Positions 1 through 64,000 of a DNA stretch of 64,000 nt are shown here, in pieces. Below the pieces are notes generated by a model. That model saw only the letters and a program-made list of their open reading frames with translations. It had not been told where the DNA came from and searched no databases. Position 1 is the first letter of the stretch; every line of letters starts with the position of its first letter. The position numbers and the translations under genes are program-made. The DNA comes from Treponema sp. CETP13 (GTDB lineage Bacteria; Spirochaetota; Spirochaetia; Treponematales; Treponemataceae): positions 62,001-126,000 of the forward strand of contig MLPZ01000011.1 in the NCBI GenBank assembly GCA_001885315.1. The letters are read 5' to 3'.

Positions 1-231
1 AATAATATCAATAAGGCGTTTATGTGTACGCATTTCAAACTGCTCACGTGATTTTTTATTAACGTGAGGTGAACGCAATACAGTCACCTTTTCAATTCTT
101 GTAGGAAGAGGTATAGGTCCTAAAACCTTAGCACCTGCTTTCTGCACTGTCTGCACGATGGCTTTAGCACTCTGATCGATCAACTCTACGTCAAACGCAC
201 GAAGTCTGACACGAATCTTTTCAGTAGCCAT
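1..231 (-). CDS. rpsJ: 30S ribosomal protein S10 (partial, C-terminus outside window)
   Basis: This gene runs off the left edge, so only the first 77 codons are visible. The translation begins [20 protein letters not shown] and contains the S10 features [24 protein letters not shown]10 is a small-subunit protein and also the NusE elongation factor. The start at 231 is set by a GGAGGAAAA ribosome binding site at 232-240. It follows tuf on the same strand, so tuf and the S10 operon are probably co-transcribed here. Confidence 0.97.
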
Positions 232-251
232 TTTTCCTCCAAAGGAAACAA

Positions 252-280
252 AGCGGGTTTTCGCAAAGCGCAAACCCGCT
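252..280 (-). terminator. Stem-loop between tuf and rpsJ (attenuator-like)
   Basis: AGCGGGTTT at one end pairs perfectly with AAACCCGCT at the other across an 11-nt loop. On the minus strand the stem is followed by CTTTGTTTCC, which is not a clean U-tract. It could lower read-through from tuf into the S10 operon or be a processing site; a full terminator is less likely. Confidence 0.45.
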
Positions 281-297
281 CTCATTCTTAATCTAAT

Positions 298-1488
298 TTA
301 TTCGATAACTTCGGTAACCTGACCAGAAGCAATTGTTCGTCCACCCTCTCGGATAGCAAGTTTTAATCCCTGCTCCATAGCTACAGGGTGAATTAATTCT
401 CCGATGATTTTTGTGTTATCACCAGGCTTAACCATATCTACTCCCTCAGGAAGTTCTACAGTACCTGTAATATCTGTAGTTCTAAAATAAAACTGTGGTC
501 GATATCCAGTAAAGAATGGACTATGTCGTCCACCTTCATCTTTAGACAATACATAAACCTGCGCAGTAAATTTTGTATGAGGAGTAATTGTTCCTGGATG
601 AGCCAAAACTTGACCACGAACAACGTCTTTTTTCTCAATACCACGTAGAAGAACACCTACATTATCACCAGCTTCTCCTTGTTCCAATGTTTTTTGGAAC
701 ATTTCAATACCAGTAACAACAGTTTTTTGAGTTGGTTCAATACCAATAATCTCAACTTCTTCAGACATTTTAACAACACCACGTTCAACACGACCTGTTA
801 CAACCGTACCACGTCCTGAAATTGTGAAAACATCTTCGATAGGCATTAAGAATGGTTTATCAAGATCACGAACAGGATCATCAAAATAATTATCCATAGT
901 GTCAAGAAGTTCATCAATACAAGCAGTATCTTCTGAAGAAGCTCCTTCTTGAAGTGCTTTAAAAGCAGAACCTTTAACTATTGGAGTTGCGTCACGATCA
1001 TATCCATATTCTTCAAGAACATCACGTACTTCTTCTTCAACAAGCTCAACAAGTTCTTCATCATCTACTAAATCAATTTTGTTTAAGAAAACGATAACTT
1101 TCTTAACACCAACCTGATTTGCAAGAAGTAAGTGTTCTCTAGTCTGAGGCATTACAGAATCAGGTGCTGAAACTACAAGTATAGCTCCATCCATTTGTGC
1201 TGCACCAGTAATCATGTTTTTAACATAGTCAGCATGACCAGGACAGTCAATATGAGCGTAATGACGCTTAGCTGTCTGATATTCAAGATGACGTGTGTTA
1301 ATTGTAATACCACGTTCTTTTTCTTCAGGAGCGCTATCAATTTCATCATACTTCAGCAATTTATCGCCGAATGCTTTTGCACAGTGTGCTGTGATAGCCG
1401 CTGAAAGAGTTGTTTTACCATGGTCAACGTGACCAATAGTACCAACGTTCATGTGCGGTTTTGTTCTTACGAACTTTTCCTTTGCCAT
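298..1488 (-). CDS. tuf: Translation elongation factor Tu
   Basis: This 396-residue protein is a full-length EF-Tu, the GTPase that delivers aminoacyl-tRNA to the ribosome. The G-domain motifs are present in order: GHVDHGKT near residue 19, the effector-region GITIN, DCPGH and NKID. Domains 2 and 3 follow, ending in TEVIE. The start has a strong AAGGAGGATCAA ribosome binding site. It is preceded by a 450-nt structured leader with its own promoter and followed by rpsJ. fusA is absent between rpsG and tuf, unlike the classical str operon. Confidence 0.99.
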
Positions 1489-1938
1489 TTGATCCTCCTT
1501 ACCAGATTAAAGGCATACATAAAAAGTTTAATGTGTTTATACTCAAGAATAGCCCCGCCTTCACGAGACAGAACATTCAGTACACACTTTAAAGTGCAAT
1601 AATTGATATGATTAGATATAAGGAAAAGGCAGAAAACAGAACGTTTTCTTTTCGGCTGCACATCTTATTCGTACAGTTTTGGCCGGTTCCACCTATCACC
1701 ATCAACTCTGCATTGATGACTGGTTTGGCATCCCGGAGTCATGAGATTTATTTGTTAAATCTCAGTCAAGAATCCTAAAATGCTACCAATCAATTAAAAA
1801 CGTTAACAACGTTTTTATTACATTCCAGGATTGTAAAAACCTAACAATACGCATGCATTGTTTTTACGGTTTTACCAGTTAATCAGTTCATTAACCCCTT
1901 GACTCTCAAAGAACCCTGAAAAAAACTTCTTTCCAGTG
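1489..1938 (-). promoter_or_regulatory. Long structured 5' leader of tuf
   Basis: About 450 bases between the predicted tuf start of transcription and its ATG hold no convincing gene. They contain several good stem-loops: GTTAAT/ATTAAC at 1878-1895, AAAAACGTT/AACGTTTTT at 1796-1816, TGAGATTTA/TAAATCTCA at 1742-1764, CATCAA/TTGATG at 1700-1718, CTGCAC/GTACAG at 1656-1676 (one G-U on the minus strand) and GAAAAC/GTTTTC at 1632-1648. I recognise no known riboswitch or tRNA in it. Autogenous or stringent control of the translation operon is possible but is inference. Confidence 0.5.
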
Positions 1939-1945
1939 ATTTATA

Positions 1946-1974
1946 TTTATACACTAATATACTTTTTTGTGCAA
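1946..1974 (-). promoter_or_regulatory. Predicted promoter of tuf
   Basis: On the minus strand TTGCAC (1969-1974) and TATAAA (1946-1951) are separated by exactly 17 bases, a near-consensus housekeeping promoter. It lies just downstream of the rpsG terminator, so it would start the tuf transcript about 450 nt before the gene. Confidence 0.75.
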
Positions 1975-1993
1975 GTGCGTATAATAAAAAATC

Positions 1994-2021
1994 ATAAAAA
2001 AAGACTCCAAAAGGAGTCTTT
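1994..2021 (-). terminator. Rho-independent terminator after rpsG
   Basis: On the minus strand AAAGACTCC pairs with GGAGTCTTT across a TTT loop, followed at once by a run of seven T. It closes the rpoB-rpoC-rpsL-rpsG transcript. Confidence 0.92.
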
Positions 2022-2038
2022 GTAAAAGAATAGTAAAA

Positions 2039-2509
2039 TTACCAGCGAAAATGTGCAAATGCTTTATTAGCTTCTGCCATTCTATGTGTATCTTCTTTCT
2101 TTTTAAATGCTGTTCCAGTGTTATTATAAGCGTCCATTAATTCACTTGCAAGACGCTCTCCCATACCACGACCACTCTTAGAACGAGCAGCGTTAATAAT
2201 CCAACGCATTGCCAAAGCATCACGACGACTATTTCGGATTTCAACAGGAACTTGATATGTTGCTCCACCAACACGACGAGATTTAACCTCAACCATTGGT
2301 TTAACATTGTCAAGAGCTTTCATAAAAACATCTAAAGGCTCATTGTCTGTTTTAGCTTTTAACTGATCCAAAGCTTCATATACTATTTTTGTACAAGTAG
2401 CTTTTTTACCATCAAGCATCATACGTGTTACAAATTTTGAAATTACAACACTGTTATACTTAGGATCTGGCAAAATTGTTCGAATGACTGATTTATTTTT
2501 TCTTCCCAT
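2039..2509 (-). CDS. rpsG: 30S ribosomal protein S7
   Basis: The 156-residue product has the usual S7 length and carries the conserved [20 protein letters not shown] and [18 protein letters not shown] stretches. S7 nucleates assembly of the 30S head by binding the 3' major domain of 16S rRNA. It starts 12 bases after rpsL with an AAGGAGAAGG ribosome binding site. A strong terminator follows, so fusA and tuf are not transcribed from here. Confidence 0.98.
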
Positions 2510-2521
2510 TTTACCTTCTCC

Positions 2522-2896
2522 TTATGCCTTTGGTTTTTTTGCACCGTATTTAGAACGGCCACGTTTACGATCTTCAACACCCAAAGTATCTTTAGTACCA
2601 CGAATAATGTGATAACGTACACCTGGAAGGTCTTTTACACGACCACCACGAATAAGAACAACTGAGTGTTCCTGCAAATTATGTCCTATTCCAGGAATAT
2701 ATGCAGTAACTTCAATTCCATTACTTAATCTAACACGAGCTACTTTTCGAAGAGCTGAATTAGGTTTTTTAGGTGTAACGGTCATAACACGAGTACATAC
2801 ACCGCGTTTCTGAGGGCAAGACTGAAGTGCGGGGGACTTAGTCTTAGTTTTTGTTGATCTACGACCTTGTCGAATCAACTGATTAATTGTAGGCAT
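2522..2896 (-). CDS. rpsL: 30S ribosomal protein S12
   Basis: The 124-residue product is full-length S12, which sits at the decoding centre. The conserved [12 protein letters not shown] and [20 protein letters not shown] segments are intact. The lysines that change in streptomycin-resistant mutants (the second K of TPKKP and the K of RVKDLPG) are of the susceptible type. It lies between rpoC and rpsG. The start is preceded by AGGAGACAGGCCAA on the minus strand. Confidence 0.98.
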
Positions 2897-2955
2897 TTGG
2901 CCTGTCTCCTATTTTTAAGCCGGCAGCACACCAGCAAATAAACTACTTTGTTGTC

Positions 2956-2978
2956 TAGGATACCGTAAAAGTATCCTA
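2956..2978 (-). promoter_or_regulatory. Inverted repeat with possible weak promoter between rpoC and rpsL
   Basis: TAGGATAC and GTATCCTA form a perfect 8-bp stem with a 7-base loop. There is no U-tract, so it is not a terminator. On the minus strand TTGACG (2981-2986) lies 18 bases before TATCCT within the repeat, so a weak internal promoter overlapping the palindrome is possible. An RNA processing site is the alternative. Confidence 0.35.
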
Positions 2979-2993
2979 AACGTCAAGTCGAGT

Positions 2994-5900
2994 TTAATCT
3001 TCTTCACTCTCAAATGAAACTTCTTCCACTTGAGTTTCCAGAGCTTTTTCTTCTTTACGTCGATCAAGAATTTCTTCCATCTGAGCATCTAAATCTGTAG
3101 CATTCTCATCAAACAATTTTACATTGCGATAATCTCGAATACCTGTACCGGCTGGAATAATATGACCAATAATAACGTTTTCTTTTAGACCACGTAAATC
3201 ATCTGTCGCACCAGCTATTGCAGCATTTGTAAGAACTCTTGTTGTTTCTTGGAAAGAAGCTGCAGACATAAAGGAATCTATGTTCAAAGAAGCTTTTGTT
3301 ATACCTTGGAACATTGGACTTGCAACAGCAGGCTTTCCACCCTCTTCCATAACACGAGTATTTTCTTCGTGGAACTTATATTTATCAACTTGTTGTCCAT
3401 AAATAAAACGGGTATCTCCTACAGCAACAATCTCTACCTTTCGAAGCATTTGTCTAACAATAACACCAATATGCTTATCGTTAATGTTTACTCCCTGTGT
3501 TCGATACACAGACTGAATCTCATTCATAAGGTATTTTTGAAGTGCATTTTCACCAAGTATAGCTAAAATATCATGTGGATTGATTGAACCATCACATAAT
3601 GGTTCTCCCGCAGCAACTTCATCGCCATCTCGTACCAATAACTTTTTAGTCATAGGTACTAAATGTTCAAAGGTTTTTCCATATTTATCTTCTACAACAA
3701 CAACTCGCTTACCTTTTGTAACACCTTTAAACTGAACAATACCAGTTATCTGTGAAAGAACAGTAAGGTTTTTAGGCTTTCGTGCTTCAAACAATTCAGA
3801 TACCCGTGGAAGACCACCTGTAATATCATTAGTTTTTGAAGATTCTTTTGTTGTTTTAGCAAGAGTTGTACCAGCTTTTACTTGTGCATTATCTTCACAT
3901 GCAAGAACTGCTCCTGCAGGTAGATAATAACCACCCAATTCATTACCAGCTTCATCCGTTATTTGGATACGAGGCTGTTTTGTATCAAGATTGAGTTCAG
4001 TAATTTTCTTTTCAACATTTCCGGTATCTTCATCAACAGCTTCTGATAAAGTTGATCCAGCAATAATATCTTCAAAGTGAATATAACCAGAAACCTCTGC
4101 AATAATAGGGTCAACATACGGATCAAAAGTTGCCATAGTTTCATCTGCAGCAACATATTGCCCAGTTTTAACTTGTACCGTTGAGCCATTCTGTATTTCA
4201 ATTGTAAGATCATTACTTGCAATATAGAGTTTATTATCACGCAAGATAACTGTACCAGCAACCTCAGAATCTATTTTTTTAGATCCTTCAACAAATAATT
4301 CAGTACCAGCAAGAACTTTTCCTCCATCCTGTACAGAAACCTTTGTTTTAGAGGTAATATCATACTCTGCAATAATATGACTTAAGTCCATATGACCTTT
4401 ACGTGTAAAAAGCCAATTTCCGTCATCTAATACAACGTGCATACCTGCAATGTCATTAATTATTACAGGATATTTCATAACAATTCTATTTTCTTCAGTT
4501 GCTTTAGATGCCGTACCACCAACATGGAACGTACGCATAGTAAGCTGAGTACCTGGCTGCCCAATTGATTGAGCTGCTATAATACCGACAGCTTCACCAA
4601 TATCAACTATCTTATTATGAGCAAGATTTCTTCCATAACATTTACGACAAACACCATGACGAGCTTCACAAGTAAGAACTGTTCTAAGTTTTACTGATTC
4701 AACTCCTGCTGAATCAAATTTTTCTGCTAGTTCATCTGTAATATATTCATTAACATCGCACAATTGCTCACCAGTTACAGGGTGAAGAACTCTTTCTAAG
4801 GTATAACGACCAACAATCCTATCTTTTAGAGGTTCAATAACGTCATCACCATCTTTAAGAGCTGTATATTCGATACCATTAATTGTTCCACAATCATCTT
4901 CATTTATAACTACATCCTGAGCTACATCAACTAGACGTCGTGTCATATATCCTGCATCCGCAGTTTTAAGTGCAGTATCAGAAAGACCTTTACGCGCACC
5001 ATTTGTAGATATAAAGAATTCGATAACTGACAAACCTTCTTTAAAGTTTGAACGAATTGGAAGTTCAATAATATCACCATTAGGTTTAGCCATCAAACCA
5101 CGCATAGCTGCAAGCTGAGAAATCTGTTTACGAGAACCACGAGCACCAGAGGTTGCCATCATGTAGATAGTATTAAATCCATCTTTATCTTTAGCAAGAA
5201 CATCCATCATAACATTAGTAATTTCTTCATTGGTTTTTGACCAAACCTCAATTACACGGTTATAGCGTTCATCTCCAGTTATAACACCTTGGCGATATTG
5301 TCTTAATATTCCATCAACTTCTTTATTAGCTTTATCTACCATGGCTTTTTTTGCATCTGGAACAATGATATCTTTCATAGAAATTGTTGCACCAAAGAAT
5401 GTAGCATTTTTATATCCAACATCTTTAATAGCATCAAGCATCTGAACGGTCATCCAAGCGCCTTTTGATTTCAGAACTTCTTCAATCATTGCTTTAAGCT
5501 CTTTATCACCCATCAAGTAGTTACGATATTCAATTTCATCTGGCATAGCCTCATTAAATCGAATACGACCAGCTGTGGTTTCTATTAGAGTACCATTAAA
5601 CGGAGCTTTTTCAACAGGAACCTTAATTAGTGCCTGCCAATCAAGATAATGTGAATCTGCAGCAAGTAAAACTTCACTTGTAGATGAGAAACGTTTTCCT
5701 GTTCCTTTAGCACCAGGTTTTACCTTTGTAAGATAGTAAATACCAAGAACCATATCCTGATGAGGAGAAACAATAGTTTTACCATTTGCAGGGTCAAGCA
5801 AGTTGCGAGCTGAAAGCATAAGATTCCAACATTCCATCTGTGCTGCCTGAGTTAACGGTAAATGGATTGCCATCTGGTCACCATCAAAGTCGGCATTAAA

Positions 5901-7238
5901 TGCCTGACAAACTAATGGATGTAGACGAATAGCTTTCCCTTCAACAAGTACTGGTTCAAAAGCTTGGATTCCAAGTCTATGAAGGGTTGGAGCACGGTTA
6001 AGCATTACAGGATGTTCTCTTACAACTTCATCAAGAACTCCAAATACCTCTGGAGATTCTTGTTCTACAAGCATTTTAGCTTTTTTTATATTGTAAACAA
6101 CATCTTTATCTACAAGCTTTTTCATAATAAATGGCTTAAATAATTCGAGCGCCATTTTTGTTGGTACACCACATTGCCACATCTTTAAATCTGGTCCAAC
6201 ACAAATAACTGAACGACCAGAATAGTCAACACGTTTACCAAGTAAGTTCTGTCTAAAACGACCCGACTTACCTTTTAACAAGTCAGAAATTGATTTAAGT
6301 GGTCTATTAGAAGCCCCTTTGACAACACGTTTTCGTTTAGAATTATCAAAAAGTGAATCAACAGCTTCTTGCAACATACGTTTTTCGTTACGAATAATAA
6401 TATCAGGAGCGTTTAATTGCATAAGTCGTTTAAGACGATTGTTACGATTAATAACGCGTCGATATAAATCGTTTAAATCAGAAGTTGCAAAACGACCACC
6501 ATCTAATTGAACCATTGGGCGCAAATCCGGTGGAATAACAGGAATTACATTTAAAATCATCCAAGAACATTTATTTTCTGAATTGCGAAAATCTTCTACA
6601 ATTGCAATTCGTTTTAACAAACGTTTATCGGTTTTTGCACCTTTTTCAATCATTTTTACACGCAATTCAGCAGCAAGCTCATCAAGATTCAAATTTTCTA
6701 ACAAAGTCTTGATAGCTTCGGCACCCATCCCTGCATTAAAAGCTGAGCCATAACGCTCTTCTGCTTCCATATACTCATCTTCTGTGAGTAACTGCATTTT
6801 TTTTAGGTCTGTATCTCCTGCGTCAATTACAATGTATTTTTCATAATATAAAACCGATCGAAGCGCTGCTACCTGCAAATCGAGTAAAAGCCCCATCCGA
6901 CTAGGAACTGATCGATAATACCAAATATGAGATACAGGAGCTGCTAATTCAATATGCCCCATTCTTTCACGTCGAACTTTAAAATGGGTTACTTCAACTC
7001 CACAACGATCACAAATAACACCTTTGTATCGAATAGATTTAAATTTACCACAGTAACATTCCCATTCTTTTGTTGTACCAAAAATACGTTCACAAAAAAG
7101 ACCATCTTTTTCTGGGCGCAAGGTACGATAATTTATAGTTTCAGGCTTTTTAACCTCACCATAAGACCATGCACGAATGCGCTCTGGTGAAGCAAGCTTG
7201 ATTTTAAGGCTATCAAATTCCTGAATATCTTTCATCAT
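2994..7238 (-). CDS. rpoC: DNA-directed RNA polymerase subunit beta'
   Basis: This 1414-residue protein is a complete beta' subunit. The N-terminal zinc site (CYCGK...CDRCG, about residues 60-80) and the catalytic [10 protein letters not shown] aspartate loop are present. The second zinc site ([13 protein letters not shown]) and the [20 protein letters not shown]-type motif (here [20 protein letters not shown]) follow. The C-terminus ends in an acidic tail. The start at 7238 has AGGAG nine bases upstream and comes 15 bases after rpoB, so the two are co-expressed. Confidence 0.99.
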
Positions 7239-7253
7239 AAAAATTTTCTCCTA

Positions 7254-10200
7254 TTAAAAGGTCGAACTTTTTTTTGCAATAAGTTCTTCATCACGCTCAG
7301 TTAATGGTATTTGCTTACCTTTTGAGTCATATATCGTAAAATCTAAAGCGAGGCCTCTAAGTTCCTGAACAAGAACATTGAATGATTCTGGAACACCAGC
7401 AGCTGTAGAAGGTTCACCCTTTACAATAGATTCATATATTTTTGTACGCCCATTCATATCATCTGACTTTATAGTAAGGAATTCTTGCAATGTATTTGCA
7501 GCACCATATGCTTCTAGAGCCCAAACTTCCATTTCTCCAAGTCTCTGACCACCAAACTGAGCTTTACCACCCAAAGGCTGTTGTGTGACCAATGAATAAG
7601 GACCTGTCGAACGAGCATGCATCTTGTCATCGACAAGGTGATGTAATTTAAGATAATAAATAACACCAACAAATACTTCATTCAAGAACGGTTCTCCAGT
7701 TCGTCCGTCTCTTAACACAGCCTTACAACTAGGATTCCATCCACCTTGAACAAGTTTTTTCTCTATTTGCTCATTTGAAGGAGACTGAAATACTGGACAT
7801 TCATACCACTCGTTTAACGAAAGGCCTGCTATTCCAAGTTCAGATTCTAGAATCTGACCAATATTCATACGAGATGGTACACCAAGAGGATTTAAGCAAA
7901 CATCAAGAGGAGTTCCATCTTCTAGATACGGCATATCTTCTTCTGGAAGAATTCGGGCTACAATACCTTTATTACCATGACGACCAGCCATCTTATCACC
8001 TTCACGTAATTTACGTTTTGTAGCAACAAGTACTTTTACAACTTCATCTACTCCTGGATTAAGATCATCACCTTCTGTCCGTTTCAATCGCTGAACATCA
8101 ATAATAGTTCCTTCAATACCATGAGGAACACGCAAAGAAGAATCTCTAACCTCTTTAGCTTTTTCACCAAAAATTGAGTTTAAAAGCTTAAATTCTGGGG
8201 TTGTTTCTGTTTCTGATTTAGGAGTAACTTTACCCACAAGGATATCACCACTTCTAACCTTAGCACCAATACGAACAACACCTTCACCATCAAGATTATC
8301 AAGCGTTTTTTCACTTGTATTTGGTATGTCTCGAGTGATTTTTTCTGGTCCTAATTTTGTTTCGCGAATTTCTGTGTTAAATTCTTTTATATGAATAGAA
8401 GTATACATATCTTCTTTAACAACTCGTTTTGAAATTAAAACAGCATCTTCATAGTTATATCCATTCCAAGGAACAAATCCTACTAAAAGATTTCGTCCCA
8501 AAGCAAGTTCCCCATTAAAAGTAGCAGGACCATCACCTAATACAGTTCCTACTTGAACCTCATCACCAACTTCAACAATCGGTCGTTGATGATAACACGT
8601 ATCTTGGTTTGTTCTCTGATATTTAAGAAGAGGATATGAATCATATTCTCCCTCTTGTTGTGCAGAGGTTTGAACTCGTATTTCATCAGAAGTTACATAT
8701 ATAACCTTACCAGCATTTTTAGCTTTAACCAAAACACCTGAATCATATGCACATTTCTTTTCCATACCAGTACCAACACGAGGTGGTTCTGGGTACAAAA
8801 GAGGAACAGCCTGACGTTGCATGTTACAACCCATTAATGCACGGTTAGCATCATCATGCTCAAGGAATGGAATAAGAGCAGCAGAAACAGAAATAACCTG
8901 TTTAGGAGAAACATCTATATACTGAACATCTTCTGGACGCCGAGCTGTATAATCACCATAACGACGACAAGGTATTGTGTCAGTAGGGAAAGAACCATCA
9001 TCTTTGAGACCTTCTGTAACCTGTCCAATATAATATTTATCCTCATCCATAGCAGACAAGTATTCAACTTCTTCTGTTGCTTTTCCGTCGATAACTTTAG
9101 CAAAAGGAGCTTCAAGAAAACCATATTCATTTACTCGAGCATAAATAGCAAGAGAAACAATAAGTCCAATGTTTGGACCTTCAGGAGTTTCAATTGGACA
9201 CATACGACCATAGTGAGTATAGTGAACATCACGAACTTCAAACCCAGCACGATCACGAGACAAACCACCAGGTCCTAAAGCATTTAGACGTCGTTTATGA
9301 GTAAGTTCTGCAAGAGGATTTACCTGATCCATAAACTGAGATAATTGAGATGAACCAAAAAACTCTTTTATAGAAGCCACAATAGGTTTAATAGAAATTA
9401 AATCCTGAGGTTTCATAGTTTCAGTTTCTTTAAGTCCCATTCTCTCTTTAGCAATGCGTTCCATTCGACTAAAAGCAGTTTTTAACTGATTGGTCATCAA
9501 CTCACCAACAGAGCGAATACGACGATTTCCTAAATGATCAATATCATCTATATTTCTATCCCCTACATACACCTGAATAAGATATTTCATTGTACAAATA
9601 ATATCTTTTTTTACCAAAGTATGTTCTTGAAGAGGTTCTGGATAATCAAATTTTTTGTTAAGTTTATAACGTCCAACTCGTCCCAAATCATATCGACGAA
9701 GTGAAAAGAACATTGTTGTTAAATCTTTTTCAGCTGCTTCTACGGTTATAGGTTCTCCAGGCATAAGCACAGAATACACTGCAGAAAGAGCATCTTCAAA
9801 AGAAGGTTCTTCGGATGAGGCACCTTCTTTTACAAATTTTATTTCTTCACGTTCAAAACAATTAATAATCATCTGAGAATTCAAAGAAGTCTCGGCATCA
9901 AATTTTATTGTTTCTATAGTTTTAATCTTTTTATACGTTAAAAGCTCATCGATATCATGTGGATGCAGTTTTTGACCAGCTCTAAAAAGAACCTTTTCTT
10001 CACCACTTAAATCATCAACAACAGAAATAGAAGTTGCAAAAACCTTTCCAACTAAACTTTCACGAAAATCAGAGGTATCTTTAAGTTTTATTTTTTCTAC
10101 ATCATAAAATGCACGAATTATTTCTTCTCTTGTGCTATAGCCTAAAGCACGTAAAAAAATGGTTCCTAAAATACGTTTTTTTCGATCAATCTTTGCATAT

Positions 10201-10760
10201 ATGAGATTTTTTTTCTCATCAATTTCAAATTCTAACCAAGAACCACGATACGGAATAATACGACTTGAAAAAACACCCTTATCATGATTAAAAATAACAC
10301 CCGGTGATCGATGTATTTGCGAAACAACAACACGCTCCGCACCATTTATAACAAAAGTACCACGTTCAGTCATAAGAGGGATGTCACCCATATAAATATC
10401 TTTTTGTCGAATTTCACCAGTTTCCTGAAAAATAAGATTTATACGAGCTTTTAGAGGCACAGAATAAGACAAACCTTTTTGTTTGCATTCTTGCTCTGTA
10501 AATTTTATATTTTTATAGTCCAGTTCGTAAAATTCATATTCTAATAGCATATCACCATTAGGACTCTGAATAGGAAACGCAGATTGAAAGACTTCTTCTA
10601 GGCCTTGTACTGCAACTTCACCACTATCGTTTCCTTTGTTTTTTTGAAGAAACAAATCATATGATTTTGTTTGAATGTCTATAAGATTAGGCAATTCCAT
10701 AAATTCATGAATATTTTTGCCTATATACTGACGATTAACAGTCCGACTTTTTGCGAACAT
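7254..10760 (-). CDS. rpoB: DNA-directed RNA polymerase subunit beta
   Basis: The product is 1168 residues from the start [15 protein letters not shown], which has CAGGGG six bases upstream. An in-frame ATG at 10826 would add 22 residues that read through a hairpin and look non-coding. The rifampicin region is intact ([12 protein letters not shown], about residue 470) and reads [10 protein letters not shown], so residue 493 is Asn where E. coli Ser531 sits. The catalytic [17 protein letters not shown] and HGNKGIV motifs are present. It follows rplL after an attenuator-like hairpin. Confidence 0.98.
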
Positions 10761-10805
10761 TAAATACCCCTGTATTATTTTAATTCGGGAAACCCCTTTG
10801 CTACA

Positions 10806-10820
10806 GGCAGGAACCCTGCC
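10806..10820 (-). other. Hairpin in the rplL-rpoB spacer, nearer rpoB
   Basis: GGCAGG and CCTGCC pair around a three-base loop. It sits 45 bases before the rpoB start and lacks a T-run. With the hairpin at 10888-10913 it makes the spacer a likely processing or attenuation zone. Confidence 0.4.
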
Positions 10821-10887
10821 CAGCACAAAAGGCCGATAACATACATATTAATAAACTTTTAAATAAATATCACTGTAGACACATAAA

Positions 10888-10913
10888 GCTATCCAGATTT
10901 ACACCTGGATAGC
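10888..10913 (-). terminator. Attenuator-like hairpin between rplL and rpoB
   Basis: GCTATCCAG and CTGGATAGC form a perfect 9-bp stem with an 8-base loop. The minus-strand sequence after it is TTTATGTG, a weak U-tract. A partial terminator at this place would fit the known excess of L7/L12 over RNA polymerase subunits in bacteria; that is inference here. Confidence 0.55.
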
Positions 10914-10969
10914 ACTTGTAAATTAAACAAAAATTAGAGTAAAGCAAAGATGTTTTTATTTTGTTCAAA

Positions 10970-11341
10970 TTATTTAACTGTAACTTTACCACCAGCTGCT
11001 TCAATTTCTTCTTTGATTTTAGCAGCATCTTCTTTAGAAACAGCTTCTTTAACAGCTTTTGGTGCACTTTCAACAAGATCTTTTGCATCTTTAAGACCAA
11101 GACCAGTTGCTGCACGAACAGCTTTAATAACTGCAATTTTTTTATCACCAGCTGCTTCCAAAATAACATCAAATTCTGTTTTTTCTTCTTCAGCTTCACC
11201 AGCTGCTGCTGCACCTGCCATCATTACAGGAGCTGCTGCTGTAACACCAAACTTCTCTTCCATTGCTTTAACAAGTTCTGATGCTTCAAGAACTGTCATT
11301 GATGCGATTGCATCTAAAATTTCATCTTTTGTAGCTGCCAT
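10970..11341 (-). CDS. rplL: 50S ribosomal protein L7/L12
   Basis: The 123-residue product has the L7/L12 layout: an N-terminal dimer helix ([20 protein letters not shown]), an Ala-rich hinge, and a C-terminal domain ending GGKVTVK. It forms the stalk that recruits translation GTPases. I place the start at 11341 because AGGAG lies just upstream; a further ATG seven codons earlier overlaps that ribosome binding site. It is separated from rplJ by a 187-base repeat-bearing spacer. Confidence 0.98.
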
Positions 11342-11412
11342 ATTATCTTCTCCTATGGTCATATATATTTTTTACACGACAGGACGACAGCAACGAAGCC
11401 TGAAGTGCTTTG

Positions 11413-11495
11413 AGTAATTTTACTTTGTAAAATTACTCGACAGAAAGTAGAACTTTCTGCAATCTTTACTTTGTAAAATTACTCGACAGAAAGTA
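11413..11495 (-). repeat. Two 31-bp direct repeats with hairpins in the rplJ-rplL spacer
   Basis: A 31-base unit beginning TTTACTTTGTAAAATTACTC occurs exactly at 11419-11449 and again at 11465-11495. The first copy is part of a perfect 10-bp inverted repeat (AGTAATTTTA/TAAAATTACT, 11413-11437). Each copy runs into a second hairpin, CAGAAAG/CTTTCTG at 11441-11459 and a similar imperfect one at 11489-11510. The spacer is a small array of hairpins between two ribosomal genes. Confidence 0.85.
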
Positions 11496-11528
11496 ATACC
11501 TTCTGTTACTTTTATTATAAAAGCCTAC

Positions 11529-12176
11529 TTATTCAGCAGGTTTTTCTTCTACTTTAGGAGTTTCCTCTTTTTTAGATTCCGCAACTGGAGTCTCTTCTGC
11601 AGGAGCCTCTTTAGCTAGAGCTTCTTTTGCAGGTGCTTCTGCTAAATAAAGTTTATCTCCATCACCAGCACCTTCTGAAGTTCTTTTATCCACAGCAGCT
11701 TGCAATGTTGCAGCAAGTTTCTGAACTGGTGCATTTACTGTCATAGCAATCATTGCCATAAGTTGTTTTCGACCAGGAAGTTTAGAAAATGCTATAAGTT
11801 TTTCTAAATCATAAACTTCATTATCTATTAACCCAGCTTTTAATTCTAAAGCAGGAGCTTCTTTTTGAAAATCTACTAAAATTTTAGCAATTTCATTCAT
11901 ATCTTCTTTACCAAGAGCTATAGCAGTTGGTCCTTTTAGATAATCAGAAACAGTATCGATTTTCATATCTGCAAATGCAACACGAGCAAAGTTATTTTTT
12001 AGAACTTTAAAAGCTGCATCTTTTTCACGTAATTTACCACGTAAAGCTGTAATTTGATCTACAGTTAAACCACGATAATTAGTAAAAATATAATCACTAT
12101 AACTTTCTAATACCGCTTTTGCTTCCGCAATAGCCGCTATCTTAGCAGGTTGTACTTTCTTAGCTTTTATAGCCAT
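11529..12176 (-). CDS. rplJ: 50S ribosomal protein L10 with acidic C-terminal extension
   Basis: The first 170 residues are an ordinary L10 (YIFTNYRGLTVDQITALRGKLRE, then KNNFARVAF), which anchors the L7/L12 dimers to 23S rRNA. The protein is 215 residues, some 40 longer than usual. The extra tail is rich in Ala, Pro, Glu and Lys (APAKEALAKEAPAEE and so on) and is probably disordered. The ATG shares one base with the rplA stop codon (TAATG), and AGGAGG lies inside rplA, so translation is probably coupled. Confidence 0.96.
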   Translation of the reverse strand: MAIKAKKVQPAKIAAIAEAKAVLESYSDYIFTNYRGLTVDQITALRGKLREKDAAFKVLKNNFARVAFADMKIDTVSDYLKGPTAIALGKEDMNEIAKILVDFQKEAPALELKAGLIDNEVYDLEKLIAFSKLPGRKQLMAMIAMTVNAPVQKLAATLQAAVDKRTSEGAGDGDKLYLAEAPAKEALAKEAPAEETPVAESKKEETPKVEEKPAE

Positions 12177-12856
12177 TATTCAGCCTCCTTATAATTGATC
12201 CAAACACCAGGACCCATTGTTGAGTTTACTGAAACAGTCTGCACATAACCAGCCTTAGCATCCGATGGTTTTTTACGTTCAATTTCTGACATCAAGGCAT
12301 TAATATTGTCTACAACCTTCGAAGTTTCCATTGAGCTTTTACCAACAGCCAAATGAACAATACCGGTTTTGTCCGCACGGAATTCAACACGACCACGTTT
12401 CAATTCACCAATTGCAGCAACTATATCTTTTGTTACTGTCCCAGTCTTAGGATTAGGCATCAAACCTCTTCGACCAAGAACCATACCAAGACGACCTACA
12501 TCTTTCATCATATCAGGAGTAGCAACAGCTACATCAAAATCTAGCCAACCACCCTTTACTTTTTCGATATATTCATCTGAACCTGCATAAGTTGCCCCTG
12601 CATCTAAAGCTTCTTTTACTCTATCAGCCTGACAAAATACAAGAACTTTTTTCTCGCCTTTAAACTGATGTGGAAATACCAAAGTATCTCGTACAGTTTG
12701 ACTTTTACCAAGACGAAGATTTACATGTAGCTCTATTGTCTCATCAAATTTTGCAAATTTTAATTCTTTAACTAATTCGCAAGCTTTAACAACATCATAC
12801 GTTGCCGAAGAATCATATTTCTTTACAGATTCGCGATATTTTTTTCCATGTTTCAT
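12176..12856 (-). CDS. rplA: 50S ribosomal protein L1
   Basis: The 226-residue product is full-length L1 of the mobile stalk on 23S rRNA. It contains the conserved GRLGMVLGRRGLMPNPKTGTVT segment and FRADKTGIVHLAVGK. It starts one base after the rplK stop, with GGAG inside the end of rplK. In many bacteria L1 represses its own rplK-rplA mRNA by binding the leader; the structured leader upstream of rplK is compatible with this. Confidence 0.98.
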   Translation of the reverse strand: MKHGKKYRESVKKYDSSATYDVVKACELVKELKFAKFDETIELHVNLRLGKSQTVRDTLVFPHQFKGEKKVLVFCQADRVKEALDAGATYAGSDEYIEKVKGGWLDFDVAVATPDMMKDVGRLGMVLGRRGLMPNPKTGTVTKDIVAAIGELKRGRVEFRADKTGIVHLAVGKSSMETSKVVDNINALMSEIERKKPSDAKAGYVQTVSVNSTMGPGVWINYKEAE

Positions 12857-12857
12857 A

Positions 12858-13289
12858 TTACCGCTCCACTTCTATACCCATACTGCGAGCAGTACCGGCT
12901 ATAATTTTTTTTGCTGCATCAATGTCATTAGCATTAATATCAGGCATTTTAACATTAGCAATTTCTTCTAACTGAGCCTGTGTAATTTTACCAACTTTAT
13001 TTAAAAGTGGATTATCAGAACCCTTTTTTAGACCAAGTGCTTTCTTTATTAAAACTGTTGCTGGTGGAGTTTTCAGTTCGAACGTATAAGAACGATCCTG
13101 ATAAACTGTAATAATTACAGGAATTGTTAATCCTGCTTCCATTGACTTTGTTCGATCATTAAACTGCTGAACAAACTGAGGTGCAGAAACGCCATGAGGT
13201 CCCAATGCTGGTCCTATAGGCGGAGCTGGTGTTGCCTTTCCGGCAGGACACTGTAGCTTGATAACTGCTGTTACCTTTTTTTTAGCCAT
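12858..13289 (-). CDS. rplK: 50S ribosomal protein L11
   Basis: The 143-residue product has standard L11 length. The N-terminal domain shows [18 protein letters not shown], the thiostrepton-binding proline region, and the C-terminal RNA-binding domain ends [12 protein letters not shown]. It forms the GTPase-associated centre with 23S rRNA. The start has an AAGGAGC ribosome binding site. A 181-base spacer with hairpins separates it from nusG. Confidence 0.98.
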
Positions 13290-13312
13290 ATTTTTGCTCC
13301 TTATTTGGTAAT

Positions 13313-13365
13313 GTGAAATTTACAATTTCACGACGAGTTTACAAAGTAAACATCGCGGCGATATG
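13313..13365 (-). promoter_or_regulatory. Cluster of hairpins in the rplK leader
   Basis: Three small inverted repeats follow each other: GTGAAATT/AATTTCAC at 13313-13331, GTTTAC/GTAAAC at 13336-13350 and ATCGC-type CATCGCGGCGATATG at 13351-13365. The middle one reads GTTTACTTTGTAAAC on the minus strand, the same core as the repeats in the rplJ-rplL spacer. The position before rplK-rplA suits an L1 autoregulatory site, but I cannot match it to the known L1 target. Confidence 0.45.
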
Positions 13366-13470
13366 ACTCAGCTCAACGAACCTACATACCTTCCAAAACA
13401 AGAAATCAAGAAAAAAGTAATTACTCTCTTTTCAAAATTAATTTACTATAAAATTTACTGATTTTTTTAA

Positions 13471-14028
13471 CTAACTTTTTTCAACTTGTAAAAAATCAAC
13501 TTCAACGGGAGTTGCACGTCCAAAAATACCAACCATAACCCGAAGTTTTCCTTTTTCTTCATTAATTTCTTCGATAGAACCCGAAAAAGTAGCAAAAGGT
13601 CCATCAATAATTTTAACCTGCTCACCCTCAGAAAAAGTCTGTGTCATACGTGCAGGTTTTTCACCTTTAAGATCCCCAGATTTTTGCAACAAAGAAAGAG
13701 CTTCATCATTAGAAATAGGACGAGGTCTTTGACTTGGATTTGTTCCAACAAAAGCCGTAACACCCTGGATTCGACGAATAGCAGAACAAGTAGACTTCCA
13801 ACCAATATCAGGCAAATCTAATTCAAGCATTATATAACCAGGAAGAAATTTTTTTGTAACAGTTCTTTTTTTACCATTTCTTACTTCCACAACATCTTCG
13901 ACAGGAACTTTTACATCTTGTACAATTTCCGGTTTTAACTCACCTAAGTCGAGCATCATGTGAATAGTTTTTTCTATTTTACTTTCATACCCGGTGTAAA
14001 CACTGAGAATATACCAACCTTTTGCCAT
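13471..14028 (-). CDS. nusG: Transcription termination/antitermination factor NusG
   Basis: The 185-residue product has an N-terminal NGN domain (GWYILSVYTGYESKIEKTI, then LPGYIMLELDL) and a C-terminal KOW domain (GEQVKIIDGPFATFSGSIEEIN). NusG binds RNA polymerase and couples it to Rho or the ribosome. The gene begins 9 bases after secE with AGGAAG upstream. It matches the family in length and shows no domain insertion. Confidence 0.98.
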   Translation of the reverse strand: MAKGWYILSVYTGYESKIEKTIHMMLDLGELKPEIVQDVKVPVEDVVEVRNGKKRTVTKKFLPGYIMLELDLPDIGWKSTCSAIRRIQGVTAFVGTNPSQRPRPISNDEALSLLQKSGDLKGEKPARMTQTFSEGEQVKIIDGPFATFSGSIEEINEEKGKLRVMVGIFGRATPVEVDFLQVEKS

Positions 14029-14037
14029 CTACACTTC

Positions 14038-14217
14038 CTAAAAAATTGCAGTCATTCCCTTTGTAAAAAGGAAATCCATCAAACCAAGAATAACAGCTAT
14101 AACAACAGTTGATATCAATACAACTTTTGTCGACTGTCCAACATCTTCACGCGTTGGCCAAACAACTTTTTTGAGTTCAGCTACAGATTCCTTACAAAAT
14201 TTGACGATTTTTTTCAT
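14038..14217 (-). CDS. secE: Preprotein translocase subunit SecE
   Basis: The 59-residue product is the short SecE form. It has an amphipathic helix with the conserved ELKKVVWPTREDV motif and one C-terminal membrane segment (VVLISTVVIAVILGLMDFLF). SecE clamps SecY in the inner-membrane translocon. I chose the start at 14217 (MKKIVKF) with an AGGAATT site. A longer reading frame from 14340 would translate straight through tRNA-Trp and is rejected. Confidence 0.96.
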   Translation of the reverse strand: MKKIVKFCKESVAELKKVVWPTREDVGQSTKVVLISTVVIAVILGLMDFLFTKGMTAIF

Positions 14218-14243
14218 AATCAATTCCTGATAAATATAAGATA

Positions 14244-14316
14244 CAGGCCAGGCAAGACTCGAACTCGCAACATTCGGTTTTGGAGACCGACACTCTACCA
14301 TTAGAGTTACTGGCCT
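14244..14316 (-). tRNA. tRNA-Trp (anticodon CCA)
   Basis: The minus strand folds as a 73-nt tRNA: acceptor AGGCCAG with CTGGCCT, a short D-arm, anticodon stem TCGGT/ACCGA with loop CTCCAAA, and a T-arm with GTTCGAGTC. The discriminator is G and CCA is not encoded. It lies between rpmG and secE inside the operon, so it must be cut from the mRNA. Confidence 0.96.
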
Positions 14317-14384
14317 AAAAGAACACCACACGGTATTCATTTATACATTAAACCACAAAAAATTCTCATGGCATAATTACTAAT

Positions 14385-14555
14385 TTATTTTGCTTTAGTC
14401 TCTTTATGCAAAGTATGTTTGCGACAAAAAGGGCAATATTTACTTAACTCAAGTTTTCCTTGAATATTTCTTCTATTTTTATAAGTAGTGTAATTTTTTC
14501 GCTTGCATTCAGTACACTGAAGTGCAATAATTTCAACAGCACCTTTTTTTGCCAT
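14385..14555 (-). CDS. rpmG: 50S ribosomal protein L33
   Basis: The 56-residue product has the zinc-ribbon form of L33 with two Cys pairs (CTEC and CPFC) flanking YTTYKNRRN. The start at 14555 (MAKKGAVEI) has AGGAG upstream; a longer frame from 14669 reads into tRNA-Thr and is not real. It sits between tRNA-Thr and tRNA-Trp at the head of the operon. Confidence 0.97.
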
Positions 14556-14627
14556 AATACTAACTCCTAAGGACAACACTCTAATATTGTCATAATAACA
14601 TAATAATTTATCTGCTCTACTGAGTAA

Positions 14628-14700
14628 AGCCTCCGTGCGGAATCGAACCGCAGACCTCAACCTTACCATGGTTGCGCTCTACCGACTGAGCTACAAAGGC
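14628..14700 (-). tRNA. tRNA-Thr (anticodon GGT)
   Basis: The minus strand gives a 73-nt cloverleaf: acceptor GCCTTTG with CGGAGGC, D-arm AGCTCAGTCGGTAGAGC, anticodon stem CAACC/GGTTG with loop ATGGTAA, and T-arm GTTCGATTC. The discriminator is T and CCA is not encoded. It is the first gene of the superoperon. Confidence 0.97.
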
Positions 14701-14747
14701 ACGAAGTTTGTCGCATACTAGACGATAGTTACGGACACGTGTTGGAT

Positions 14748-14776
14748 ACTATACTAAACGCTCTCTATTTTGTCAA
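14748..14776 (-). promoter_or_regulatory. Promoter of the tRNA-Thr/rpmG/secE/nusG/rpl/rpo superoperon
   Basis: On the minus strand TTGACA (14771-14776) and TATAGT (14748-14753) are 17 bases apart, a near-perfect housekeeping promoter. The tRNA begins about 40 bases after the predicted start of transcription. Its -35 box lies back-to-back with the divergent cysE promoter. Confidence 0.88.
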
Positions 14777-14794
14777 CGGCAACAATTAAAAAAA

Positions 14795-14824
14795 TTGACT
14801 TTTATCTTAAAAACAAGGTATATT
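14795..14824 (+). promoter_or_regulatory. Predicted promoter of cysE
   Basis: TTGACT (14795-14800) and TATATT (14819-14824) are 18 bases apart. The ATG of cysE follows 34 bases after the -10 box with an AGGAG site between. Confidence 0.7.
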
Positions 14825-14858
14825 CTTTATAGTATAAAACTTATCAGGAGATTTATTT

Positions 14859-15704
14859 ATGGCAACCACGGACACTCTTATTCAGAACATTCTTTTATCA
14901 TATGAAACTTTAGGAGGTGTTAATCTAACCGAAACAGATACCTTCCCCAACAAAGAAGATGTTGCCTCTATCTTACTGGATATAGAATGTCTTATTTTTC
15001 CAGGATTTAAAACTTCGCAACAAATGGATCGGCAAAGTTTAAACTATTTGACCGGAGAGAGAGTTCATAGAATTGGCTCCGCATTAACAAAAGAAGCCAC
15101 AAAAGCTATTCTTTACGATTGCAAAAAAAAGAAAAAAGATCCTGTTAAATGCTATGAAAAAGCAGAAAAAATTGTTATTGCTTTATTAGATGCAATACCC
15201 CATATACGAAAAGTTCTTATAGGAGATGCAGAAGCAGCTTTTGAAGGCGACCCTGCTGCTAGAAGTATAGAAGAGGTAATACTTTCCTATCCAGGACTTG
15301 AAGCTATTATTACCTACAGAATTGCACACTTTCTTTTTGAAAAAGACTTACCTTTAATTCCCCGTATTATGAGCGAATATATTCATGGTAAAACAGGAAT
15401 AGACATTCATCCAGGAGCCCAAATTGGTGAAAGATTTTTTATTGATCATGGAACTGGCGTGGTAATAGGCGAAACAACAGTTATTGGGAAAAATGTTAAA
15501 CTGTATCAAGGAGTAACCCTTGGAGCTTTAAGTGTTTGCAAAGGGCTCTGCGGTAAAAAAAGACACCCAACAATACAAGACAATGTTACAATTTATGCGA
15601 ATGCAACAATCTTAGGAGGCGAAACCGTTATTGGCGAAGGACAAACAATCGGAGGAAACTCTTGGATTATAAAATCTGTTAAGCCCAAAAAAGTGGCGAA
15701 ATGA
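14859..15704 (+). CDS. cysE: Serine O-acetyltransferase
   Basis: The 281-residue product transfers acetyl from acetyl-CoA to L-serine, the first step of cysteine synthesis. An alpha-helical N-terminal part (residues 1-180) is followed by a left-handed beta-helix of hexapeptide repeats. That part carries [11 protein letters not shown], the catalytic [13 protein letters not shown], and [10 protein letters not shown]. The architecture is that of the longer serine acetyltransferases found in anaerobes. A good AGGAG site precedes the ATG. The stop codon overlaps the next start (ATGA). Confidence 0.9.
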
Positions 15705-16090
15705 AATTAAATACTATTATAAAACCATTAGATATTGTTATTTTTTTTCTCGCTGTTGTAATAGCTATTTTTTCAATTTTTCGTTTAACACAAAATAACA
15801 ACAAATCCCCATTAGCATACATCGACACACCTAACGGAAGCTATGTTTATAGCCTTGATTCTGACCGGTCTTTAGAATTTTCTGGACCACTTGGAATTAC
15901 AAAGATAACTATTAAAAATGGAGAAGCTTTTTTTACAGATTCCCCATGTCAAAACAAAATATGCATAATGAGCAACCCTGCAAAACAAAATGGCGATTGG
16001 ATAGCATGTTTACCCAATCGCATATTTCTTCGCATAGAAGGAACTGATAACTCAGAATCCACATCAGGACTAGATGCCATTAGCGAATAG
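15701..16090 (+). CDS. NusG-domain-II-like membrane-anchored protein
   Basis: The 129-residue product has one N-terminal membrane segment (about residues 11-27) and then a small beta domain. The stretch [26 protein letters not shown] is typical of the family of short secreted or anchored proteins resembling NusG domain II. Such proteins often occur near electron-transport genes in spirochaetes and firmicutes; their function is not established. Its start overlaps the cysE stop by four bases, so the two are translationally coupled. Confidence 0.75.
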
Positions 16091-16111
16091 CAAAGTTACC
16101 AGCTAAAAACC

Positions 16112-17134
16112 TTATTGACGCTCTGGAGGCATTGAATCTTCTGAAATACCAAGCGCTGCAACAAGTTCATCTTCTGTTATTCCAAGTTTTTCTGCAGCTG
16201 CTGCAAAATCCGGCCGTCCACCAGGCTGTCCACCCTGCATTTGACCATCTTGAGGTAGCAAACCTTGGGAATCTTCATGCCCATTTTGCGGAACATCACC
16301 TTCTTTTCTAGGACCTTTATTTCCTGCAGGCATACCTGTATCACCATCTTCGAATACAACAACCCGATCTTCATCTACTGTTGAAGGATCCCCTTCTGGT
16401 GTTTCTATTACATTTCCACCACGTACTAAACGGACATAATTATTAACCCGCTCTCCATCTATGCCTTCTGCACCTGCCTCGGTTTTTGTATCGAATCGGA
16501 CAGCTCCGGCCCCGTGCATATCTTCACCATCATGATCGACTGCATATCCAAAAGCAACATACCACGCATAGCAATACCCTTCGGCTGGATCGTCATGTTT
16601 ATCTATATACGGATTAGAAGTACTTGACCAAAAATAAGGATAATCTTTATTTCCTGCTTCGTTAACAATTTCTGTGATATTAAACACACTTGTATCAATT
16701 GCGGGGAAAGAACCAGAATAATCAACAATACTTTGCAATTCCTTTATGTTAGGAAGCCTCCAATCATCATAACCACCAGTAGTTAGAGAATCGCAATAAT
16801 CATCAGCATCCTCCCACACCATTGAAGCATCTGAAAGTTCCTGGGTCCATGTTAAGCCGGTAACATTATCGGTTACAGTTCCATCTCCGTTATCTGTATA
16901 ACTTGGAACATTCCCTGTATATTGTGCATCCTGACCATAAAAAGCCTCACCTTTGGCTGGGCCATCTATCTGTTCTTTGTTGTTATAACAAAGTCCTTGA
17001 TTTGTATCTACTATTGCATAATTTGATTCTTTCGAACTCGTAGAGTCACTTTCTACCGACCCAGATGCAAACCAAAAAGTTGTCACACTGATACACACAA
17101 CAACTCCCAATAATTGTATACTATGTTTTTTCAT
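16112..17134 (-). CDS. Secreted DUF1566 (Lcl-type) protein with C-terminal LGITEDEL module
   Basis: The 340-residue product starts with an export signal (residues 1-26). A DUF1566 domain follows at about residues 75-245, shown by VTDNVTGLTWTQ, GYDDWRLPNIKELQSIVDY, YFWSSTS and NNYVRLVRGG. This domain is found in surface and adhesion-associated proteins. The tail is Gly/Pro/Gln rich and ends with FAAAAEKLGITEDELVAALG, a module also found twice in the lipoprotein at 18326-18676. A perfect palindrome overlaps the region just before its ribosome binding site. The AraC regulator is divergent. Confidence 0.8.
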   Translation of the reverse strand: MKKHSIQLLGVVVCISVTTFWFASGSVESDSTSSKESNYAIVDTNQGLCYNNKEQIDGPAKGEAFYGQDAQYTGNVPSYTDNGDGTVTDNVTGLTWTQELSDASMVWEDADDYCDSLTTGGYDDWRLPNIKELQSIVDYSGSFPAIDTSVFNITEIVNEAGNKDYPYFWSSTSNPYIDKHDDPAEGYCYAWYVAFGYAVDHDGEDMHGAGAVRFDTKTEAGAEGIDGERVNNYVRLVRGGNVIETPEGDPSTVDEDRVVVFEDGDTGMPAGNKGPRKEGDVPQNGHEDSQGLLPQDGQMQGGQPGGRPDFAAAAEKLGITEDELVAALGISEDSMPPERQ

Positions 17135-17143
17135 AAAAACTCC

Positions 17144-17157
17144 TTGGCAATTGCCAA
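17144..17157 (-). promoter_or_regulatory. Perfect 14-bp palindrome at the ribosome binding site of the DUF1566 gene
   Basis: TTGGCAATTGCCAA is fully symmetric, and on the minus strand its last bases run into AAGGAG, the ribosome binding site. It could be a protein operator or an RNA hairpin that hides the site. Confidence 0.5.
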
Positions 17158-17293
17158 TAAAAACTATATCTTAGTCAAAAAAGAAACGCTTTATTCATTT
17201 GCAATTTTCTAATGACTTTTTACATTACCAAATATAAAGAGTTTTTCTTTTAACAACTTCCAAATCGCCCCGTATGGAATTTTATTTTTTCTC

Positions 17294-17322
17294 TCGAACA
17301 AAAAACAAATTATCTATATACT
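17294..17322 (+). promoter_or_regulatory. Candidate promoter of the AraC gene giving a leaderless mRNA
   Basis: TATACT at 17317-17322 ends seven bases before the A of the ATG at 17329, with a poor -35 (TCGAAC) 17 bases upstream. No ribosome binding site precedes the ATG. A leaderless transcript would explain both facts. Confidence 0.45.
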
Positions 17323-17328
17323 TGCTAC

Positions 17329-18273
17329 ATGGAACAACATATAGAAATTAATCAAATCATTTCAATTATAGGGTTTGCTTGGGCAATTGTCGGTATAATT
17401 TCTATTGCTTTAAAAGAAACTAACTATCAAATTAAAAAAAAGTATTCACTGGCTCTTATTATTACATTTTGCTTACCAATGGTAAAAAGTTTACTACAAT
17501 ACGTACTTCCTGCAGCCCCTCATATACAGCTTTTAGAATCAAAATATCTTTCTTTTTTATACGGTCCACTTTTATACTTATATGTAAAAGCTGTTTTAAA
17601 TGAACCTGTTAAAGGATTTAAAAAAAACGGAATCCATTTTATTCCTTTTGTACTTTCATTTATAGCATTATATTTATTAAGTCCAACAGTTTTACATCCA
17701 CCAAGAACCGTTACACAAATCTTTTCTTTGCAAGTTGTTACTAACATTCCTCTGTCTCTCTTTATTCTAAATTTTATATTGTTTGGGGCAAATCAACAAG
17801 TAATAGTAATCAATCAAAACAATTCAATTAATCAAGATACAAAACAAGAAAGCAAAGACCAAAAAAACAACATTACAAATCATGTGGTTAAAAACTCTGA
17901 GCAAAGACCTATTCTTTCGGATATCGAAATGGAATCTCTTGTAAAAAAACTTGAAACCTATATAAAAAATTCCAAAATATACTTAGATTCAGATTTGACA
18001 CTTGAAAAACTTGCTAATGAAACTAAAATAACTCGGCATAAACTTTCTTATATTTTAAAAAAAGGTTTAAATATGGCTTTTTATACATATATTAATCATT
18101 ACAGAATTGAAGAATTTAAAAATCTCGTCCTTCAAGGTCGTAATAAAGAACTTTCTATCTTAGGACTCACGTACGAATGTGGATTTAAAGGGTCTTCATC
18201 TTTTTATAGTGCACTAAAAAAAGAAAGAGGAATAACACCAAAACAGCTAATAAAACAAATTGAAAATACATAA
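17329..18273 (+). CDS. Membrane-anchored AraC-family transcriptional regulator
   Basis: The 314-residue product has about five membrane segments in residues 1-150. A polar Asn/Gln-rich linker follows (about 150-195), then a C-terminal AraC helix-turn-helix pair (LTLEKLANETKITRHKLSYILKK and LGLTYECGFKGSSSFYSALKKERGITP, each shown here only in part). The layout suggests a sensor in the membrane that acts directly on DNA. It lies divergent from the DUF1566 gene and convergent with the lipoprotein gene that shares a module with it, so those two are its likely targets. No Shine-Dalgarno is visible. Confidence 0.85.
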   Translation: MEQHIEINQIISIIGFAWAIVGIISIALKETNYQIKKKYSLALIITFCLPMVKSLLQYVLPAAPHIQLLESKYLSFLYGPLLYLYVKAVLNEPVKGFKKNGIHFIPFVLSFIALYLLSPTVLHPPRTVTQIFSLQVVTNIPLSLFILNFILFGANQQVIVINQNNSINQDTKQESKDQKNNITNHVVKNSEQRPILSDIEMESLVKKLETYIKNSKIYLDSDLTLEKLANETKITRHKLSYILKKGLNMAFYTYINHYRIEEFKNLVLQGRNKELSILGLTYECGFKGSSSFYSALKKERGITPKQLIKQIENT

Positions 18274-18306
18274 AAAAAGGAGAATAAACATACGTCTATT
18301 CTCCTT
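18272..18306 (-). terminator. Terminator of the lipoprotein gene, shared with the AraC gene
   Basis: AAGGAGAATA (18277-18286) pairs perfectly with TATTCTCCTT (18297-18306). On the minus strand it is followed by T7, a strong intrinsic terminator for the gene at 18326-18676. On the plus strand the T-run is poor, so its effect on the AraC gene is weaker. Confidence 0.9.
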
Positions 18307-18325
18307 ACAAATTTCTACTTATAAT

Positions 18326-18676
18326 CTATTCTGCTGGCATCTCATCATTTGGAGTAGCAGGAACACCTAATGCAGCAATAAGATCTTCTTCGGTAACGCC
18401 AAGTTTTTCTGCAATTGCAGCAAAATCTGGTCTTCCTCCACGAGGATCTCCCATTGCTTCTATAAGCTCATCTTCACTAACACCTAAAGCCACAGCGGCA
18501 GCAGTAAAATCAGGTTGAACCATATCACCACCTTGTTGCTTAGGAGGAGCCATTTGTCCATGTGCTTCAGCCGTTTCTGGCCCTTTTTCTTCATTTTTTG
18601 AAGTACAACTAGTTAAACCAACAGACAAAATCGCTAAAAGCGAAATAGCAACACAGAGTAAATTTTTTTTATTCAT
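18326..18676 (-). CDS. Small lipoprotein with two LGVxEEDLIxAxG modules
   Basis: The 116-residue product has a lipoprotein signal with the lipobox LTSC at residues 21-24. The mature part is short and consists of an Ala/Gly/Pro-rich linker and two copies of a helical module: DFTAAAVALGVSEDELIEAMG and DFAAIAEKLGVTEEDLIAALG. A third copy closes the DUF1566 protein at 16112-17134. I know of no assigned function. Similar LGVTEEEL helices occur in small secreted proteins of other bacteria. It is probably anchored in a membrane facing the periplasm or the surface. Confidence 0.75.
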   Translation of the reverse strand: MNKKNLLCVAISLLAILSVGLTSCTSKNEEKGPETAEAHGQMAPPKQQGGDMVQPDFTAAAVALGVSEDELIEAMGDPRGGRPDFAAIAEKLGVTEEDLIAALGVPATPNDEMPAE

Positions 18677-18696
18677 GATTATTCCTTATTTTTTTT

Positions 18697-18719
18697 AGTT
18701 AATATTAATTATATTAACT
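18697..18719 (-). promoter_or_regulatory. Inverted repeat upstream of the lipoprotein gene
   Basis: AGTTAATAT and ATATTAACT form a perfect 9-bp repeat around TAATT, about 20 bases upstream of the lipoprotein start. A second hairpin (AAAGCTT/AAGCTTT) lies at 18731-18750. Either may be an operator; no clear promoter could be fixed in this very AT-rich spacer. Confidence 0.35.
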
Positions 18720-18871
18720 TTAATAGATTAAAAGCTTCTTTGTAAGCTTTACTAATATAACCATTTAGACTCTATTTTGTTACTTTATTTTTATATTTTT
18801 TATTACTTTTTTTTAATATAATTATTTTTTTTTAACTTGTAAATCTTTTAATAAAAAAGTAGCATAATTTT

Positions 18872-20230
18872 ATGGCAAAAAAGAAAGTCCAAACGATTTT
18901 TAAATGTTCCAATTGTGGATATACACAACCCAGATGGATGGGACGATGTCCAGAATGTAATGAATGGAATACATTAGAAGAATGCACAATCGATAAAAAC
19001 GCTAACACTCCAGTATTTGGAGGAAATGGGAACTTTGCTGTTACAAAAGCAAAGCCAATTCCATTATCAAAAGTAGATCCTATGAATGGTACCCGAATAC
19101 TAACTGGAATAAGTGAGTTTGATCGTGTTTTAGGTGGTGGAGCTATGAAACGCTCTGCCATTTTAATTGGAGGAGAGCCTGGAATTGGTAAATCGACCCT
19201 TCTTTTACAAACGGTTGCCACATTAACTGCAAATGGAATAAAAGGGCATATTTTATACGTAAGTGGCGAAGAAAGTGCAAGCCAAATAAGAGCACGCGCA
19301 GATCGTTTAAATCTTAATTGTAATAATATAGAAATTTTATGCACAACTCGACTTGAAGATGTCGAAGATGCTCTAAATGCTCTAAATCCTATTTTTACAG
19401 TAATAGATTCAATACAAACAATGTTTAGCATTGAAGCAGGCTCCGTTCCAGCAACAGTAAATCAATTAAAATATTGTGCACAACAACTTATTTCGTGGAT
19501 TAAAGAGCGCGATGCAGTTATGTGTATGAGTGCCCATATTACAAAGGAAGGAAGTATAGCAGGCCCAAAATCACTTGAGCATATGGTTGATACCGTTATT
19601 TCTTTTGAAAGGAACACCGACGAAATACGATTTTTACGTGCTTTAAAAAACAGATTTGGATCTATTGATGAACTAGGCCTTTTTGCTATGGGAGAAAAAG
19701 GACTTTCTATTGTAGAAGATCCATCGACTCTTTTTATAACTCGTCGAGAAGGAACTATCCCTGCAGGAATTGCAATTGTACCTGTTTTTGAAGGCAGTCG
19801 TGTTTTTATGGTAGAAATTCAAGCTCTAACAGTCCCCGCAAAAGCGTCTTTTACCCATGTTTATTCCGAAAAAATCGATAGCTCACGCGTTAGTAGAATT
19901 GCTGCCGTCATAGAAAAACGAGCAGGAATTAAATTTAGCGATCAGGATATTTACATAAACGTTGCAGGAGGATTTAAATTAACAGAAAGTGCTATAGACG
20001 CAGGGCTTGCAGCTGCATTATATTCAGCAAGAACTAACATTGCTTTAAATGCAAAGATTGCAGTCGTTGGGGAAATTAGCTTAGCCGGAGAAATTAGACC
20101 TGTAACAAAATTAAAACAGCGGGTAAAAGCCGCGCAAATTTTAGGTTTTGAAACTGTAGTCTGCCCAGACACCGGAAGTCATTGTACAAAAGTTCAAAAC
20201 ATAAAAGAATTAGTAAAACAAATTTTCTAA
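18872..20230 (+). CDS. radA: DNA repair protein RadA
   Basis: The 452-residue product is a complete RadA/Sms, a RecA-related helicase that drives branch migration. It has the N-terminal zinc finger (CSNCGYTQPRWMGRCPEC), Walker A GEPGIGKST near residue 105, and the RadA-specific KNRFG motif. A Lon-protease-like C-terminal domain follows (AGGFKLTESAIDAGLAAAL). The ATG has no clear ribosome binding site. A NUDIX gene follows after 19 bases. Confidence 0.97.
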   Translation: MAKKKVQTIFKCSNCGYTQPRWMGRCPECNEWNTLEECTIDKNANTPVFGGNGNFAVTKAKPIPLSKVDPMNGTRILTGISEFDRVLGGGAMKRSAILIGGEPGIGKSTLLLQTVATLTANGIKGHILYVSGEESASQIRARADRLNLNCNNIEILCTTRLEDVEDALNALNPIFTVIDSIQTMFSIEAGSVPATVNQLKYCAQQLISWIKERDAVMCMSAHITKEGSIAGPKSLEHMVDTVISFERNTDEIRFLRALKNRFGSIDELGLFAMGEKGLSIVEDPSTLFITRREGTIPAGIAIVPVFEGSRVFMVEIQALTVPAKASFTHVYSEKIDSSRVSRIAAVIEKRAGIKFSDQDIYINVAGGFKLTESAIDAGLAAALYSARTNIALNAKIAVVGEISLAGEIRPVTKLKQRVKAAQILGFETVVCPDTGSHCTKVQNIKELVKQIF

Positions 20231-20249
20231 CTACAAAAAGGATACCATT

Positions 20250-20705
20250 GTGCTAAATTCAACTCTTTGCTATATCGAAAAAGATAATAACTATTTAATG
20301 CTTCATCGCAATAAAAAAGAAAATGACATGAATGAAGGAAAATGGATTGGAGTTGGTGGAAAAATTGAAGACAAAGAAACTCCAGAAGAATGTATAATAC
20401 GTGAAGTATTTGAAGAAACAGGACTTACATTAGAAAAGGTATTTTACCGAGGTCTTGTGACGTTTATAAACACAAAATATGAAACAGAATATATTTTTGT
20501 TTATACAGCAACTCAATTTTCTGGCACACTAAAGGAATGCAACGAAGGCACTCTAGCTTGGATTAGAAAAGATGAAATATTTGATTTAAATTTATGGGAT
20601 GGGGATAAATATTTTTTAGAAAAACTCTTAGATGATGAAAAAAAACCATTTTCAATTAAACTATCCTACAAAGAGGATAGTTTAATTGATGTAAAGGTTA
20701 TATAA
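20250..20705 (+). CDS. NUDIX hydrolase (MutT/8-oxo-dGTPase-like)
   Basis: The 151-residue product starts at GTG with AAAAGGAT upstream. The NUDIX box is complete (GGKIEDKETPEECIIREVFEE followed by TG). Together with LNSTLCYIEKDNNYLMLHRNKK this resembles nucleotide-pool sanitising 8-oxo-dGTP diphosphatases. Substrate cannot be fixed from sequence. Its last 16 codons form a perfect inverted repeat that may terminate the opposing operon. Confidence 0.88.
   Translation: MLNSTLCYIEKDNNYLMLHRNKKENDMNEGKWIGVGGKIEDKETPEECIIREVFEETGLTLEKVFYRGLVTFINTKYETEYIFVYTATQFSGTLKECNEGTLAWIRKDEIFDLNLWDGDKYFLEKLLDDEKKPFSIKLSYKEDSLIDVKVI
20638..20688 (-). terminator. Hairpin inside the NUDIX 3' end, likely terminator of the convergent export operon
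   Basis: CAATTAAACTATCC (20653-20666) and GGATAGTTTAATTG (20675-20688) are a perfect 14-bp inverted repeat with an 8-base loop. Reading the minus strand, a run of eight T follows after seven bases. The minus-strand operon ends at 20717, so the hairpin is in the right place to stop it while lying in NUDIX coding sequence. Confidence 0.6.
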
Positions 20706-20716
20706 AATTCTTTGTA

Positions 20717-21916
20717 TTATTCAGAAGCAAGTGCATCTACAGGGTCAAGTCTTGCAGCGCGTGCCGCAGGATTATACCCAAAGAACAATCCAACTAAAGC
20801 ACTAAAAGCAAAACTAAAAAGAACAGCACCCCACTGAATGGTAAAACTCCAATCCATAATATAAGTTGCAACAGCACTAAGTATAATGCCAACAATAATA
20901 CCAATTGTACCGCCAATAATTGTAATTGCAGCGGCCTCTACGAGAAACTGGCTTTTTATAGCAGTAGGAGTTGCTCCTAAAGCCTTTCTAATACCAATTT
21001 CTTTGCGCCGCTCTGTTACAGTTACAATCATAATATTCATAATTCCAATACCGCCAACTAAAAGTGAAATTGCAGCAACACCAGCTAAAAGAAGAGATAT
21101 AGTCCCTAGTGTTTCATCCACTTTCTCGAGCATACTCGCCATTGAACGAACATTTACGAGATTTTCTTCACCTGAAAAATCTTCTACCCATTCTGTTATA
21201 GCGTCCTCTATGTCAGAAGTTTCATCTTGATCTAAAACTTGTACGAGTATATCATCTGCTTCAGGATTTGCATTAATTTTTTTCGTATAAAACCCTCGTG
21301 GAAAATAAGCATCTTCCGCTGTATCTACCATTCCTGAATCTTTATCTTCTAAAACACCAATGACGGTAAATCCATAGGTATACTCTCCAGTATCTAAAAC
21401 AATTTTTTGCCCAACACCATCCCCATTTGGGAACATAGATTCTGCAGTATCAGAACCTAAAATTATTTTTTGAGCTCCCATATAATCATCACTAACCGAG
21501 AACCATTCACCATCTTCTAGAGCTGCCCCTGCAGATTCAAGATAGTTGTGTTCTATTCCTCTTACTGTTACAGAGGCTTCTGTCCCATCGGTTAATCGCA
21601 ATGTACAACTTTTTTTGTTGACATAGTAGATTGTTTTTAAGCCTTCAATATTGTCCCAAAGATCTTCTCTAAAATCCTCGTCAAAACTTAAATCATAAGA
21701 ACTTTGTCCACGTCTACTAACAAAACCTTCTGAAATTTGAAGCTGATCCAACCCGCTATCGCCAAATGTTGCTGTAACACTTTCTGTTGCACTTTGTCCA
21801 AGAGTTGTTATTATTATCACCGAAGCAACTCCAATAATAATACCAAGAAGCGATAAAAACGTTCGAACCTTATTTTGCTTAAAGTTTTGCAGGGCATTTA
21901 TTAAATCCTCAAACAT
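20717..21916 (-). CDS. MacB-type ABC transporter permease
   Basis: The 399-residue product has the MacB/FtsX layout. A first membrane helix near residues 18-40 (RTFLSLLGIIIGVASVIII) is followed by a large periplasmic domain (about 45-270) and three C-terminal helices with the FtsX motif TERRKEIGIRKALGA. Such permeases are mechanotransmitters that drive export of peptides, antibiotics or lipoproteins through a TolC channel. It starts 1 base after the ATPase stop with AAGGAGG, as the last gene of a four-gene export operon. Confidence 0.9.
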   Translation of the reverse strand: MFEDLINALQNFKQNKVRTFLSLLGIIIGVASVIIITTLGQSATESVTATFGDSGLDQLQISEGFVSRRGQSSYDLSFDEDFREDLWDNIEGLKTIYYVNKKSCTLRLTDGTEASVTVRGIEHNYLESAGAALEDGEWFSVSDDYMGAQKIILGSDTAESMFPNGDGVGQKIVLDTGEYTYGFTVIGVLEDKDSGMVDTAEDAYFPRGFYTKKINANPEADDILVQVLDQDETSDIEDAITEWVEDFSGEENLVNVRSMASMLEKVDETLGTISLLLAGVAAISLLVGGIGIMNIMIVTVTERRKEIGIRKALGATPTAIKSQFLVEAAAITIIGGTIGIIVGIILSAVATYIMDWSFTIQWGAVLFSFAFSALVGLFFGYNPAARAARLDPVDALASE

Positions 21917-21917
21917 T

Positions 21918-22676
21918 TTATACCTCCTTAGCTTTTAAAGCTTCTTCAACTAATGACTCTTCGTCAGGATGTGTTGCTAAATCTTTATCTGTTTTATTGT
22001 CACTTGATATTTGACCATCAAAAATTTTTAAAACACGGTCTGCACTATGTCCAATACCAGGATCATGAGTAATAATAACAACAGTTGTCCCTTTCTTGTT
22101 AATTTCTCTAAAAAGTTTCATAACATTTTTACCCGTTTGAGAATCGAGTGCTCCAGTTGGTTCATCAGCAAGAATAATTTTAGGACGACTTGCCGTTGCT
22201 CGTGCAATTGCAACTCGTTGTTTTTGACCACCTGATAATTCCGAAGGCCTATGAGTCATTCTATCTTGAAGATTTACAAGTTCTAATGCCTCCACAGCTC
22301 TTTTTTTTCGCTCTGGGATTGGCAAACCTTGATATCTAAGAGGTAACATAACATTTTCTAAAACAGTTAAATTTGCTAATAAATGATACTGCTGAAATAC
22401 AAAACCAACTGTTTCATTACGTAAATGTGCAAGCTCTTTTTCACTCATTTGTGCAGTAAGTTTTCCATTAATTGCAACATCTCCACTCGTTGGTCGATCA
22501 AGACATCCTATCATATTCATGCATGTAGATTTTCCAGATCCCGAAGGACCCATAATAGAAACAAGTTCGCCCTGTTCAACACTAAATGAAACACCTCGAA
22601 GAGCATGAACTTCTGTGTCACCCATTACATATATTTTACGAACATCAGATAAACTGATTATTGTATTTTTTCCCAT
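21918..22676 (-). CDS. MacB/LolD-type ABC transporter ATP-binding protein
   Basis: The 252-residue product is a full nucleotide-binding domain: Walker A GPSGSGKST at about residue 41, Q-loop VFQQYHLL, signature LSGGQKQRVAIARA, Walker B ILADEPTGALD and the H-loop IITHD. The class is that of MacB, LolD and FtsE. It lies between the MacA-like adaptor and the permease and powers that transporter. A C-terminal acidic tail of about 25 residues is added. Confidence 0.93.
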   Translation of the reverse strand: MGKNTIISLSDVRKIYVMGDTEVHALRGVSFSVEQGELVSIMGPSGSGKSTCMNMIGCLDRPTSGDVAINGKLTAQMSEKELAHLRNETVGFVFQQYHLLANLTVLENVMLPLRYQGLPIPERKKRAVEALELVNLQDRMTHRPSELSGGQKQRVAIARATASRPKIILADEPTGALDSQTGKNVMKLFREINKKGTTVVIITHDPGIGHSADRVLKIFDGQISSDNKTDKDLATHPDEESLVEEALKAKEV

Positions 22677-22724
22677 AAAAACCCCTATATAGCTATTGTG
22701 GTTGTATCTTCTATACGCTGCATC

Positions 22725-23792
22725 TTACGGATGAGGACCACCACCTTGACCAGGGCCACCACCACCTACCATACTACTCATAAGTCCATCTTCGGCAACT
22801 GCTCCACCAGAAACATTTTTAATTTGAGCTTTTAAAACATCACCTTCTTCGACACCACTAAGTATTTTTACATATGTTGAACCATAGGATTCAATTTTTA
22901 CCGGAGTCTTTGTAACAGAACCATCATTGTTCACTACTTCAACATAGGCACCAATTTCTTTATCATGTCCAATTGCATAACGTTCTACTAAAAGAACATC
23001 TTGCGGCTCACTTACTTCTATTTCACCTGTAAAAGAATAATTAGGCAAAATTTCTTCTGGAGCATCATATATACGCATTTCTACTTGTACAACGGTTGAA
23101 CCACTATCACTAATCTCTGCAATAGCAGGCCAAGAATAAACAATTCCTTCGATATCTGCATCTGGATACGCTGGAAAATCTAAAAGAACTTTTTGTCCAA
23201 CCTTTAGTTTAGAGACATCTGTTTCTACAACTTCTATATCTGCTTTTAAATATTCTCGATTAATTAAAGTTCCAACTGTATCTGCAGCTTCATAATAATC
23301 ACCAACAGACGCATCTAGATCGGCAACGATCCCGTCATACGTTGCTATAATTTGTTTATCTTTTAAATCATCTTTTAACATTGCTAGCTTTTTTTTCATT
23401 AAAGCCACTTCTTTTGTCGAACCACTTACTTCGCCTTGTTCAATATTATATTCTTCTTCTGCAACATCATATTTTTCTTCTGAATCTGTAAATTGCACTA
23501 GTACATCACCAGCTTTTACAATATCACCTTCTTCTACATTAACTGCCGTTACAGTTGCATCCGAAGCAACATATAAAGTTTGTGTTTGTGCAGCAGCTAT
23601 GTATCCAGAAACATCTATTTGGTTTTCATACGTCTCACTTTTTACAATATAGGTCACACCTTCCAAATCAGATGCATTTCTAGCATTATGTACTAAAACA
23701 GCAATCAAAATTGCACCTACAACAACAATTATACTTAAAGCAATGAGAAGCCTTTTTTTACTTTTAGGTTGTGTTGCTTTTCCATTATTCAT
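22725..23792 (-). CDS. MacA-like periplasmic adaptor (HlyD/RND-MFP family)
   Basis: The 355-residue product has one N-terminal membrane anchor (about residues 14-36), a lipoyl-like domain (YVASDATVTAVNVEEGDIVKAGDVL), a short coiled coil (about 120-155) and beta-barrel domains. It bridges the inner-membrane ABC transporter to the TolC-like channel. An unusual Gly/Pro-rich tail (GGGGPGQGGGPHP) ends it. It begins 1 base after the TolC-like gene and precedes the ATPase by 48 bases. Confidence 0.9.
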   Translation of the reverse strand: MNNGKATQPKSKKRLLIALSIIVVVGAILIAVLVHNARNASDLEGVTYIVKSETYENQIDVSGYIAAAQTQTLYVASDATVTAVNVEEGDIVKAGDVLVQFTDSEEKYDVAEEEYNIEQGEVSGSTKEVALMKKKLAMLKDDLKDKQIIATYDGIVADLDASVGDYYEAADTVGTLINREYLKADIEVVETDVSKLKVGQKVLLDFPAYPDADIEGIVYSWPAIAEISDSGSTVVQVEMRIYDAPEEILPNYSFTGEIEVSEPQDVLLVERYAIGHDKEIGAYVEVVNNDGSVTKTPVKIESYGSTYVKILSGVEEGDVLKAQIKNVSGGAVAEDGLMSSMVGGGGPGQGGGPHP

Positions 23793-23793
23793 A

Positions 23794-25260
23794 TTACTTA
23801 TCTCCTATAAAAAGCTTTTCGATGTCTAAATTATATATAATGCAATCAATTATTGTTAAAATTGAATCGTCACTATTTGTTTCATAGCTATTTTTTGCTT
23901 GTAAAAAATCGGTTTTTGATATAATACCTTTTTCATACCAAACTATCGAATCTTCATACATTTCTTTATATAATTCTAATTGTTCAGCATTCTGTGCCCG
24001 AGTCCACTCAAGAGTAGCTTTATCTGATATAGCAGTTTGTTTATAATCTTCCCAAGATTCAATTGCGTCTTCTATATCAAGTTGTTCCCTTTTGTCGTCA
24101 ATCTCGTCTTCGATATCATAAACGTCTTCTAATTTTGACGAAGCAAAATCATAAGAAAAGGAAAAAGTTAACGAAGGCGATGTAAAATCTTCAATCGTTG
24201 AGCTTAACCCTACACTAGTTGTTAAGCCTTTATATCCGGCGGTAACCCCTGCTGAAAGTTCATTTTCTGCTTCTGAATCATCATCACTAGAATCTATATA
24301 AGCTGAATATCCATATCCAGCATCGACAGAAAGCGTAAAATTGGAATCTGCTGCTCTAAGCCTTTCATTATATTCATGATCCCAAATGACATTTTCTAAA
24401 TCAATAAAATTTTCTTTTTCGTAATCTTCAAACGATATTAATTCAATAGAATTATATTTTTGATCAATTGCTGGGACTTCGGTCAAATCACCCGGTTTAT
24501 ACCCACATGCAACGGCAAAACTATCGAGAAGTTCAGTTAAATCACGCTGATCTTTTTGAACAGTAAATTCAGATTCTTTAACTTCTAATTCTGCAGTACG
24601 ATAGGTTGAAGAAGTTTTTGAATACCCCTTAGCTATAATAGTTTCAAAATCAATCTGATTATCATACAAATCATCAGAATCTTCTTTCATCGTTTTATCT
24701 GCAGTATATAAATCACTTACCTCTTCCCAAAAATCAGATTGTAATGATATTTTTTTAGTTTCAACTGCTTGCTTTGCTTCTTTCAAATACCTCTCATATT
24801 CTTCTTTTAACAATTCGCTCCCATTAGCTGTACTCGAAATAATTTCGGTACTTACAGAAACTCCGGCATCATCTAAATATGTTTGCGTATCATCGCCGAC
24901 TGTTACTGTTAAAGGAGTTGTAGCTGTTATCGTTGTATTATTTGCATCCGGTATTGTAAGAGTGACAGAAGGAGAAGAAGTCATTTCAGTGCTATCGTCT
25001 GACAAAGTTAAACTCGAACTTCCTGTAGAAACGTTTACATTTATCCCATATGTTATAAGAATCTCATCTAAGTCAGCTTGCGCCTGTTCAACATCTAACT
25101 GTAAATCTTTTAAGTCTATATTATTATCTAAATATCCTTGTAGTAAATCATCTATAGAATAACTATTTTCAGATTTCATTGACACTGTTTGAGCCCAAAC
25201 AGATAATGATAAAAATAAGAATATTGAAAACAAAATCACTTTTTGTATCAATCTTGTCAT
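23794..25260 (-). CDS. TolC-like outer membrane efflux protein
   Basis: The 488-residue product has a signal peptide (residues 1-23, ending VWAQ) and long alpha-helical stretches typical of the outer membrane efflux protein family. A KTDFLQAKNSYETNSDD segment lies near the C-terminus. It would form the outer-membrane duct for the MacA/MacB components encoded next. Asp and Ser rich central parts (VSTSTE-like) make it diverged from proteobacterial TolC. It leads the operon, with AAAGGAG upstream and a palindrome further upstream. Confidence 0.82.
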   Translation of the reverse strand: MTRLIQKVILFSIFLFLSLSVWAQTVSMKSENSYSIDDLLQGYLDNNIDLKDLQLDVEQAQADLDEILITYGINVNVSTGSSSLTLSDDSTEMTSSPSVTLTIPDANNTTITATTPLTVTVGDDTQTYLDDAGVSVSTEIISSTANGSELLKEEYERYLKEAKQAVETKKISLQSDFWEEVSDLYTADKTMKEDSDDLYDNQIDFETIIAKGYSKTSSTYRTAELEVKESEFTVQKDQRDLTELLDSFAVACGYKPGDLTEVPAIDQKYNSIELISFEDYEKENFIDLENVIWDHEYNERLRAADSNFTLSVDAGYGYSAYIDSSDDDSEAENELSAGVTAGYKGLTTSVGLSSTIEDFTSPSLTFSFSYDFASSKLEDVYDIEDEIDDKREQLDIEDAIESWEDYKQTAISDKATLEWTRAQNAEQLELYKEMYEDSIVWYEKGIISKTDFLQAKNSYETNSDDSILTIIDCIIYNLDIEKLFIGDK

Positions 25261-25287
25261 AAAAACTCCTTTCCGGTCTGTTAATTT

Positions 25288-25303
25288 TAATATAGCTATA
25301 TTA
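25288..25303 (-). promoter_or_regulatory. Perfect 16-bp palindrome upstream of the export operon
   Basis: TAATATAGCTATATTA lies 28 bases before the TolC-like gene start and overlaps -10-like TATATT on the minus strand. It may be an operator; no -35 of good quality could be assigned. Confidence 0.4.
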
Positions 25304-25354
25304 TCCTTTAAATACCTTAAACATACTTTAAATTATTCTTAAAAAACTTTAATC

Positions 25355-25398
25355 AAAAAAAAAGAGTAAAAATCCCTACTGGATTTTACTCTTTTTTT
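25355..25398 (-). terminator. Terminator of the TPR-TraB operon
   Basis: On the minus strand AAAAAGAGTAAAATCC pairs with GGATTTTTACTCTTTTT around a short loop, allowing one bulge, and ends in a run of nine T. It closes the operon whose last gene ends at 25431. Confidence 0.92.
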
Positions 25399-25430
25399 AA
25401 ATGATATTTTTATTGCAATAGTTCTTTTTT

Positions 25431-26609
25431 TTATGCGAACAAAGCACTTACCAAAGATGGAACAGCAATAATGTTTCCAATAGCCCCACCTATACTCGAC
25501 AAAAGGAACACAAGCAGCACATGTGTTATTCTATTGTGATAAATACCCTTTAAAGATCCTGCGTCTTCAACGAGATGTTCCATATCTGATACTTTAGGTT
25601 TTTTTACCCAAGCTTGAACAATACCAGTAAAAAGCCCAACTGCAATAAAAGGATTTAAGGTTCCCAAAGGGGCACCTAGAAAACCACTTATAATTGTTAA
25701 TGGATTTCCTAACGCAATTATACAACCTAAAGCAGCCAGAGATCCATTCCATAAAAGCCAGTGCCAAATCATATTTAATGACATCTGGGCTCCGCCTGTA
25801 AAAAACCCTGCAACAATTAACCCAATAATTATAATGGGAAATGCCGCACCAAATATTTTACTACCAACCCCTTTGGGAGGTACAGACTCAATTTCAGTTG
25901 TATTGCTAGATTTTTTTTCTGTAGCTATTTCATTTATCCATCGTTCAACTCCAGGTAAATGCCCAGCTCCCAAAACAGCAACAACTTTGTTTCCTTCACA
26001 TTTCCAAATATGACTTGCCAAATACTGGTCTCTCTCATCAATAAGAACTGTTTTTACACCAGGTAAATAGTCAGCAAGTTCATTCATCATAGTATCCATT
26101 TCATTGCTACTTTTTAAGTTTTCAATTTGATCGCTAGAAATTTCTTCCTTTTCAAATGCACTAGAAAACAGTAATGCCAACAATTTACATTTACCCAAAA
26201 AAGAGTTTTTTGCCCATGCACGTTGTAACGTAACTTTAATAGGACGGTCTACCATAACAGCAGGAATTTTAAGTTCATTGGCAACTGCAATAGAACTTTT
26301 CATTTCATCTCCAGGTTTTACCCCAACATCGACACCCATTCGTTTTTGAAAAGAAGATAAAACAAGATTTGCCATCATTAAAAACCCCTGTCCTTCTTTT
26401 AAAACCTTAATAATATCAAGATTTTTCCAAGAATCTGGGTCTTGCATACTTTTTAGTCTCTGTTCATCTAGCTCAATAGCAACACAATCAGGCTTTTCAT
26501 TTCTTATTGAAGCAGTGGCCTCATTTATGCTTTCATTAGAAATATGTGCTGTTCCAATAAGAATTATCTCTCGTCCATTTAGTTCTAAACGCTTTTCAGT
26601 CTGTGACAT
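25431..26609 (-). CDS. TraB/PrgY-family membrane protein
   Basis: The 392-residue product carries the TraB domain in residues 1-235, with the family's GTAHIS motif near residue 18 and IAVANEL plus VVAVLGAGHLPG further on. Several C-terminal membrane helices follow (about 255-392). The family (TraB, PrgY, GumN relatives, TIKI) is thought to contain metalloproteases or peptide-signal inhibitors; in enterococci PrgY and TraB block self-signalling by a pheromone. No pheromone system is visible here. It follows the TPR lipoprotein by 13 bases. Confidence 0.85.
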   Translation of the reverse strand: MSQTEKRLELNGREIILIGTAHISNESINEATASIRNEKPDCVAIELDEQRLKSMQDPDSWKNLDIIKVLKEGQGFLMMANLVLSSFQKRMGVDVGVKPGDEMKSSIAVANELKIPAVMVDRPIKVTLQRAWAKNSFLGKCKLLALLFSSAFEKEEISSDQIENLKSSNEMDTMMNELADYLPGVKTVLIDERDQYLASHIWKCEGNKVVAVLGAGHLPGVERWINEIATEKKSSNTTEIESVPPKGVGSKIFGAAFPIIIIGLIVAGFFTGGAQMSLNMIWHWLLWNGSLAALGCIIALGNPLTIISGFLGAPLGTLNPFIAVGLFTGIVQAWVKKPKVSDMEHLVEDAGSLKGIYHNRITHVLLVFLLSSIGGAIGNIIAVPSLVSALFA

Positions 26610-26622
26610 TACGTATCCTTTT

Positions 26623-28029
26623 TTAGTTTTCTTTTTTTTCTATAGCCCATTCAGCTAAGCGATATTCAAAAAACATAGGAGCTTCCATCTCTGTTACTTG
26701 AATATAATATTTTTGGGCCAAACTTTGATGCCCTTGTAACTCGTACCATAAACCTAAATAAAAGTAATATTTACCTCGTTTAGAAACACTTTCCAACTTA
26801 GAAACTTTTAATAAAACAGATTCGTCCCCAAGATTGTCCCAGTACATTCTAACCACCATATATTCGACAGAAGAACGATCAAGAGTTTTTAGTACTTTAC
26901 TTAAAAATTCCTTACATTCGGCCTTTTTATCCTGTTTTAGATAAGCTACAGCAACCATAAGAGCATATGAAACATTTGTTGGTCTTTGTTCATAAGCTTT
27001 ATAAAACCCAGTTCTTACACTTTCCCAATCTTTTTCTCCCCAAGCAAGAACTCCCATAGCTTCATACGCAAAATAATATTCAGGTTTATACTCTACTATT
27101 TTTTTATAATCATTTAGGGCTTCTTTTCTATTATCTTCTTGATCATTTAAACCTGCACGGTAAACATACGCAAGAAAATACGTAGGATCAATTTCTACAG
27201 CATGGTTTAATGCATCGATAGCATCATCAAACTTCCCTTTATGTCGATAATAATTCCCTAAATCAACCCAATGATAATAATAGCCTGGCTCAGATTCAAC
27301 CGCTTTTTTTGCACATTCAATTGCTTTATCATATTTTTTGTCTTCACTGTATAATTTGCCTAACCCAGCCCATGCCATATCATTTTCTGGATTAATATCT
27401 ACTATTTTTTGAAACGTAGAATTAGCCATATCAAGATCATCTAAAAAATAACAAGCTTGTCCAAAACCTAGAAGAGCTTGCTCATTGTCTGGTTCGGCTG
27501 TTATAGCACGCAAATAATAGCTCCGAGCTAATTCATACTTTTTTAGAAGCATTTGCGAAGCACCTTTTTCTGTGTTTGCAGTCGGATTATTAATATCTTT
27601 TTCTAAAATTTTAGCAAGAATTTTTTGCTTTTTTATTGTGTCTCCTTTTTCCTTTGCAACAAACATTTCAAGATTTAAAAAATCAAGATTTTCCGAATCT
27701 TGAGAGACAAGCTCATTGACAATTTCTTCTGCCTCATGATATTTTCCCATAGAAAGCAATAACGAAGCATGTAAATAGTTAAGATCTGTATCATTAGAAA
27801 ATTCTTTTGGGATTGTATCAAAACTTGTTAAAGCTTTCTCTAACTCATTATTGTTTACGTAAATACCCAACTGATCTATAAAACCCTCTTTTGTAAAAGG
27901 TTCTTCTTTAACCTTCTCTGTAGTAATTTGCTGTTTATTTTCTACAGGATTTGTTACACATGATGTTATGCACAAAAGGGCAATAAGAATAACAACATAA
28001 CACAATTTTTTAATTTTTCTATTTTCCAT
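26623..28029 (-). CDS. TPR-repeat lipoprotein
   Basis: The 468-residue product has a lipoprotein signal with lipobox ITSC (about residues 21-24) followed by a chain of tetratricopeptide repeats over most of its length, for example PDNEQALLGFGQACYFLDDL and PTYFLAYVYRAGLNDQEDN. TPR domains are protein-binding scaffolds. It probably sits on a membrane facing the periplasm. Its partner is unknown; co-transcription with the TraB-family protein suggests a shared task. Confidence 0.85.
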   Translation of the reverse strand: MENRKIKKLCYVVILIALLCITSCVTNPVENKQQITTEKVKEEPFTKEGFIDQLGIYVNNNELEKALTSFDTIPKEFSNDTDLNYLHASLLLSMGKYHEAEEIVNELVSQDSENLDFLNLEMFVAKEKGDTIKKQKILAKILEKDINNPTANTEKGASQMLLKKYELARSYYLRAITAEPDNEQALLGFGQACYFLDDLDMANSTFQKIVDINPENDMAWAGLGKLYSEDKKYDKAIECAKKAVESEPGYYYHWVDLGNYYRHKGKFDDAIDALNHAVEIDPTYFLAYVYRAGLNDQEDNRKEALNDYKKIVEYKPEYYFAYEAMGVLAWGEKDWESVRTGFYKAYEQRPTNVSYALMVAVAYLKQDKKAECKEFLSKVLKTLDRSSVEYMVVRMYWDNLGDESVLLKVSKLESVSKRGKYYFYLGLWYELQGHQSLAQKYYIQVTEMEAPMFFEYRLAEWAIEKKEN

Positions 28030-28071
28030 TTACTCTCCCGTTTATTTATTCAAAGGATTTTGTTAACATAG

Positions 28072-28100
28072 TTGATTTTATCACAATCATTAGCTACACT
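28072..28100 (+). promoter_or_regulatory. Candidate promoter with start of transcription next to an ATG
   Basis: TTGATT (28072-28077) and TACACT (28095-28100) are 17 bases apart. The predicted +1 falls about two bases before the ATG at 28109, and there is no ribosome binding site, so the mRNA may be leaderless. Confidence 0.4.
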
Positions 28101-28108
28101 AACAAACA

Positions 28109-29821
28109 ATGAACAAGTATCAAATAAGAAAATTTTTTGGACTTTTTGTCCTTTATGGTCTTTTATTTCTCGGCATTTTTATGGTCCAATTTAGAAATGA
28201 ATCCTCAATTTCTAAAAAATTTGGAGACATAAAACTCCATTTATCAGAAACTCTTACCAAAGAAAATGAAACTCTATTAAAGAATAATTTTCAAGTAAGC
28301 ACAAGAGGAATTACATTATTTTCTAATGATATAAATCCTGTTAAACTGACGTATGTAAATGGAAATGTATCCACATTAAAAATAGTAAATTGGACACAAG
28401 ATTCCGACTCTTCTTTTACAATTGATTTTTCTGAAGATACTCACTTGTCATTTTCTTCTTCTACTTCAGACCATGAAATTTTATCTATATCAGCGAAACT
28501 TCCCAATAATGCTCACAGAATAACTATATCATATAAATTAGGTGGTGCATATACAGTTACAGATTACAAAGCCTCTTACGCTTTAATAAATTCTCAAAAA
28601 AACGACTATATTTTAAAAGCACAAAACATAACTGCAAACACCATATCTTTAACAAACCCTATGAATATAGCAATGTTTGGAGATTTTATAAAATCAGAAA
28701 CATTTTCATTTGACGACATTCTTGATTATCCTCAAGCAACAGATAAAGCACGAGAAGCTTCGATAGAAAAACTTAGAACAACAATTCTTGCAACTTATCC
28801 AGTACAAAAAGACACTATTACTTCTGAAATTGCAATAGCAGCATGGATTGCCGAAAAAAGTAGACAAGGTGACTACCAAGAAGCAATAGATACCGTTCCT
28901 CAAACATTTAAAGACAGTTCCACTCGTACATATCTTACAACCACTTATTTTAATACATTACAAGAAATGAATAAATCTTTAGACATGCAAATTGAAAACA
29001 TCTCTTTTAGCATGCAAAATTCTATATCAAAAAAATCGCTCGATGTTTTTGAATTAGATTCATTTCCCGATTTTCTACTTACAAAAACAACTGCAAGTAT
29101 AAATAAGATTTTGGCTGTTCCAAGCAACATGGGAAATTTTGCTCCAACAGTTTCACAAGCTGCAGGGATTCTTCATGTATACAATGAATTAAAGACAAAA
29201 AAACCAGAATCTATAGCATTATTAGAAAACGTCTTACAGCTTTGTGTAGAAAAAATTGAAAGTAACTGTATCCCAACTAATACCTTATTAACTATTGTTG
29301 AAAATGATGAAAAAGTTAATACTTTAATAACCTTAAAGGCAGGCTATGAATTACTACGGTTAGGACAAATAAAACAACAAACACGACTAATCGCTGCAGG
29401 TAATTTATTAATAAATTCCGTTCTTACAACAAGTATAAATCCCTCTATGAGAACACTTGGAGAAGAATACAAAATTCTCTGTGCAAGTACAAATCCATAT
29501 TACCCACATATACAAGTGCTAAAAGAAACTGATACGGATATAATATGGGCTTGGACTTGTGCCCAGAAGCTCACCTATAATGACGAAACAAATGACATAC
29601 ATACAATTGACTGCACCTTTCCAAAAGGCACTAGTCATTACATGATTATGCATGGAATAAAACAATTTAGTTCAATCGAAATTTATGGATTAAAATACCG
29701 CACCGATCCACGCTTTGAATGGTACAACTCTTCTGGGTATGCTGTAGACACTGAGAAAGACATTTTGTTTCTTAAATTTAGGCAAAAAGCTGATACAGAA
29801 AAAGTTCGCTTATTCTACTAG
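28109..29821 (+). CDS. Membrane-anchored protein of unknown function (570 aa)
   Basis: I do not recognise this protein. It has one N-terminal membrane helix (about residues 9-27) and a large remainder without obvious repeats or catalytic motifs. Residues 45-190 look beta-rich (ITLFSNDINPVKLTYVNGNV), and the middle is more helical. The topology suggests an inner-membrane anchor with an extracytoplasmic domain. It stands alone on the plus strand between two minus-strand genes and overlaps the stop of the next gene by four bases. The ATG has no ribosome binding site. Confidence 0.7.
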   Translation: MNKYQIRKFFGLFVLYGLLFLGIFMVQFRNESSISKKFGDIKLHLSETLTKENETLLKNNFQVSTRGITLFSNDINPVKLTYVNGNVSTLKIVNWTQDSDSSFTIDFSEDTHLSFSSSTSDHEILSISAKLPNNAHRITISYKLGGAYTVTDYKASYALINSQKNDYILKAQNITANTISLTNPMNIAMFGDFIKSETFSFDDILDYPQATDKAREASIEKLRTTILATYPVQKDTITSEIAIAAWIAEKSRQGDYQEAIDTVPQTFKDSSTRTYLTTTYFNTLQEMNKSLDMQIENISFSMQNSISKKSLDVFELDSFPDFLLTKTTASINKILAVPSNMGNFAPTVSQAAGILHVYNELKTKKPESIALLENVLQLCVEKIESNCIPTNTLLTIVENDEKVNTLITLKAGYELLRLGQIKQQTRLIAAGNLLINSVLTTSINPSMRTLGEEYKILCASTNPYYPHIQVLKETDTDIIWAWTCAQKLTYNDETNDIHTIDCTFPKGTSHYMIMHGIKQFSSIEIYGLKYRTDPRFEWYNSSGYAVDTEKDILFLKFRQKADTEKVRLFY

Positions 29822-32163
29822 AAGAAAGCCGAATACGACTCAAGGAGCTTATCAAGTTCCTCTTGATTATCGGCAACAAGACTCGCAGCAAAATAGAGGC
29901 CAACAGCAGATTCTGTTGTAAGTCGTCCCATAGGAGTTGCCCCTTCTCTCCAAACTCGTCGACTTGTCGAATAACCCGAAAAATCTATTTCACTTTCCTG
30001 TTGTGAAGTGCAATAAAAATGGCACCCTTTTTTACGCCCGTTCTGTAGCAAAGGTTTTATAGAATAATCACTCTCACGCATACTACCGGTACCTGTTTCA
30101 TATAATTCCATAATAATATGAGTTAGGCCATTATCTATCAATGGTAAATAGTTCGAGGATTTAAGCCCTGGATATACACGACAAACAAGCATTTTATTGG
30201 CTGCTTCCCGTAAAATTTGTTTCATAACAAACTCATCAGGACTTTCTAGCCCCGCAAACATTGAATATAAAGTATCAGAACCAGTAAAAACAAGATTTTC
30301 CATATTCCAATTGCAAAATCCACCTTCTCTAGGTTTTATAAATTTTAAGTTTAAAGGAGAAAACACTTTCCCGTCAAAAACAACATACACTCCATTGGTT
30401 TCTTTTACTGCTAAGGTAACGGCTTTATCAATACTACATTTTGGCATATCAGATGCTTCTGGAGTATCATGAGCCGAAGCAAGTATTATAGGAACTTTTG
30501 CATCTGCAAAAAGCCAAAACAATAAAGCAGCTGTATAGGGCAAAGTATCTAGTCCATATGCAACGATGATACCACTTGCAGTTCCGGTTTCGATACATTC
30601 TGTAATTTCTTTTATAAGTGCTGCCCAATCTCCCGGTTCTATTTCTTCACTCCATAAATGATTAACTTGCACAACTTTTGTTCGAACATCGCTATCGTTA
30701 TTTTCAAGGAGTTTGTTTAGAACCTCAACTTCTCCGGTTTTGGCAGATCCATCTTGGTTTAAGCGACCACAAATTGCCCCGCCCATCGAAAGTACATAAA
30801 CAAGTTTTATATTCAATTCACGTTTTAAAAGTCGCTTAACAGTCTGCGGAACAGCCATGCCACCAGTTAGATGCATTACTTGTCCAGTTAGAAACTCGAT
30901 TGGCGACATTTCACCGTCGCGAAGTTTTTCTGTCTCTTTAGGGTTTTCTGCTATTACTTTTTTTACAATAGGTAACAATTCATCTTCACTAGCTATTTGC
31001 GTCCAGTTATTTATTTTTATTATGGTGAGAGGATCTTTCCCCGTTTTATACACAGATTGCATTAATTGACGTGCAATACCATTATGTATTCTACCATTTT
31101 TTAATAACTGCAATATTTGTGCAAAATAGGCAGGTGTCAGTGGAGATTGCGAAAATCCAGTAAAATTATTTTCGGTAATACGAGAAAACTCAGAAGAAAT
31201 CCAATGTGCTGCATCCATAGAATCTCCACCTGCAGCAATTGTTGCCTCAAAATAATCAGCTCTATCTTTGTCATCACAAATATATTCAGCACGAGTCCTA
31301 GAAAGACCATACACCTTGCTTAAACGTCGACGTCTAGCTTCGGGCAATTCAAATGGTTTTTGAAAATCCATTTCTGTTTCTGGATATTTAAATACTACAT
31401 GAGCTTTAACTTTTTCAAACCGAGTAAGATGAGGATCTCTAAGTTTGTACTGCTCTGTGCTATTTTGACGTTCGTTCCACAATCGACTTTCGGAAACAAC
31501 CTTTTTGCCTGTTCTAAGAATCTCTTCTTGACGATTTAATTCGATATTTATTGCTTTTCGAACAAAGTTAAAAGAATTTAAATTTCGTAATTTTACATAA
31601 TAGTCAGGTGGAATAGGATATTTTGCCAACGCTACATATGCATTACAACGAATCATTGTTTCTATAGGGGCAACTGTAATAAACCCCAAATATTGGACAA
31701 GACGTCTTAATTCATTTAAGAAAAACTCTGCTTCTTCTCCAAGCTCAAAATCAGCCCCTGTACGTATACGTATACTTGGACACCCCGCATTTGAATAATC
31801 CATAAAAGCTTTGTTATTTGAACGAGTAAGTCGACCAGTATCTTCTTCTATGCGTATTTCTTCGATATGTACTGTTTTTTTTCTGCGATGAAACTCTATG
31901 TCTAAAAAGCCATTTGTTGCAACTTTAACAGAATAACCTGAAATATCACTTCCCTCTGGAATATCTATACTCCCAGTAAGATGTTCAATTTCTAATTCTT
32001 CTAACTTCTTACAATTAAAAGCATTAGAAAGCATGCATAAAATATTCATTAATTCTGAATCTATAGTTATTTGAGTGCCGTTTTCTGTGGAAGTTTCGAT
32101 AAAAGCCTTTTTGTGTGGTAAAACAAGAATTCGTGTCTCTAAATACACATTGGACTGGTACAT
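29818..32163 (-). CDS. GatB/GatE-like protein fused to an asparaginase-like domain, probably catalytically altered
   Basis: Residues 1-455 of this 781-residue protein resemble the tRNA amidotransferase subunit GatB: FMDYSNAGCPSIRIRTGADF, KLRNLNSFNFVRKAINIELN, then a YqeY-like tail domain. Residues 456-781 resemble type I asparaginase or GatD (VLSMGGAICG, VAYGLDTLPYTAALL). In asparaginases and GatD these read TGGTI and HGTDT; here the nucleophile threonines are Met460 and Leu538. The GatB part also lacks the usual FYPDLPKGYQ motif and is short at the N-terminus. Archaeal GatD and GatE are separate proteins. The frame is intact with a strong promoter, so it is kept by selection; its role is unknown. 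Confidence 0.75.
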   Translation of the reverse strand: MYQSNVYLETRILVLPHKKAFIETSTENGTQITIDSELMNILCMLSNAFNCKKLEELEIEHLTGSIDIPEGSDISGYSVKVATNGFLDIEFHRRKKTVHIEEIRIEEDTGRLTRSNNKAFMDYSNAGCPSIRIRTGADFELGEEAEFFLNELRRLVQYLGFITVAPIETMIRCNAYVALAKYPIPPDYYVKLRNLNSFNFVRKAINIELNRQEEILRTGKKVVSESRLWNERQNSTEQYKLRDPHLTRFEKVKAHVVFKYPETEMDFQKPFELPEARRRRLSKVYGLSRTRAEYICDDKDRADYFEATIAAGGDSMDAAHWISSEFSRITENNFTGFSQSPLTPAYFAQILQLLKNGRIHNGIARQLMQSVYKTGKDPLTIIKINNWTQIASEDELLPIVKKVIAENPKETEKLRDGEMSPIEFLTGQVMHLTGGMAVPQTVKRLLKRELNIKLVYVLSMGGAICGRLNQDGSAKTGEVEVLNKLLENNDSDVRTKVVQVNHLWSEEIEPGDWAALIKEITECIETGTASGIIVAYGLDTLPYTAALLFWLFADAKVPIILASAHDTPEASDMPKCSIDKAVTLAVKETNGVYVVFDGKVFSPLNLKFIKPREGGFCNWNMENLVFTGSDTLYSMFAGLESPDEFVMKQILREAANKMLVCRVYPGLKSSNYLPLIDNGLTHIIMELYETGTGSMRESDYSIKPLLQNGRKKGCHFYCTSQQESEIDFSGYSTSRRVWREGATPMGRLTTESAVGLYFAASLVADNQEELDKLLESYSAFF

Positions 32164-32183
32164 AGCAACTCCTTATAGCATTT

Positions 32184-32212
32184 ATTATATTTTACATAGA
32201 AATTCTTATCAA
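32184..32212 (-). promoter_or_regulatory. Promoter of the GatB/asparaginase-like fusion gene
   Basis: On the minus strand TTGATA (32207-32212) and TATAAT (32184-32189) are exactly 17 bases apart. An AAGGAG site and the ATG follow within 26 bases. Confidence 0.85.
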
Positions 32213-32235
32213 CTGTACCATTTTTTGACAAAATA

Positions 32236-32244
32236 TGATATACT
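32236..32244 (+). promoter_or_regulatory. Extended -10 promoter candidate of the glycosidase-ppx-ppk operon
   Basis: TGATATACT fits an extended -10 element. No good -35 lies at the right distance. TTGACA occurs twice nearby (32225 and 32244) but without a matching -10. Confidence 0.4.
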
Positions 32245-32303
32245 TGACACTGATTAAGATTTAGTAGATTTCATTTTACAAAAAAGTGAAGTAAGGAGCA
32301 CCT

Positions 32304-33746
32304 GTGAATAAGCACGACTTTCCTAAAATCCATTTTTACGACCAGGATTTTGTAGATATTTATGATAAAACGTGGGCTTGGTTACAGGATTTTTGGCGTG
32401 ACCCCTTAAGTGGGGCAAAAACAACTGATGGATATTTTATGTACCATACATCACAAGATGACGATACGGAACTATCTATAGTTGATCAACTTGAAAGTAC
32501 ATTCTCATCCTTTTTTCTTGTATATTCAAACCGAAATTATCCAGCTCATCAAAACTTGGATTATTTATACTCTCGACAAGAAGAAAATGGCGCTATCCGT
32601 TGGAAATACAATGCAAAAACAAATGAACCAATTGTTTCTAAAGACAATCCAGAAGGAGTAGGTCTTCCCCTTTTTGCATGGGCTGAGTTTAACCTATATC
32701 ATAAGTCTGCAAATAAACGGCGTGTAAAAGAAATTATGCCAATACTGCAAAAATATATGACATGGCTTAGCAATACTTTTAAAGATGAAAACGGTATGTA
32801 TAAAGCACCCTATTGTGCAGGAGAAATGTATAATTCACCTCGTGAAGGAGCAGTATTTACTGTAGATTTTAACTCGGCACTAGCTGTAAATGCATTATAT
32901 ATGTCTGCACTAGGTGATATTCTTAATGATAAAGAATTAAGTTTTCAATATAAACGTCTCTATTTTTCTCTAAAAACTCGTATCAATTCTTTTATGTGGA
33001 ATCAAACAACAGGAATTTATCACGACTTAGACGAAAATGCTATACAACTTCCTGTTAAAACTATAGCTGGATTTTGGCCAATGCTTGCAGAAATACCAAA
33101 CGAAGACAAAGCAAATCTCATGGTAAACTTATTGACTGATCCTCATTATTTTGGAACAGAACACCCTTTCCCTTCTCTTTCTGCAGATGAAAAACAATTT
33201 AGCGAAAAAGGTCATGGCTATTGTGGTAGCGTTTTTCCAATTTGCAATTTTATGGTTATAAAAGGTCTTGAAAAATACGAACATTGGGATTTAGCTCGCG
33301 AAAGTGCAATAAAACATTTGTATTTTATACTTGAAGCTATGTTCCCAGGAACTTCACGACAAGGCGATTTATACGAGGCATATTTACCATGCAAAGAAGG
33401 AATCGCCACAATGGACGAAGTTGGAACTCCTCCACGGACTCGATACCTTACATCTACCGGACTTTCGACAATTGCTCTTATGATAGAAAATATAATAGGA
33501 CTTGAAATAAGCTTACCAAGAAAAACAGTAGATTGGATAATTCCAAACTTGGAAAGCATGGGGATTGAGAATCTCTCACTTAAACGAAACCTTATTACAA
33601 TTTTGTCTAACAAAAGTAACCGAGGTTGGGAAATCCAAATGGAAAGTGAAAAATTATACTATTTTACCATTAATATTTTAGGTCAAAAGAAAAAGACATT
33701 ACCAATCCCATCAGGTAAATGTTCTATGCTAATAGACAAACTATAG
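32304..33746 (+). CDS. Trehalase/MGH1-like (alpha/alpha)6 glycoside hydrolase
   Basis: The 480-residue product starts at GTG with AAGGAG five bases upstream. It resembles the (alpha/alpha)6 barrel glycosidases of the GH37/GH63/mannosylglycerate-hydrolase group (TTDGYFMYHTSQDDDT, VFTVDFNSALAVNALY, MWNQTTGIYHDLD, TIAGFWPMLAEIP). No signal peptide is seen, so it acts in the cytoplasm. Substrate is uncertain: trehalose, a glucosyl or mannosyl solute, or glycogen-derived oligosaccharide. It precedes ppx/gppA and ppk1 in an operon, which links a carbohydrate store with polyphosphate. Confidence 0.78.
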   Translation: MNKHDFPKIHFYDQDFVDIYDKTWAWLQDFWRDPLSGAKTTDGYFMYHTSQDDDTELSIVDQLESTFSSFFLVYSNRNYPAHQNLDYLYSRQEENGAIRWKYNAKTNEPIVSKDNPEGVGLPLFAWAEFNLYHKSANKRRVKEIMPILQKYMTWLSNTFKDENGMYKAPYCAGEMYNSPREGAVFTVDFNSALAVNALYMSALGDILNDKELSFQYKRLYFSLKTRINSFMWNQTTGIYHDLDENAIQLPVKTIAGFWPMLAEIPNEDKANLMVNLLTDPHYFGTEHPFPSLSADEKQFSEKGHGYCGSVFPICNFMVIKGLEKYEHWDLARESAIKHLYFILEAMFPGTSRQGDLYEAYLPCKEGIATMDEVGTPPRTRYLTSTGLSTIALMIENIIGLEISLPRKTVDWIIPNLESMGIENLSLKRNLITILSNKSNRGWEIQMESEKLYYFTINILGQKKKTLPIPSGKCSMLIDKL

Positions 33747-33767
33747 CTATTAGCACCTAACAATAGT

Positions 33768-35294
33768 ATGAAAACATTAGAAGCCGTTATAGAAATAGGT
33801 TCTACTGCTATACGATTAATGGTATTTCAAGTTGATTCTACTGGAACTTGGAATACTATCGATAAAGCAGAATTACCAGTCGCTCTTGGCCGTGATGTTT
33901 TTACAAACGGTGATATATCACGAGATACTCTACTTAAATGTACCAGAATTCTTCTTCGTTTTTCTGAACTTTTAGACGGCTGGAATATTGATAGATTTCA
34001 TACAGCTATTATTGCTACAAGCGCTGTTAGAGAAGCTTCAAATCGCGACATGTTCATTGATCGCATTTACGTAAAAACTAATTATAAAGTTAAAGTAATC
34101 GATGGGATTGAAGAAAACCGTCTTATGTATCTAAGTACAGTAGAAGTTTTACGAAAAGATGCTCCTCAACTTATGAAACAAAACGCCCTAATCTTCGAAA
34201 TTGGTGGTGGTTCAACAGAACTAATGCTTTTACAACATGGCAAAATGGTAGCTGCTCACAGTTTATATCTTGGAACTGTAATAATAAACCAATATCAAAA
34301 AAGAATACTTGGATCAGTTTCTGACTCTCGCAGATTTATATCTGATTATATTAAAACTGCAGGCATAAATATGAGTTCAGAAATTAATTTTTCTCATATA
34401 AAACTATGTATCACACTGGGCACTGAAACACTTATTGCTGCACATGAAGTAGGAGAAAAGATCGGAGAGCGAATTTGGTCGATTTCTAAAAATAAATTTG
34501 TTTCCTTTGTAAACAGCATACAAGAATATTCAATAGAGGAATGTCTTGCACGTTTTCATCTTTCATACAATGAAGCCAATTCACTACAAGTAGGCTTATT
34601 AACTTACAAATTATTTATGCAGCTTACAGCAGCAGAAAAAATGATTGTAACAGATGTGTCGGTTAGAGAAGGGTTACTTATAAACAGAATTTCAGCTCCA
34701 GATGATATTCAAACAATGTTTTGCTCACAGATTATTGCTTCGGCACGAAGCATAGGCCGTAAATACAATTTTGATGAACCTCACGCCCAATATGTACATG
34801 ATGCAGCTATAAAAATTTATGATTCGATAAAAAACGAATTAGTTTTACCTGCTTCGGCACGCATTCTACTTGAAGTTTCGGCTTACCTACATGATATCGG
34901 AGTCTTTATTAGAACAAACAATCATAATTTACATAGCCAGTATATAATAGCACATTCTGATATATTCGGATTAAGTAAAGACGACATTCACATTGTCTCG
35001 CTTGTTGCACGATATCATCGAGGCAAAATAAGATACCAAGATGACGAATCATACAGAAGCCTTTCAAGATTAGAACGAATGCAAGTTCTAAAATTAGCAG
35101 CTATTCTAAGAGTAGCCGATGCTTTAGACCGCGGTCACTCTCAGCATATAAAAGATTTTACAATTGAACAACAAGAAGACAAACTTATATTTCATATAAA
35201 AGAGATTCACAATGCTAATCTAGAAAAATTAGCTCTTACAGAAAAATCAGATTTATTTGAGTCTGTTTTTAGCTACAGTATAGTTTTGTTATAA
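33768..35294 (+). CDS. Ppx/GppA exopolyphosphatase-family protein with C-terminal HD domain
   Basis: The 508-residue product has the ASKHA-fold Ppx/GppA phosphatase in residues 1-310 (VIEIGSTAIRLMVFQ, ATSAVREASNR, IFEIGGGSTELML). An HD-type domain follows (ILLEVSAYLHDIGVFI, VARYHRG). This domain pair is found in polyphosphatases and in ppGpp-hydrolysing GppA. Lying directly before ppk1 it most likely degrades polyphosphate, opposing Ppk1. The ATG lacks a clear ribosome binding site, so it may depend on read-through translation from the gene before it. Confidence 0.9.
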   Translation: MKTLEAVIEIGSTAIRLMVFQVDSTGTWNTIDKAELPVALGRDVFTNGDISRDTLLKCTRILLRFSELLDGWNIDRFHTAIIATSAVREASNRDMFIDRIYVKTNYKVKVIDGIEENRLMYLSTVEVLRKDAPQLMKQNALIFEIGGGSTELMLLQHGKMVAAHSLYLGTVIINQYQKRILGSVSDSRRFISDYIKTAGINMSSEINFSHIKLCITLGTETLIAAHEVGEKIGERIWSISKNKFVSFVNSIQEYSIEECLARFHLSYNEANSLQVGLLTYKLFMQLTAAEKMIVTDVSVREGLLINRISAPDDIQTMFCSQIIASARSIGRKYNFDEPHAQYVHDAAIKIYDSIKNELVLPASARILLEVSAYLHDIGVFIRTNNHNLHSQYIIAHSDIFGLSKDDIHIVSLVARYHRGKIRYQDDESYRSLSRLERMQVLKLAAILRVADALDRGHSQHIKDFTIEQQEDKLIFHIKEIHNANLEKLALTEKSDLFESVFSYSIVLL

Positions 35295-35304
35295 GGTGTA
35301 GTTT

Positions 35305-37449
35305 ATGAAAAACGAAAATATAAAGTATATTAACAGAGAACTCTCATGGATAGAGTTTAACGCACGAGTTCTGCATCAAGCGGAGCAACCAGAAGTCCCT
35401 CTTTTAGAAAGACTTAAATTCCTTGCTATTGTTTCATCTAATTTTGACGAGTTTTTTATGGTACGAGTTGCTGGTTTAAAACGAGTAAAAGACACAGATT
35501 TAGATTGGAAAGATATTACAGGGCTTACCGCATGTGAACAACTAAAAGCCATCTCAGAAAGGGTTCATACACTTGTAGATCGGCAAGATAAAATTCTTAC
35601 TAATTCAATTTTACCAGAAATGGAAAAAGAGGGTCTCGTCTATATTCCTTGGAATAAATATTCACCTACAGAAAAACTGTTTTTAGAAAATAAATTTACC
35701 GAACAGATTTTTCCTCTTTTAACACCGTTAAGAACAGACACCCCAGCCGAATTACCTCATTTATCCAATTTAAAATTGCATGTAGCATTTACTCTTAAAC
35801 CAATTATTGACACATCAACACTTCCCGAAGCCTTTAAGAGTCATTCTGAAAATTCGCCTCTAGCACTCGTACAAATACCAAACAGCTTAGATCGAATAGT
35901 ATTACTCCCAACTACAGGTAATATACAAAGATTTACTTTTCTCGATGATATTATTATTCAATTTGGGACACGACTTTTCCCAGGATATAGCATTGAACAA
36001 TCTCTCATTTTTCGAGTAACAAATGATGCCGCTTTTTCTGTAGACGAAGAAAGAGATACAGACTTTATCGAAGCAATGAAAGAAGTTCTTCAAGCTCGAA
36101 AAACTTCTTATCCTGTACGTTTTATTTGTAATAATACAAGCCCAGAAATTCGTGATATCCTTGTAAAAAAAATGAATCTTGAAGCCCAAGATATATATCA
36201 AATTAATGGATTATTAGATATTTCTTCTTTTGCTAAAATTACATCACTTAACGGATATGAAAACCTACGCTTTCCTAAATGGAAACATTATAAACATATC
36301 GATTTAAACCCAAATACATCTCTTTGGGACAAAATAAAATCACAAGATATATTACTTCATGTTCCCTATGAAAGCTTCGATATTGTTGTCCAATTTGTAA
36401 ATCAGGCAGCAAACGACCCTCAAGTTCTTGCAATTAAAATGACTCTTTATAGAACAAGTGGCGACTCCCCTATTATAAAAGCATTAGAAAGAGCTGCACG
36501 AAACGGCAAACAAGTAACTGTTTTTGTAGAACTTAAAGCACGATTTGACGAAAAACAAAATATGGGTTGGGCCTCTCTGTTACAAGATGCCGGGGTTATA
36601 GTTGTTCATGGAATAGCAAACATGAAAGTACATGCAAAAATGCTTCTTGTTGTACGTCGTGAAGAACAAGGCATTGTGCGCTACGTACATATGTCGACAG
36701 GGAATTATAACGATGCTACAGCAAAAAGTTATGTTGATATGTCACTATTTACAACTAACCCGCAAATAGGAAACGATGCCTCATTATTTTTTAATATGAT
36801 TTCAGGATACTCCGCTATTCAGTCAATGCAACAATTGGCTATTGCACCAATTAATTTAAAATCAAAATTGCTCGAAATGATAGAGCGAGAAATTCAACAC
36901 TCTACCCCAGAAACTCCAGGTCTCATTATGGCAAAAATGAACAGCCTGGGCGAAAAAGATATAATAAATGCACTATACAAGGCAAGCAATCATAATGTTC
37001 GTATATTATTAAACATTAGAGGAATTTGCATGCTTGTTCCTGGAGTTGCAGGTCAAAGTGAAAATATTACAGTTTGCAGTATTGTTGGCCGGTATTTAGA
37101 GCACACACGTATTTTGTTTTTTCAAAATGGTGGTAACGAAGAAATATACCTTTCAAGCGCAGATTGGCTTAATAGAAATCTTAATCGCCGTGTTGAATTA
37201 ATGTTCCCTATTTTACAAAAAAACTTATTTGAAGATATTAAAAAAACTCTTAATCTTTATTTCTCTGATAATTGCTGTACTCACTACCTGACAAAAACAG
37301 GAGACTGGATACCGCGAACTCCAACCAATTTAGAAGAAAAGCGTAACGTTCAACAATATCTTAATAATAAATACAAAAAAATAAACGAAACAGAAAACAA
37401 AGAAATACCAACAGAATTTTTTGTTCGCCGCGCCGATTCTCAAAAATAA
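35305..37449 (+). CDS. ppk1: Polyphosphate kinase 1
   Basis: The 714-residue product is a full-length Ppk1, which makes polyphosphate from ATP reversibly. The N-terminal INRELSWIEFNARVLHQA and SSNFDEFFMVRVAG motifs are present, as are the catalytic-domain motifs KMTLYRTSGDSPI, KVHAKMLLVVRR (with the His of the phospho-histidine site region) and HMSTGNYNDATAKSYVDMSLFT. It follows ppx by 10 bases with AAGGTG upstream. A hairpin follows the stop. Confidence 0.97.
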   Translation: MKNENIKYINRELSWIEFNARVLHQAEQPEVPLLERLKFLAIVSSNFDEFFMVRVAGLKRVKDTDLDWKDITGLTACEQLKAISERVHTLVDRQDKILTNSILPEMEKEGLVYIPWNKYSPTEKLFLENKFTEQIFPLLTPLRTDTPAELPHLSNLKLHVAFTLKPIIDTSTLPEAFKSHSENSPLALVQIPNSLDRIVLLPTTGNIQRFTFLDDIIIQFGTRLFPGYSIEQSLIFRVTNDAAFSVDEERDTDFIEAMKEVLQARKTSYPVRFICNNTSPEIRDILVKKMNLEAQDIYQINGLLDISSFAKITSLNGYENLRFPKWKHYKHIDLNPNTSLWDKIKSQDILLHVPYESFDIVVQFVNQAANDPQVLAIKMTLYRTSGDSPIIKALERAARNGKQVTVFVELKARFDEKQNMGWASLLQDAGVIVVHGIANMKVHAKMLLVVRREEQGIVRYVHMSTGNYNDATAKSYVDMSLFTTNPQIGNDASLFFNMISGYSAIQSMQQLAIAPINLKSKLLEMIEREIQHSTPETPGLIMAKMNSLGEKDIINALYKASNHNVRILLNIRGICMLVPGVAGQSENITVCSIVGRYLEHTRILFFQNGGNEEIYLSSADWLNRNLNRRVELMFPILQKNLFEDIKKTLNLYFSDNCCTHYLTKTGDWIPRTPTNLEEKRNVQQYLNNKYKKINETENKEIPTEFFVRRADSQK

Positions 37450-37452
37450 TTT

Positions 37453-37474
37453 AATAGTGCAAAAAAGCACTATT
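37453..37474 (+). terminator. Weak terminator-like hairpin after ppk1
   Basis: AATAGTGC and GCACTATT pair around six A. The following bases (GCAATTTGTTA) are only partly T-rich. The hydG promoter's -35 overlaps its 3' edge. Confidence 0.5.
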
Positions 37475-37501
37475 GCAATTTGTTACAAGTTACCTTATAG
37501 T
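37473..37501 (+). promoter_or_regulatory. Promoter of hydG-hydE
   Basis: TTGCAA (37473-37478) and TATAGT (37496-37501) are 17 bases apart. The predicted start of transcription is near 37508. Confidence 0.75.
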
Positions 37502-37507
37502 TTTTGA

Positions 37508-37652
37508 TTATACCAACCTGAGATTAGGATTATTTCTGAAATCAAGGGTAGGAAAGCTATTCTACGCAATCTTATCTTTTTTTTAGTTCTTATAATCTCT
37601 TTTTGGTAAATACAATTTTTATAATTGCTGCACAATTTAAAGGAGATAGAAC
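37508..37652 (+). promoter_or_regulatory. 145-nt leader of hydG
   Basis: The leader is long for this genome and purine-rich in its first half (GATTAGGATT, AAGGGTAGGAAAGC), with a T8 run after CTTATC near 37580. Local pairings such as GTAG/CTAC around 37548-37565 are weak. No known riboswitch class fits. It ends in AAAGGAGATAG before the ATG. Confidence 0.35.
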
Positions 37653-39176
37653 ATGACAGACACTCAAAAAATTAAAGACTGGAAAAATCACCTTGTAAAA
37701 CAAGATGAAATTGATCGCTATTTAGTCAACGGAAAAGATTTTATAGATGACGATGCAATAGAAGCCGAAATTGCTGCTAATAAAGTAACAACCGAAGAAG
37801 AACTTCACGCTATTCTTGACAAAGCAAAAGATATTAACCTTATGCCTTCCAAAGATGTCGCAAAACTGGTAAACATTACCGACCCTAAAATGCGCAATGA
37901 AATTTACGAAGCAGCCTGCCAAATAAAGAAACAAGTATACGACAACCGTCTTGTCACTTTTGCCCCTCTGTATTGTGGAAGTAAATGTGTAAATCGCTGT
38001 AAATATTGTGGATTTAGAACAGACAATGACGAGGTAGAGCGCCGGGTATTGACCATGGACGAAATAAAAGCCGAAGCAAAAGTGTTAGCTGGTAAAATAG
38101 GGCACAAGCGCCTTGTAATGGTTTATGGTGAACACCCAGAAACAGATGCTCAATATATTGCAGATAGTATGAGAGCCGTATACAGTGTAAAAGTACCAAC
38201 AAAAAACGGTTTTGGACAAATTCGACGAGTAAATATAAATGCTGCCCCACTCCCAATAGACGATTTAAAGATTTTAAAAGAAGCAGGGATTGGAACCTTT
38301 CAGGTATTTCAAGAAACTTATCATAAAAAAACATATAAAGAAGTTCATCCAGCTGGAACCCTAAAAGGTAATTACGCATGGCGATTGTATGCATTACACA
38401 GATCCATGGATGCTGGTATAGATGACGTTGCAGTTGGCGCTCTTTTTGGACTTTACGATTGGAAATTTGAAGTAATGGGATTAGTTGCCCATGCTGCAGA
38501 TCTAGAAAAGAGGTATGGAATTGGACCCCACTCTGTTTCTGTACCTCGTCTAGAGCCGGCAGAAGGAACCGATTTTTCATGGGTAAAACACTGGGTAAGC
38601 GATGAAGATTTTAAACATCTTGTTGCTGTTCTTAGAGTTGCTATCCCTTATGCAGGATTAATTGTTACCAATCGTGAAAAGCCAGAAATGCTCGACAGCA
38701 TTATAGACATGATTACGCAACGAGATGCAGATTCTCGACTTGGGATTGGCGCCTATGCAGATGCTTTTCCAGAAAATACTATAACTTCTGATGGACACCA
38801 AGAAAGTCAAAGACAACAATTTGTTCTAGGAGATATGAGAAGTTTAGATACAGTTGTACAAGAAAGCATAAAACGCGGACACATAGTCTCTTTTTGTACC
38901 GCCGGGTACCGTTGTGGCCGAACTGGTACTAAAATTATGTCATTACTTAAAGCAGGCAAAGAAGGCCATTTTTGCAAAATGAATGCAATTTTAACCTTAC
39001 AAGAATATTTAGATGATTTTGCTAGCCCCGAAACACAAAAAATGGGAAATGCATTAATTAGTAAAGAACTCGGCGAAATAAAAAATCGTACCCTCGACTT
39101 TTCACAAGCGCAACTAGTAGAACTAAAAAAAGCTCGTAAACGTATTCAAAATGGCGAAAGAGACATTTATTTTTAA
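37653..39176 (+). CDS. hydG: [FeFe]-hydrogenase maturase HydG (variant auxiliary-cluster motif)
   Basis: The 507-residue radical SAM protein splits tyrosine to give CO and cyanide for the H-cluster. The radical SAM cluster motif CVNRCKYC is at residues 112-119 (CX3CX2C). The C-terminal auxiliary cluster in known HydG is held by CX2CX22C (CTACYR). Here the region reads CTAGYRCGRTG, so Cys415 and Cys441 keep their places but the middle Cys is Gly418, with a new Cys421 three residues later. hydE follows 15 bases downstream. HydF and the hydrogenase are not in the window. Confidence 0.92.
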   Translation: MTDTQKIKDWKNHLVKQDEIDRYLVNGKDFIDDDAIEAEIAANKVTTEEELHAILDKAKDINLMPSKDVAKLVNITDPKMRNEIYEAACQIKKQVYDNRLVTFAPLYCGSKCVNRCKYCGFRTDNDEVERRVLTMDEIKAEAKVLAGKIGHKRLVMVYGEHPETDAQYIADSMRAVYSVKVPTKNGFGQIRRVNINAAPLPIDDLKILKEAGIGTFQVFQETYHKKTYKEVHPAGTLKGNYAWRLYALHRSMDAGIDDVAVGALFGLYDWKFEVMGLVAHAADLEKRYGIGPHSVSVPRLEPAEGTDFSWVKHWVSDEDFKHLVAVLRVAIPYAGLIVTNREKPEMLDSIIDMITQRDADSRLGIGAYADAFPENTITSDGHQESQRQQFVLGDMRSLDTVVQESIKRGHIVSFCTAGYRCGRTGTKIMSLLKAGKEGHFCKMNAILTLQEYLDDFASPETQKMGNALISKELGEIKNRTLDFSQAQLVELKKARKRIQNGERDIYF

Positions 39177-39191
39177 GTAAAGGAATAACAA

Positions 39192-40304
39192 ATGAGAAAG
39201 TCTTTTTTAAAAACACTTGAGCGTGTAAGTACTTATGATTTTGTTACACATGCAAAAAAAATAAAAAATAAGACTTTCTCAGATACAGACAAAACAATTG
39301 TAGACGATATAGTTTTTCTATTAAAATCTACAAATCTAGATGAGCGATTTCTTTTGTATAAAAAAGCAGCTCAAATACGTGACACACAATGCGGCAAACG
39401 CATGGTATTACGTGGTCTACTAGAAATTTCTAGCTACTGTAACAATTCATGCTATTATTGTGGCCTTAATCGCAAAAATCAAAAAGCACAAAGATACAAG
39501 CTTTCTGCACAACAAATCTTAGATTGCACAGATACAATTTGGCAAGCTGGGATTAAAACAGTTGTCATGCAATCTGGCGAGGACGCAATGCCTGCGCAAG
39601 AGTTAGCTTCTATAATAAAAGAAATAAAATCTCGATACGATATGGCAATAACTCTTTCGGTAGGAGAGCGCTCACAAAAAGATTATGAGTGTTGGAAGAA
39701 CGCTGGAGCCGACCGCTATTTACTTAGAATAGAAAGTTCAGATCCAGCTTTGTATGCAAGGCTACATGCGGACAGAACTGTTCAAACAAGAATACGCTGT
39801 TTAGATAATTTACAAGAATTAGGATACCAAACAGGCAGTGGATTTATGGTAGGAGTGCCAGGCCAAACACTTAATCACATTGCCAAAGATATAATTTTTA
39901 TAGCAGGACGAAACTTTGATATGGTAGGCATAGGACCTTTTATTCCACATCCACAAACTCCTTTTAAAGACGCAAAAACAGGTGATATCACCCTTACCAT
40001 GAATGCAGAAGCTATAATTAGATTAACAAATAAAAATGCCTGGCTCCCTGCTACAACAGCGGTTGGAAGCTTAGAAAAAGATTATCGAGTTGATGTATTA
40101 AAAGCAGGCGCAAATGTCATTATGCCTAATTTTTCACCTACAAACGTAAGAAAAAAATATGCTATTTATCCAGGTAAAAAATGTATACAAGAATCTATAG
40201 AAAATTACAAAACAGAAATGAATGACATAGCAGACAAAGCAGGATTATTTTTAGACTACTCAAAAGCAGACAGCTTAAAAGAAGCTTACTACAAAAAGAT
40301 TTAA
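39192..40304 (+). CDS. hydE: [FeFe]-hydrogenase maturase HydE
   Basis: The 370-residue radical SAM protein shows EISSYCNNSCYYCGLNRKN (CX3CX2C), LRIESSDPALYARLH and GIGPFIPHPQTPF, all typical of HydE. HydE helps build the dithiomethylamine-bridged diiron precursor. It forms a pair with hydG and starts after AAAGGAATAACAA. Its stop codon overlaps that of the convergent EAL gene by four bases. Confidence 0.93.
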   Translation: MRKSFLKTLERVSTYDFVTHAKKIKNKTFSDTDKTIVDDIVFLLKSTNLDERFLLYKKAAQIRDTQCGKRMVLRGLLEISSYCNNSCYYCGLNRKNQKAQRYKLSAQQILDCTDTIWQAGIKTVVMQSGEDAMPAQELASIIKEIKSRYDMAITLSVGERSQKDYECWKNAGADRYLLRIESSDPALYARLHADRTVQTRIRCLDNLQELGYQTGSGFMVGVPGQTLNHIAKDIIFIAGRNFDMVGIGPFIPHPQTPFKDAKTGDITLTMNAEAIIRLTNKNAWLPATTAVGSLEKDYRVDVLKAGANVIMPNFSPTNVRKKYAIYPGKKCIQESIENYKTEMNDIADKAGLFLDYSKADSLKEAYYKKI

Positions 40305-41476
40305 GCGTATTCTTTAAATAACTCTTCACATTTTACACGATTCATAGGTTTTCCACGCAAAAAACCTTGAACAGTTTTACATTTCATTTTCCTAAGGACA
40401 TCTAATTGAGCTTCGTCTTCTACACCTTCTGCAATAGTTTCTAATCCAAGATACTCACCAAGATTTACAATTGTATTAGCAATTGTTAAACTCGTTTTAT
40501 CTTCATTGGTAATATTATCTATAAGAGATTTATCGAGTTTTAGCGTTTTTACCGGAAAACACTGAATATACTTAAAAGAAGAATACCCTGTTCCAAAATC
40601 ATCAATCGAAATTAATACATTTTGTTTACTTAAAGCGTTTAAAACAGCTATTGTGTCGTCCATGTTATCTACCAGAACACTTTCTGTAATTTCTAACTCT
40701 AATGAATTTGGATTTATATTGTACGTATTTAATAGTCCCGTAAAAATTGGTAAAAAAGTATCCTCGCGTAATTGAACAGGTGAAATATTAACAGATAGTA
40801 TCCCTTTAAAATTATAATCGGTTTGCCACGTTTTTAGAACAATAAGAGAGGTTTCTATTATCCACCACCCAAGTCTTACTATATAATTACTTTTTTCGGC
40901 TATTGGAATAAAATATTCAGGCGAAATAGAACCTAATTCGCAATCATACCACCGTATAAGCGCCTCAAATCCACGCAAACCATCATCTCTAATAGAATAC
41001 TGTGGTTGAAAAACTAAGTCAAAGTTTTTTCCCAAAACAGCAGTGGTAAGTTTTTTCCATAGAAAATCTGTACTGTTATTAAGTTCACAAGATTTATGAT
41101 AGCGTATTTTTTTTAAGACATTTTTTTCTGATGAGATATGGTAAAACAGTAACACACACATACCATTTTCCATTTTATTTGCTTCTATTAAATATTTGGG
41201 GTTTGACTGAGGATAAAAAGAAACAACACTCGTTATTTCTTTTTTTAAGTTTTTATATATTTTTTTGTACATATCTAGCAATATACGATTGTTTTTTACA
41301 ATACTGCTAATTTGTTTATTTTTTACAAACAAATTTTTGCTTATTTGTTCACAAGCTTTATTGCTATATTCAACAGTAAAGTCTGTTAACTGGTCATTAT
41401 CCCACTTTGGCGAGACAATAACTATAGGTACTAAAATACTATTCAGAACAGTATAACAATCGATTGCCTTATTCAT
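40301..41476 (-). CDS. PAS-like/EAL cyclic-di-GMP phosphodiesterase
   Basis: The 391-residue product has a PAS-like N-terminal part (residues 1-130, DFTVEYSNKACEQI). An EAL domain from about residue 150 follows, and all catalytic motifs are present: FEALIRW, VNISP, LEITES, IDDFGTGYSS, LKLDKSLI, AEGVED and VQGFLRGKP. It should hydrolyse c-di-GMP to pGpG and so influence motility or surface behaviour. No membrane segment is seen, so it is cytoplasmic. It is a single gene, convergent with hydE. Confidence 0.9.
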   Translation of the reverse strand: MNKAIDCYTVLNSILVPIVIVSPKWDNDQLTDFTVEYSNKACEQISKNLFVKNKQISSIVKNNRILLDMYKKIYKNLKKEITSVVSFYPQSNPKYLIEANKMENGMCVLLFYHISSEKNVLKKIRYHKSCELNNSTDFLWKKLTTAVLGKNFDLVFQPQYSIRDDGLRGFEALIRWYDCELGSISPEYFIPIAEKSNYIVRLGWWIIETSLIVLKTWQTDYNFKGILSVNISPVQLREDTFLPIFTGLLNTYNINPNSLELEITESVLVDNMDDTIAVLNALSKQNVLISIDDFGTGYSSFKYIQCFPVKTLKLDKSLIDNITNEDKTSLTIANTIVNLGEYLGLETIAEGVEDEAQLDVLRKMKCKTVQGFLRGKPMNRVKCEELFKEYA

Positions 41477-41616
41477 ATTTTACCTTTAATTTTGATTTAT
41501 TTTATTTTGTAATAGTATGCTCGGTTAATTATTGTAACACAGCACTATATAACGGTCAAACAAATATAGCCTTAATTGCAGAATATATACAAAAATAAAG
41601 ATTAAAACAAATTATA

Positions 41617-41652
41617 TAAAAAAAACCTTGTACCTAAGAGATACAAGGTTTT
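41617..41652 (-). terminator. Terminator of tRNA-Val
   Basis: On the minus strand AAAACCTTGTA pairs with TACAAGGTTTT around a 9-base loop, followed by T8. It begins two bases after the tRNA 3' end. Confidence 0.93.
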
Positions 41653-41654
41653 TA

Positions 41655-41727
41655 TGGGCGATGACGGGCTTGAACCGCCGACAACTTGGGTGTAGACCAA
41701 GCGCTCTCCCAGCTGAGCTAATCGCCC
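41655..41727 (-). tRNA. tRNA-Val (anticodon TAC)
   Basis: The minus strand folds as a 73-nt tRNA: acceptor GGGCGAT/ATCGCCC, D-arm AGCTCAGCTGGGAGAGC, anticodon stem CTTGG/CCAAG with loop TCTACAC, and T-arm GGTTCAAGC. The discriminator is A and CCA is not encoded. It is a monocistronic unit with its own promoter and terminator. Confidence 0.97.
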
Positions 41728-41750
41728 TTTACATTTCGTAATGCTTAAGT

Positions 41751-41779
41751 ACTATAACAATTTTTATATTTTAGGTCAA
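41751..41779 (-). promoter_or_regulatory. Promoter of tRNA-Val
   Basis: On the minus strand TTGACC (41774-41779) and TATAGT (41751-41756) are 17 bases apart, 24 bases before the tRNA. Confidence 0.88.
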
Positions 41780-41816
41780 GAGCAAAAACATAAAAACCTA
41801 ACACTTTTTTATGATT

Positions 41817-43211
41817 TTACACTTGTTCAAAATACAACACACTTAAAGGAGGCATATATAACTCGCCTGTATAATTAGATATTTCACCAGTAAACAGATT
41901 TTTATAATTACCATATAGCCCATCAAACGACTCGTAACCACCATCACTACTTCGCCCTTTTGGATGCGCTGTATAATTAGATTGTGAAAGGTTAATACAT
42001 ACCAAAATGTCATGAGAAGAAGCACAATTTTGAGAAGTTCTTTTAAACATAAATTGCTCGTTTGTTAAAAAAAGCTGTTGATAGCCACCTTGCTGTAATA
42101 CAACTTTTTGATGGTGTAAATACGCTAACTGTGCTACAAAATCGGTAATGGAAGTCCAAGCAGGATTTTGCAGTTTTGGCCGTAAGCCATCATCACCGTC
42201 TTCTTTTTTACCTTCTATCCCCCACTCGCTTCCATAATAAATACAAGGAACCCCTGGCATTCCAAACAACAAACCATATATAATCGGTAAAAAAGAACGA
42301 TTTGTAAGCTGACTGGCAATTCGGCTCACATCGTGATTATCTATAAAGTTCATAAGATTTTTACCAACAAATAATCCTTCATTACCAAAAAACCTATTAA
42401 ATGAATGAGATACCTCAAACATATTTTTATCATTGCATCCAGACCATAATGCTTTGTAACACTCATAGTTTGTGCAACTATATAATTCACTGTCATTAAC
42501 TCTATGCATATCTTTTTCGTAAATAATTTCGCCAATTAATACGCAATCATTTGATAGGCTGTTAACAAAGGTATGCAATTTTTTTAGAAACTCATCGCTT
42601 AAAGAATAGGCAACATCTAGTCTAATTCCATCGATATGAAAAAGGTCATTCCATTTTTTTACAGCACCAAACAAATGATCTATAACAGCAGGATTTTCTA
42701 AATTTAGTTTTACAAGATCAAAGTGACCTTCCCAACCTTCGTACCAAAAGCCGTCATTATCGTTTGAATTTTTATTCCAATCAATGTAAAACCAATCTTT
42801 ATAAGCAGAATTTTCTCTATTTTGTTGTACGTCTCGAAAAGCCCAGAAACCCCGTCCTACATGATTAAAAACCCCGTCTAAAACGACACGTATGCCATTA
42901 TCATGTAATAATGTACACAAACGGGCAAAATCATCATTACTGCCTAGACGGCTATCTATTGTATAATAATCTCTGGTATCGTATCCGTGCCTATCACTCT
43001 GAAAAACAGGTGAAAAATACACCGCATTTACACCAAGACGTTTAAGATGATCTATCCAACCACCTTCTTTAATTGTTTTTTCTAATCGATTTACCGGTGG
43101 TAATGAACCATTCCAAGAATTGTTCCAATCCCAGCTATTTTCTTTAGGTGCCCCAGTTATTCCCATTGGGTAAAATTGATAAAAAACAGCATTATCATAC
43201 CAATTACTCAT
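41817..43211 (-). CDS. GH13 alpha-amylase-family glycosidase
   Basis: The 464-residue product has the four GH13 regions: DGVFNHVG, GIRLDVAYSL with the nucleophile Asp, the acid/base Glu in LIGEIIY, and FIDNHDVSR. There is no signal peptide, so it acts on internal alpha-glucans such as glycogen or maltodextrin. I start it at MSNWYDN (43211) because GGAG lies 9 bases upstream; an ATG four codons earlier has no such site. The TetR-type regulator lies 59 bases upstream on the same strand. Confidence 0.9.
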   Translation of the reverse strand: MSNWYDNAVFYQFYPMGITGAPKENSWDWNNSWNGSLPPVNRLEKTIKEGGWIDHLKRLGVNAVYFSPVFQSDRHGYDTRDYYTIDSRLGSNDDFARLCTLLHDNGIRVVLDGVFNHVGRGFWAFRDVQQNRENSAYKDWFYIDWNKNSNDNDGFWYEGWEGHFDLVKLNLENPAVIDHLFGAVKKWNDLFHIDGIRLDVAYSLSDEFLKKLHTFVNSLSNDCVLIGEIIYEKDMHRVNDSELYSCTNYECYKALWSGCNDKNMFEVSHSFNRFFGNEGLFVGKNLMNFIDNHDVSRIASQLTNRSFLPIIYGLLFGMPGVPCIYYGSEWGIEGKKEDGDDGLRPKLQNPAWTSITDFVAQLAYLHHQKVVLQQGGYQQLFLTNEQFMFKRTSQNCASSHDILVCINLSQSNYTAHPKGRSSDGGYESFDGLYGNYKNLFTGEISNYTGELYMPPLSVLYFEQV

Positions 43212-43270
43212 ACATTGCTCCATTTAACACTTATTGTTTTATATTTTTATTAAATAAACATCACACTTTT

Positions 43271-43852
43271 TTAATAAATACCATGCATAAACAATTTTAC
43301 AATTGCATTAACTGGAATATCAGCCTCGATCCCAGCATACACATCTGCAATAAAAATACGTGCAAGCAATGAGGTTTTCCCTTTTAAATTGCCATGGGTT
43401 TTACTTGCCTTATTAAAAAACGCCGTTATTTGGGTATAATTTTTTTCATATAATTGCTGAATAGTGCTAATTCCTTCCGCATCTTCTGGTGAAAATTGCA
43501 AAGAAAGCATTAAACGATAAAAAACAGGATTTTTTTTACAAAAAGCATAATAAAGCTGAGCTATATCACAAAGTTGCCCAAACACGTCTTTTTCATACTC
43601 TTTTGGAGATGGTATATAATTGCATTTTTCTTGTAGAGATTCATTAAATGGTACAAAGTATTCATCCCAAAGAGCTGCATAAATTCCTTGTTTATTCTTA
43701 AAAAAGTAATATAACGTCGGCTTTGTAACACCAGCAAGGTTTACAATTTCTTGCACACTTGTACCGGTATAACCTCTTTGTGAAAACAATACTAATGCCA
43801 CTTCTAATAGGGCAGCCCTCTTATTTGTTTTTTCTTGCTTTTCATTTTCCAT
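43271..43852 (-). CDS. TetR-family transcriptional regulator
   Basis: The 193-residue product has the N-terminal TetR helix-turn-helix (AALLEVALVLFSQRGYTGTSVQEI, shown in part, then VTKPTLYYFFKNKQGIYAAL) and a variable ligand-binding C-terminal part. A near-perfect 16-bp palindrome just upstream (43865-43880) is its likely own operator. It precedes the GH13 gene and may control it. Whether it also acts on the NUDIX gene 37 bases upstream cannot be told. Confidence 0.92.
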   Translation of the reverse strand: MENEKQEKTNKRAALLEVALVLFSQRGYTGTSVQEIVNLAGVTKPTLYYFFKNKQGIYAALWDEYFVPFNESLQEKCNYIPSPKEYEKDVFGQLCDIAQLYYAFCKKNPVFYRLMLSLQFSPEDAEGISTIQQLYEKNYTQITAFFNKASKTHGNLKGKTSLLARIFIADVYAGIEADIPVNAIVKLFMHGIY

Positions 43853-43864
43853 GTCTTCTTTATA

Positions 43865-43880
43865 TACCTACCGGTAAGTA
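43865..43880 (-). promoter_or_regulatory. Likely TetR operator
   Basis: TACCTACCGGTAAGTA is a 16-bp palindrome with one mismatched pair, centred on CCGG, 13 bases before the TetR start. The size and place suit a TetR-family operator. Confidence 0.6.
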
Positions 43881-43889
43881 ATGTCAAGG

Positions 43890-44480
43890 TTAGAAAGAAT
43901 CTTTTCTGCCTTTTAACCATGTAGACAAGGCAACTGTCGCACTAGAAAAAGCTAAAGGAATTGCGTTTAATTCTTGTAAATTATTGCAAGGGAACGTTTT
44001 ATATGCAGTAATTTCATCTTCTTCGGTATGTGTTAATGTAGAAAGAACAGAATTTGATGTATTATCTATACTTGTTGTCTTAAAAAAAATATCACATGTT
44101 TTATAGGTAATATCAGCATACTCATAAATATTTGGAGCTGTACAGACAAAGTGTATATCCTCTGGCGTATAACCAGTTTCTTCTTCGCACTCTCGTATAC
44201 AGGCGTTTTCTGCGCTTTCATCGGGATCTACAAACCCACCAGGAAGTGCATAATATCCTTTTCTTGGGTTTCGTCCTCTTTTTACAAACAACACGTTGTA
44301 CGATTTACCATCTACAGAATCTTTTGAACTTGTTTTGTTCTCTATAGGTATAATTATTCCTGTTGCAGCTGCAATGTTATTGTATAATTTAAGCCCACAT
44401 TGTGAGCATTTCCAGTATTGGTTATTTAGATACTGTAAAGATTTGCGCCCACATTTTGGGCAAAAAGGTAAGTTATTCAT
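43890..44480 (-). CDS. Zinc-ribbon NUDIX hydrolase
   Basis: The 196-residue product begins with a zinc ribbon (CPKCG and CSQCG) and continues as a NUDIX domain with the box GGFVDPDESAENACIRECEE followed by ETG. This combination is seen in NADH pyrophosphatase (NudC) relatives and in other NUDIX proteins; NudC's own SQPWPFPxS motif is not seen, so the substrate is open. It follows the transporter gene by 37 bases on the same strand. Confidence 0.85.
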   Translation of the reverse strand: MNNLPFCPKCGRKSLQYLNNQYWKCSQCGLKLYNNIAAATGIIIPIENKTSSKDSVDGKSYNVLFVKRGRNPRKGYYALPGGFVDPDESAENACIRECEEETGYTPEDIHFVCTAPNIYEYADITYKTCDIFFKTTSIDNTSNSVLSTLTHTEEDEITAYKTFPCNNLQELNAIPLAFSSATVALSTWLKGRKDSF

Positions 44481-44517
44481 AGCTTGTACTCCCTAAAGAT
44501 ATCCTTAAATTTACCAT

Positions 44518-46719
44518 TTAAAAATATCGCGCATTTAATGTGTCGCCTAAAGCTTCTGCACGTTTAAAAGTTTGTAATATAAGTGGTATAAACAATGGCA
44601 ACATATTTTTAACTCGATTCATTAAGCCTTTTGTAGGTTTAAAACCACCTCTAATAATTTGTACTTTTATTATCTGAGCGGCTTCATCGGCTAGTATGGG
44701 AATAAACCTAAAGACAAGAGACGCTGTCATCGCAATATATTTGCTTTTTATTCCTATTGCATCTAATGGTTTACATAGTATTTTTAAACCATCAAGCAAT
44801 TCTGTTTCTTCGGTGGAATACAAAAAAGCGCTAATAGCACAAAGCGCACTAATAATATGCAAAAGTGTTTTTACAACCAACAAAATTTTTGACGGGGTTA
44901 TTGTAATAAAAGACCATTCCCAATACACACTTTCGTTTGCTTGCATAGGAAACAATAAAAACTGAAAAGCTGCAAATAGTGCAATCCAGGGTAAAAACTT
45001 TAGAAAAGTTATAAGTAATTTTTTAAGCGGAAACCGCGAAGACAGCACATAAACAAAAGAAAAGAGAGAAAACCCACACAGCCAATAAAAGTTTTGTAGC
45101 GCAATCCCTGTTATAAAAACAGCTAAAAATATTAAGTATTTTGTTTGGGGTTTTAAGCCATGAATGAGCGATTTGCGCTTACAATAAAGACCCGTCGAAG
45201 TAGTTCGTAACCCGTCTAGCATTGATAAATCACCACAATGGACAGGAGCCAATCCTTTATAAAAGTCAGAATTGGTACCTTTTTGAGTGTCTTCAATCAC
45301 TTGTCCATTAGAAAGCGTTATGCACCTATGTGCAAAGTCGCCTTCTTCTTTTCGATGGGTAGAAAACACAACAGTTTTACCTTGTTTTGCAAGTTCACCA
45401 AGCATATTCATTATTTGATGTCTACTTCCCGGGTCAAGCCCCGCAGTAGGTTCATCGAAAAGATACACCTCATTTTCTAGCGCAATTATTCCCGCTAGTG
45501 CAATTTTACGTTTTTCCCCGCCACTAAGCGCTACTGTTCTGCGATCTGCATATTGAGCAAACGGAATAGCCGCAATATCCATTGCTTGTTTTACACGCTC
45601 TTTTAATTTTTTGCCACTCATTCCCTGATTTCTAGGGCCAAAAGCAACATCATCTGCTGCAAATTCTTCAAAAAGAGCACTTTCTGTTTCTTGCAAAGCC
45701 AAAACAGGTTTACTCGAGGCAACAATAGAGCCAGAATCGGGTTGTAGCAATCCAGATGCAAGTTCTAAAATAGTACTTTTGCCAGACCCCGACTCACCCA
45801 TTAAAGCCGTTACCTGACCTTTAAAAAATGACAATGATATATTATGCACACCGCCATGAAAATTTGACATTAAAGACTTTGTTTCTGTTTCTTTTTTTAG
45901 AGAATTTGTTTTATCGTACAAAAAATGTACATTTTGCAAGACTAAACCAGCTTTTTTATCTTTTATAACGGCTTTATCTTGTACTTCTTTATCACGTAGC
46001 GATATAGGATTGCTCCCAAAAAGGCGTTTTGAAATTTTGGGATTTGCTATAAATTGCTCTTTGCTATCATTAAAAATAATAGTTCCATCATCTATGGCAA
46101 TGATACGATTTGCACGAAAAGCTTCCTCTATGTCATGTGTAATATGAATAATTGTACGTTCTGGGTTATCATTTTTCCATTCATCTAAATAATTTAAAAT
46201 TGATACACGCATTGCAGGATCTACCATCGACACAGCCTCGTCCAAAACGAGAAGTTTGGGCGACAAAGCCAAAATACCTGCCAAAGCTAGCTTTTGTTTT
46301 TGTCCAAGTGACAGATTTGCGGTTTTATCTGCATGCCTATCTAGTAGGTCGATTAGTGACAGATAGTTACTTGTGCGTTTTTGCGTTACATCTTGCGGAC
46401 ATCCAATATTTTCTGGGCCAAAAGCAGTATCACGTTCGAGCGTTTCGGCAACAATTTGATCTCGCGGCGACTGAAATACAATTCCAGTTGGAACACCGTA
46501 ATTTATATTTGATTTTTGAGATGATTCCAATGCAATCGTACCCGAATCTGGTTCTAAAAAACCGGTTAGTAAGCGAGCAAGGGTACTTTTACCAGAACCA
46601 TTTGAGCCCAAAATAGCAACATATTCGCCTTTTTCAATTTTAAACGAAATATCTTTAACGGCATTTATATTACGCCCAGGATATGAGTATGTTACATTTT
46701 TTAGATAAAAAGCTGCCAT
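44518..46719 (-). CDS. ECF transporter energy module as one chain (EcfA-EcfA-EcfT)
   Basis: This 733-residue protein joins three parts usually made separately. Residues 1-240 are a first ATPase (Walker A GSNGSGKST at 38-46, signature LSLGQKQ, Walker B LLVLDEA). Residues about 260-490 are a second ATPase (GESGSGKST, LSGGEKRKIALAG, EVYLFDEPTAGLD). Residues about 520-733 are an EcfT-type membrane protein with a terminal RVKNMLPLFIPLI segment. The complex drives vitamin or metal uptake with a separate S component, which is not in the window. The ATG abuts the aminotransferase stop. Confidence 0.9.
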   Translation of the reverse strand: MAAFYLKNVTYSYPGRNINAVKDISFKIEKGEYVAILGSNGSGKSTLARLLTGFLEPDSGTIALESSQKSNINYGVPTGIVFQSPRDQIVAETLERDTAFGPENIGCPQDVTQKRTSNYLSLIDLLDRHADKTANLSLGQKQKLALAGILALSPKLLVLDEAVSMVDPAMRVSILNYLDEWKNDNPERTIIHITHDIEEAFRANRIIAIDDGTIIFNDSKEQFIANPKISKRLFGSNPISLRDKEVQDKAVIKDKKAGLVLQNVHFLYDKTNSLKKETETKSLMSNFHGGVHNISLSFFKGQVTALMGESGSGKSTILELASGLLQPDSGSIVASSKPVLALQETESALFEEFAADDVAFGPRNQGMSGKKLKERVKQAMDIAAIPFAQYADRRTVALSGGEKRKIALAGIIALENEVYLFDEPTAGLDPGSRHQIMNMLGELAKQGKTVVFSTHRKEEGDFAHRCITLSNGQVIEDTQKGTNSDFYKGLAPVHCGDLSMLDGLRTTSTGLYCKRKSLIHGLKPQTKYLIFLAVFITGIALQNFYWLCGFSLFSFVYVLSSRFPLKKLLITFLKFLPWIALFAAFQFLLFPMQANESVYWEWSFITITPSKILLVVKTLLHIISALCAISAFLYSTEETELLDGLKILCKPLDAIGIKSKYIAMTASLVFRFIPILADEAAQIIKVQIIRGGFKPTKGLMNRVKNMLPLFIPLILQTFKRAEALGDTLNARYF

Positions 46720-47892
46720 TTACTTTGTTAATTCACTAACCATTTTTGCCATGCGATTAAGAGCTTCTTTTATCTTAATTATATCTGTAGCATAACAACA
46801 ACGAATAAAACCTTCTCCGGCTTGGCCAAAAACAGAACCAGGAACAACTGCTACTTGATACTTTTCAATAAGCTCTGTAGCAAACTCTTCACTAGTTAAT
46901 CCGGTTTTTCTAATATCAGGAAAAATATAAAAAGCTCCTTCTGGTTCAATAGTAGGCAATCCCATATTTATAAAAGCTTTATACATAAGATTGCGTCGCT
47001 GTTGATACGACACTCTCATTCTCTCTACTTCTTTCCATCCATTTTTTAAGCCTTCTAATGCCGCATACTGGCTCATAATTGGCGCACAAATTGCAGAATA
47101 CTGATGTAGTTTATGCACTTGATCCATTAAATCTGCTGGACCTGTCATAAAACCAATACGCCACCCAGTCATTGCAAACGCTTTAGAAAACCCATTTAAA
47201 ACAATTGAGTAATCTTTCATGCCAGGAAAAGATGCTATAGAAGTATGTTTATGATCTTCGTAGACAAGCTCACAATACACTTCATCTGTCAAAACCCAAA
47301 TTTCATGTTTTTTTACTACTTTTGCTATTTTTTCTAATTCTGCAACAGGAATCATGCGCCCAGTAGGATTACTTGGCGAGCAAAGCATAAGAGCTTTTGT
47401 TTTTGGTGTTATTACTTTTTCGATAGCTTCTGCTGTTGGATAAAAACCTGTTTTTGAAGTATCTAGATGAATTAGTTTTGTATCGCAAAGATCTGCAAGT
47501 GGTTGGTACGAAACATAACACGGCTCGCAAATTATAATTTCGTCTCCAGGATTTAATATCGCTCTAAGAGCAGCATCTATACCTTCAGAAACACCAATAG
47601 TTACCAAAACTTCATCTTGTGAATTATAGTGCAAGTCATATCGAGTTAAATATTTGGCAATTTCATCTCTAAGTTCTTGAATTCCCCAATTAGAGGTATA
47701 TGAAGTATGACCTTGTTCAAGATGATAATAGGCTTCTTCTCTCATAACCCATGGAGTTGGAAAATCAGGCTCCCCAACACCGAGCGAAATGATATCATCT
47801 CGTCCTATAACAAGATCAAAAAATTTACGGATACCAGAAGGTGCAATTTTCACTATTTTTTCTGAAAATCTATCTGTACGAGAATTACTCAT
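46720..47892 (-). CDS. Class I/II PLP-dependent aminotransferase
   Basis: The 390-residue product is an AspC/PatA-type fold type I aminotransferase. The PLP-lysine motif NGFSKAFAMTGWRIGFM, the aspartate region VLTDEVYCELVY, and CSPSNPTGRMI are present. Close family members act on aromatic amino acids, aspartate or N-acetyl-diaminopimelate; the substrate cannot be fixed. Its start overlaps the stop of the Lrp regulator by one base, so regulator and enzyme are made together. Confidence 0.92.
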   Translation of the reverse strand: MSNSRTDRFSEKIVKIAPSGIRKFFDLVIGRDDIISLGVGEPDFPTPWVMREEAYYHLEQGHTSYTSNWGIQELRDEIAKYLTRYDLHYNSQDEVLVTIGVSEGIDAALRAILNPGDEIIICEPCYVSYQPLADLCDTKLIHLDTSKTGFYPTAEAIEKVITPKTKALMLCSPSNPTGRMIPVAELEKIAKVVKKHEIWVLTDEVYCELVYEDHKHTSIASFPGMKDYSIVLNGFSKAFAMTGWRIGFMTGPADLMDQVHKLHQYSAICAPIMSQYAALEGLKNGWKEVERMRVSYQQRRNLMYKAFINMGLPTIEPEGAFYIFPDIRKTGLTSEEFATELIEKYQVAVVPGSVFGQAGEGFIRCCYATDIIKIKEALNRMAKMVSELTK

Positions 47893-48377
47893 TATGCAGT
47901 TACCCCTTCACGATGATCTTTTTTATCATCAACATAGAGGACGCCATTTTCTTTGTATGTTTTTAAGAAAAAGTGTGTTTTTGTACTGCGAACACCATCT
48001 AATGTAGAAAGCTTTCTGGCAACAAAAAATGCAACTTCTTTAAGTGAGTCGCCTTCTATAACTACTTTTAAGTCATAGCCGCCACTCATAAGATACACTG
48101 ATTTTACTTGTGGATATTTATATATACGCTCAGCTAAAGCATCAAAGCCGTGTTCACGCTCCGGTTGCACTTGAATCTCAATCTCGGCCTTAACTTTATC
48201 ATCTGATGTTTCTATTTTCTCGGGATTAACAATTGTTGCATATTTAAGAATTACCCCATCTTGCTCTAATTTTGTAATAACCGATTGAACTTCTTCGGTT
48301 GATTTTTTTGTCATGGCGGCTATATCGGTCACCGACAAACGTGCATTTTCTTGTAATAAATTTAAAATTTCTTCCAT
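47892..48377 (-). CDS. Lrp/AsnC-family transcriptional regulator
   Basis: The 161-residue product has an N-terminal winged helix (LLQENARLSVTDIAAMTKKSTEEV) and a C-terminal RAM ligand-binding domain (KVKAEIEIQV, VKSVYLMSGGYDLKVVIEG). It probably senses an amino acid and controls the aminotransferase with which it is co-transcribed. GGGAGG precedes the start. Confidence 0.92.
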   Translation of the reverse strand: MEEILNLLQENARLSVTDIAAMTKKSTEEVQSVITKLEQDGVILKYATIVNPEKIETSDDKVKAEIEIQVQPEREHGFDALAERIYKYPQVKSVYLMSGGYDLKVVIEGDSLKEVAFFVARKLSTLDGVRSTKTHFFLKTYKENGVLYVDDKKDHREGVTA

Positions 48378-48415
48378 AATAGCCTCCCTAGGTATATTTA
48401 TGTAATGTAGCTGTA

Positions 48416-48444
48416 AGAATATACGAAAATTAAAAATATTACAA
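48416..48444 (-). promoter_or_regulatory. Candidate promoter of the lrp-aminotransferase operon
   Basis: On the minus strand TTGTAA (48439-48444) and TATTCT (48416-48421) are 17 bases apart, 39 bases before the start codon. Confidence 0.5.
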
Positions 48445-48515
48445 CTTTAAGGAGGAAAGAGAAAAAAAAGCTACCATTCTACCCATTTCAGTAAAACGAC
48501 AGCAAATGTAATGTA

Positions 48516-49019
48516 TTAAGATCCAAAAGAAAAAAGGATTCCAGTTTTTATGCTAGTAGTAGTATTTATCCAATTAGGTGGTCCAATTAAAAGATCTTGT
48601 TGAGCTTCTAAAAACCATTTCATATATTCATGAACTTTTACTCTAACACCACCCTTCAGATAGGGTCCCATATAAAACCTAGATTCATCAATATACTGAA
48701 ATTGAGGAGATAAACCTGTACCAACTAAATAATTTAGCTTTGATTCTTCATTAAATAAAAAATTTAATCCCAAATTTAAAGGAATATAGAAAAGGGCTTC
48801 CGTTGTCGAGTCTTCGACTCTGGTAGTAATTCCAAAATTAGCACCCATGTCTAGTTCCATACCCTTTTTTATTGGAACAACACAAGAAGCATCCATAGCA
48901 AGAAAAGCTTTTTCATAATTAAAAAAATCACCACCAAGACTTAACGAAAAGGAGGGAGTTGCGCTTATACCTGAAGCTATTGTTAAAGCAAAAATTAATG
49001 AGAAAATAAAACGTTTCAT
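48516..49019 (-). CDS. Secreted outer-membrane beta-barrel-like protein
   Basis: The 167-residue product has a signal peptide (residues 1-20). The mature part alternates hydrophobic and polar residues with Gly and aromatic residues (FSLSLGGDFFNYEKAFLAMD, GLNFLFNEESKLNYLVGTGL) and ends in a phenylalanine-bearing strand (IKTGILFSFGS). This pattern suits a small outer-membrane barrel. I recognise no named family. It follows another secreted protein by 99 bases on the same strand. Confidence 0.65.
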   Translation of the reverse strand: MKRFIFSLIFALTIASGISATPSFSLSLGGDFFNYEKAFLAMDASCVVPIKKGMELDMGANFGITTRVEDSTTEALFYIPLNLGLNFLFNEESKLNYLVGTGLSPQFQYIDESRFYMGPYLKGGVRVKVHEYMKWFLEAQQDLLIGPPNWINTTTSIKTGILFSFGS

Positions 49020-49118
49020 AATAACCTCTTTACTATTTTTTTTATTTTATATTTTTATTATCGGCAATACTACCAGCAGTAATAAGATAATCTTGGTTAG
49101 ACATTGCTTGAGCATACT

Positions 49119-49643
49119 TTAATAACCCTCATCATCAAGTTCGGCTCGTTTTAATATTTCTTCCATATCATAATTCCGCAGACCATTAACTTTTACAATA
49201 ACATCATCATCGTTCGTGTGCATTTCTAAAGTTTTAACATTACCACCCTGTAAATTAACATCTATATTGAGATCAATATTTCCATCTTCAAACATACTTC
49301 CATTAGTTGCAACCGTTCCATTCATAATAGTAAAAGGACAAACCAATTGCTCTTCATCGCTTGTTTCTTCCATCATACTACTCATACTATTCATATTTTC
49401 TAAAAATTCCTTAGCTGGAAAATCTTTATAATTTAAAGTTGACCCACTCCTATCCTCGTTATATTCTATAACCAAGGCTCCTTCTGGAATATCCACACCT
49501 AACATACTAGCCATCATGGACATACCATATATTGCCATAACACTACTAATAGTATTTTCCACTTCCTCTTCACTTGGTTCTGCAAAAAGACTCGCTGGCA
49601 ACAACATTATTGCAACAGCAATAGCTAAAATCATTTTTTTCAT
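49119..49643 (-). CDS. Secreted protein of unknown function (174 aa)
   Basis: The 174-residue product has a clear signal peptide (MKKMILAIAVAIMLLPASLFA). The mature protein is acidic and Met-rich (MAIYGMSMMASMLG, NMNSMSSMMEETSDEE), with a beta-rich second half (GNIDLNIDVNLQGGNVKTLE). I do not recognise it. A hairpin lies in its 5' untranslated region (49659-49679). Confidence 0.65.
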   Translation of the reverse strand: MKKMILAIAVAIMLLPASLFAEPSEEEVENTISSVMAIYGMSMMASMLGVDIPEGALVIEYNEDRSGSTLNYKDFPAKEFLENMNSMSSMMEETSDEEQLVCPFTIMNGTVATNGSMFEDGNIDLNIDVNLQGGNVKTLEMHTNDDDVIVKVNGLRNYDMEEILKRAELDDEGY

Positions 49644-49658
49644 ATCTACTCCTCTTTA

Positions 49659-49679
49659 TAGAGCACAGTTATTGCTCTA
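49659..49679 (-). other. Hairpin in the 5' untranslated region of the 174-aa secreted protein
   Basis: TAGAGCA and TGCTCTA form a perfect 7-bp stem with a 7-base loop 16 bases before the start codon. No T-run follows on the minus strand. Confidence 0.45.
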
Positions 49680-49757
49680 GAAAAAGTATACGGGAGATTT
49701 TAGAATTTGAAAAGGAGGTTTCATCAAATATAAAAAAAGAAGAATTACCGCGCTTAT

Positions 49758-50354
49758 TTAATAACTATATACGAGATGTTCTCTTTCATTTTGTAAATCT
49801 GTATCTTCTGGGCGCATAAAATGTATTGTTAATTTACAAAGTAAAAGATAAAAACCAACTAAATTTAATGAATGCTTAATTTCCATTGTTTTGTTTTTAA
49901 GTGAATTTCGAATAATTTTCTTTGGAAGTGCACAAATACGAGAAAGGTTAACAGCTACTTGTTCTTCTGAAACATCAGGAAAATATATATAGCCATATAG
50001 TGTATTCATTTTTAATTCATTTATTTGGGATTGATCAAACCCTAGTTGATTTATTGGTTCAAAAGGAGCTAAAAGAATGTAATCGTCATTTTCAATATCA
50101 CAAGAATTTGATAACACAAGTCCTGCAGTTCTGTATGTAGCAATCTCTCCTTCGCTATCAATTATAGCAAATGTTACATTACTTATTATGTCTCCTTGCG
50201 TAATCCCTTTTAAAGCAGAGGCATTATAACAAGAAAACGTTTTACCATCTTTATAAAATTGTTGTACACTATTTTTTACATTCGCTGCAATATAAGGATC
50301 AATTGAAGGAAAAAGTTCTTTTACAAGAGTAATAAATTCTTCTTCAAATTTCAA
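49758..50354 (-). CDS. Hypothetical protein, third gene of an unknown cassette
   Basis: I do not recognise this 198-residue protein. The middle has the stretch AGLVLSNSCDIENDDYILLAPF, which reads like an active-site or metal-site turn but belongs to no family I can name. There is no signal peptide or obvious membrane helix. A hydrophobic stretch near residue 170 (VGFYLLLCKLTIHF) is the only candidate. It lies 10 bases after the 82-residue gene. Confidence 0.6.
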   Translation of the reverse strand: MKFEEEFITLVKELFPSIDPYIAANVKNSVQQFYKDGKTFSCYNASALKGITQGDIISNVTFAIIDSEGEIATYRTAGLVLSNSCDIENDDYILLAPFEPINQLGFDQSQINELKMNTLYGYIYFPDVSEEQVAVNLSRICALPKKIIRNSLKNKTMEIKHSLNLVGFYLLLCKLTIHFMRPEDTDLQNEREHLVYSY

Positions 50355-50364
50355 ATATATATCC

Positions 50365-50613
50365 TTAATAAATTTTTATACCTGTTTTTTTATATAATTT
50401 AGATAAAGCCCTATTATGTTTTTTAAGTTGAATAGGAGTTAAATAATGCATTTCTGGAAAAACATCTTTTGCTATATCAATTGCAAAATTAGATTTTTGA
50501 TATGAAATTATAGCAGGAGTATTTGTAATTTCTTGTTGTAAATATTCTGCAACTTGTATCGGAGGTGTTTCACTCGAAGTTTGGTTAAACGGAATAGAAA
50601 ATGAAGTAATCAT
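50365..50613 (-). CDS. Small hypothetical protein, second gene of an unknown cassette
   Basis: The 82-residue product has no recognised domain. Its C-terminus is basic (LKKHNRALSKLYKKTGIKIY) and its N-terminus polar. The start overlaps the end of the first gene by four bases (ATGA), which indicates translational coupling and supports it as real. Confidence 0.6.
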   Translation of the reverse strand: MITSFSIPFNQTSSETPPIQVAEYLQQEITNTPAIISYQKSNFAIDIAKDVFPEMHYLTPIQLKKHNRALSKLYKKTGIKIY

Positions 50614-51344
50614 AATGTAAATTCTCCTTTTGTATATAATAAATTAAGCTTTGAACAAATAATAGTATTGGCTAATTTAAATATTCCCCAAAAAACATCA
50701 GTTGACGATTTATAATTTTTTTGATAATTAGCAGCATATCTATCATTAATATCTAATGTTATACCTATAGTATCGTGTTTTTCAATATCTTTAAGTGATT
50801 TTCCTAATACATTTGTCCCTGGAAGAACTCTAAGATTTTGAATTTTTATATTGATATAATATTTTTTATCATGTACAACAGCTTGTTTCATTTCTATATC
50901 ATACGGAGTGGCATTTTTAATAAACGTATGCTTTATCTGATTTTCTACAATTGTAGCAGTACTTGAAGAATAACCATTTTCCAAGGTGTTTATAGTTAAT
51001 CCACAAAAAAACATATTAGAAAATATATTTTTAGTTGCAATAAATAATCTATCTATATGTTCCATAAGATATGGTTTACATTTTTCTTCCCATTTATCAC
51101 AAAAATCTAAATTAAAACGTGTTGTAAATTGAATAGAATTTGTTGAAATAGCTAAACTAGAAAATCCATGATGACTTGTTGCCGTTATTCTTGGAAACTC
51201 AGAAGGGGCTACATCTGGTAACGTTATTAGATTAAAAGGTTTTGGATAATCATTTTGAAGTAAATTTTCTAACTCAAATACTTTTTCTCTAATATTTTGC
51301 ACTGGAGAAAAGAAAAATGTTGCTGTACTTGAAATAACTTTCAT
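50610..51344 (-). CDS. Hypothetical protein, first gene of an unknown cassette (TIGR04255-like appearance)
   Basis: The 244-residue product is alpha/beta by appearance. Segments such as EFPRITATSHHGFSSLAIST and NSIQFTTRFNLDFCDKWEEK recall the sporadically distributed TIGR04255 proteins, but I could not check this. The last part (STDVFWGIFKLANTIICSKL) is helical. A strong promoter (TTGACC, 17 bases, TATACT) lies 19 bases upstream and drives three coupled genes. Confidence 0.6.
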   Translation of the reverse strand: MKVISSTATFFFSPVQNIREKVFELENLLQNDYPKPFNLITLPDVAPSEFPRITATSHHGFSSLAISTNSIQFTTRFNLDFCDKWEEKCKPYLMEHIDRLFIATKNIFSNMFFCGLTINTLENGYSSSTATIVENQIKHTFIKNATPYDIEMKQAVVHDKKYYINIKIQNLRVLPGTNVLGKSLKDIEKHDTIGITLDINDRYAANYQKNYKSSTDVFWGIFKLANTIICSKLNLLYTKGEFTL

Positions 51345-51362
51345 TTTAACCCTATTAGCCTA

Positions 51363-51391
51363 AGTATATGCTTTATTTTTAGTACGGTCAA
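51363..51391 (-). promoter_or_regulatory. Promoter of the three-gene unknown cassette
   Basis: On the minus strand TTGACC (51386-51391) and TATACT (51363-51368) are 17 bases apart. It lies in the short gap after manC and isolates the cassette as its own transcription unit. Confidence 0.8.
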
Positions 51392-51404
51392 TATCTATCT
51401 CTCG

Positions 51405-52520
51405 TTATAATAAGTCATCACGTTTGTGTTTTTTTAATTTTTTGACAAGTTCTTTTATACTTTGTGATGATTTTTTATGTGCTACAAGCAAAGCATCATC
51501 TGTGTCTATAATGACAAGATCTTGAATACCAATTGTTGTAATTATTTTTTTTGTAGAAACATTGTTATGTATGTAGCAATTTTGAGTTTTAGAAATTAAG
51601 GTTGTCCCCTGAGTATGGTTTCCGGATAAATCTTTGTCTGAAGCATTCCATAACGAGTCCCACGAACCTACATCACTCCAACCTACCTGCAGAGGAACAA
51701 CTGTGCCAAGCGTTGTGTGTTCCATAACAGCACAGTCAATAGACAGTGCTCGATTTTTTGAAAAAGAGTCTTCATCTAGCACAATAAAATCACTTTCATT
51801 TAGGGCTTTTGTAAATGATTGTTTTGTATGCATATATAATTGTGGTTCAAACTTTTTAAGTTCATGCAAAAATATATCGGCTCTAAACACAAACATTCCG
51901 CTGTTCCAAAAGTACGAGCCGTCTGCAATGTATTCTTTTGCAGTTTCTAAATCTGGTTTTTCTGTGAACTCTTGCAAAGTATAGCTGTCTTTGTTGGCTT
52001 CTGTTATATCTGCTTTTATGTAGCCATACGCAGTCTGTGGAGAACTTGCAGTTATACCAAAAGTAACTAACCTTCCAAGCTTGGCCATTTTTACGGCTTT
52101 TACAATAGTAGCATGAAAGGACGATATATTATTAATAATATGATCAGAAGGTAATACAAAAACTAATGCAGAATCACTTCCAGAAAGTTTTTGAGCTTGC
52201 ATACAAGCTGCTGCAACAGCAGGAGCTGTATTACGTGCAACAGGCTCCAACATAATAATTGGATTTACCTTAATTTGTTGCATTTGTTCAGCAATAGTAA
52301 AACGATGTTTTTTGTTACAGACAATAATAGGACTTTGCATATACAATTTTTGATATTCAGATTCCAAAACTTCGTTTTCTAGAGGACAGAGTCTTTGCAC
52401 CGTTTGCTGAATCATTGTTCCAGTTCCTATTAATGACAAGAGTTGTTTTGGTTGTAATCTGCGTGAAAGTGGCCACAAGCGAGTGCCGGAACCACCAGAA
52501 AGAATAATTGAATACATCAT
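51405..52520 (-). CDS. manC: Mannose-1-phosphate guanylyltransferase
   Basis: The 371-residue product begins with the nucleotidyltransferase motif ILSGGSGTRLWPLSR and contains FVLPSDHII, EFTEKPD and WNSGMFVFR. It makes GDP-mannose from mannose-1-phosphate and GTP. It is a single-domain enzyme; the phosphomannose isomerase domain of the longer ManC/AlgA type is absent. GDP-mannose feeds the surface polysaccharide locus that follows divergently. Confidence 0.92.
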   Translation of the reverse strand: MMYSIILSGGSGTRLWPLSRRLQPKQLLSLIGTGTMIQQTVQRLCPLENEVLESEYQKLYMQSPIIVCNKKHRFTIAEQMQQIKVNPIIMLEPVARNTAPAVAAACMQAQKLSGSDSALVFVLPSDHIINNISSFHATIVKAVKMAKLGRLVTFGITASSPQTAYGYIKADITEANKDSYTLQEFTEKPDLETAKEYIADGSYFWNSGMFVFRADIFLHELKKFEPQLYMHTKQSFTKALNESDFIVLDEDSFSKNRALSIDCAVMEHTTLGTVVPLQVGWSDVGSWDSLWNASDKDLSGNHTQGTTLISKTQNCYIHNNVSTKKIITTIGIQDLVIIDTDDALLVAHKKSSQSIKELVKKLKKHKRDDLL

Positions 52521-52589
52521 ATTTTCCTCTTAAAGTAGTTAAAAACAGATAATTTACATTTTTTACGTTACACTAAGGCTCTTGTTAAT

Positions 52590-52598
52590 AGTATACCA
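52590..52598 (-). promoter_or_regulatory. Extended -10 element for manC
   Basis: On the minus strand TGGTATACT is an extended -10 with no clear -35. It is about 70 bases before manC. Confidence 0.35.
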
Positions 52599-52613
52599 CA
52601 CTTTTTGGATAGT

Positions 52614-52643
52614 TTGCCCACACATAGATTTATATGATACAAT
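52614..52643 (+). promoter_or_regulatory. Candidate promoter of the polysaccharide operon
   Basis: TTGCCC (52614-52619) and TACAAT (52638-52643) are 18 bases apart, followed by a CGGAG site and the first EpsG-like gene 30 bases on. Confidence 0.55.
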
Positions 52644-52672
52644 ACAAGAAAATTTAGACTCGGAGAAAACAA

Positions 52673-53692
52673 ATGTTTTTATATCTTGGAATTTTAGTTT
52701 TATTGCTTGCTTCTATATTTGCCCCTAAAAACAATAAAATACTATTTTTTATAAGTTGTTTTATATTATTTGCTTTGGCTGCAATGCAACATTGGAATGT
52801 AGGCAGAGACTCTCTTATGTATTATGATGTTTTTCAAGGTACTCAAAAAGCCCCTTTTGACGAACCATTATGGAGCTTTATAGCACAAATTGCTTATTAT
52901 TTTCATGGCAATTACTATGTTTTTCAGTCATTATTTTATTTGGCAGTACTTGTGCCTATTTTTTATGTAATTTATAAAAAGTCAGAACATTACCAGCTCT
53001 CTTTATTTTTGTTTTATGCCTTTTTTTATTATTTAAATTCATTTTGTATAATGCGACAAAGCCTCGCTATTTCTATGGCTGTTTTATGTTATTACTTTTT
53101 ATTCGAAAAAAAATATATAAAAGCTTTTGCCTTTTATTTTTTAGCTGTTTTGGCACATAAATCTGCTATTATTACAATCGTTCCTGTTATTTTTATTTTT
53201 TATAGATTTTCATATAAACAAATTCTACTAATTCTTGTAAGTACGTTTATTATTGGATTGGTTCTTCCAATACAAAAACTTGGTATCTTTTTTGGTTCAT
53301 ATAAAAAATATATTAATATGGTAGATCATGGGATTCGCACTAACCAGTATATTTTTAGTGCAACATTCGCAGTACTTAATATTATATTTTTATTTTTTAT
53401 ACGTTTCGATACAGAAAAAAATCAAAAATCAGCTAGCTCAAGCATCGTTCTTTTAGGTTTTGTGGTAATGAACCTCTCACAGCAATTAGTAATGGCCTTA
53501 CGTGTAACCCAATATTTTTTAATTGCTCAAATTCTTTATTATACGGCTAACATTATCGCAAAAGATAAAAACAAAACAAAATGGTTACTAGCATTACTTT
53601 TCTTTGCTTGTATTTACTTTTTTGGTTTATTATATCGAGACTCAATTGGGGTAATACCTTACAAAACACTTTTTTATACAAAATCAATATAA
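52673..53692 (+). CDS. EpsG-family polysaccharide polymerase-like membrane protein, copy 1
   Basis: The 339-residue product has about nine to ten membrane helices. The EpsG-type segments NVGRDSLMYYDVF, FYYLNSFCIMRQSLAISM and LAHKSAIITI are present, with the sign-off LLYRDSIGVIPY. EpsG proteins act like Wzy polymerases in polysaccharide assembly. The next gene is a diverged copy. The start has CGGAG upstream. Confidence 0.85.
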   Translation: MFLYLGILVLLLASIFAPKNNKILFFISCFILFALAAMQHWNVGRDSLMYYDVFQGTQKAPFDEPLWSFIAQIAYYFHGNYYVFQSLFYLAVLVPIFYVIYKKSEHYQLSLFLFYAFFYYLNSFCIMRQSLAISMAVLCYYFLFEKKYIKAFAFYFLAVLAHKSAIITIVPVIFIFYRFSYKQILLILVSTFIIGLVLPIQKLGIFFGSYKKYINMVDHGIRTNQYIFSATFAVLNIIFLFFIRFDTEKNQKSASSSIVLLGFVVMNLSQQLVMALRVTQYFLIAQILYYTANIIAKDKNKTKWLLALLFFACIYFFGLLYRDSIGVIPYKTLFYTKSI

Positions 53693-53704
53693 TTAGGAAT
53701 AATA

Positions 53705-54733
53705 ATGGCAATTTATTTTTTAATATTACTTATTTTACTCTTTTTTATACACTACAAAAATGAAAAACGTATTTTTTATTTTGCTTCTGTCCTTTTATTT
53801 TTAGTATTTGCGTTTAAAAATGTCAATTTAGGAGCTGACACTAGCTCTTATTTTACCCATTTTAAAGAACTTATAAATGGAGAGAACCATTATAAAACCG
53901 AACCAATTTGGGGACTATTAGCTCATCTAAATCTTTTTTTTGGTGGATATTATAAATCGTTCCAAATAATTTTATTTGCCTGTACCCTCCCACCCGTAGT
54001 GTATGTTATACGAAAAGACTCTAAAAATTATGTATTATCTCTGTTTTTTTATTATGCTTTTTTTTATTATCTAAATGCATTTTGCATTGTACGACAAGCC
54101 ATGGCTCTTTCATATTTGTTAGTGTGTTTTCATTTTATAAAAACCAAAAAACTAGTCCCTGCAACCATATTTTTAATCATTGCTATTCTTTGTCACAACT
54201 TGGCAATTCTAGGTATTGTTGCATTTATTTTTTATTTTAAAAGATTTTCCCTAAAAACTATAGTTATAGTATTGGGCTTAGCCTTTATTGCAGGCTTGTT
54301 TGTAAACGAACATTTTCTTTTTTTGGTACCAAGCCGCTATCAAAACCTATTTTTATGGGAAGGACATGGCTTTAGAGAAAAACTTATGCCGTATATTTTA
54401 ATTATTATGGCTATGAATATTGTATTTATAATTTGCTTACTACGTGGCTCTAAAACCAGCCTAAAAAGCTTTTGGGCACAAACAGTATTTGCCGGTTTAG
54501 TCATTATGAACGGAAGCTTAAACCTGGTACAAGGACTAAGAATTTCGCAATTTTTTATGATTACACAAATTATATTTTATGCAAACTATACAGAAGAAAA
54601 AGAAGACAAACAAAATTTATATAAATGGGGCTTAATAGCATATTCGAGTATTTATTTTGTAGGATTATTGTATCGAGACTCTATTGGTGTAGTGCCATAT
54701 ATACCTGCTAACTGGATACAAAACTTATTTTAA
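53705..54733 (+). CDS. EpsG-family polysaccharide polymerase-like membrane protein, copy 2
   Basis: The 342-residue product matches copy 1 throughout: NLGADTSSYFTHF, FYYLNAFCIVRQAMALSY, LCHNLAILGI and LLYRDSIGVVPY. The two are a tandem duplication that has diverged widely outside these motifs. Two polymerases may join different repeat units or one may be a ligase-like partner; this is inference. It begins 12 bases after copy 1. Confidence 0.85.
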   Translation: MAIYFLILLILLFFIHYKNEKRIFYFASVLLFLVFAFKNVNLGADTSSYFTHFKELINGENHYKTEPIWGLLAHLNLFFGGYYKSFQIILFACTLPPVVYVIRKDSKNYVLSLFFYYAFFYYLNAFCIVRQAMALSYLLVCFHFIKTKKLVPATIFLIIAILCHNLAILGIVAFIFYFKRFSLKTIVIVLGLAFIAGLFVNEHFLFLVPSRYQNLFLWEGHGFREKLMPYILIIMAMNIVFIICLLRGSKTSLKSFWAQTVFAGLVIMNGSLNLVQGLRISQFFMITQIIFYANYTEEKEDKQNLYKWGLIAYSSIYFVGLLYRDSIGVVPYIPANWIQNLF

Positions 54734-54911
54734 TAACAAGAACAGAAAACAAAGCTTTTATATCTACAGCAGTACTATTTTGGTGCAATAGATTTTATTT
54801 TGCAAGTTACAGCATAGTAGAGGTGGCTCTAACAAGCTAAAAATAGTCACCACAAGACAATAAAAAGCAAATGTGCTATATTTTATGAATAAAAAGAAAA
54901 AAGAGAGAATT

Positions 54912-55787
54912 ATGAAGGGAATTATTCTTGCCGGTGGTAGTGGTACGAGACTCTACCCGTTAACAAAAGCTATATCTAAACAAATATTACCGATTTATGA
55001 TAAACCAATGATTTATTATCCGCTGTCGGTGCTCATGCTTGCAGGTATTCGCGATGTGTTGTTTATTTCTACCCCACGCGACTTGCCAATTTTTAAAGAA
55101 CTTTTTGGCGACGGTAGCAATATAGGTATGCATTTTGAATACAAAGTGCAAGAAGAGCCTCGGGGTTTAGCCGATGCTTTTATTGTAGGTAAAGATTTTA
55201 TTGAAAGCGATAGTGTAGCCCTTGTTTTGGGAGATAATATTTTTTATGGCCAAAGTTTTACTGCAAGCTTAAAAAAAGCGGTTAAAAAAATAGAAAGCGA
55301 AGGCGGAGCAGAAATTTTTGGCTATTATGTTAAAGATCCTACTTCGTATGGTGTTGTTCAATTTAATAAAGAGGGTAAAGTACTCGGCATAGAAGAAAAA
55401 CCAAAACACCCTAAGAGTAATTATGCTGTTCCTGGTCTTTATTTTTATGACAATGCGGTTGTAAATATTGCGGCCAATGTAAAACCTTCCAAACGTGGCG
55501 AAATAGAGATTACGAATGTAAATAATACATATTTAGAACAACAAAAATTGTATGTTGAGTTGCTTGGGCGTGGTATGGCATGGCTAGATACCGGAACGTA
55601 CCAAGGACTACAAGAAGCTGGTAACTTTATAGAGACAATTCAAAAACGACAAGGTTTGTATGTTGGGTGCATCGAAGAGATTGCCTATGCTAATAAATGG
55701 ATTAGCAAAAAAGAATTAGTAGCAATTGCTGCTGGCTACAAAACAGACTATGGTCAATACCTTACTTTTATTGCGGAGAATAATTAA
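54912..55787 (+). CDS. rmlA: Glucose-1-phosphate thymidylyltransferase
   Basis: The 292-residue product makes dTDP-glucose, the first step to dTDP-L-rhamnose. It has [34 protein letters not shown], and [10 protein letters not shown] start it at MKGIILAGG (54912), which has AGAGAG upstream and gives the usual length; an in-frame ATG at 54873 would add 13 lysine-rich residues. rmlC follows with overlapping stop and start. Confidence 0.95.
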
Positions 55788-56386
55788 TGCCTTTTACTTT
55801 TACTACTTGTTCTGTAAATGGACAAACTATAGACGGACTTTACGAAATTCAACCCCAAGTTTTTGGTGATAAACGTGGCTATTTTTTTGAATGTTATAGT
55901 CAAAAAGACTTTTTTGACGCCGGCTTAACTATGCAGTTTGTGCAAGACAATCAATCGGCTTCTACAAAAGGCGTTTTGCGTGGTTTGCATTTTCAGACCA
56001 AGCATCCACAAGGCAAGCTAGTTAGAGCAGTTTCTGGCAAAGTGTACGATGTTGCAGTGGATTTGCGAAACGGCTCTAAAACGTTTGGCAAATACTATGG
56101 CGTTATTTTAGATGCAGAAAAACAAAATCAGTTTTATATTCCACAAGGGTTTGCACATGGTTTTTATGTGTTATCCGAGACCGCGGTGTTTGCCTATAAA
56201 TGCACCGATTTTTATGATCCTAATGGAGAAGGCGGTCTTATGTGGAACGATCCATCAATCAATATAGATTGGAACGCAATAGCTCCAGAGATAACTCCTC
56301 TTTTATCGCCTAAAGATGAAAAACACCCACAATTTAATAAGGATTCGTTATATTTTGATACAAATGCTAAATGGATAGGAGCATAG
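55787..56386 (+). CDS. rmlC: dTDP-4-dehydrorhamnose 3,5-epimerase
   Basis: The 199-residue cupin has the RmlC hallmarks PQVFGDKRGYFFECYSQKDF, QDNQSASTKGVLRGLHFQ and IPQGFAHGFYVLSE, with the catalytic His in RGLHFQ. It epimerises C3 and C5 of dTDP-4-keto-6-deoxyglucose. The ATG overlaps the rmlA stop (TAATG). Its last 20 bases hold the ribosome binding site of the next gene. Confidence 0.95.
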   Translation: MPFTFTTCSVNGQTIDGLYEIQPQVFGDKRGYFFECYSQKDFFDAGLTMQFVQDNQSASTKGVLRGLHFQTKHPQGKLVRAVSGKVYDVAVDLRNGSKTFGKYYGVILDAEKQNQFYIPQGFAHGFYVLSETAVFAYKCTDFYDPNGEGGLMWNDPSINIDWNAIAPEITPLLSPKDEKHPQFNKDSLYFDTNAKWIGA

Positions 56387-56388
56387 CT

Positions 56389-57300
56389 GTGGAAAAAATA
56401 ACGGTATTAATGTCCACCTATAATGGTGAAAAATATTTAAAAGAACAGCTTGATAGTATTTTAGCACAAGAGGATGTTAATATAAATTTAATAATACGAG
56501 ATGATGGATCTTCTGATAAAACATTAGAAATACTTACTGAATATTCAAAAAAACACACAAATATCACATATTATTGTGGAGAAAATTTAAAACCAGCAAA
56601 ATCTTTTTTAGAATTAATGACAAAAGAATTTGATTCTGAATATTATGCATTAGCTGACCAAGATGATATATGGGATTCTGATAAATTAAAATGTGGCATA
56701 GATAAATTAAAAACTTTAGATAATACAAAACCTAATTTGTATTTTTCAAATTTACGAATTGTTAATCAAGACAATGTATTTTTTCAGAATGCACATAAAA
56801 AACAAATAATACCCAATAAATACGTTGCACTAGCAACGCCTATAGTGACAGGCTGTACCATTATATATAATAAAAAAGCAAAAGAAATATTAAAAGATCA
56901 TATTCCGACATCAAATTTAATGCACGATTCTTGGTTATATTTAATTTGTATTTTTTTTGGACAAGTAATTTATGATTTTATTCCACATATCAATTATAGG
57001 CAGCATGAAAATAATGTTATTGGAATGGCTATTAAAAAAAATAAATTATGTTTCTTTTTAGATAAAATAAAAGAAATCTCTCATGATAATAATGAGCCTA
57101 GATATAATAATGCCATAGCCTTTTTAGAAAGCTTTAAATTACAATTACAACAAAAAGATATTCAATATATTTCTTTAATTACAAATTATAAACAGAGTTT
57201 TAAAAATAAACTTCTACTTATTTTTAATCGAAAAATAAAAATTAATAGTTTACTTGGGGACTTTAAATTTAGATTAAAAATAATTTTAGAAAATATATAA
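56389..57300 (+). CDS. Family 2 glycosyltransferase (rhamnosyltransferase-like)
   Basis: The 303-residue product has the GT-A motifs STYNGEKYLKEQLDSILAQ, IIRDDGSSDKT and ALADQDDIWDSDKL. It probably adds a sugar, perhaps rhamnose, during repeat-unit assembly on the cytoplasmic side. I choose GTG at 56389, with GGAG seven bases upstream, over an ATG at 56371 inside rmlC. Base composition is lower in GC than the rml genes, suggesting separate origin. Confidence 0.85.
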   Translation: MEKITVLMSTYNGEKYLKEQLDSILAQEDVNINLIIRDDGSSDKTLEILTEYSKKHTNITYYCGENLKPAKSFLELMTKEFDSEYYALADQDDIWDSDKLKCGIDKLKTLDNTKPNLYFSNLRIVNQDNVFFQNAHKKQIIPNKYVALATPIVTGCTIIYNKKAKEILKDHIPTSNLMHDSWLYLICIFFGQVIYDFIPHINYRQHENNVIGMAIKKNKLCFFLDKIKEISHDNNEPRYNNAIAFLESFKLQLQQKDIQYISLITNYKQSFKNKLLLIFNRKIKINSLLGDFKFRLKIILENI

Positions 57301-57340
57301 TTCTTAATTTTTGAAATCTATCTCAAAATAGGAGCATAAC

Positions 57341-58225
57341 ATGGTTTGGTTAATTGGCAACAAGGGAATGCTTGGTAGCGAGATTGCACGACAGCTTACT
57401 GAAAATAATATACGCTTTATAGGGACTGATAGAGATGTTGATATTACCTCATACTCTGCAATCGAAAAGTTTGTAAAACAACAAACAAGCAATAATAAAA
57501 TTACATATATAATAAATTGCGCAGCCTATACGGCTGTAGACAATGCAGAAGACAGCCAAGAAATAGCAAGAGTCTTAAATGCAGAAGGACCTAAAAACAT
57601 TGCAAAACTTGCAAAGAATATTAATGCAAAAATGATTCATATTTCTACCGACTATGTGTTTGGTGGAAAAGGGACAGAGCCATATAAAGAAGATACAAAA
57701 CGCAATCCTCTTGGTGTTTATGGCTCTACAAAAGCAGATGGCGAACGTGCAATCGAAAAAGAAACTTCTAATTATTATATTTTTAGAACAGCCTGGCTCT
57801 ATGGTTTTGATGGCAAAAACTTTGTGTATACGATGACCAAACTCATGAACTCTCATGATTCTATAAAAGTAATTAGCGATCAGCAAGGAACCCCCACATA
57901 CGCAGGAGATCTTGCACATATAATTGTTTTAACAATACAACGGGACAATATTCCCTTTGGTTATTATCATGTAACAAATTTAGGACACACAAATTGGTAT
58001 GAGTTTGCAAAAGAAATATATAAGCTGGGTAAAAAAGCAGGCCGTATCACATCAGATTGTGTTATTAATGCGTGTTCTACTGCAGAGTACCCAACAAAAG
58101 CAGAGCGTCCTGCCTATTCAGTACTCGATAAAACAAAAGTACAAAAAACATACGCTATTAGCATTCCTCAATGGCAAGAAAGCCTTAAACAATTTATAAC
58201 TAATAGTAGATTTAAGGAGCTGTAA
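57341..58225 (+). CDS. rmlD: dTDP-4-dehydrorhamnose reductase
   Basis: The 294-residue short-chain dehydrogenase begins MVWLIGNKGMLGSEIARQLTE with the nucleotide-binding GNKGMLG. It has CAAYTAVDNAE, STDYVFGG and YGSTKADGE with the catalytic YxxxK. It makes the last step to dTDP-L-rhamnose. It lies between the GT2 gene and rmlB, three bases before rmlB. Confidence 0.95.
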   Translation: MVWLIGNKGMLGSEIARQLTENNIRFIGTDRDVDITSYSAIEKFVKQQTSNNKITYIINCAAYTAVDNAEDSQEIARVLNAEGPKNIAKLAKNINAKMIHISTDYVFGGKGTEPYKEDTKRNPLGVYGSTKADGERAIEKETSNYYIFRTAWLYGFDGKNFVYTMTKLMNSHDSIKVISDQQGTPTYAGDLAHIIVLTIQRDNIPFGYYHVTNLGHTNWYEFAKEIYKLGKKAGRITSDCVINACSTAEYPTKAERPAYSVLDKTKVQKTYAISIPQWQESLKQFITNSRFKEL

Positions 58226-58228
58226 GTC

Positions 58229-59332
58229 ATGAAACGAGCATTAAAAAATATTTTAGTTACAGGTGGAGCAGGTTTTATTGGCTGCAACTTTATTCACTAC
58301 CTTTTTAATCCAAATACAAATTTTAGCGGTCGCATTATTAATGTTGACTGTCTAACGTATGCCGGAAACTTAGAAAGCTTACAAGATATAGAAGCAAAAT
58401 ATGGCTCTAAAAGTAAAAATCAACGTTATTTTTTTGAAAAAGTAAATATCTGTGACAGAGCCCAAATAGAGCGTATATTTAAGCAATATCAAATTGATAC
58501 CGTTATTCATTTTGCAGCAGAAAGTCACGTAGACCGCTCAATTTTGGGTCCAGAAGCCTTTGTACAAACAAACATAATGGGCACTTTTACCATGCTTGAT
58601 GTTGCTCGTACATCTTGGACAAACAAAGACGGCTCTTTAAGAGACGATGTGCTGTTTCATCATATTTCTACAGACGAAGTATATGGCTCTCTTGGTGATA
58701 CTGGCTATTTTACCGAAACAACCCCATACGATCCACGTAGCCCCTATTCTGCAAGTAAAGCATCGAGTGACCATTTAGTTATGTCATATTTTCATACCTA
58801 TGGCTTTCCAATAACACTATCTAATTGTACTAACAATTATGGCCCATACCAATTTCCAGAAAAACTAATACCATTAATGATAGAAAACATTTCTCAGGGC
58901 AAAAACTTACCAGTATATGGCAAGGGAGTAAATATTAGAGATTGGGTATACGTAGAAGATCATAACCGAGCAGTATGGCTTGTTATGAACAAAGGCACCA
59001 TTGGCGAAAAGTACAACATCGGTGGTGAAAACGAGTGGCAAAACATTACATTGTTGCACAAACTTATAGAACTAACTGCTAAAAAAACCGGAAAAACTAT
59101 TGCAGAGGTCGAAAAAACTATAACTTATGTAAAAGACAGACCAGGGCATGACCTCAGGTATGCTATAGATTGCTCTAAAATTAAAAACGAACTCGGCTGG
59201 AAGAGAGAAGTAACCTTTGACCAAGGCTTAGAGAGCACGGTAGACTGGAATCTAGAGCACAAAGAGTGGATAGAACACATTAAAAGTGGTGAATACACTA
59301 AATGGGTCGAGAAAAACTATGGGGAGAGATAA
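58229..59332 (+). CDS. rmlB: dTDP-glucose 4,6-dehydratase
   Basis: The 367-residue product has the Rossmann motif VTGGAGFIGCNF, FAAESHVDRSI, HISTDEVYGSLG and the catalytic YSASKASSDHL. It makes dTDP-4-keto-6-deoxyglucose. With rmlA, rmlC and rmlD it completes the dTDP-L-rhamnose set. Start codon is preceded by AAGGAGC within rmlD. Confidence 0.96.
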   Translation: MKRALKNILVTGGAGFIGCNFIHYLFNPNTNFSGRIINVDCLTYAGNLESLQDIEAKYGSKSKNQRYFFEKVNICDRAQIERIFKQYQIDTVIHFAAESHVDRSILGPEAFVQTNIMGTFTMLDVARTSWTNKDGSLRDDVLFHHISTDEVYGSLGDTGYFTETTPYDPRSPYSASKASSDHLVMSYFHTYGFPITLSNCTNNYGPYQFPEKLIPLMIENISQGKNLPVYGKGVNIRDWVYVEDHNRAVWLVMNKGTIGEKYNIGGENEWQNITLLHKLIELTAKKTGKTIAEVEKTITYVKDRPGHDLRYAIDCSKIKNELGWKREVTFDQGLESTVDWNLEHKEWIEHIKSGEYTKWVEKNYGER

Positions 59333-59366
59333 AAGTCTTAATATTTATTAGCAAAAAGGAAATTTT

Positions 59367-60593
59367 ATGAAAGAAAGAGCAATATTAGCAATATCTCACT
59401 CTAACTATATAATTAATAGTGCAGGAACTGAAAAATGCATAAGAGACATAGAAAATTTACTAAACAAAGAGGGAATATATTACATACAAATTTTCCCTGT
59501 TAGATTTAAAAATTGTATAGGAGTTTATTTTAAAAAAAAATTTAGAGGCATATATTCTTATAGTGACATAATCGGATTGTTACAAAAATATAAAATTGAT
59601 TTAATTGGAATTCATATACATCATTTACTATACCATAATTTGCATAATATTATTAACTTACTAAAAGAATTAAACTTACCTATAACTTATTTTGTTCACG
59701 ATTACTATGCAATTTGTTCAAATTATAATTTAATAAACTCATCTGGAAATTATTGCGGCATGAGCTTTCCTAATAAGAAAAAATGTGCAAATTGCTCTTA
59801 TTATGCCACGAGTATTTATAAACATAAAGAATTTGAAAACTTTTTTAAGACATTAGCTAATTTAATTTACAAAATTATTACTCCATCTCAATTTGTTGCA
59901 ACAGCTTGGCAAAATGTTTATCCTATACATACAAACAAAATTTTAATTCGTAATCATTTAGTACCCTCTCGTCAAAATTGCATTATTACAAACAAAAAAA
60001 ATACTAAACTTAGAATTGCTTATTGTGGAGCAAAAGCAAATGCCAAAGGGTTTATGGAATGGGAAAAATTAATATTAGAAAATAAAGAAAAATTTGAGTT
60101 TTTTTATTTAGGAACTGATAAAAACAAAGAAAAAAATGTAACAAATATCTATGTAAATAATGTTTTACAGGGATCAAATGCAATGACTAACGCATTAATA
60201 CAAAATCATATAGATGTAGTATTTCTTTGGAGTACCTGGCCAGAAACTTATTGCTATGTATACTATGAAGCAAGTATGGCTAATTGTATTATTATTACAA
60301 ATACTATTTCAGGAAATGTTGCAAACGAAGTAGAAAAAGTAGGAAATGGTTTTATTTTTGACAGTCTTCAAGATTTACAAGATAATATTAACAATAAAAG
60401 CTTCCACAATGCTGTTCTAGATATATATAAAAATAACATTCTTATACCTAAGCAATACAGTGCAAACGAAAGTTTAGATGGCTTACTTTTTGAGACAAAC
60501 AAAGATAAAATCAAATATCCAAAAAGGTTTTGCACAAAAAAAGTTTTACTATCATATTGTTATGCTATAAAACATAAATTACGATTATATTAA
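59367..60593 (+). CDS. Glycosyltransferase family 4-like protein
   Basis: The 408-residue product has the GT4 N-terminal pattern FVHDYYAICSNYNLINSSGNYCG with a following cysteine pair (CANCSYY), the region ITPSQFVATAWQ, and a C-terminal domain beginning LRIAYCGAKANAKGF. The usual EGFPNV-type donor motif is changed to STWPETYCYVYYEASMANCI. It likely adds a sugar to the repeat unit. It is strikingly AT-rich. It ends the plus-strand operon. Confidence 0.8.
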   Translation: MKERAILAISHSNYIINSAGTEKCIRDIENLLNKEGIYYIQIFPVRFKNCIGVYFKKKFRGIYSYSDIIGLLQKYKIDLIGIHIHHLLYHNLHNIINLLKELNLPITYFVHDYYAICSNYNLINSSGNYCGMSFPNKKKCANCSYYATSIYKHKEFENFFKTLANLIYKIITPSQFVATAWQNVYPIHTNKILIRNHLVPSRQNCIITNKKNTKLRIAYCGAKANAKGFMEWEKLILENKEKFEFFYLGTDKNKEKNVTNIYVNNVLQGSNAMTNALIQNHIDVVFLWSTWPETYCYVYYEASMANCIIITNTISGNVANEVEKVGNGFIFDSLQDLQDNINNKSFHNAVLDIYKNNILIPKQYSANESLDGLLFETNKDKIKYPKRFCTKKVLLSYCYAIKHKLRLY

Positions 60594-60625
60594 TCTTAAT
60601 AAATTCTTGTAATCTTTTACATTAA

Positions 60626-61759
60626 TTATATAAGTTTATTTAAAATATTTAAAAATAATTCATTTTTTGATAACTTAGCCTTGTAAGGGACAGAGATAAC
60701 GGAAAAATCTTCTTTTTTTAAAAAACGTGATTTTATATTACACAAATCAAACAGTGAAATAATTCTCTCGTTCATTTCACTATTAATTCCAATTAAAGGT
60801 ATGACTGCAAAAAGTTTTTTGAAAATAATAGAAAAAACACAACAATGAAAGGAATTCGTAAAGACATATTCGGCATGATCTAAAAGATAAAGCCATTCTG
60901 GAATTGTAGCATAAGTTTTTTTATATTTATCAAACTGATTATTTCCACTAACATAAATAACATTTAAACCTTTGTTTTTAGCCCACTTATAAATATTATT
61001 AATTGGAAATTTACTACCATTATTTAAATAATACAAAAATATATATTTTTCAGTTGGTTTACGTATCTTTTCATTTCTATATAACATCCTGTACTTTTCA
61101 GCAGGTAAAAATAGAGTTGGATCATGTACCCAAAGTGAATTTTCTACATCACAACTAGAACATATATTAATCCCACTTTTTTCTCTCACTGAAATCCAAT
61201 CGAAATTGTTTAATAAAGGAGATACTTCAACTTTTAAGGAATCAGAAATTTGTTTTTTACCCCAACTGGCTGCATAACTAAATCGTTTTATATTCGATGA
61301 TCCAAAATCCAGAAAATAAGCATGCACGACATTTTTTATGTGTTTTAATGATATTTTACCAAAATTCCATACTTGATCACTTCCAACTATATATACATCT
61401 GCTTCCGGAGGATTCTTCTTTAATTCGGCATATGAATACCATATTTTATTACTTTGTTTTATATGTTTTTTTCTAAAGGATTCAAAAAACCTAGGATTTT
61501 GAGAATGTTCTTTTTTTCTAGATACTGCCTTAACAAAAAGTTGAAAACGAGAAAATAAAAATTTTATTAATTTGACCGGATTAAAGGCCTTCAATACTTT
61601 TACAAAAAACGGATTCTTTATAAAATCACTCCTAGGATCATACCTTATTAAATACGCATCATGCCCAGCTTCTCGTAAATATTTTTGCAGAGCATAACAT
61701 TGTAATTGCTGTCCATAATTATCTTCTGACCACCAAAAAGTCATAATACCAATTTTCAT
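60626..61759 (-). CDS. Polysaccharide pyruvyl transferase family protein
   Basis: The 377-residue product has the WcaK/CsaB-type fold features: MTFWWSEDNYGQQLQCYALQKYLREAGHDAYLIRYD, shown here only in outline, VGSDQVWNFG, and a late EYVFTNSFHCCVFSI. Family members add ketal-linked pyruvate to sugars or act as related glycan transferases. It is on the minus strand after the MenD-like gene, 48 bases downstream, so the two are probably co-expressed. Confidence 0.85.
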   Translation of the reverse strand: MKIGIMTFWWSEDNYGQQLQCYALQKYLREAGHDAYLIRYDPRSDFIKNPFFVKVLKAFNPVKLIKFLFSRFQLFVKAVSRKKEHSQNPRFFESFRKKHIKQSNKIWYSYAELKKNPPEADVYIVGSDQVWNFGKISLKHIKNVVHAYFLDFGSSNIKRFSYAASWGKKQISDSLKVEVSPLLNNFDWISVREKSGINICSSCDVENSLWVHDPTLFLPAEKYRMLYRNEKIRKPTEKYIFLYYLNNGSKFPINNIYKWAKNKGLNVIYVSGNNQFDKYKKTYATIPEWLYLLDHAEYVFTNSFHCCVFSIIFKKLFAVIPLIGINSEMNERIISLFDLCNIKSRFLKKEDFSVISVPYKAKLSKNELFLNILNKLI

Positions 61760-61807
61760 ACATTAAATCCTTTCAGAGTTCTTATTTAAAAGGTGCTTAG
61801 AATTAAC

Positions 61808-63553
61808 CTAGTTATTTTTTATTATTTTTTTTATCATTTTAACCCCGTTATCCCCAATTATTTGTTTTACAACTGTTTTGGTTTTCCCTTCTAAAGTTTG
61901 TTCAAGATTCATCATTAATTTTAAAGCATTACTTTCATCATAATCATTAGTAAAAACTTCAAAAAGCATAGGAACATCAGTAATTTCTGGCATTAAAAAA
62001 TGTCTATATATTTTTTCAAATTCTTCTTTATTTTTTGCACATAAATACTCAAAACCTAAATCTTGAGAATAATGTTTTATTAAATTCTGAGATTTATTGC
62101 CAAAATGACCAGCAGCGGCCATAAAATTATCTGCATCTTTTCCAAAAGCAGCAACAGGATGATTAAAATTCTTAAACTCTACACCTTTTCCATTATTAAT
62201 TAAAAGTATTCGTAAATTATTACATACCTGTCGATTCCCTATAGCATTCATATCATAAAAAAATGCTAAATCCCCAACAATTCCAAAATATAATTTCTTT
62301 TTATTAGCTAATGAAGCCCCAATTAAAGCTGAAATATCTCCATCAATACCAAATCCACCAACATTAGAATAAGACATAACGGAGTGTGGTATTTCAAAGA
62401 AATTCCAAGATCGTAGGGTATTTAGAATTCCAAAATGAATAACTGAATTTTCCGGAAGTTTATTTGCCATCTGAGCAGCTATCCATATATTGGAGAAAGG
62501 AAGTTTAGGAATTTTATTATTAAGTTGGCAAAGATGTTTCTTGCAATTTTCTAAATAACTATCATCTCCCTGTGTAACATTCATTAAGAAATGTTTAAAG
62601 AATACTTCTTCTGGCATTTCAAATATATATTGTAGTTTACGATACGTGTCGCGAATTTCCCCGTCTTCACTAATTCTCCAAATCTTTTTTGAATTAATAA
62701 TGTATCCGGTATTGTCTCCTGATATTTCTCCAATATGAATAAGCAAATCTGGAACAAATCTGGAAATGGGAGAACCTTGTTGATAAGTTGCAAGCGAAAA
62801 CATAACTCTATATTTTCCTTTATATCCACTTGTATGATCACAAAATACGACAGCATTGTGTGCCGAACAGAATTCATCAATAATTAATGTTTGTTCCTTT
62901 GTCATTTTACAATGAGAACCTATAAAAATAGCTATTCTTCCTTTAGGTAGTTCTGGGAATTTATCACTTTGTGTTATACGATCAATAAAACGAACAGAAG
63001 GAAGTTCTTTTGTTTCAAAATTTTTGTCATATCTTGTTGGTAGATTTATATGAACAGGACCTCCTCCATAGTGTTTAAGTTCTAAAATTGCTTTATTAGC
63101 TTTAATCTCACAATCCCAAAAATCATCATCATCATTTACTACTGGTAAAGTAACACTTAGTTTAACAACATCTTTTGGTGTGCTACTTCTATCAATTACT
63201 TGTGCGATATTATGTCCAATTTTTGAAATAATTTGTGTCGAAGTTACAGCCAGAAGAGGTAACTTACGATAAAACGCTTCGGTTAAGCCAGGTAAATAAT
63301 TCCTAGAAGCAGTTGCTCCTGTACAAGTCAGAACAACAGGTCCTCCTGTTTCGGCAGCAAGCCCACAAGCCATATAAGCTGCCGATCGCTCATCAACACA
63401 AGAATATATTTCAAAATATGGATCATACTGAATACTACCAACAAAAGTCATATTTGTGGTACCTGGAGAAGCAATTACTTTTCTAATGCCATGTTTTTTT
63501 AATAACGCAATAAGAATCTGGATGTTTTTTTCGTTTGTATAGTAATGTCCCAT
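61808..63553 (-). CDS. MenD-like thiamine diphosphate-dependent enzyme
   Basis: The 581-residue product has the ThDP fold: the N-terminal catalytic Glu in SCVDERSAAYMACGLA, TCTGATASRNYLPGLTEA, and the C-terminal cofactor region IVGDLAFFYDMNAIGNRQV with the downstream NN (LLINNGKG). The GDLAFFYDMNA form is MenD-like rather than acetolactate synthase-like. No other menaquinone gene is nearby. It sits between a sugar epimerase and a pyruvyl transferase, so a carboligation or decarboxylation in sugar synthesis is likely. AGGAG precedes the ATG. Confidence 0.82.
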   Translation of the reverse strand: MGHYYTNEKNIQILIALLKKHGIRKVIASPGTTNMTFVGSIQYDPYFEIYSCVDERSAAYMACGLAAETGGPVVLTCTGATASRNYLPGLTEAFYRKLPLLAVTSTQIISKIGHNIAQVIDRSSTPKDVVKLSVTLPVVNDDDDFWDCEIKANKAILELKHYGGGPVHINLPTRYDKNFETKELPSVRFIDRITQSDKFPELPKGRIAIFIGSHCKMTKEQTLIIDEFCSAHNAVVFCDHTSGYKGKYRVMFSLATYQQGSPISRFVPDLLIHIGEISGDNTGYIINSKKIWRISEDGEIRDTYRKLQYIFEMPEEVFFKHFLMNVTQGDDSYLENCKKHLCQLNNKIPKLPFSNIWIAAQMANKLPENSVIHFGILNTLRSWNFFEIPHSVMSYSNVGGFGIDGDISALIGASLANKKKLYFGIVGDLAFFYDMNAIGNRQVCNNLRILLINNGKGVEFKNFNHPVAAFGKDADNFMAAAGHFGNKSQNLIKHYSQDLGFEYLCAKNKEEFEKIYRHFLMPEITDVPMLFEVFTNDYDESNALKLMMNLEQTLEGKTKTVVKQIIGDNGVKMIKKIIKNN

Positions 63554-63579
63554 AATAAATCGCTCCTACAATTAATATA

Positions 63580-64000
63580 TTATATAAAATATCTATATAA
63601 TATGTATTTTATTTTTTGCTTAAAGTTTTGAATTTCATTTAGTGAAGTTCGCTCTTTCGCTATTTTATCTTTTTTTGCTTCTGACACCCAATTTATATTC
63701 TTAAAATAGGGATTATTTATAAATGATTCTAAACAGTTTTTTAATCCAGTTTCAGTGTTAATAAACTCGTTTACATCAACAAATTGTGAAATTTTAGAAA
63801 CATCAAACTTTCTATTAAAAAGTCTGTCATATTTTACCTGATATTCTTCTGTATGAAATTTCATAAATGTATTAAGATCACTAAAAATAACTTTTGGTCG
63901 AAATCCTAAATGGGTTTCTAAAACCTGTAAATAAAGATTTAAAACACTTTTCCACTCTATAGACGTTTGTTTAGTAATATGAAACACTTCTCCAAATGCA
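63580..64000 (-). CDS. NAD-dependent sugar epimerase/dehydratase (partial, N-terminus outside window)
   Basis: Only the last 140 codons are visible; the frame stays open to the right edge. The fragment AFGEVFHITKQTSIEWKSVL resembles the C-terminal sugar-binding region of extended short-chain dehydrogenases (FHIT plus a following tryptophan). LGFRPKVIFSDLNTFM and the closing FKQKIKYILYRYFI follow. The catalytic YxxxK and Rossmann motifs lie outside the window. It precedes the MenD-like gene by 26 bases in the same operon. Confidence 0.7.
   Translation of the reverse strand, partial: AFGEVFHITKQTSIEWKSVLNLYLQVLETHLGFRPKVIFSDLNTFMKFHTEEYQVKYDRLFNRKFDVSKISQFVDVNEFINTETGLKNCLESFINNPYFKNINWVSEAKKDKIAKERTSLNEIQNFKQKIKYILYRYFI

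Follow-up and report, generated by a model that had tools for sequence, protein, structure and literature searches.

The described systems closest to the gene reported here are bacterial GatB, the type I L-asparaginases with archaeal GatD (the glutaminase subunit of GatDE), and the GatCAB of Deinococcus and Thermus. In yeast GatB, Mg2+ has been assigned to H36, E156 and E186, and the ATP contacts include E34 and T189 (PMC4027206); the motif equivalents of these Mg2+ ligands in Staphylococcus aureus are H12, E125 and E150. For the class-1 asparaginases, Thr12 (EcAII numbering) has been argued to be the primary nucleophile (PMC12951835), and the activity of human ASPG is reported to require the equivalent residue, Thr19 (PMC5443537). 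Genomes with AsnRS, GlnRS, GatCAB and a second AspRS, as in Deinococcus and Thermus, make asparagine on the tRNA (PMC4206432).

Here we describe a gene of Treponema sp. CETP13 in which a GatB-like half is followed, in one chain, by an asparaginase-like half. It lies in a stretch of 64,000 nucleotides (contig MLPZ01000011.1, positions 62,001 to 126,000 of the forward strand), referred to below as the window, and all coordinates are counted from its first letter. The gene was singled out in an earlier inspection of the letters without database searches (the sequence-only reading).

The fusion gene and its domains

The gene fills a single frame of 781 codons with zero internal stops, preceded by a Shine-Dalgarno sequence and by a promoter that matches the consensus at 11 of 12 positions; both the open frame and the consensus promoter had been claimed in the sequence-only reading, and both were verified.

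29818..32163, minus strand: GatB-like/asparaginase-like fusion gene (T), 781 aa; open reading frame, matched in length and layout by its homologues
32169-32174, minus strand: AAGGAG Shine-Dalgarno of the fusion gene, 5 bases upstream of the ATG
32184..32212, minus strand (read 32212-32184): sigma-70-like promoter TTGATA-17-TATAAT
32304..33746, plus strand: divergent MGH1-like glycoside hydrolase gene, a conserved neighbour of the fusion

Pfam matches above the cut-off were obtained for GatB_N (residues 29-240, 3e-29), GatB_Yqey (PF02637, residues 303-450, 6e-34) and Asparaginase (PF00710, residues 455-605, 8e-20, 71.6 bits against a cut-off of 22.5); Asparaginase_C gave a weak match only. The protein was accordingly divided as follows.

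31294..32163, minus strand: GatB cradle-like domain, residues 1-290 (GatB_N and column statistics), with R11 and R132 at Mg2+ sites and E9, E107 and T135 kept
30814..31293, minus strand: GatB helical and YqeY (tRNA-binding) tail, residues 291-450 (PF02637 and column statistics)
29821..30813, minus strand: asparaginase/GatD-like domain, residues 451-781 (PF00710; structural match over 452-776)

An AlphaFold model computed with 41 relatives in the alignment had a mean pLDDT of 86 and a pTM of 0.59, so that the domains are well predicted and their relative placement is not. In structural comparisons the first 451 residues of the model resembled GatB crystal structures (Z about 35, with 24-26% identity between the GatB half and the solved GatBs), and residues 452-776 resembled class-1 asparaginases (Z 29, rmsd 2.5 Å over 299 residues). 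The protein thus has the GatB_N plus GatB_Yqey layout and fold of a bacterial GatB and the fold of GatD and the class-1 asparaginases; its gene stands alone in the window, with neither gatC nor gatA encoded beside it.

The sequence-only reading had taken the first half for a relative of archaeal GatE. The NCBIfam scores rule out such an ancestry, with 2e-74 for bacterial GatB against 1e-16 for GatE (NF003107, 60.2 against a cut-off of 456, the best stretch covering residues 272-451 only). All gatB and gatD models also scored the protein below their cut-offs: the gatB models gave 219-251, among them TIGR00133 (230.5 against 314.8) and NF004012 (250.9 against 338), and the gatD model TIGR02153 gave 76.4 against 324.

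The GatB half

The FYPD..YQ motif is absent from the GatB half, as the earlier reading had stated on inspection and as motif checks and column statistics now bear out; this was, however, the only loss it had noted, and the loss of the Mg2+ site had been overlooked. Among 96 columns that are near-invariant in working GatBs, 33 are kept and 37 lost in the fusions of Treponematales. The lost columns are those of the cradle, and the helical/YqeY tail retains nearly all GatB-conserved columns. Several cradle changes are fixed among 24 Treponematales copies: H to R11 (23/24, with one gap), H to R104 (24/24), E to R132 (23/24), and D to N174, E to K191 and K to R193 (24/24 each). By motif matching, the Mg2+ ligand sites of the window protein are occupied by R11, E107 and R132, two of the three being arginine; E107 is retained together with E9 and T135, the latter two being ATP-contact residues. 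This pattern of substitutions suggests a cradle rebuilt as a metal-free site and not randomly decayed.

The asparaginase half

In P. horikoshii asparaginase (1wls) the nucleophilic Thr is the residue that follows GG, Thr11. Both 1wls and P. furiosus asparaginase (4q0m) read GMGGTI at this place, and their phmmer alignments set the nucleophile against residue 463 of the window protein, an alanine; the structural alignment with BlAsnase-T13A, which starts at 452 against 2, gives the same correspondence (463 with 13) if ungapped. Residue 460, the Met to which the earlier reading had assigned the nucleophile, is thereby ruled out. Its second assignment, Leu538 at the position of the second-triad Thr (YGLDT for HGTDT, with Y536 in place of His), proved right. 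The claim that both catalytic threonines are replaced therefore holds, with A463 in place of the residue originally named.

30775..30777, minus strand: codon 463 (Ala), the true nucleophilic Thr12 site in EcAII numbering (1wls Thr11 alignment and family tally)
30784..30786, minus strand: codon 460 (Met), not the nucleophile site; Met is also found in the P. furiosus and P. horikoshii asparaginases
30550..30552, minus strand: codon 538 (Leu), at the position that corresponds to Thr89; 50/55 relatives have Thr

At the Thr89-Asp90-Lys162 triad the window protein has L538, D539 and K607, and most of its fusion relatives have a complete T-D-K triad. In 55 distinct T proteins, residue 463 is A in 35, T in 10, S in 8 and V in 2, residue 538 is T in 50, residue 539 is D in 51, and residue 607 is K in 45, R in 7 and H in 3; S505 and E506 are invariant. 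A tree of the asparaginase half requires at least five changes of label at the nucleophile site. An equivalent of the catalytic Tyr25 was not evident in the alignment of the T proteins.

The top structural neighbours of this half include BlAsnase-T13A with L-Asn, and guinea-pig asparaginase (gpASNase) T19A with Asn is also among the matches. Since A463 is the very substitution that was used to trap intact Asn in these two enzymes, a sensor or regulator is favoured.

Two observations bear on the other side. T or S at 463 occurs together with T538, D539 and K607 in 17 of the 55 proteins, some of which may hydrolyse amides, and the window protein itself has lost the His and the Thr of HGTDT, which makes it less likely that the amino-acid pocket is conserved in this species. 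In the window copy, one of the most altered, H536 and T538 are gone as well, and ligand binding, judged from these residues, may be weakened or changed.

Occurrence and selection

The same fusion, which the sequence-only reading had proposed to look for in other spirochaetes, was found by genome search in 74 of 245 Treponemataceae genomes and 12 of 20 genera (a manual count from the table, which includes fragments at contig ends and broken copies), in two other families of Treponematales and in a neighbouring order. Among the named carriers are Candidatus Treponema caballi (L033) and Treponema sp. UBA1793 (L035). It is absent from about 70% of the Treponemataceae genomes and frameshifted or split in two (G003 and G017). 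The gene is thus dispensable, being missing from most genomes of the family and broken in two. The frame is intact at 41-58% identity across many genera, and closely related pairs gave dN/dS values of 0.02-0.10 in both halves. Both halves are consequently under strong purifying selection, and the fusion is not a relic drifting free of constraint.

Locus, neighbouring-order operon and origin

The MGH1-like glycoside hydrolase gene lies divergently beside the fusion in 42 of 44 stretches, a few of which are duplicates. At 11 of 16 fusion-free loci it lies next to the gene usually found after the fusion, with nothing left of the fusion between them, and tblastn detected no remnants in fusion-free genomes (best E 0.96). 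A functional tie between the two genes was considered and rejected, as the hydrolase is universal in the family (128/128 good genomes) and the fusion is often absent; their adjacency looks like an inherited locus and not an obligate partnership.

A full-length fusion is carried by 26 of the 46 genomes (manual count) from a neighbouring order within the class, and no second GatB was found in these genomes. There the fused gene belongs to an operon, gatC-gatA-gatB~ASN-aspS (ASN being the asparaginase domain), with the same hydrolase divergent in front in 15 of 17 stretches. The GatB motifs GLEIH, FYPD..YQ, HLEED and PLLEIVTEP are intact, and with 547-632 bits the fused GatBs exceed the cut-offs of TIGR00133, NF004012 and NF004014. 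All 25 fused copies have Ala at the nucleophile site and keep the T-D-(K/R) set. The adjacent GatA has intact Ser/Lys motifs, so that ammonia need not come from the asparaginase half; the exception is G523, in which a frame change, which may be real or a sequence error, divides gatA. The best PDB match of the asparaginase domain of G523 is GatD of P. abyssi. Three genomes of this order have an unfused GatB at the operon locus, and as the fused G523 groups with two of them, the asparaginase domain has probably been lost there.

The sequence-only reading had proposed that the window gene joins the archaeal GatD and GatE subunits; the bacterial fusion still present in the gatCAB-aspS operon of the neighbouring order speaks against this. 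From the comparison of loci and domains, the most likely ancestor of the window protein is a working bacterial GatB fused to a GatD-like domain, which was stranded at its locus after the loss of gatC, gatA and aspS. As the long T branch in effect serves as the root of the GatB tree, and branching order alone does not fix the descent, this view draws mostly on synteny and the shared extra domain.

tRNA amidation in the host genomes

An ordinary gatC-gatA-gatB was looked for, as suggested at the outset, and is present on another contig of the window genome. GlnRS is absent from nearly all Treponemataceae tested, the window genome included; almost every genome tested from the other families has it. 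With GlnRS missing, the ordinary GatCAB of Treponemataceae should make Gln-tRNA and should hence be essential. A lack of AsnRS, GlnRS or an Asn synthetase was also considered as an explanation for the presence of the fusion and discarded, as all 78 genomes tested have AsnRS and AsnA and AsnB vary independently of the fusion in Treponemataceae. In G523, G574 and G575, which have a fused GatB, neither AsnA nor AsnB was above the cut-off.

Proposed function and alternatives

We propose, with a probability of roughly 45%, that the treponeme fusion is a non-catalytic sensor or regulator with an amide amino acid and tRNA as its ligands, a retained paralogue of the fused GatB with its GatD/asparaginase-like C terminus. 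The ordinary gatCAB elsewhere in the genome would do the essential work, and the fusion would have been left at the old locus. Its asparaginase half would be independent of hydrolysis, with Ala at the nucleophile site in all fusions with a working GatB and in most paralogues; by analogy with the crystallised nucleophile-to-Ala mutants it could bind Asn, Gln or a similar ligand. The GatB half would bind tRNA, perhaps with a nucleotide held by the arginines in place of Mg2+, and the whole protein would act as an accessory regulator of amide amino-acid or tRNA supply. The pocket formed by S505, E506, T538, D539 and K/R607, conserved in the relatives, is consistent with such a sensor. It is a doubtful extension of this proposal that the fused GatB of tRNA-dependent Asn synthesis in this spirochaete group itself senses Asn or Gln through its nucleophile-to-Ala domain and feeds back on the complex, the treponemes having kept a stand-alone sensor after gatC, gatA and aspS were lost and Mg2+ was exchanged for arginines.

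Among the alternatives, the least unlikely is an alternative GatB-like partner that docks onto GatA and GatC. The complex so formed, inactive or modified, would dampen or divert the Gln-tRNA synthesis of the ordinary GatCAB. The kept GatB fold (Z about 35), the ordinary GatC and GatA encoded where GatCAB should be essential for want of GlnRS, and an ancestor whose presumed partners were a GatA and a GatC of its own all agree with this reading, but the fusion gene is alone, away from gatCA, and its cradle lacks 37 of the 96 GatB-invariant columns. Behind this, and likewise unlikely, we place a protein that is still an enzyme, an amidohydrolase or metal-free transferase that would rely on Ser/Thr463 in certain species and work by a different mechanism in those with Ala. 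The repeated switching at the nucleophile site, the Ala of all fused GatBs, the combination of A463 and L538 in the window and the missing Tyr25 equivalent argue against it, even though the cradle substitutions are fixed and not random and the 17 relatives mentioned above keep all four residues.

GatD and the class-1 asparaginases are dimeric, and the asparaginase half of the fusion might serve mainly as an oligomerisation module that dimerises a tRNA-binding protein and senses no ligand. This would suit a complete asparaginase fold in which the fold residues are conserved and the nucleophile is variable; it is nevertheless improbable, as mere dimerisation has no need of the conserved pocket. 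That the gene is a decaying, functionless relic on its way to being lost is very improbable: it is missing from most of the family, with clean loss at the locus and two broken copies, but the dN/dS values of near pairs are low in both halves, the frame stays intact over many genera, and the rebuilt site is invariant. The sensor or regulator set out above is thus our preferred reading. As for the earlier suggestion of a new function, disabled sites under purifying selection fit a role other than amidotransfer, for which the residue patterns make binding of tRNA or an amide metabolite the leading candidate; nothing points to the new chemistry that it had also offered.

Relation to known systems

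GatB, GatD and the asparaginases are known, and the sequence-only reading had asked whether the window protein was too. A literature search of partial coverage, with few subscription papers, found no earlier description of the fusion or of its pseudoenzyme branch. The fusion appears to form a family whose history can be recovered: at one shared locus, one order has a working subunit and the next a conserved pseudoenzyme. How catalysis was lost and another role gained can thereby be tested directly. If the asparaginase half does sense Asn, the indirect tRNA-amidation pathway would have an amino-acid sensor built into it; to our knowledge, none has been described.

With bacterial GatB the window protein shares the cradle, helical and YqeY layout, E9 and T135, and the conserved tail; it differs in the arginines at two of the three Mg2+ ligands, the missing FYPD..YQ, the NCBIfam scores below cut-off, the extra asparaginase domain and the lack of gatC and gatA beside it. 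The asparaginase fold is common to it, archaeal GatD and the type I L-asparaginases, and the motif SE(E/D)..P..W is common to GatD and the fusion, as are HGTDT and the Lys in most fusion relatives. In contrast to these enzymes, the window copy and all fusions with a working GatB have Ala at the nucleophile site, and whereas GatD is a separate subunit, the fusion carries its asparaginase domain behind GatB. The neighbouring-order gatC-gatA-gatB~ASN-aspS resembles the GatCAB and second AspRS of Deinococcus and Thermus (PMC4206432) in that it coexists with AsnRS and usually with GlnRS. Unlike that system, the GatB of the neighbouring order bears an asparaginase domain without its nucleophile, and the Treponematales keep only the GatB fusion at that place.

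Flanks of the fusion gene

The GatB-like/asparaginase-like fusion gene is flanked by a conserved gene cluster on one side and by a divergent glycoside hydrolase gene on the other:

25431-29821, conserved gene cluster adjoining the fusion
32304-33746 (+), glycoside hydrolase gene, divergent
33768-35294, ppx/gppA-type phosphatase gene
35305-37449, polyphosphate kinase gene

The last three form a trio conserved in Treponemataceae, in which the glycoside hydrolase is universal. The cluster encodes a 570-aa protein, for which a Pfam search returned no match, a TPR protein and a TraB/PrgY-like membrane protein; it stays together in most relatives, whether the fusion is present or absent. In two treponemes the fusion copy (L049, 7094-9485; L048, 6785-9147) is broken into several frames and is adjoined by the usual glycoside hydrolase.

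GatB and asparaginase domains in the neighbouring order

In three genomes of the neighbouring order (L166, L167 and L125), the GatB encoded at the same locus, within the same operon, lacks an asparaginase domain. Two of these unfused proteins group with a fused GatB, which suggests loss of the domain.

In genome G523, gatA (L100, 10188-11623) is spread across two frames, with the break immediately upstream of the GGSSGGS amidase signature, reflecting either a single-base loss or a sequence error; neither AsnA nor AsnB had a match above the cut-off in this genome.

Short open frames bearing only the asparaginase N-terminal domain were found in neighbouring-order genomes (L147, L148, L150 and L152) and in genome G254:

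G254:C1:1048773-1049222, short open frame, asparaginase N-terminal domain only

At 166-262 aa, these frames fall in the same size range as the short-chain asparaginases of RrA type (PMC10949315).
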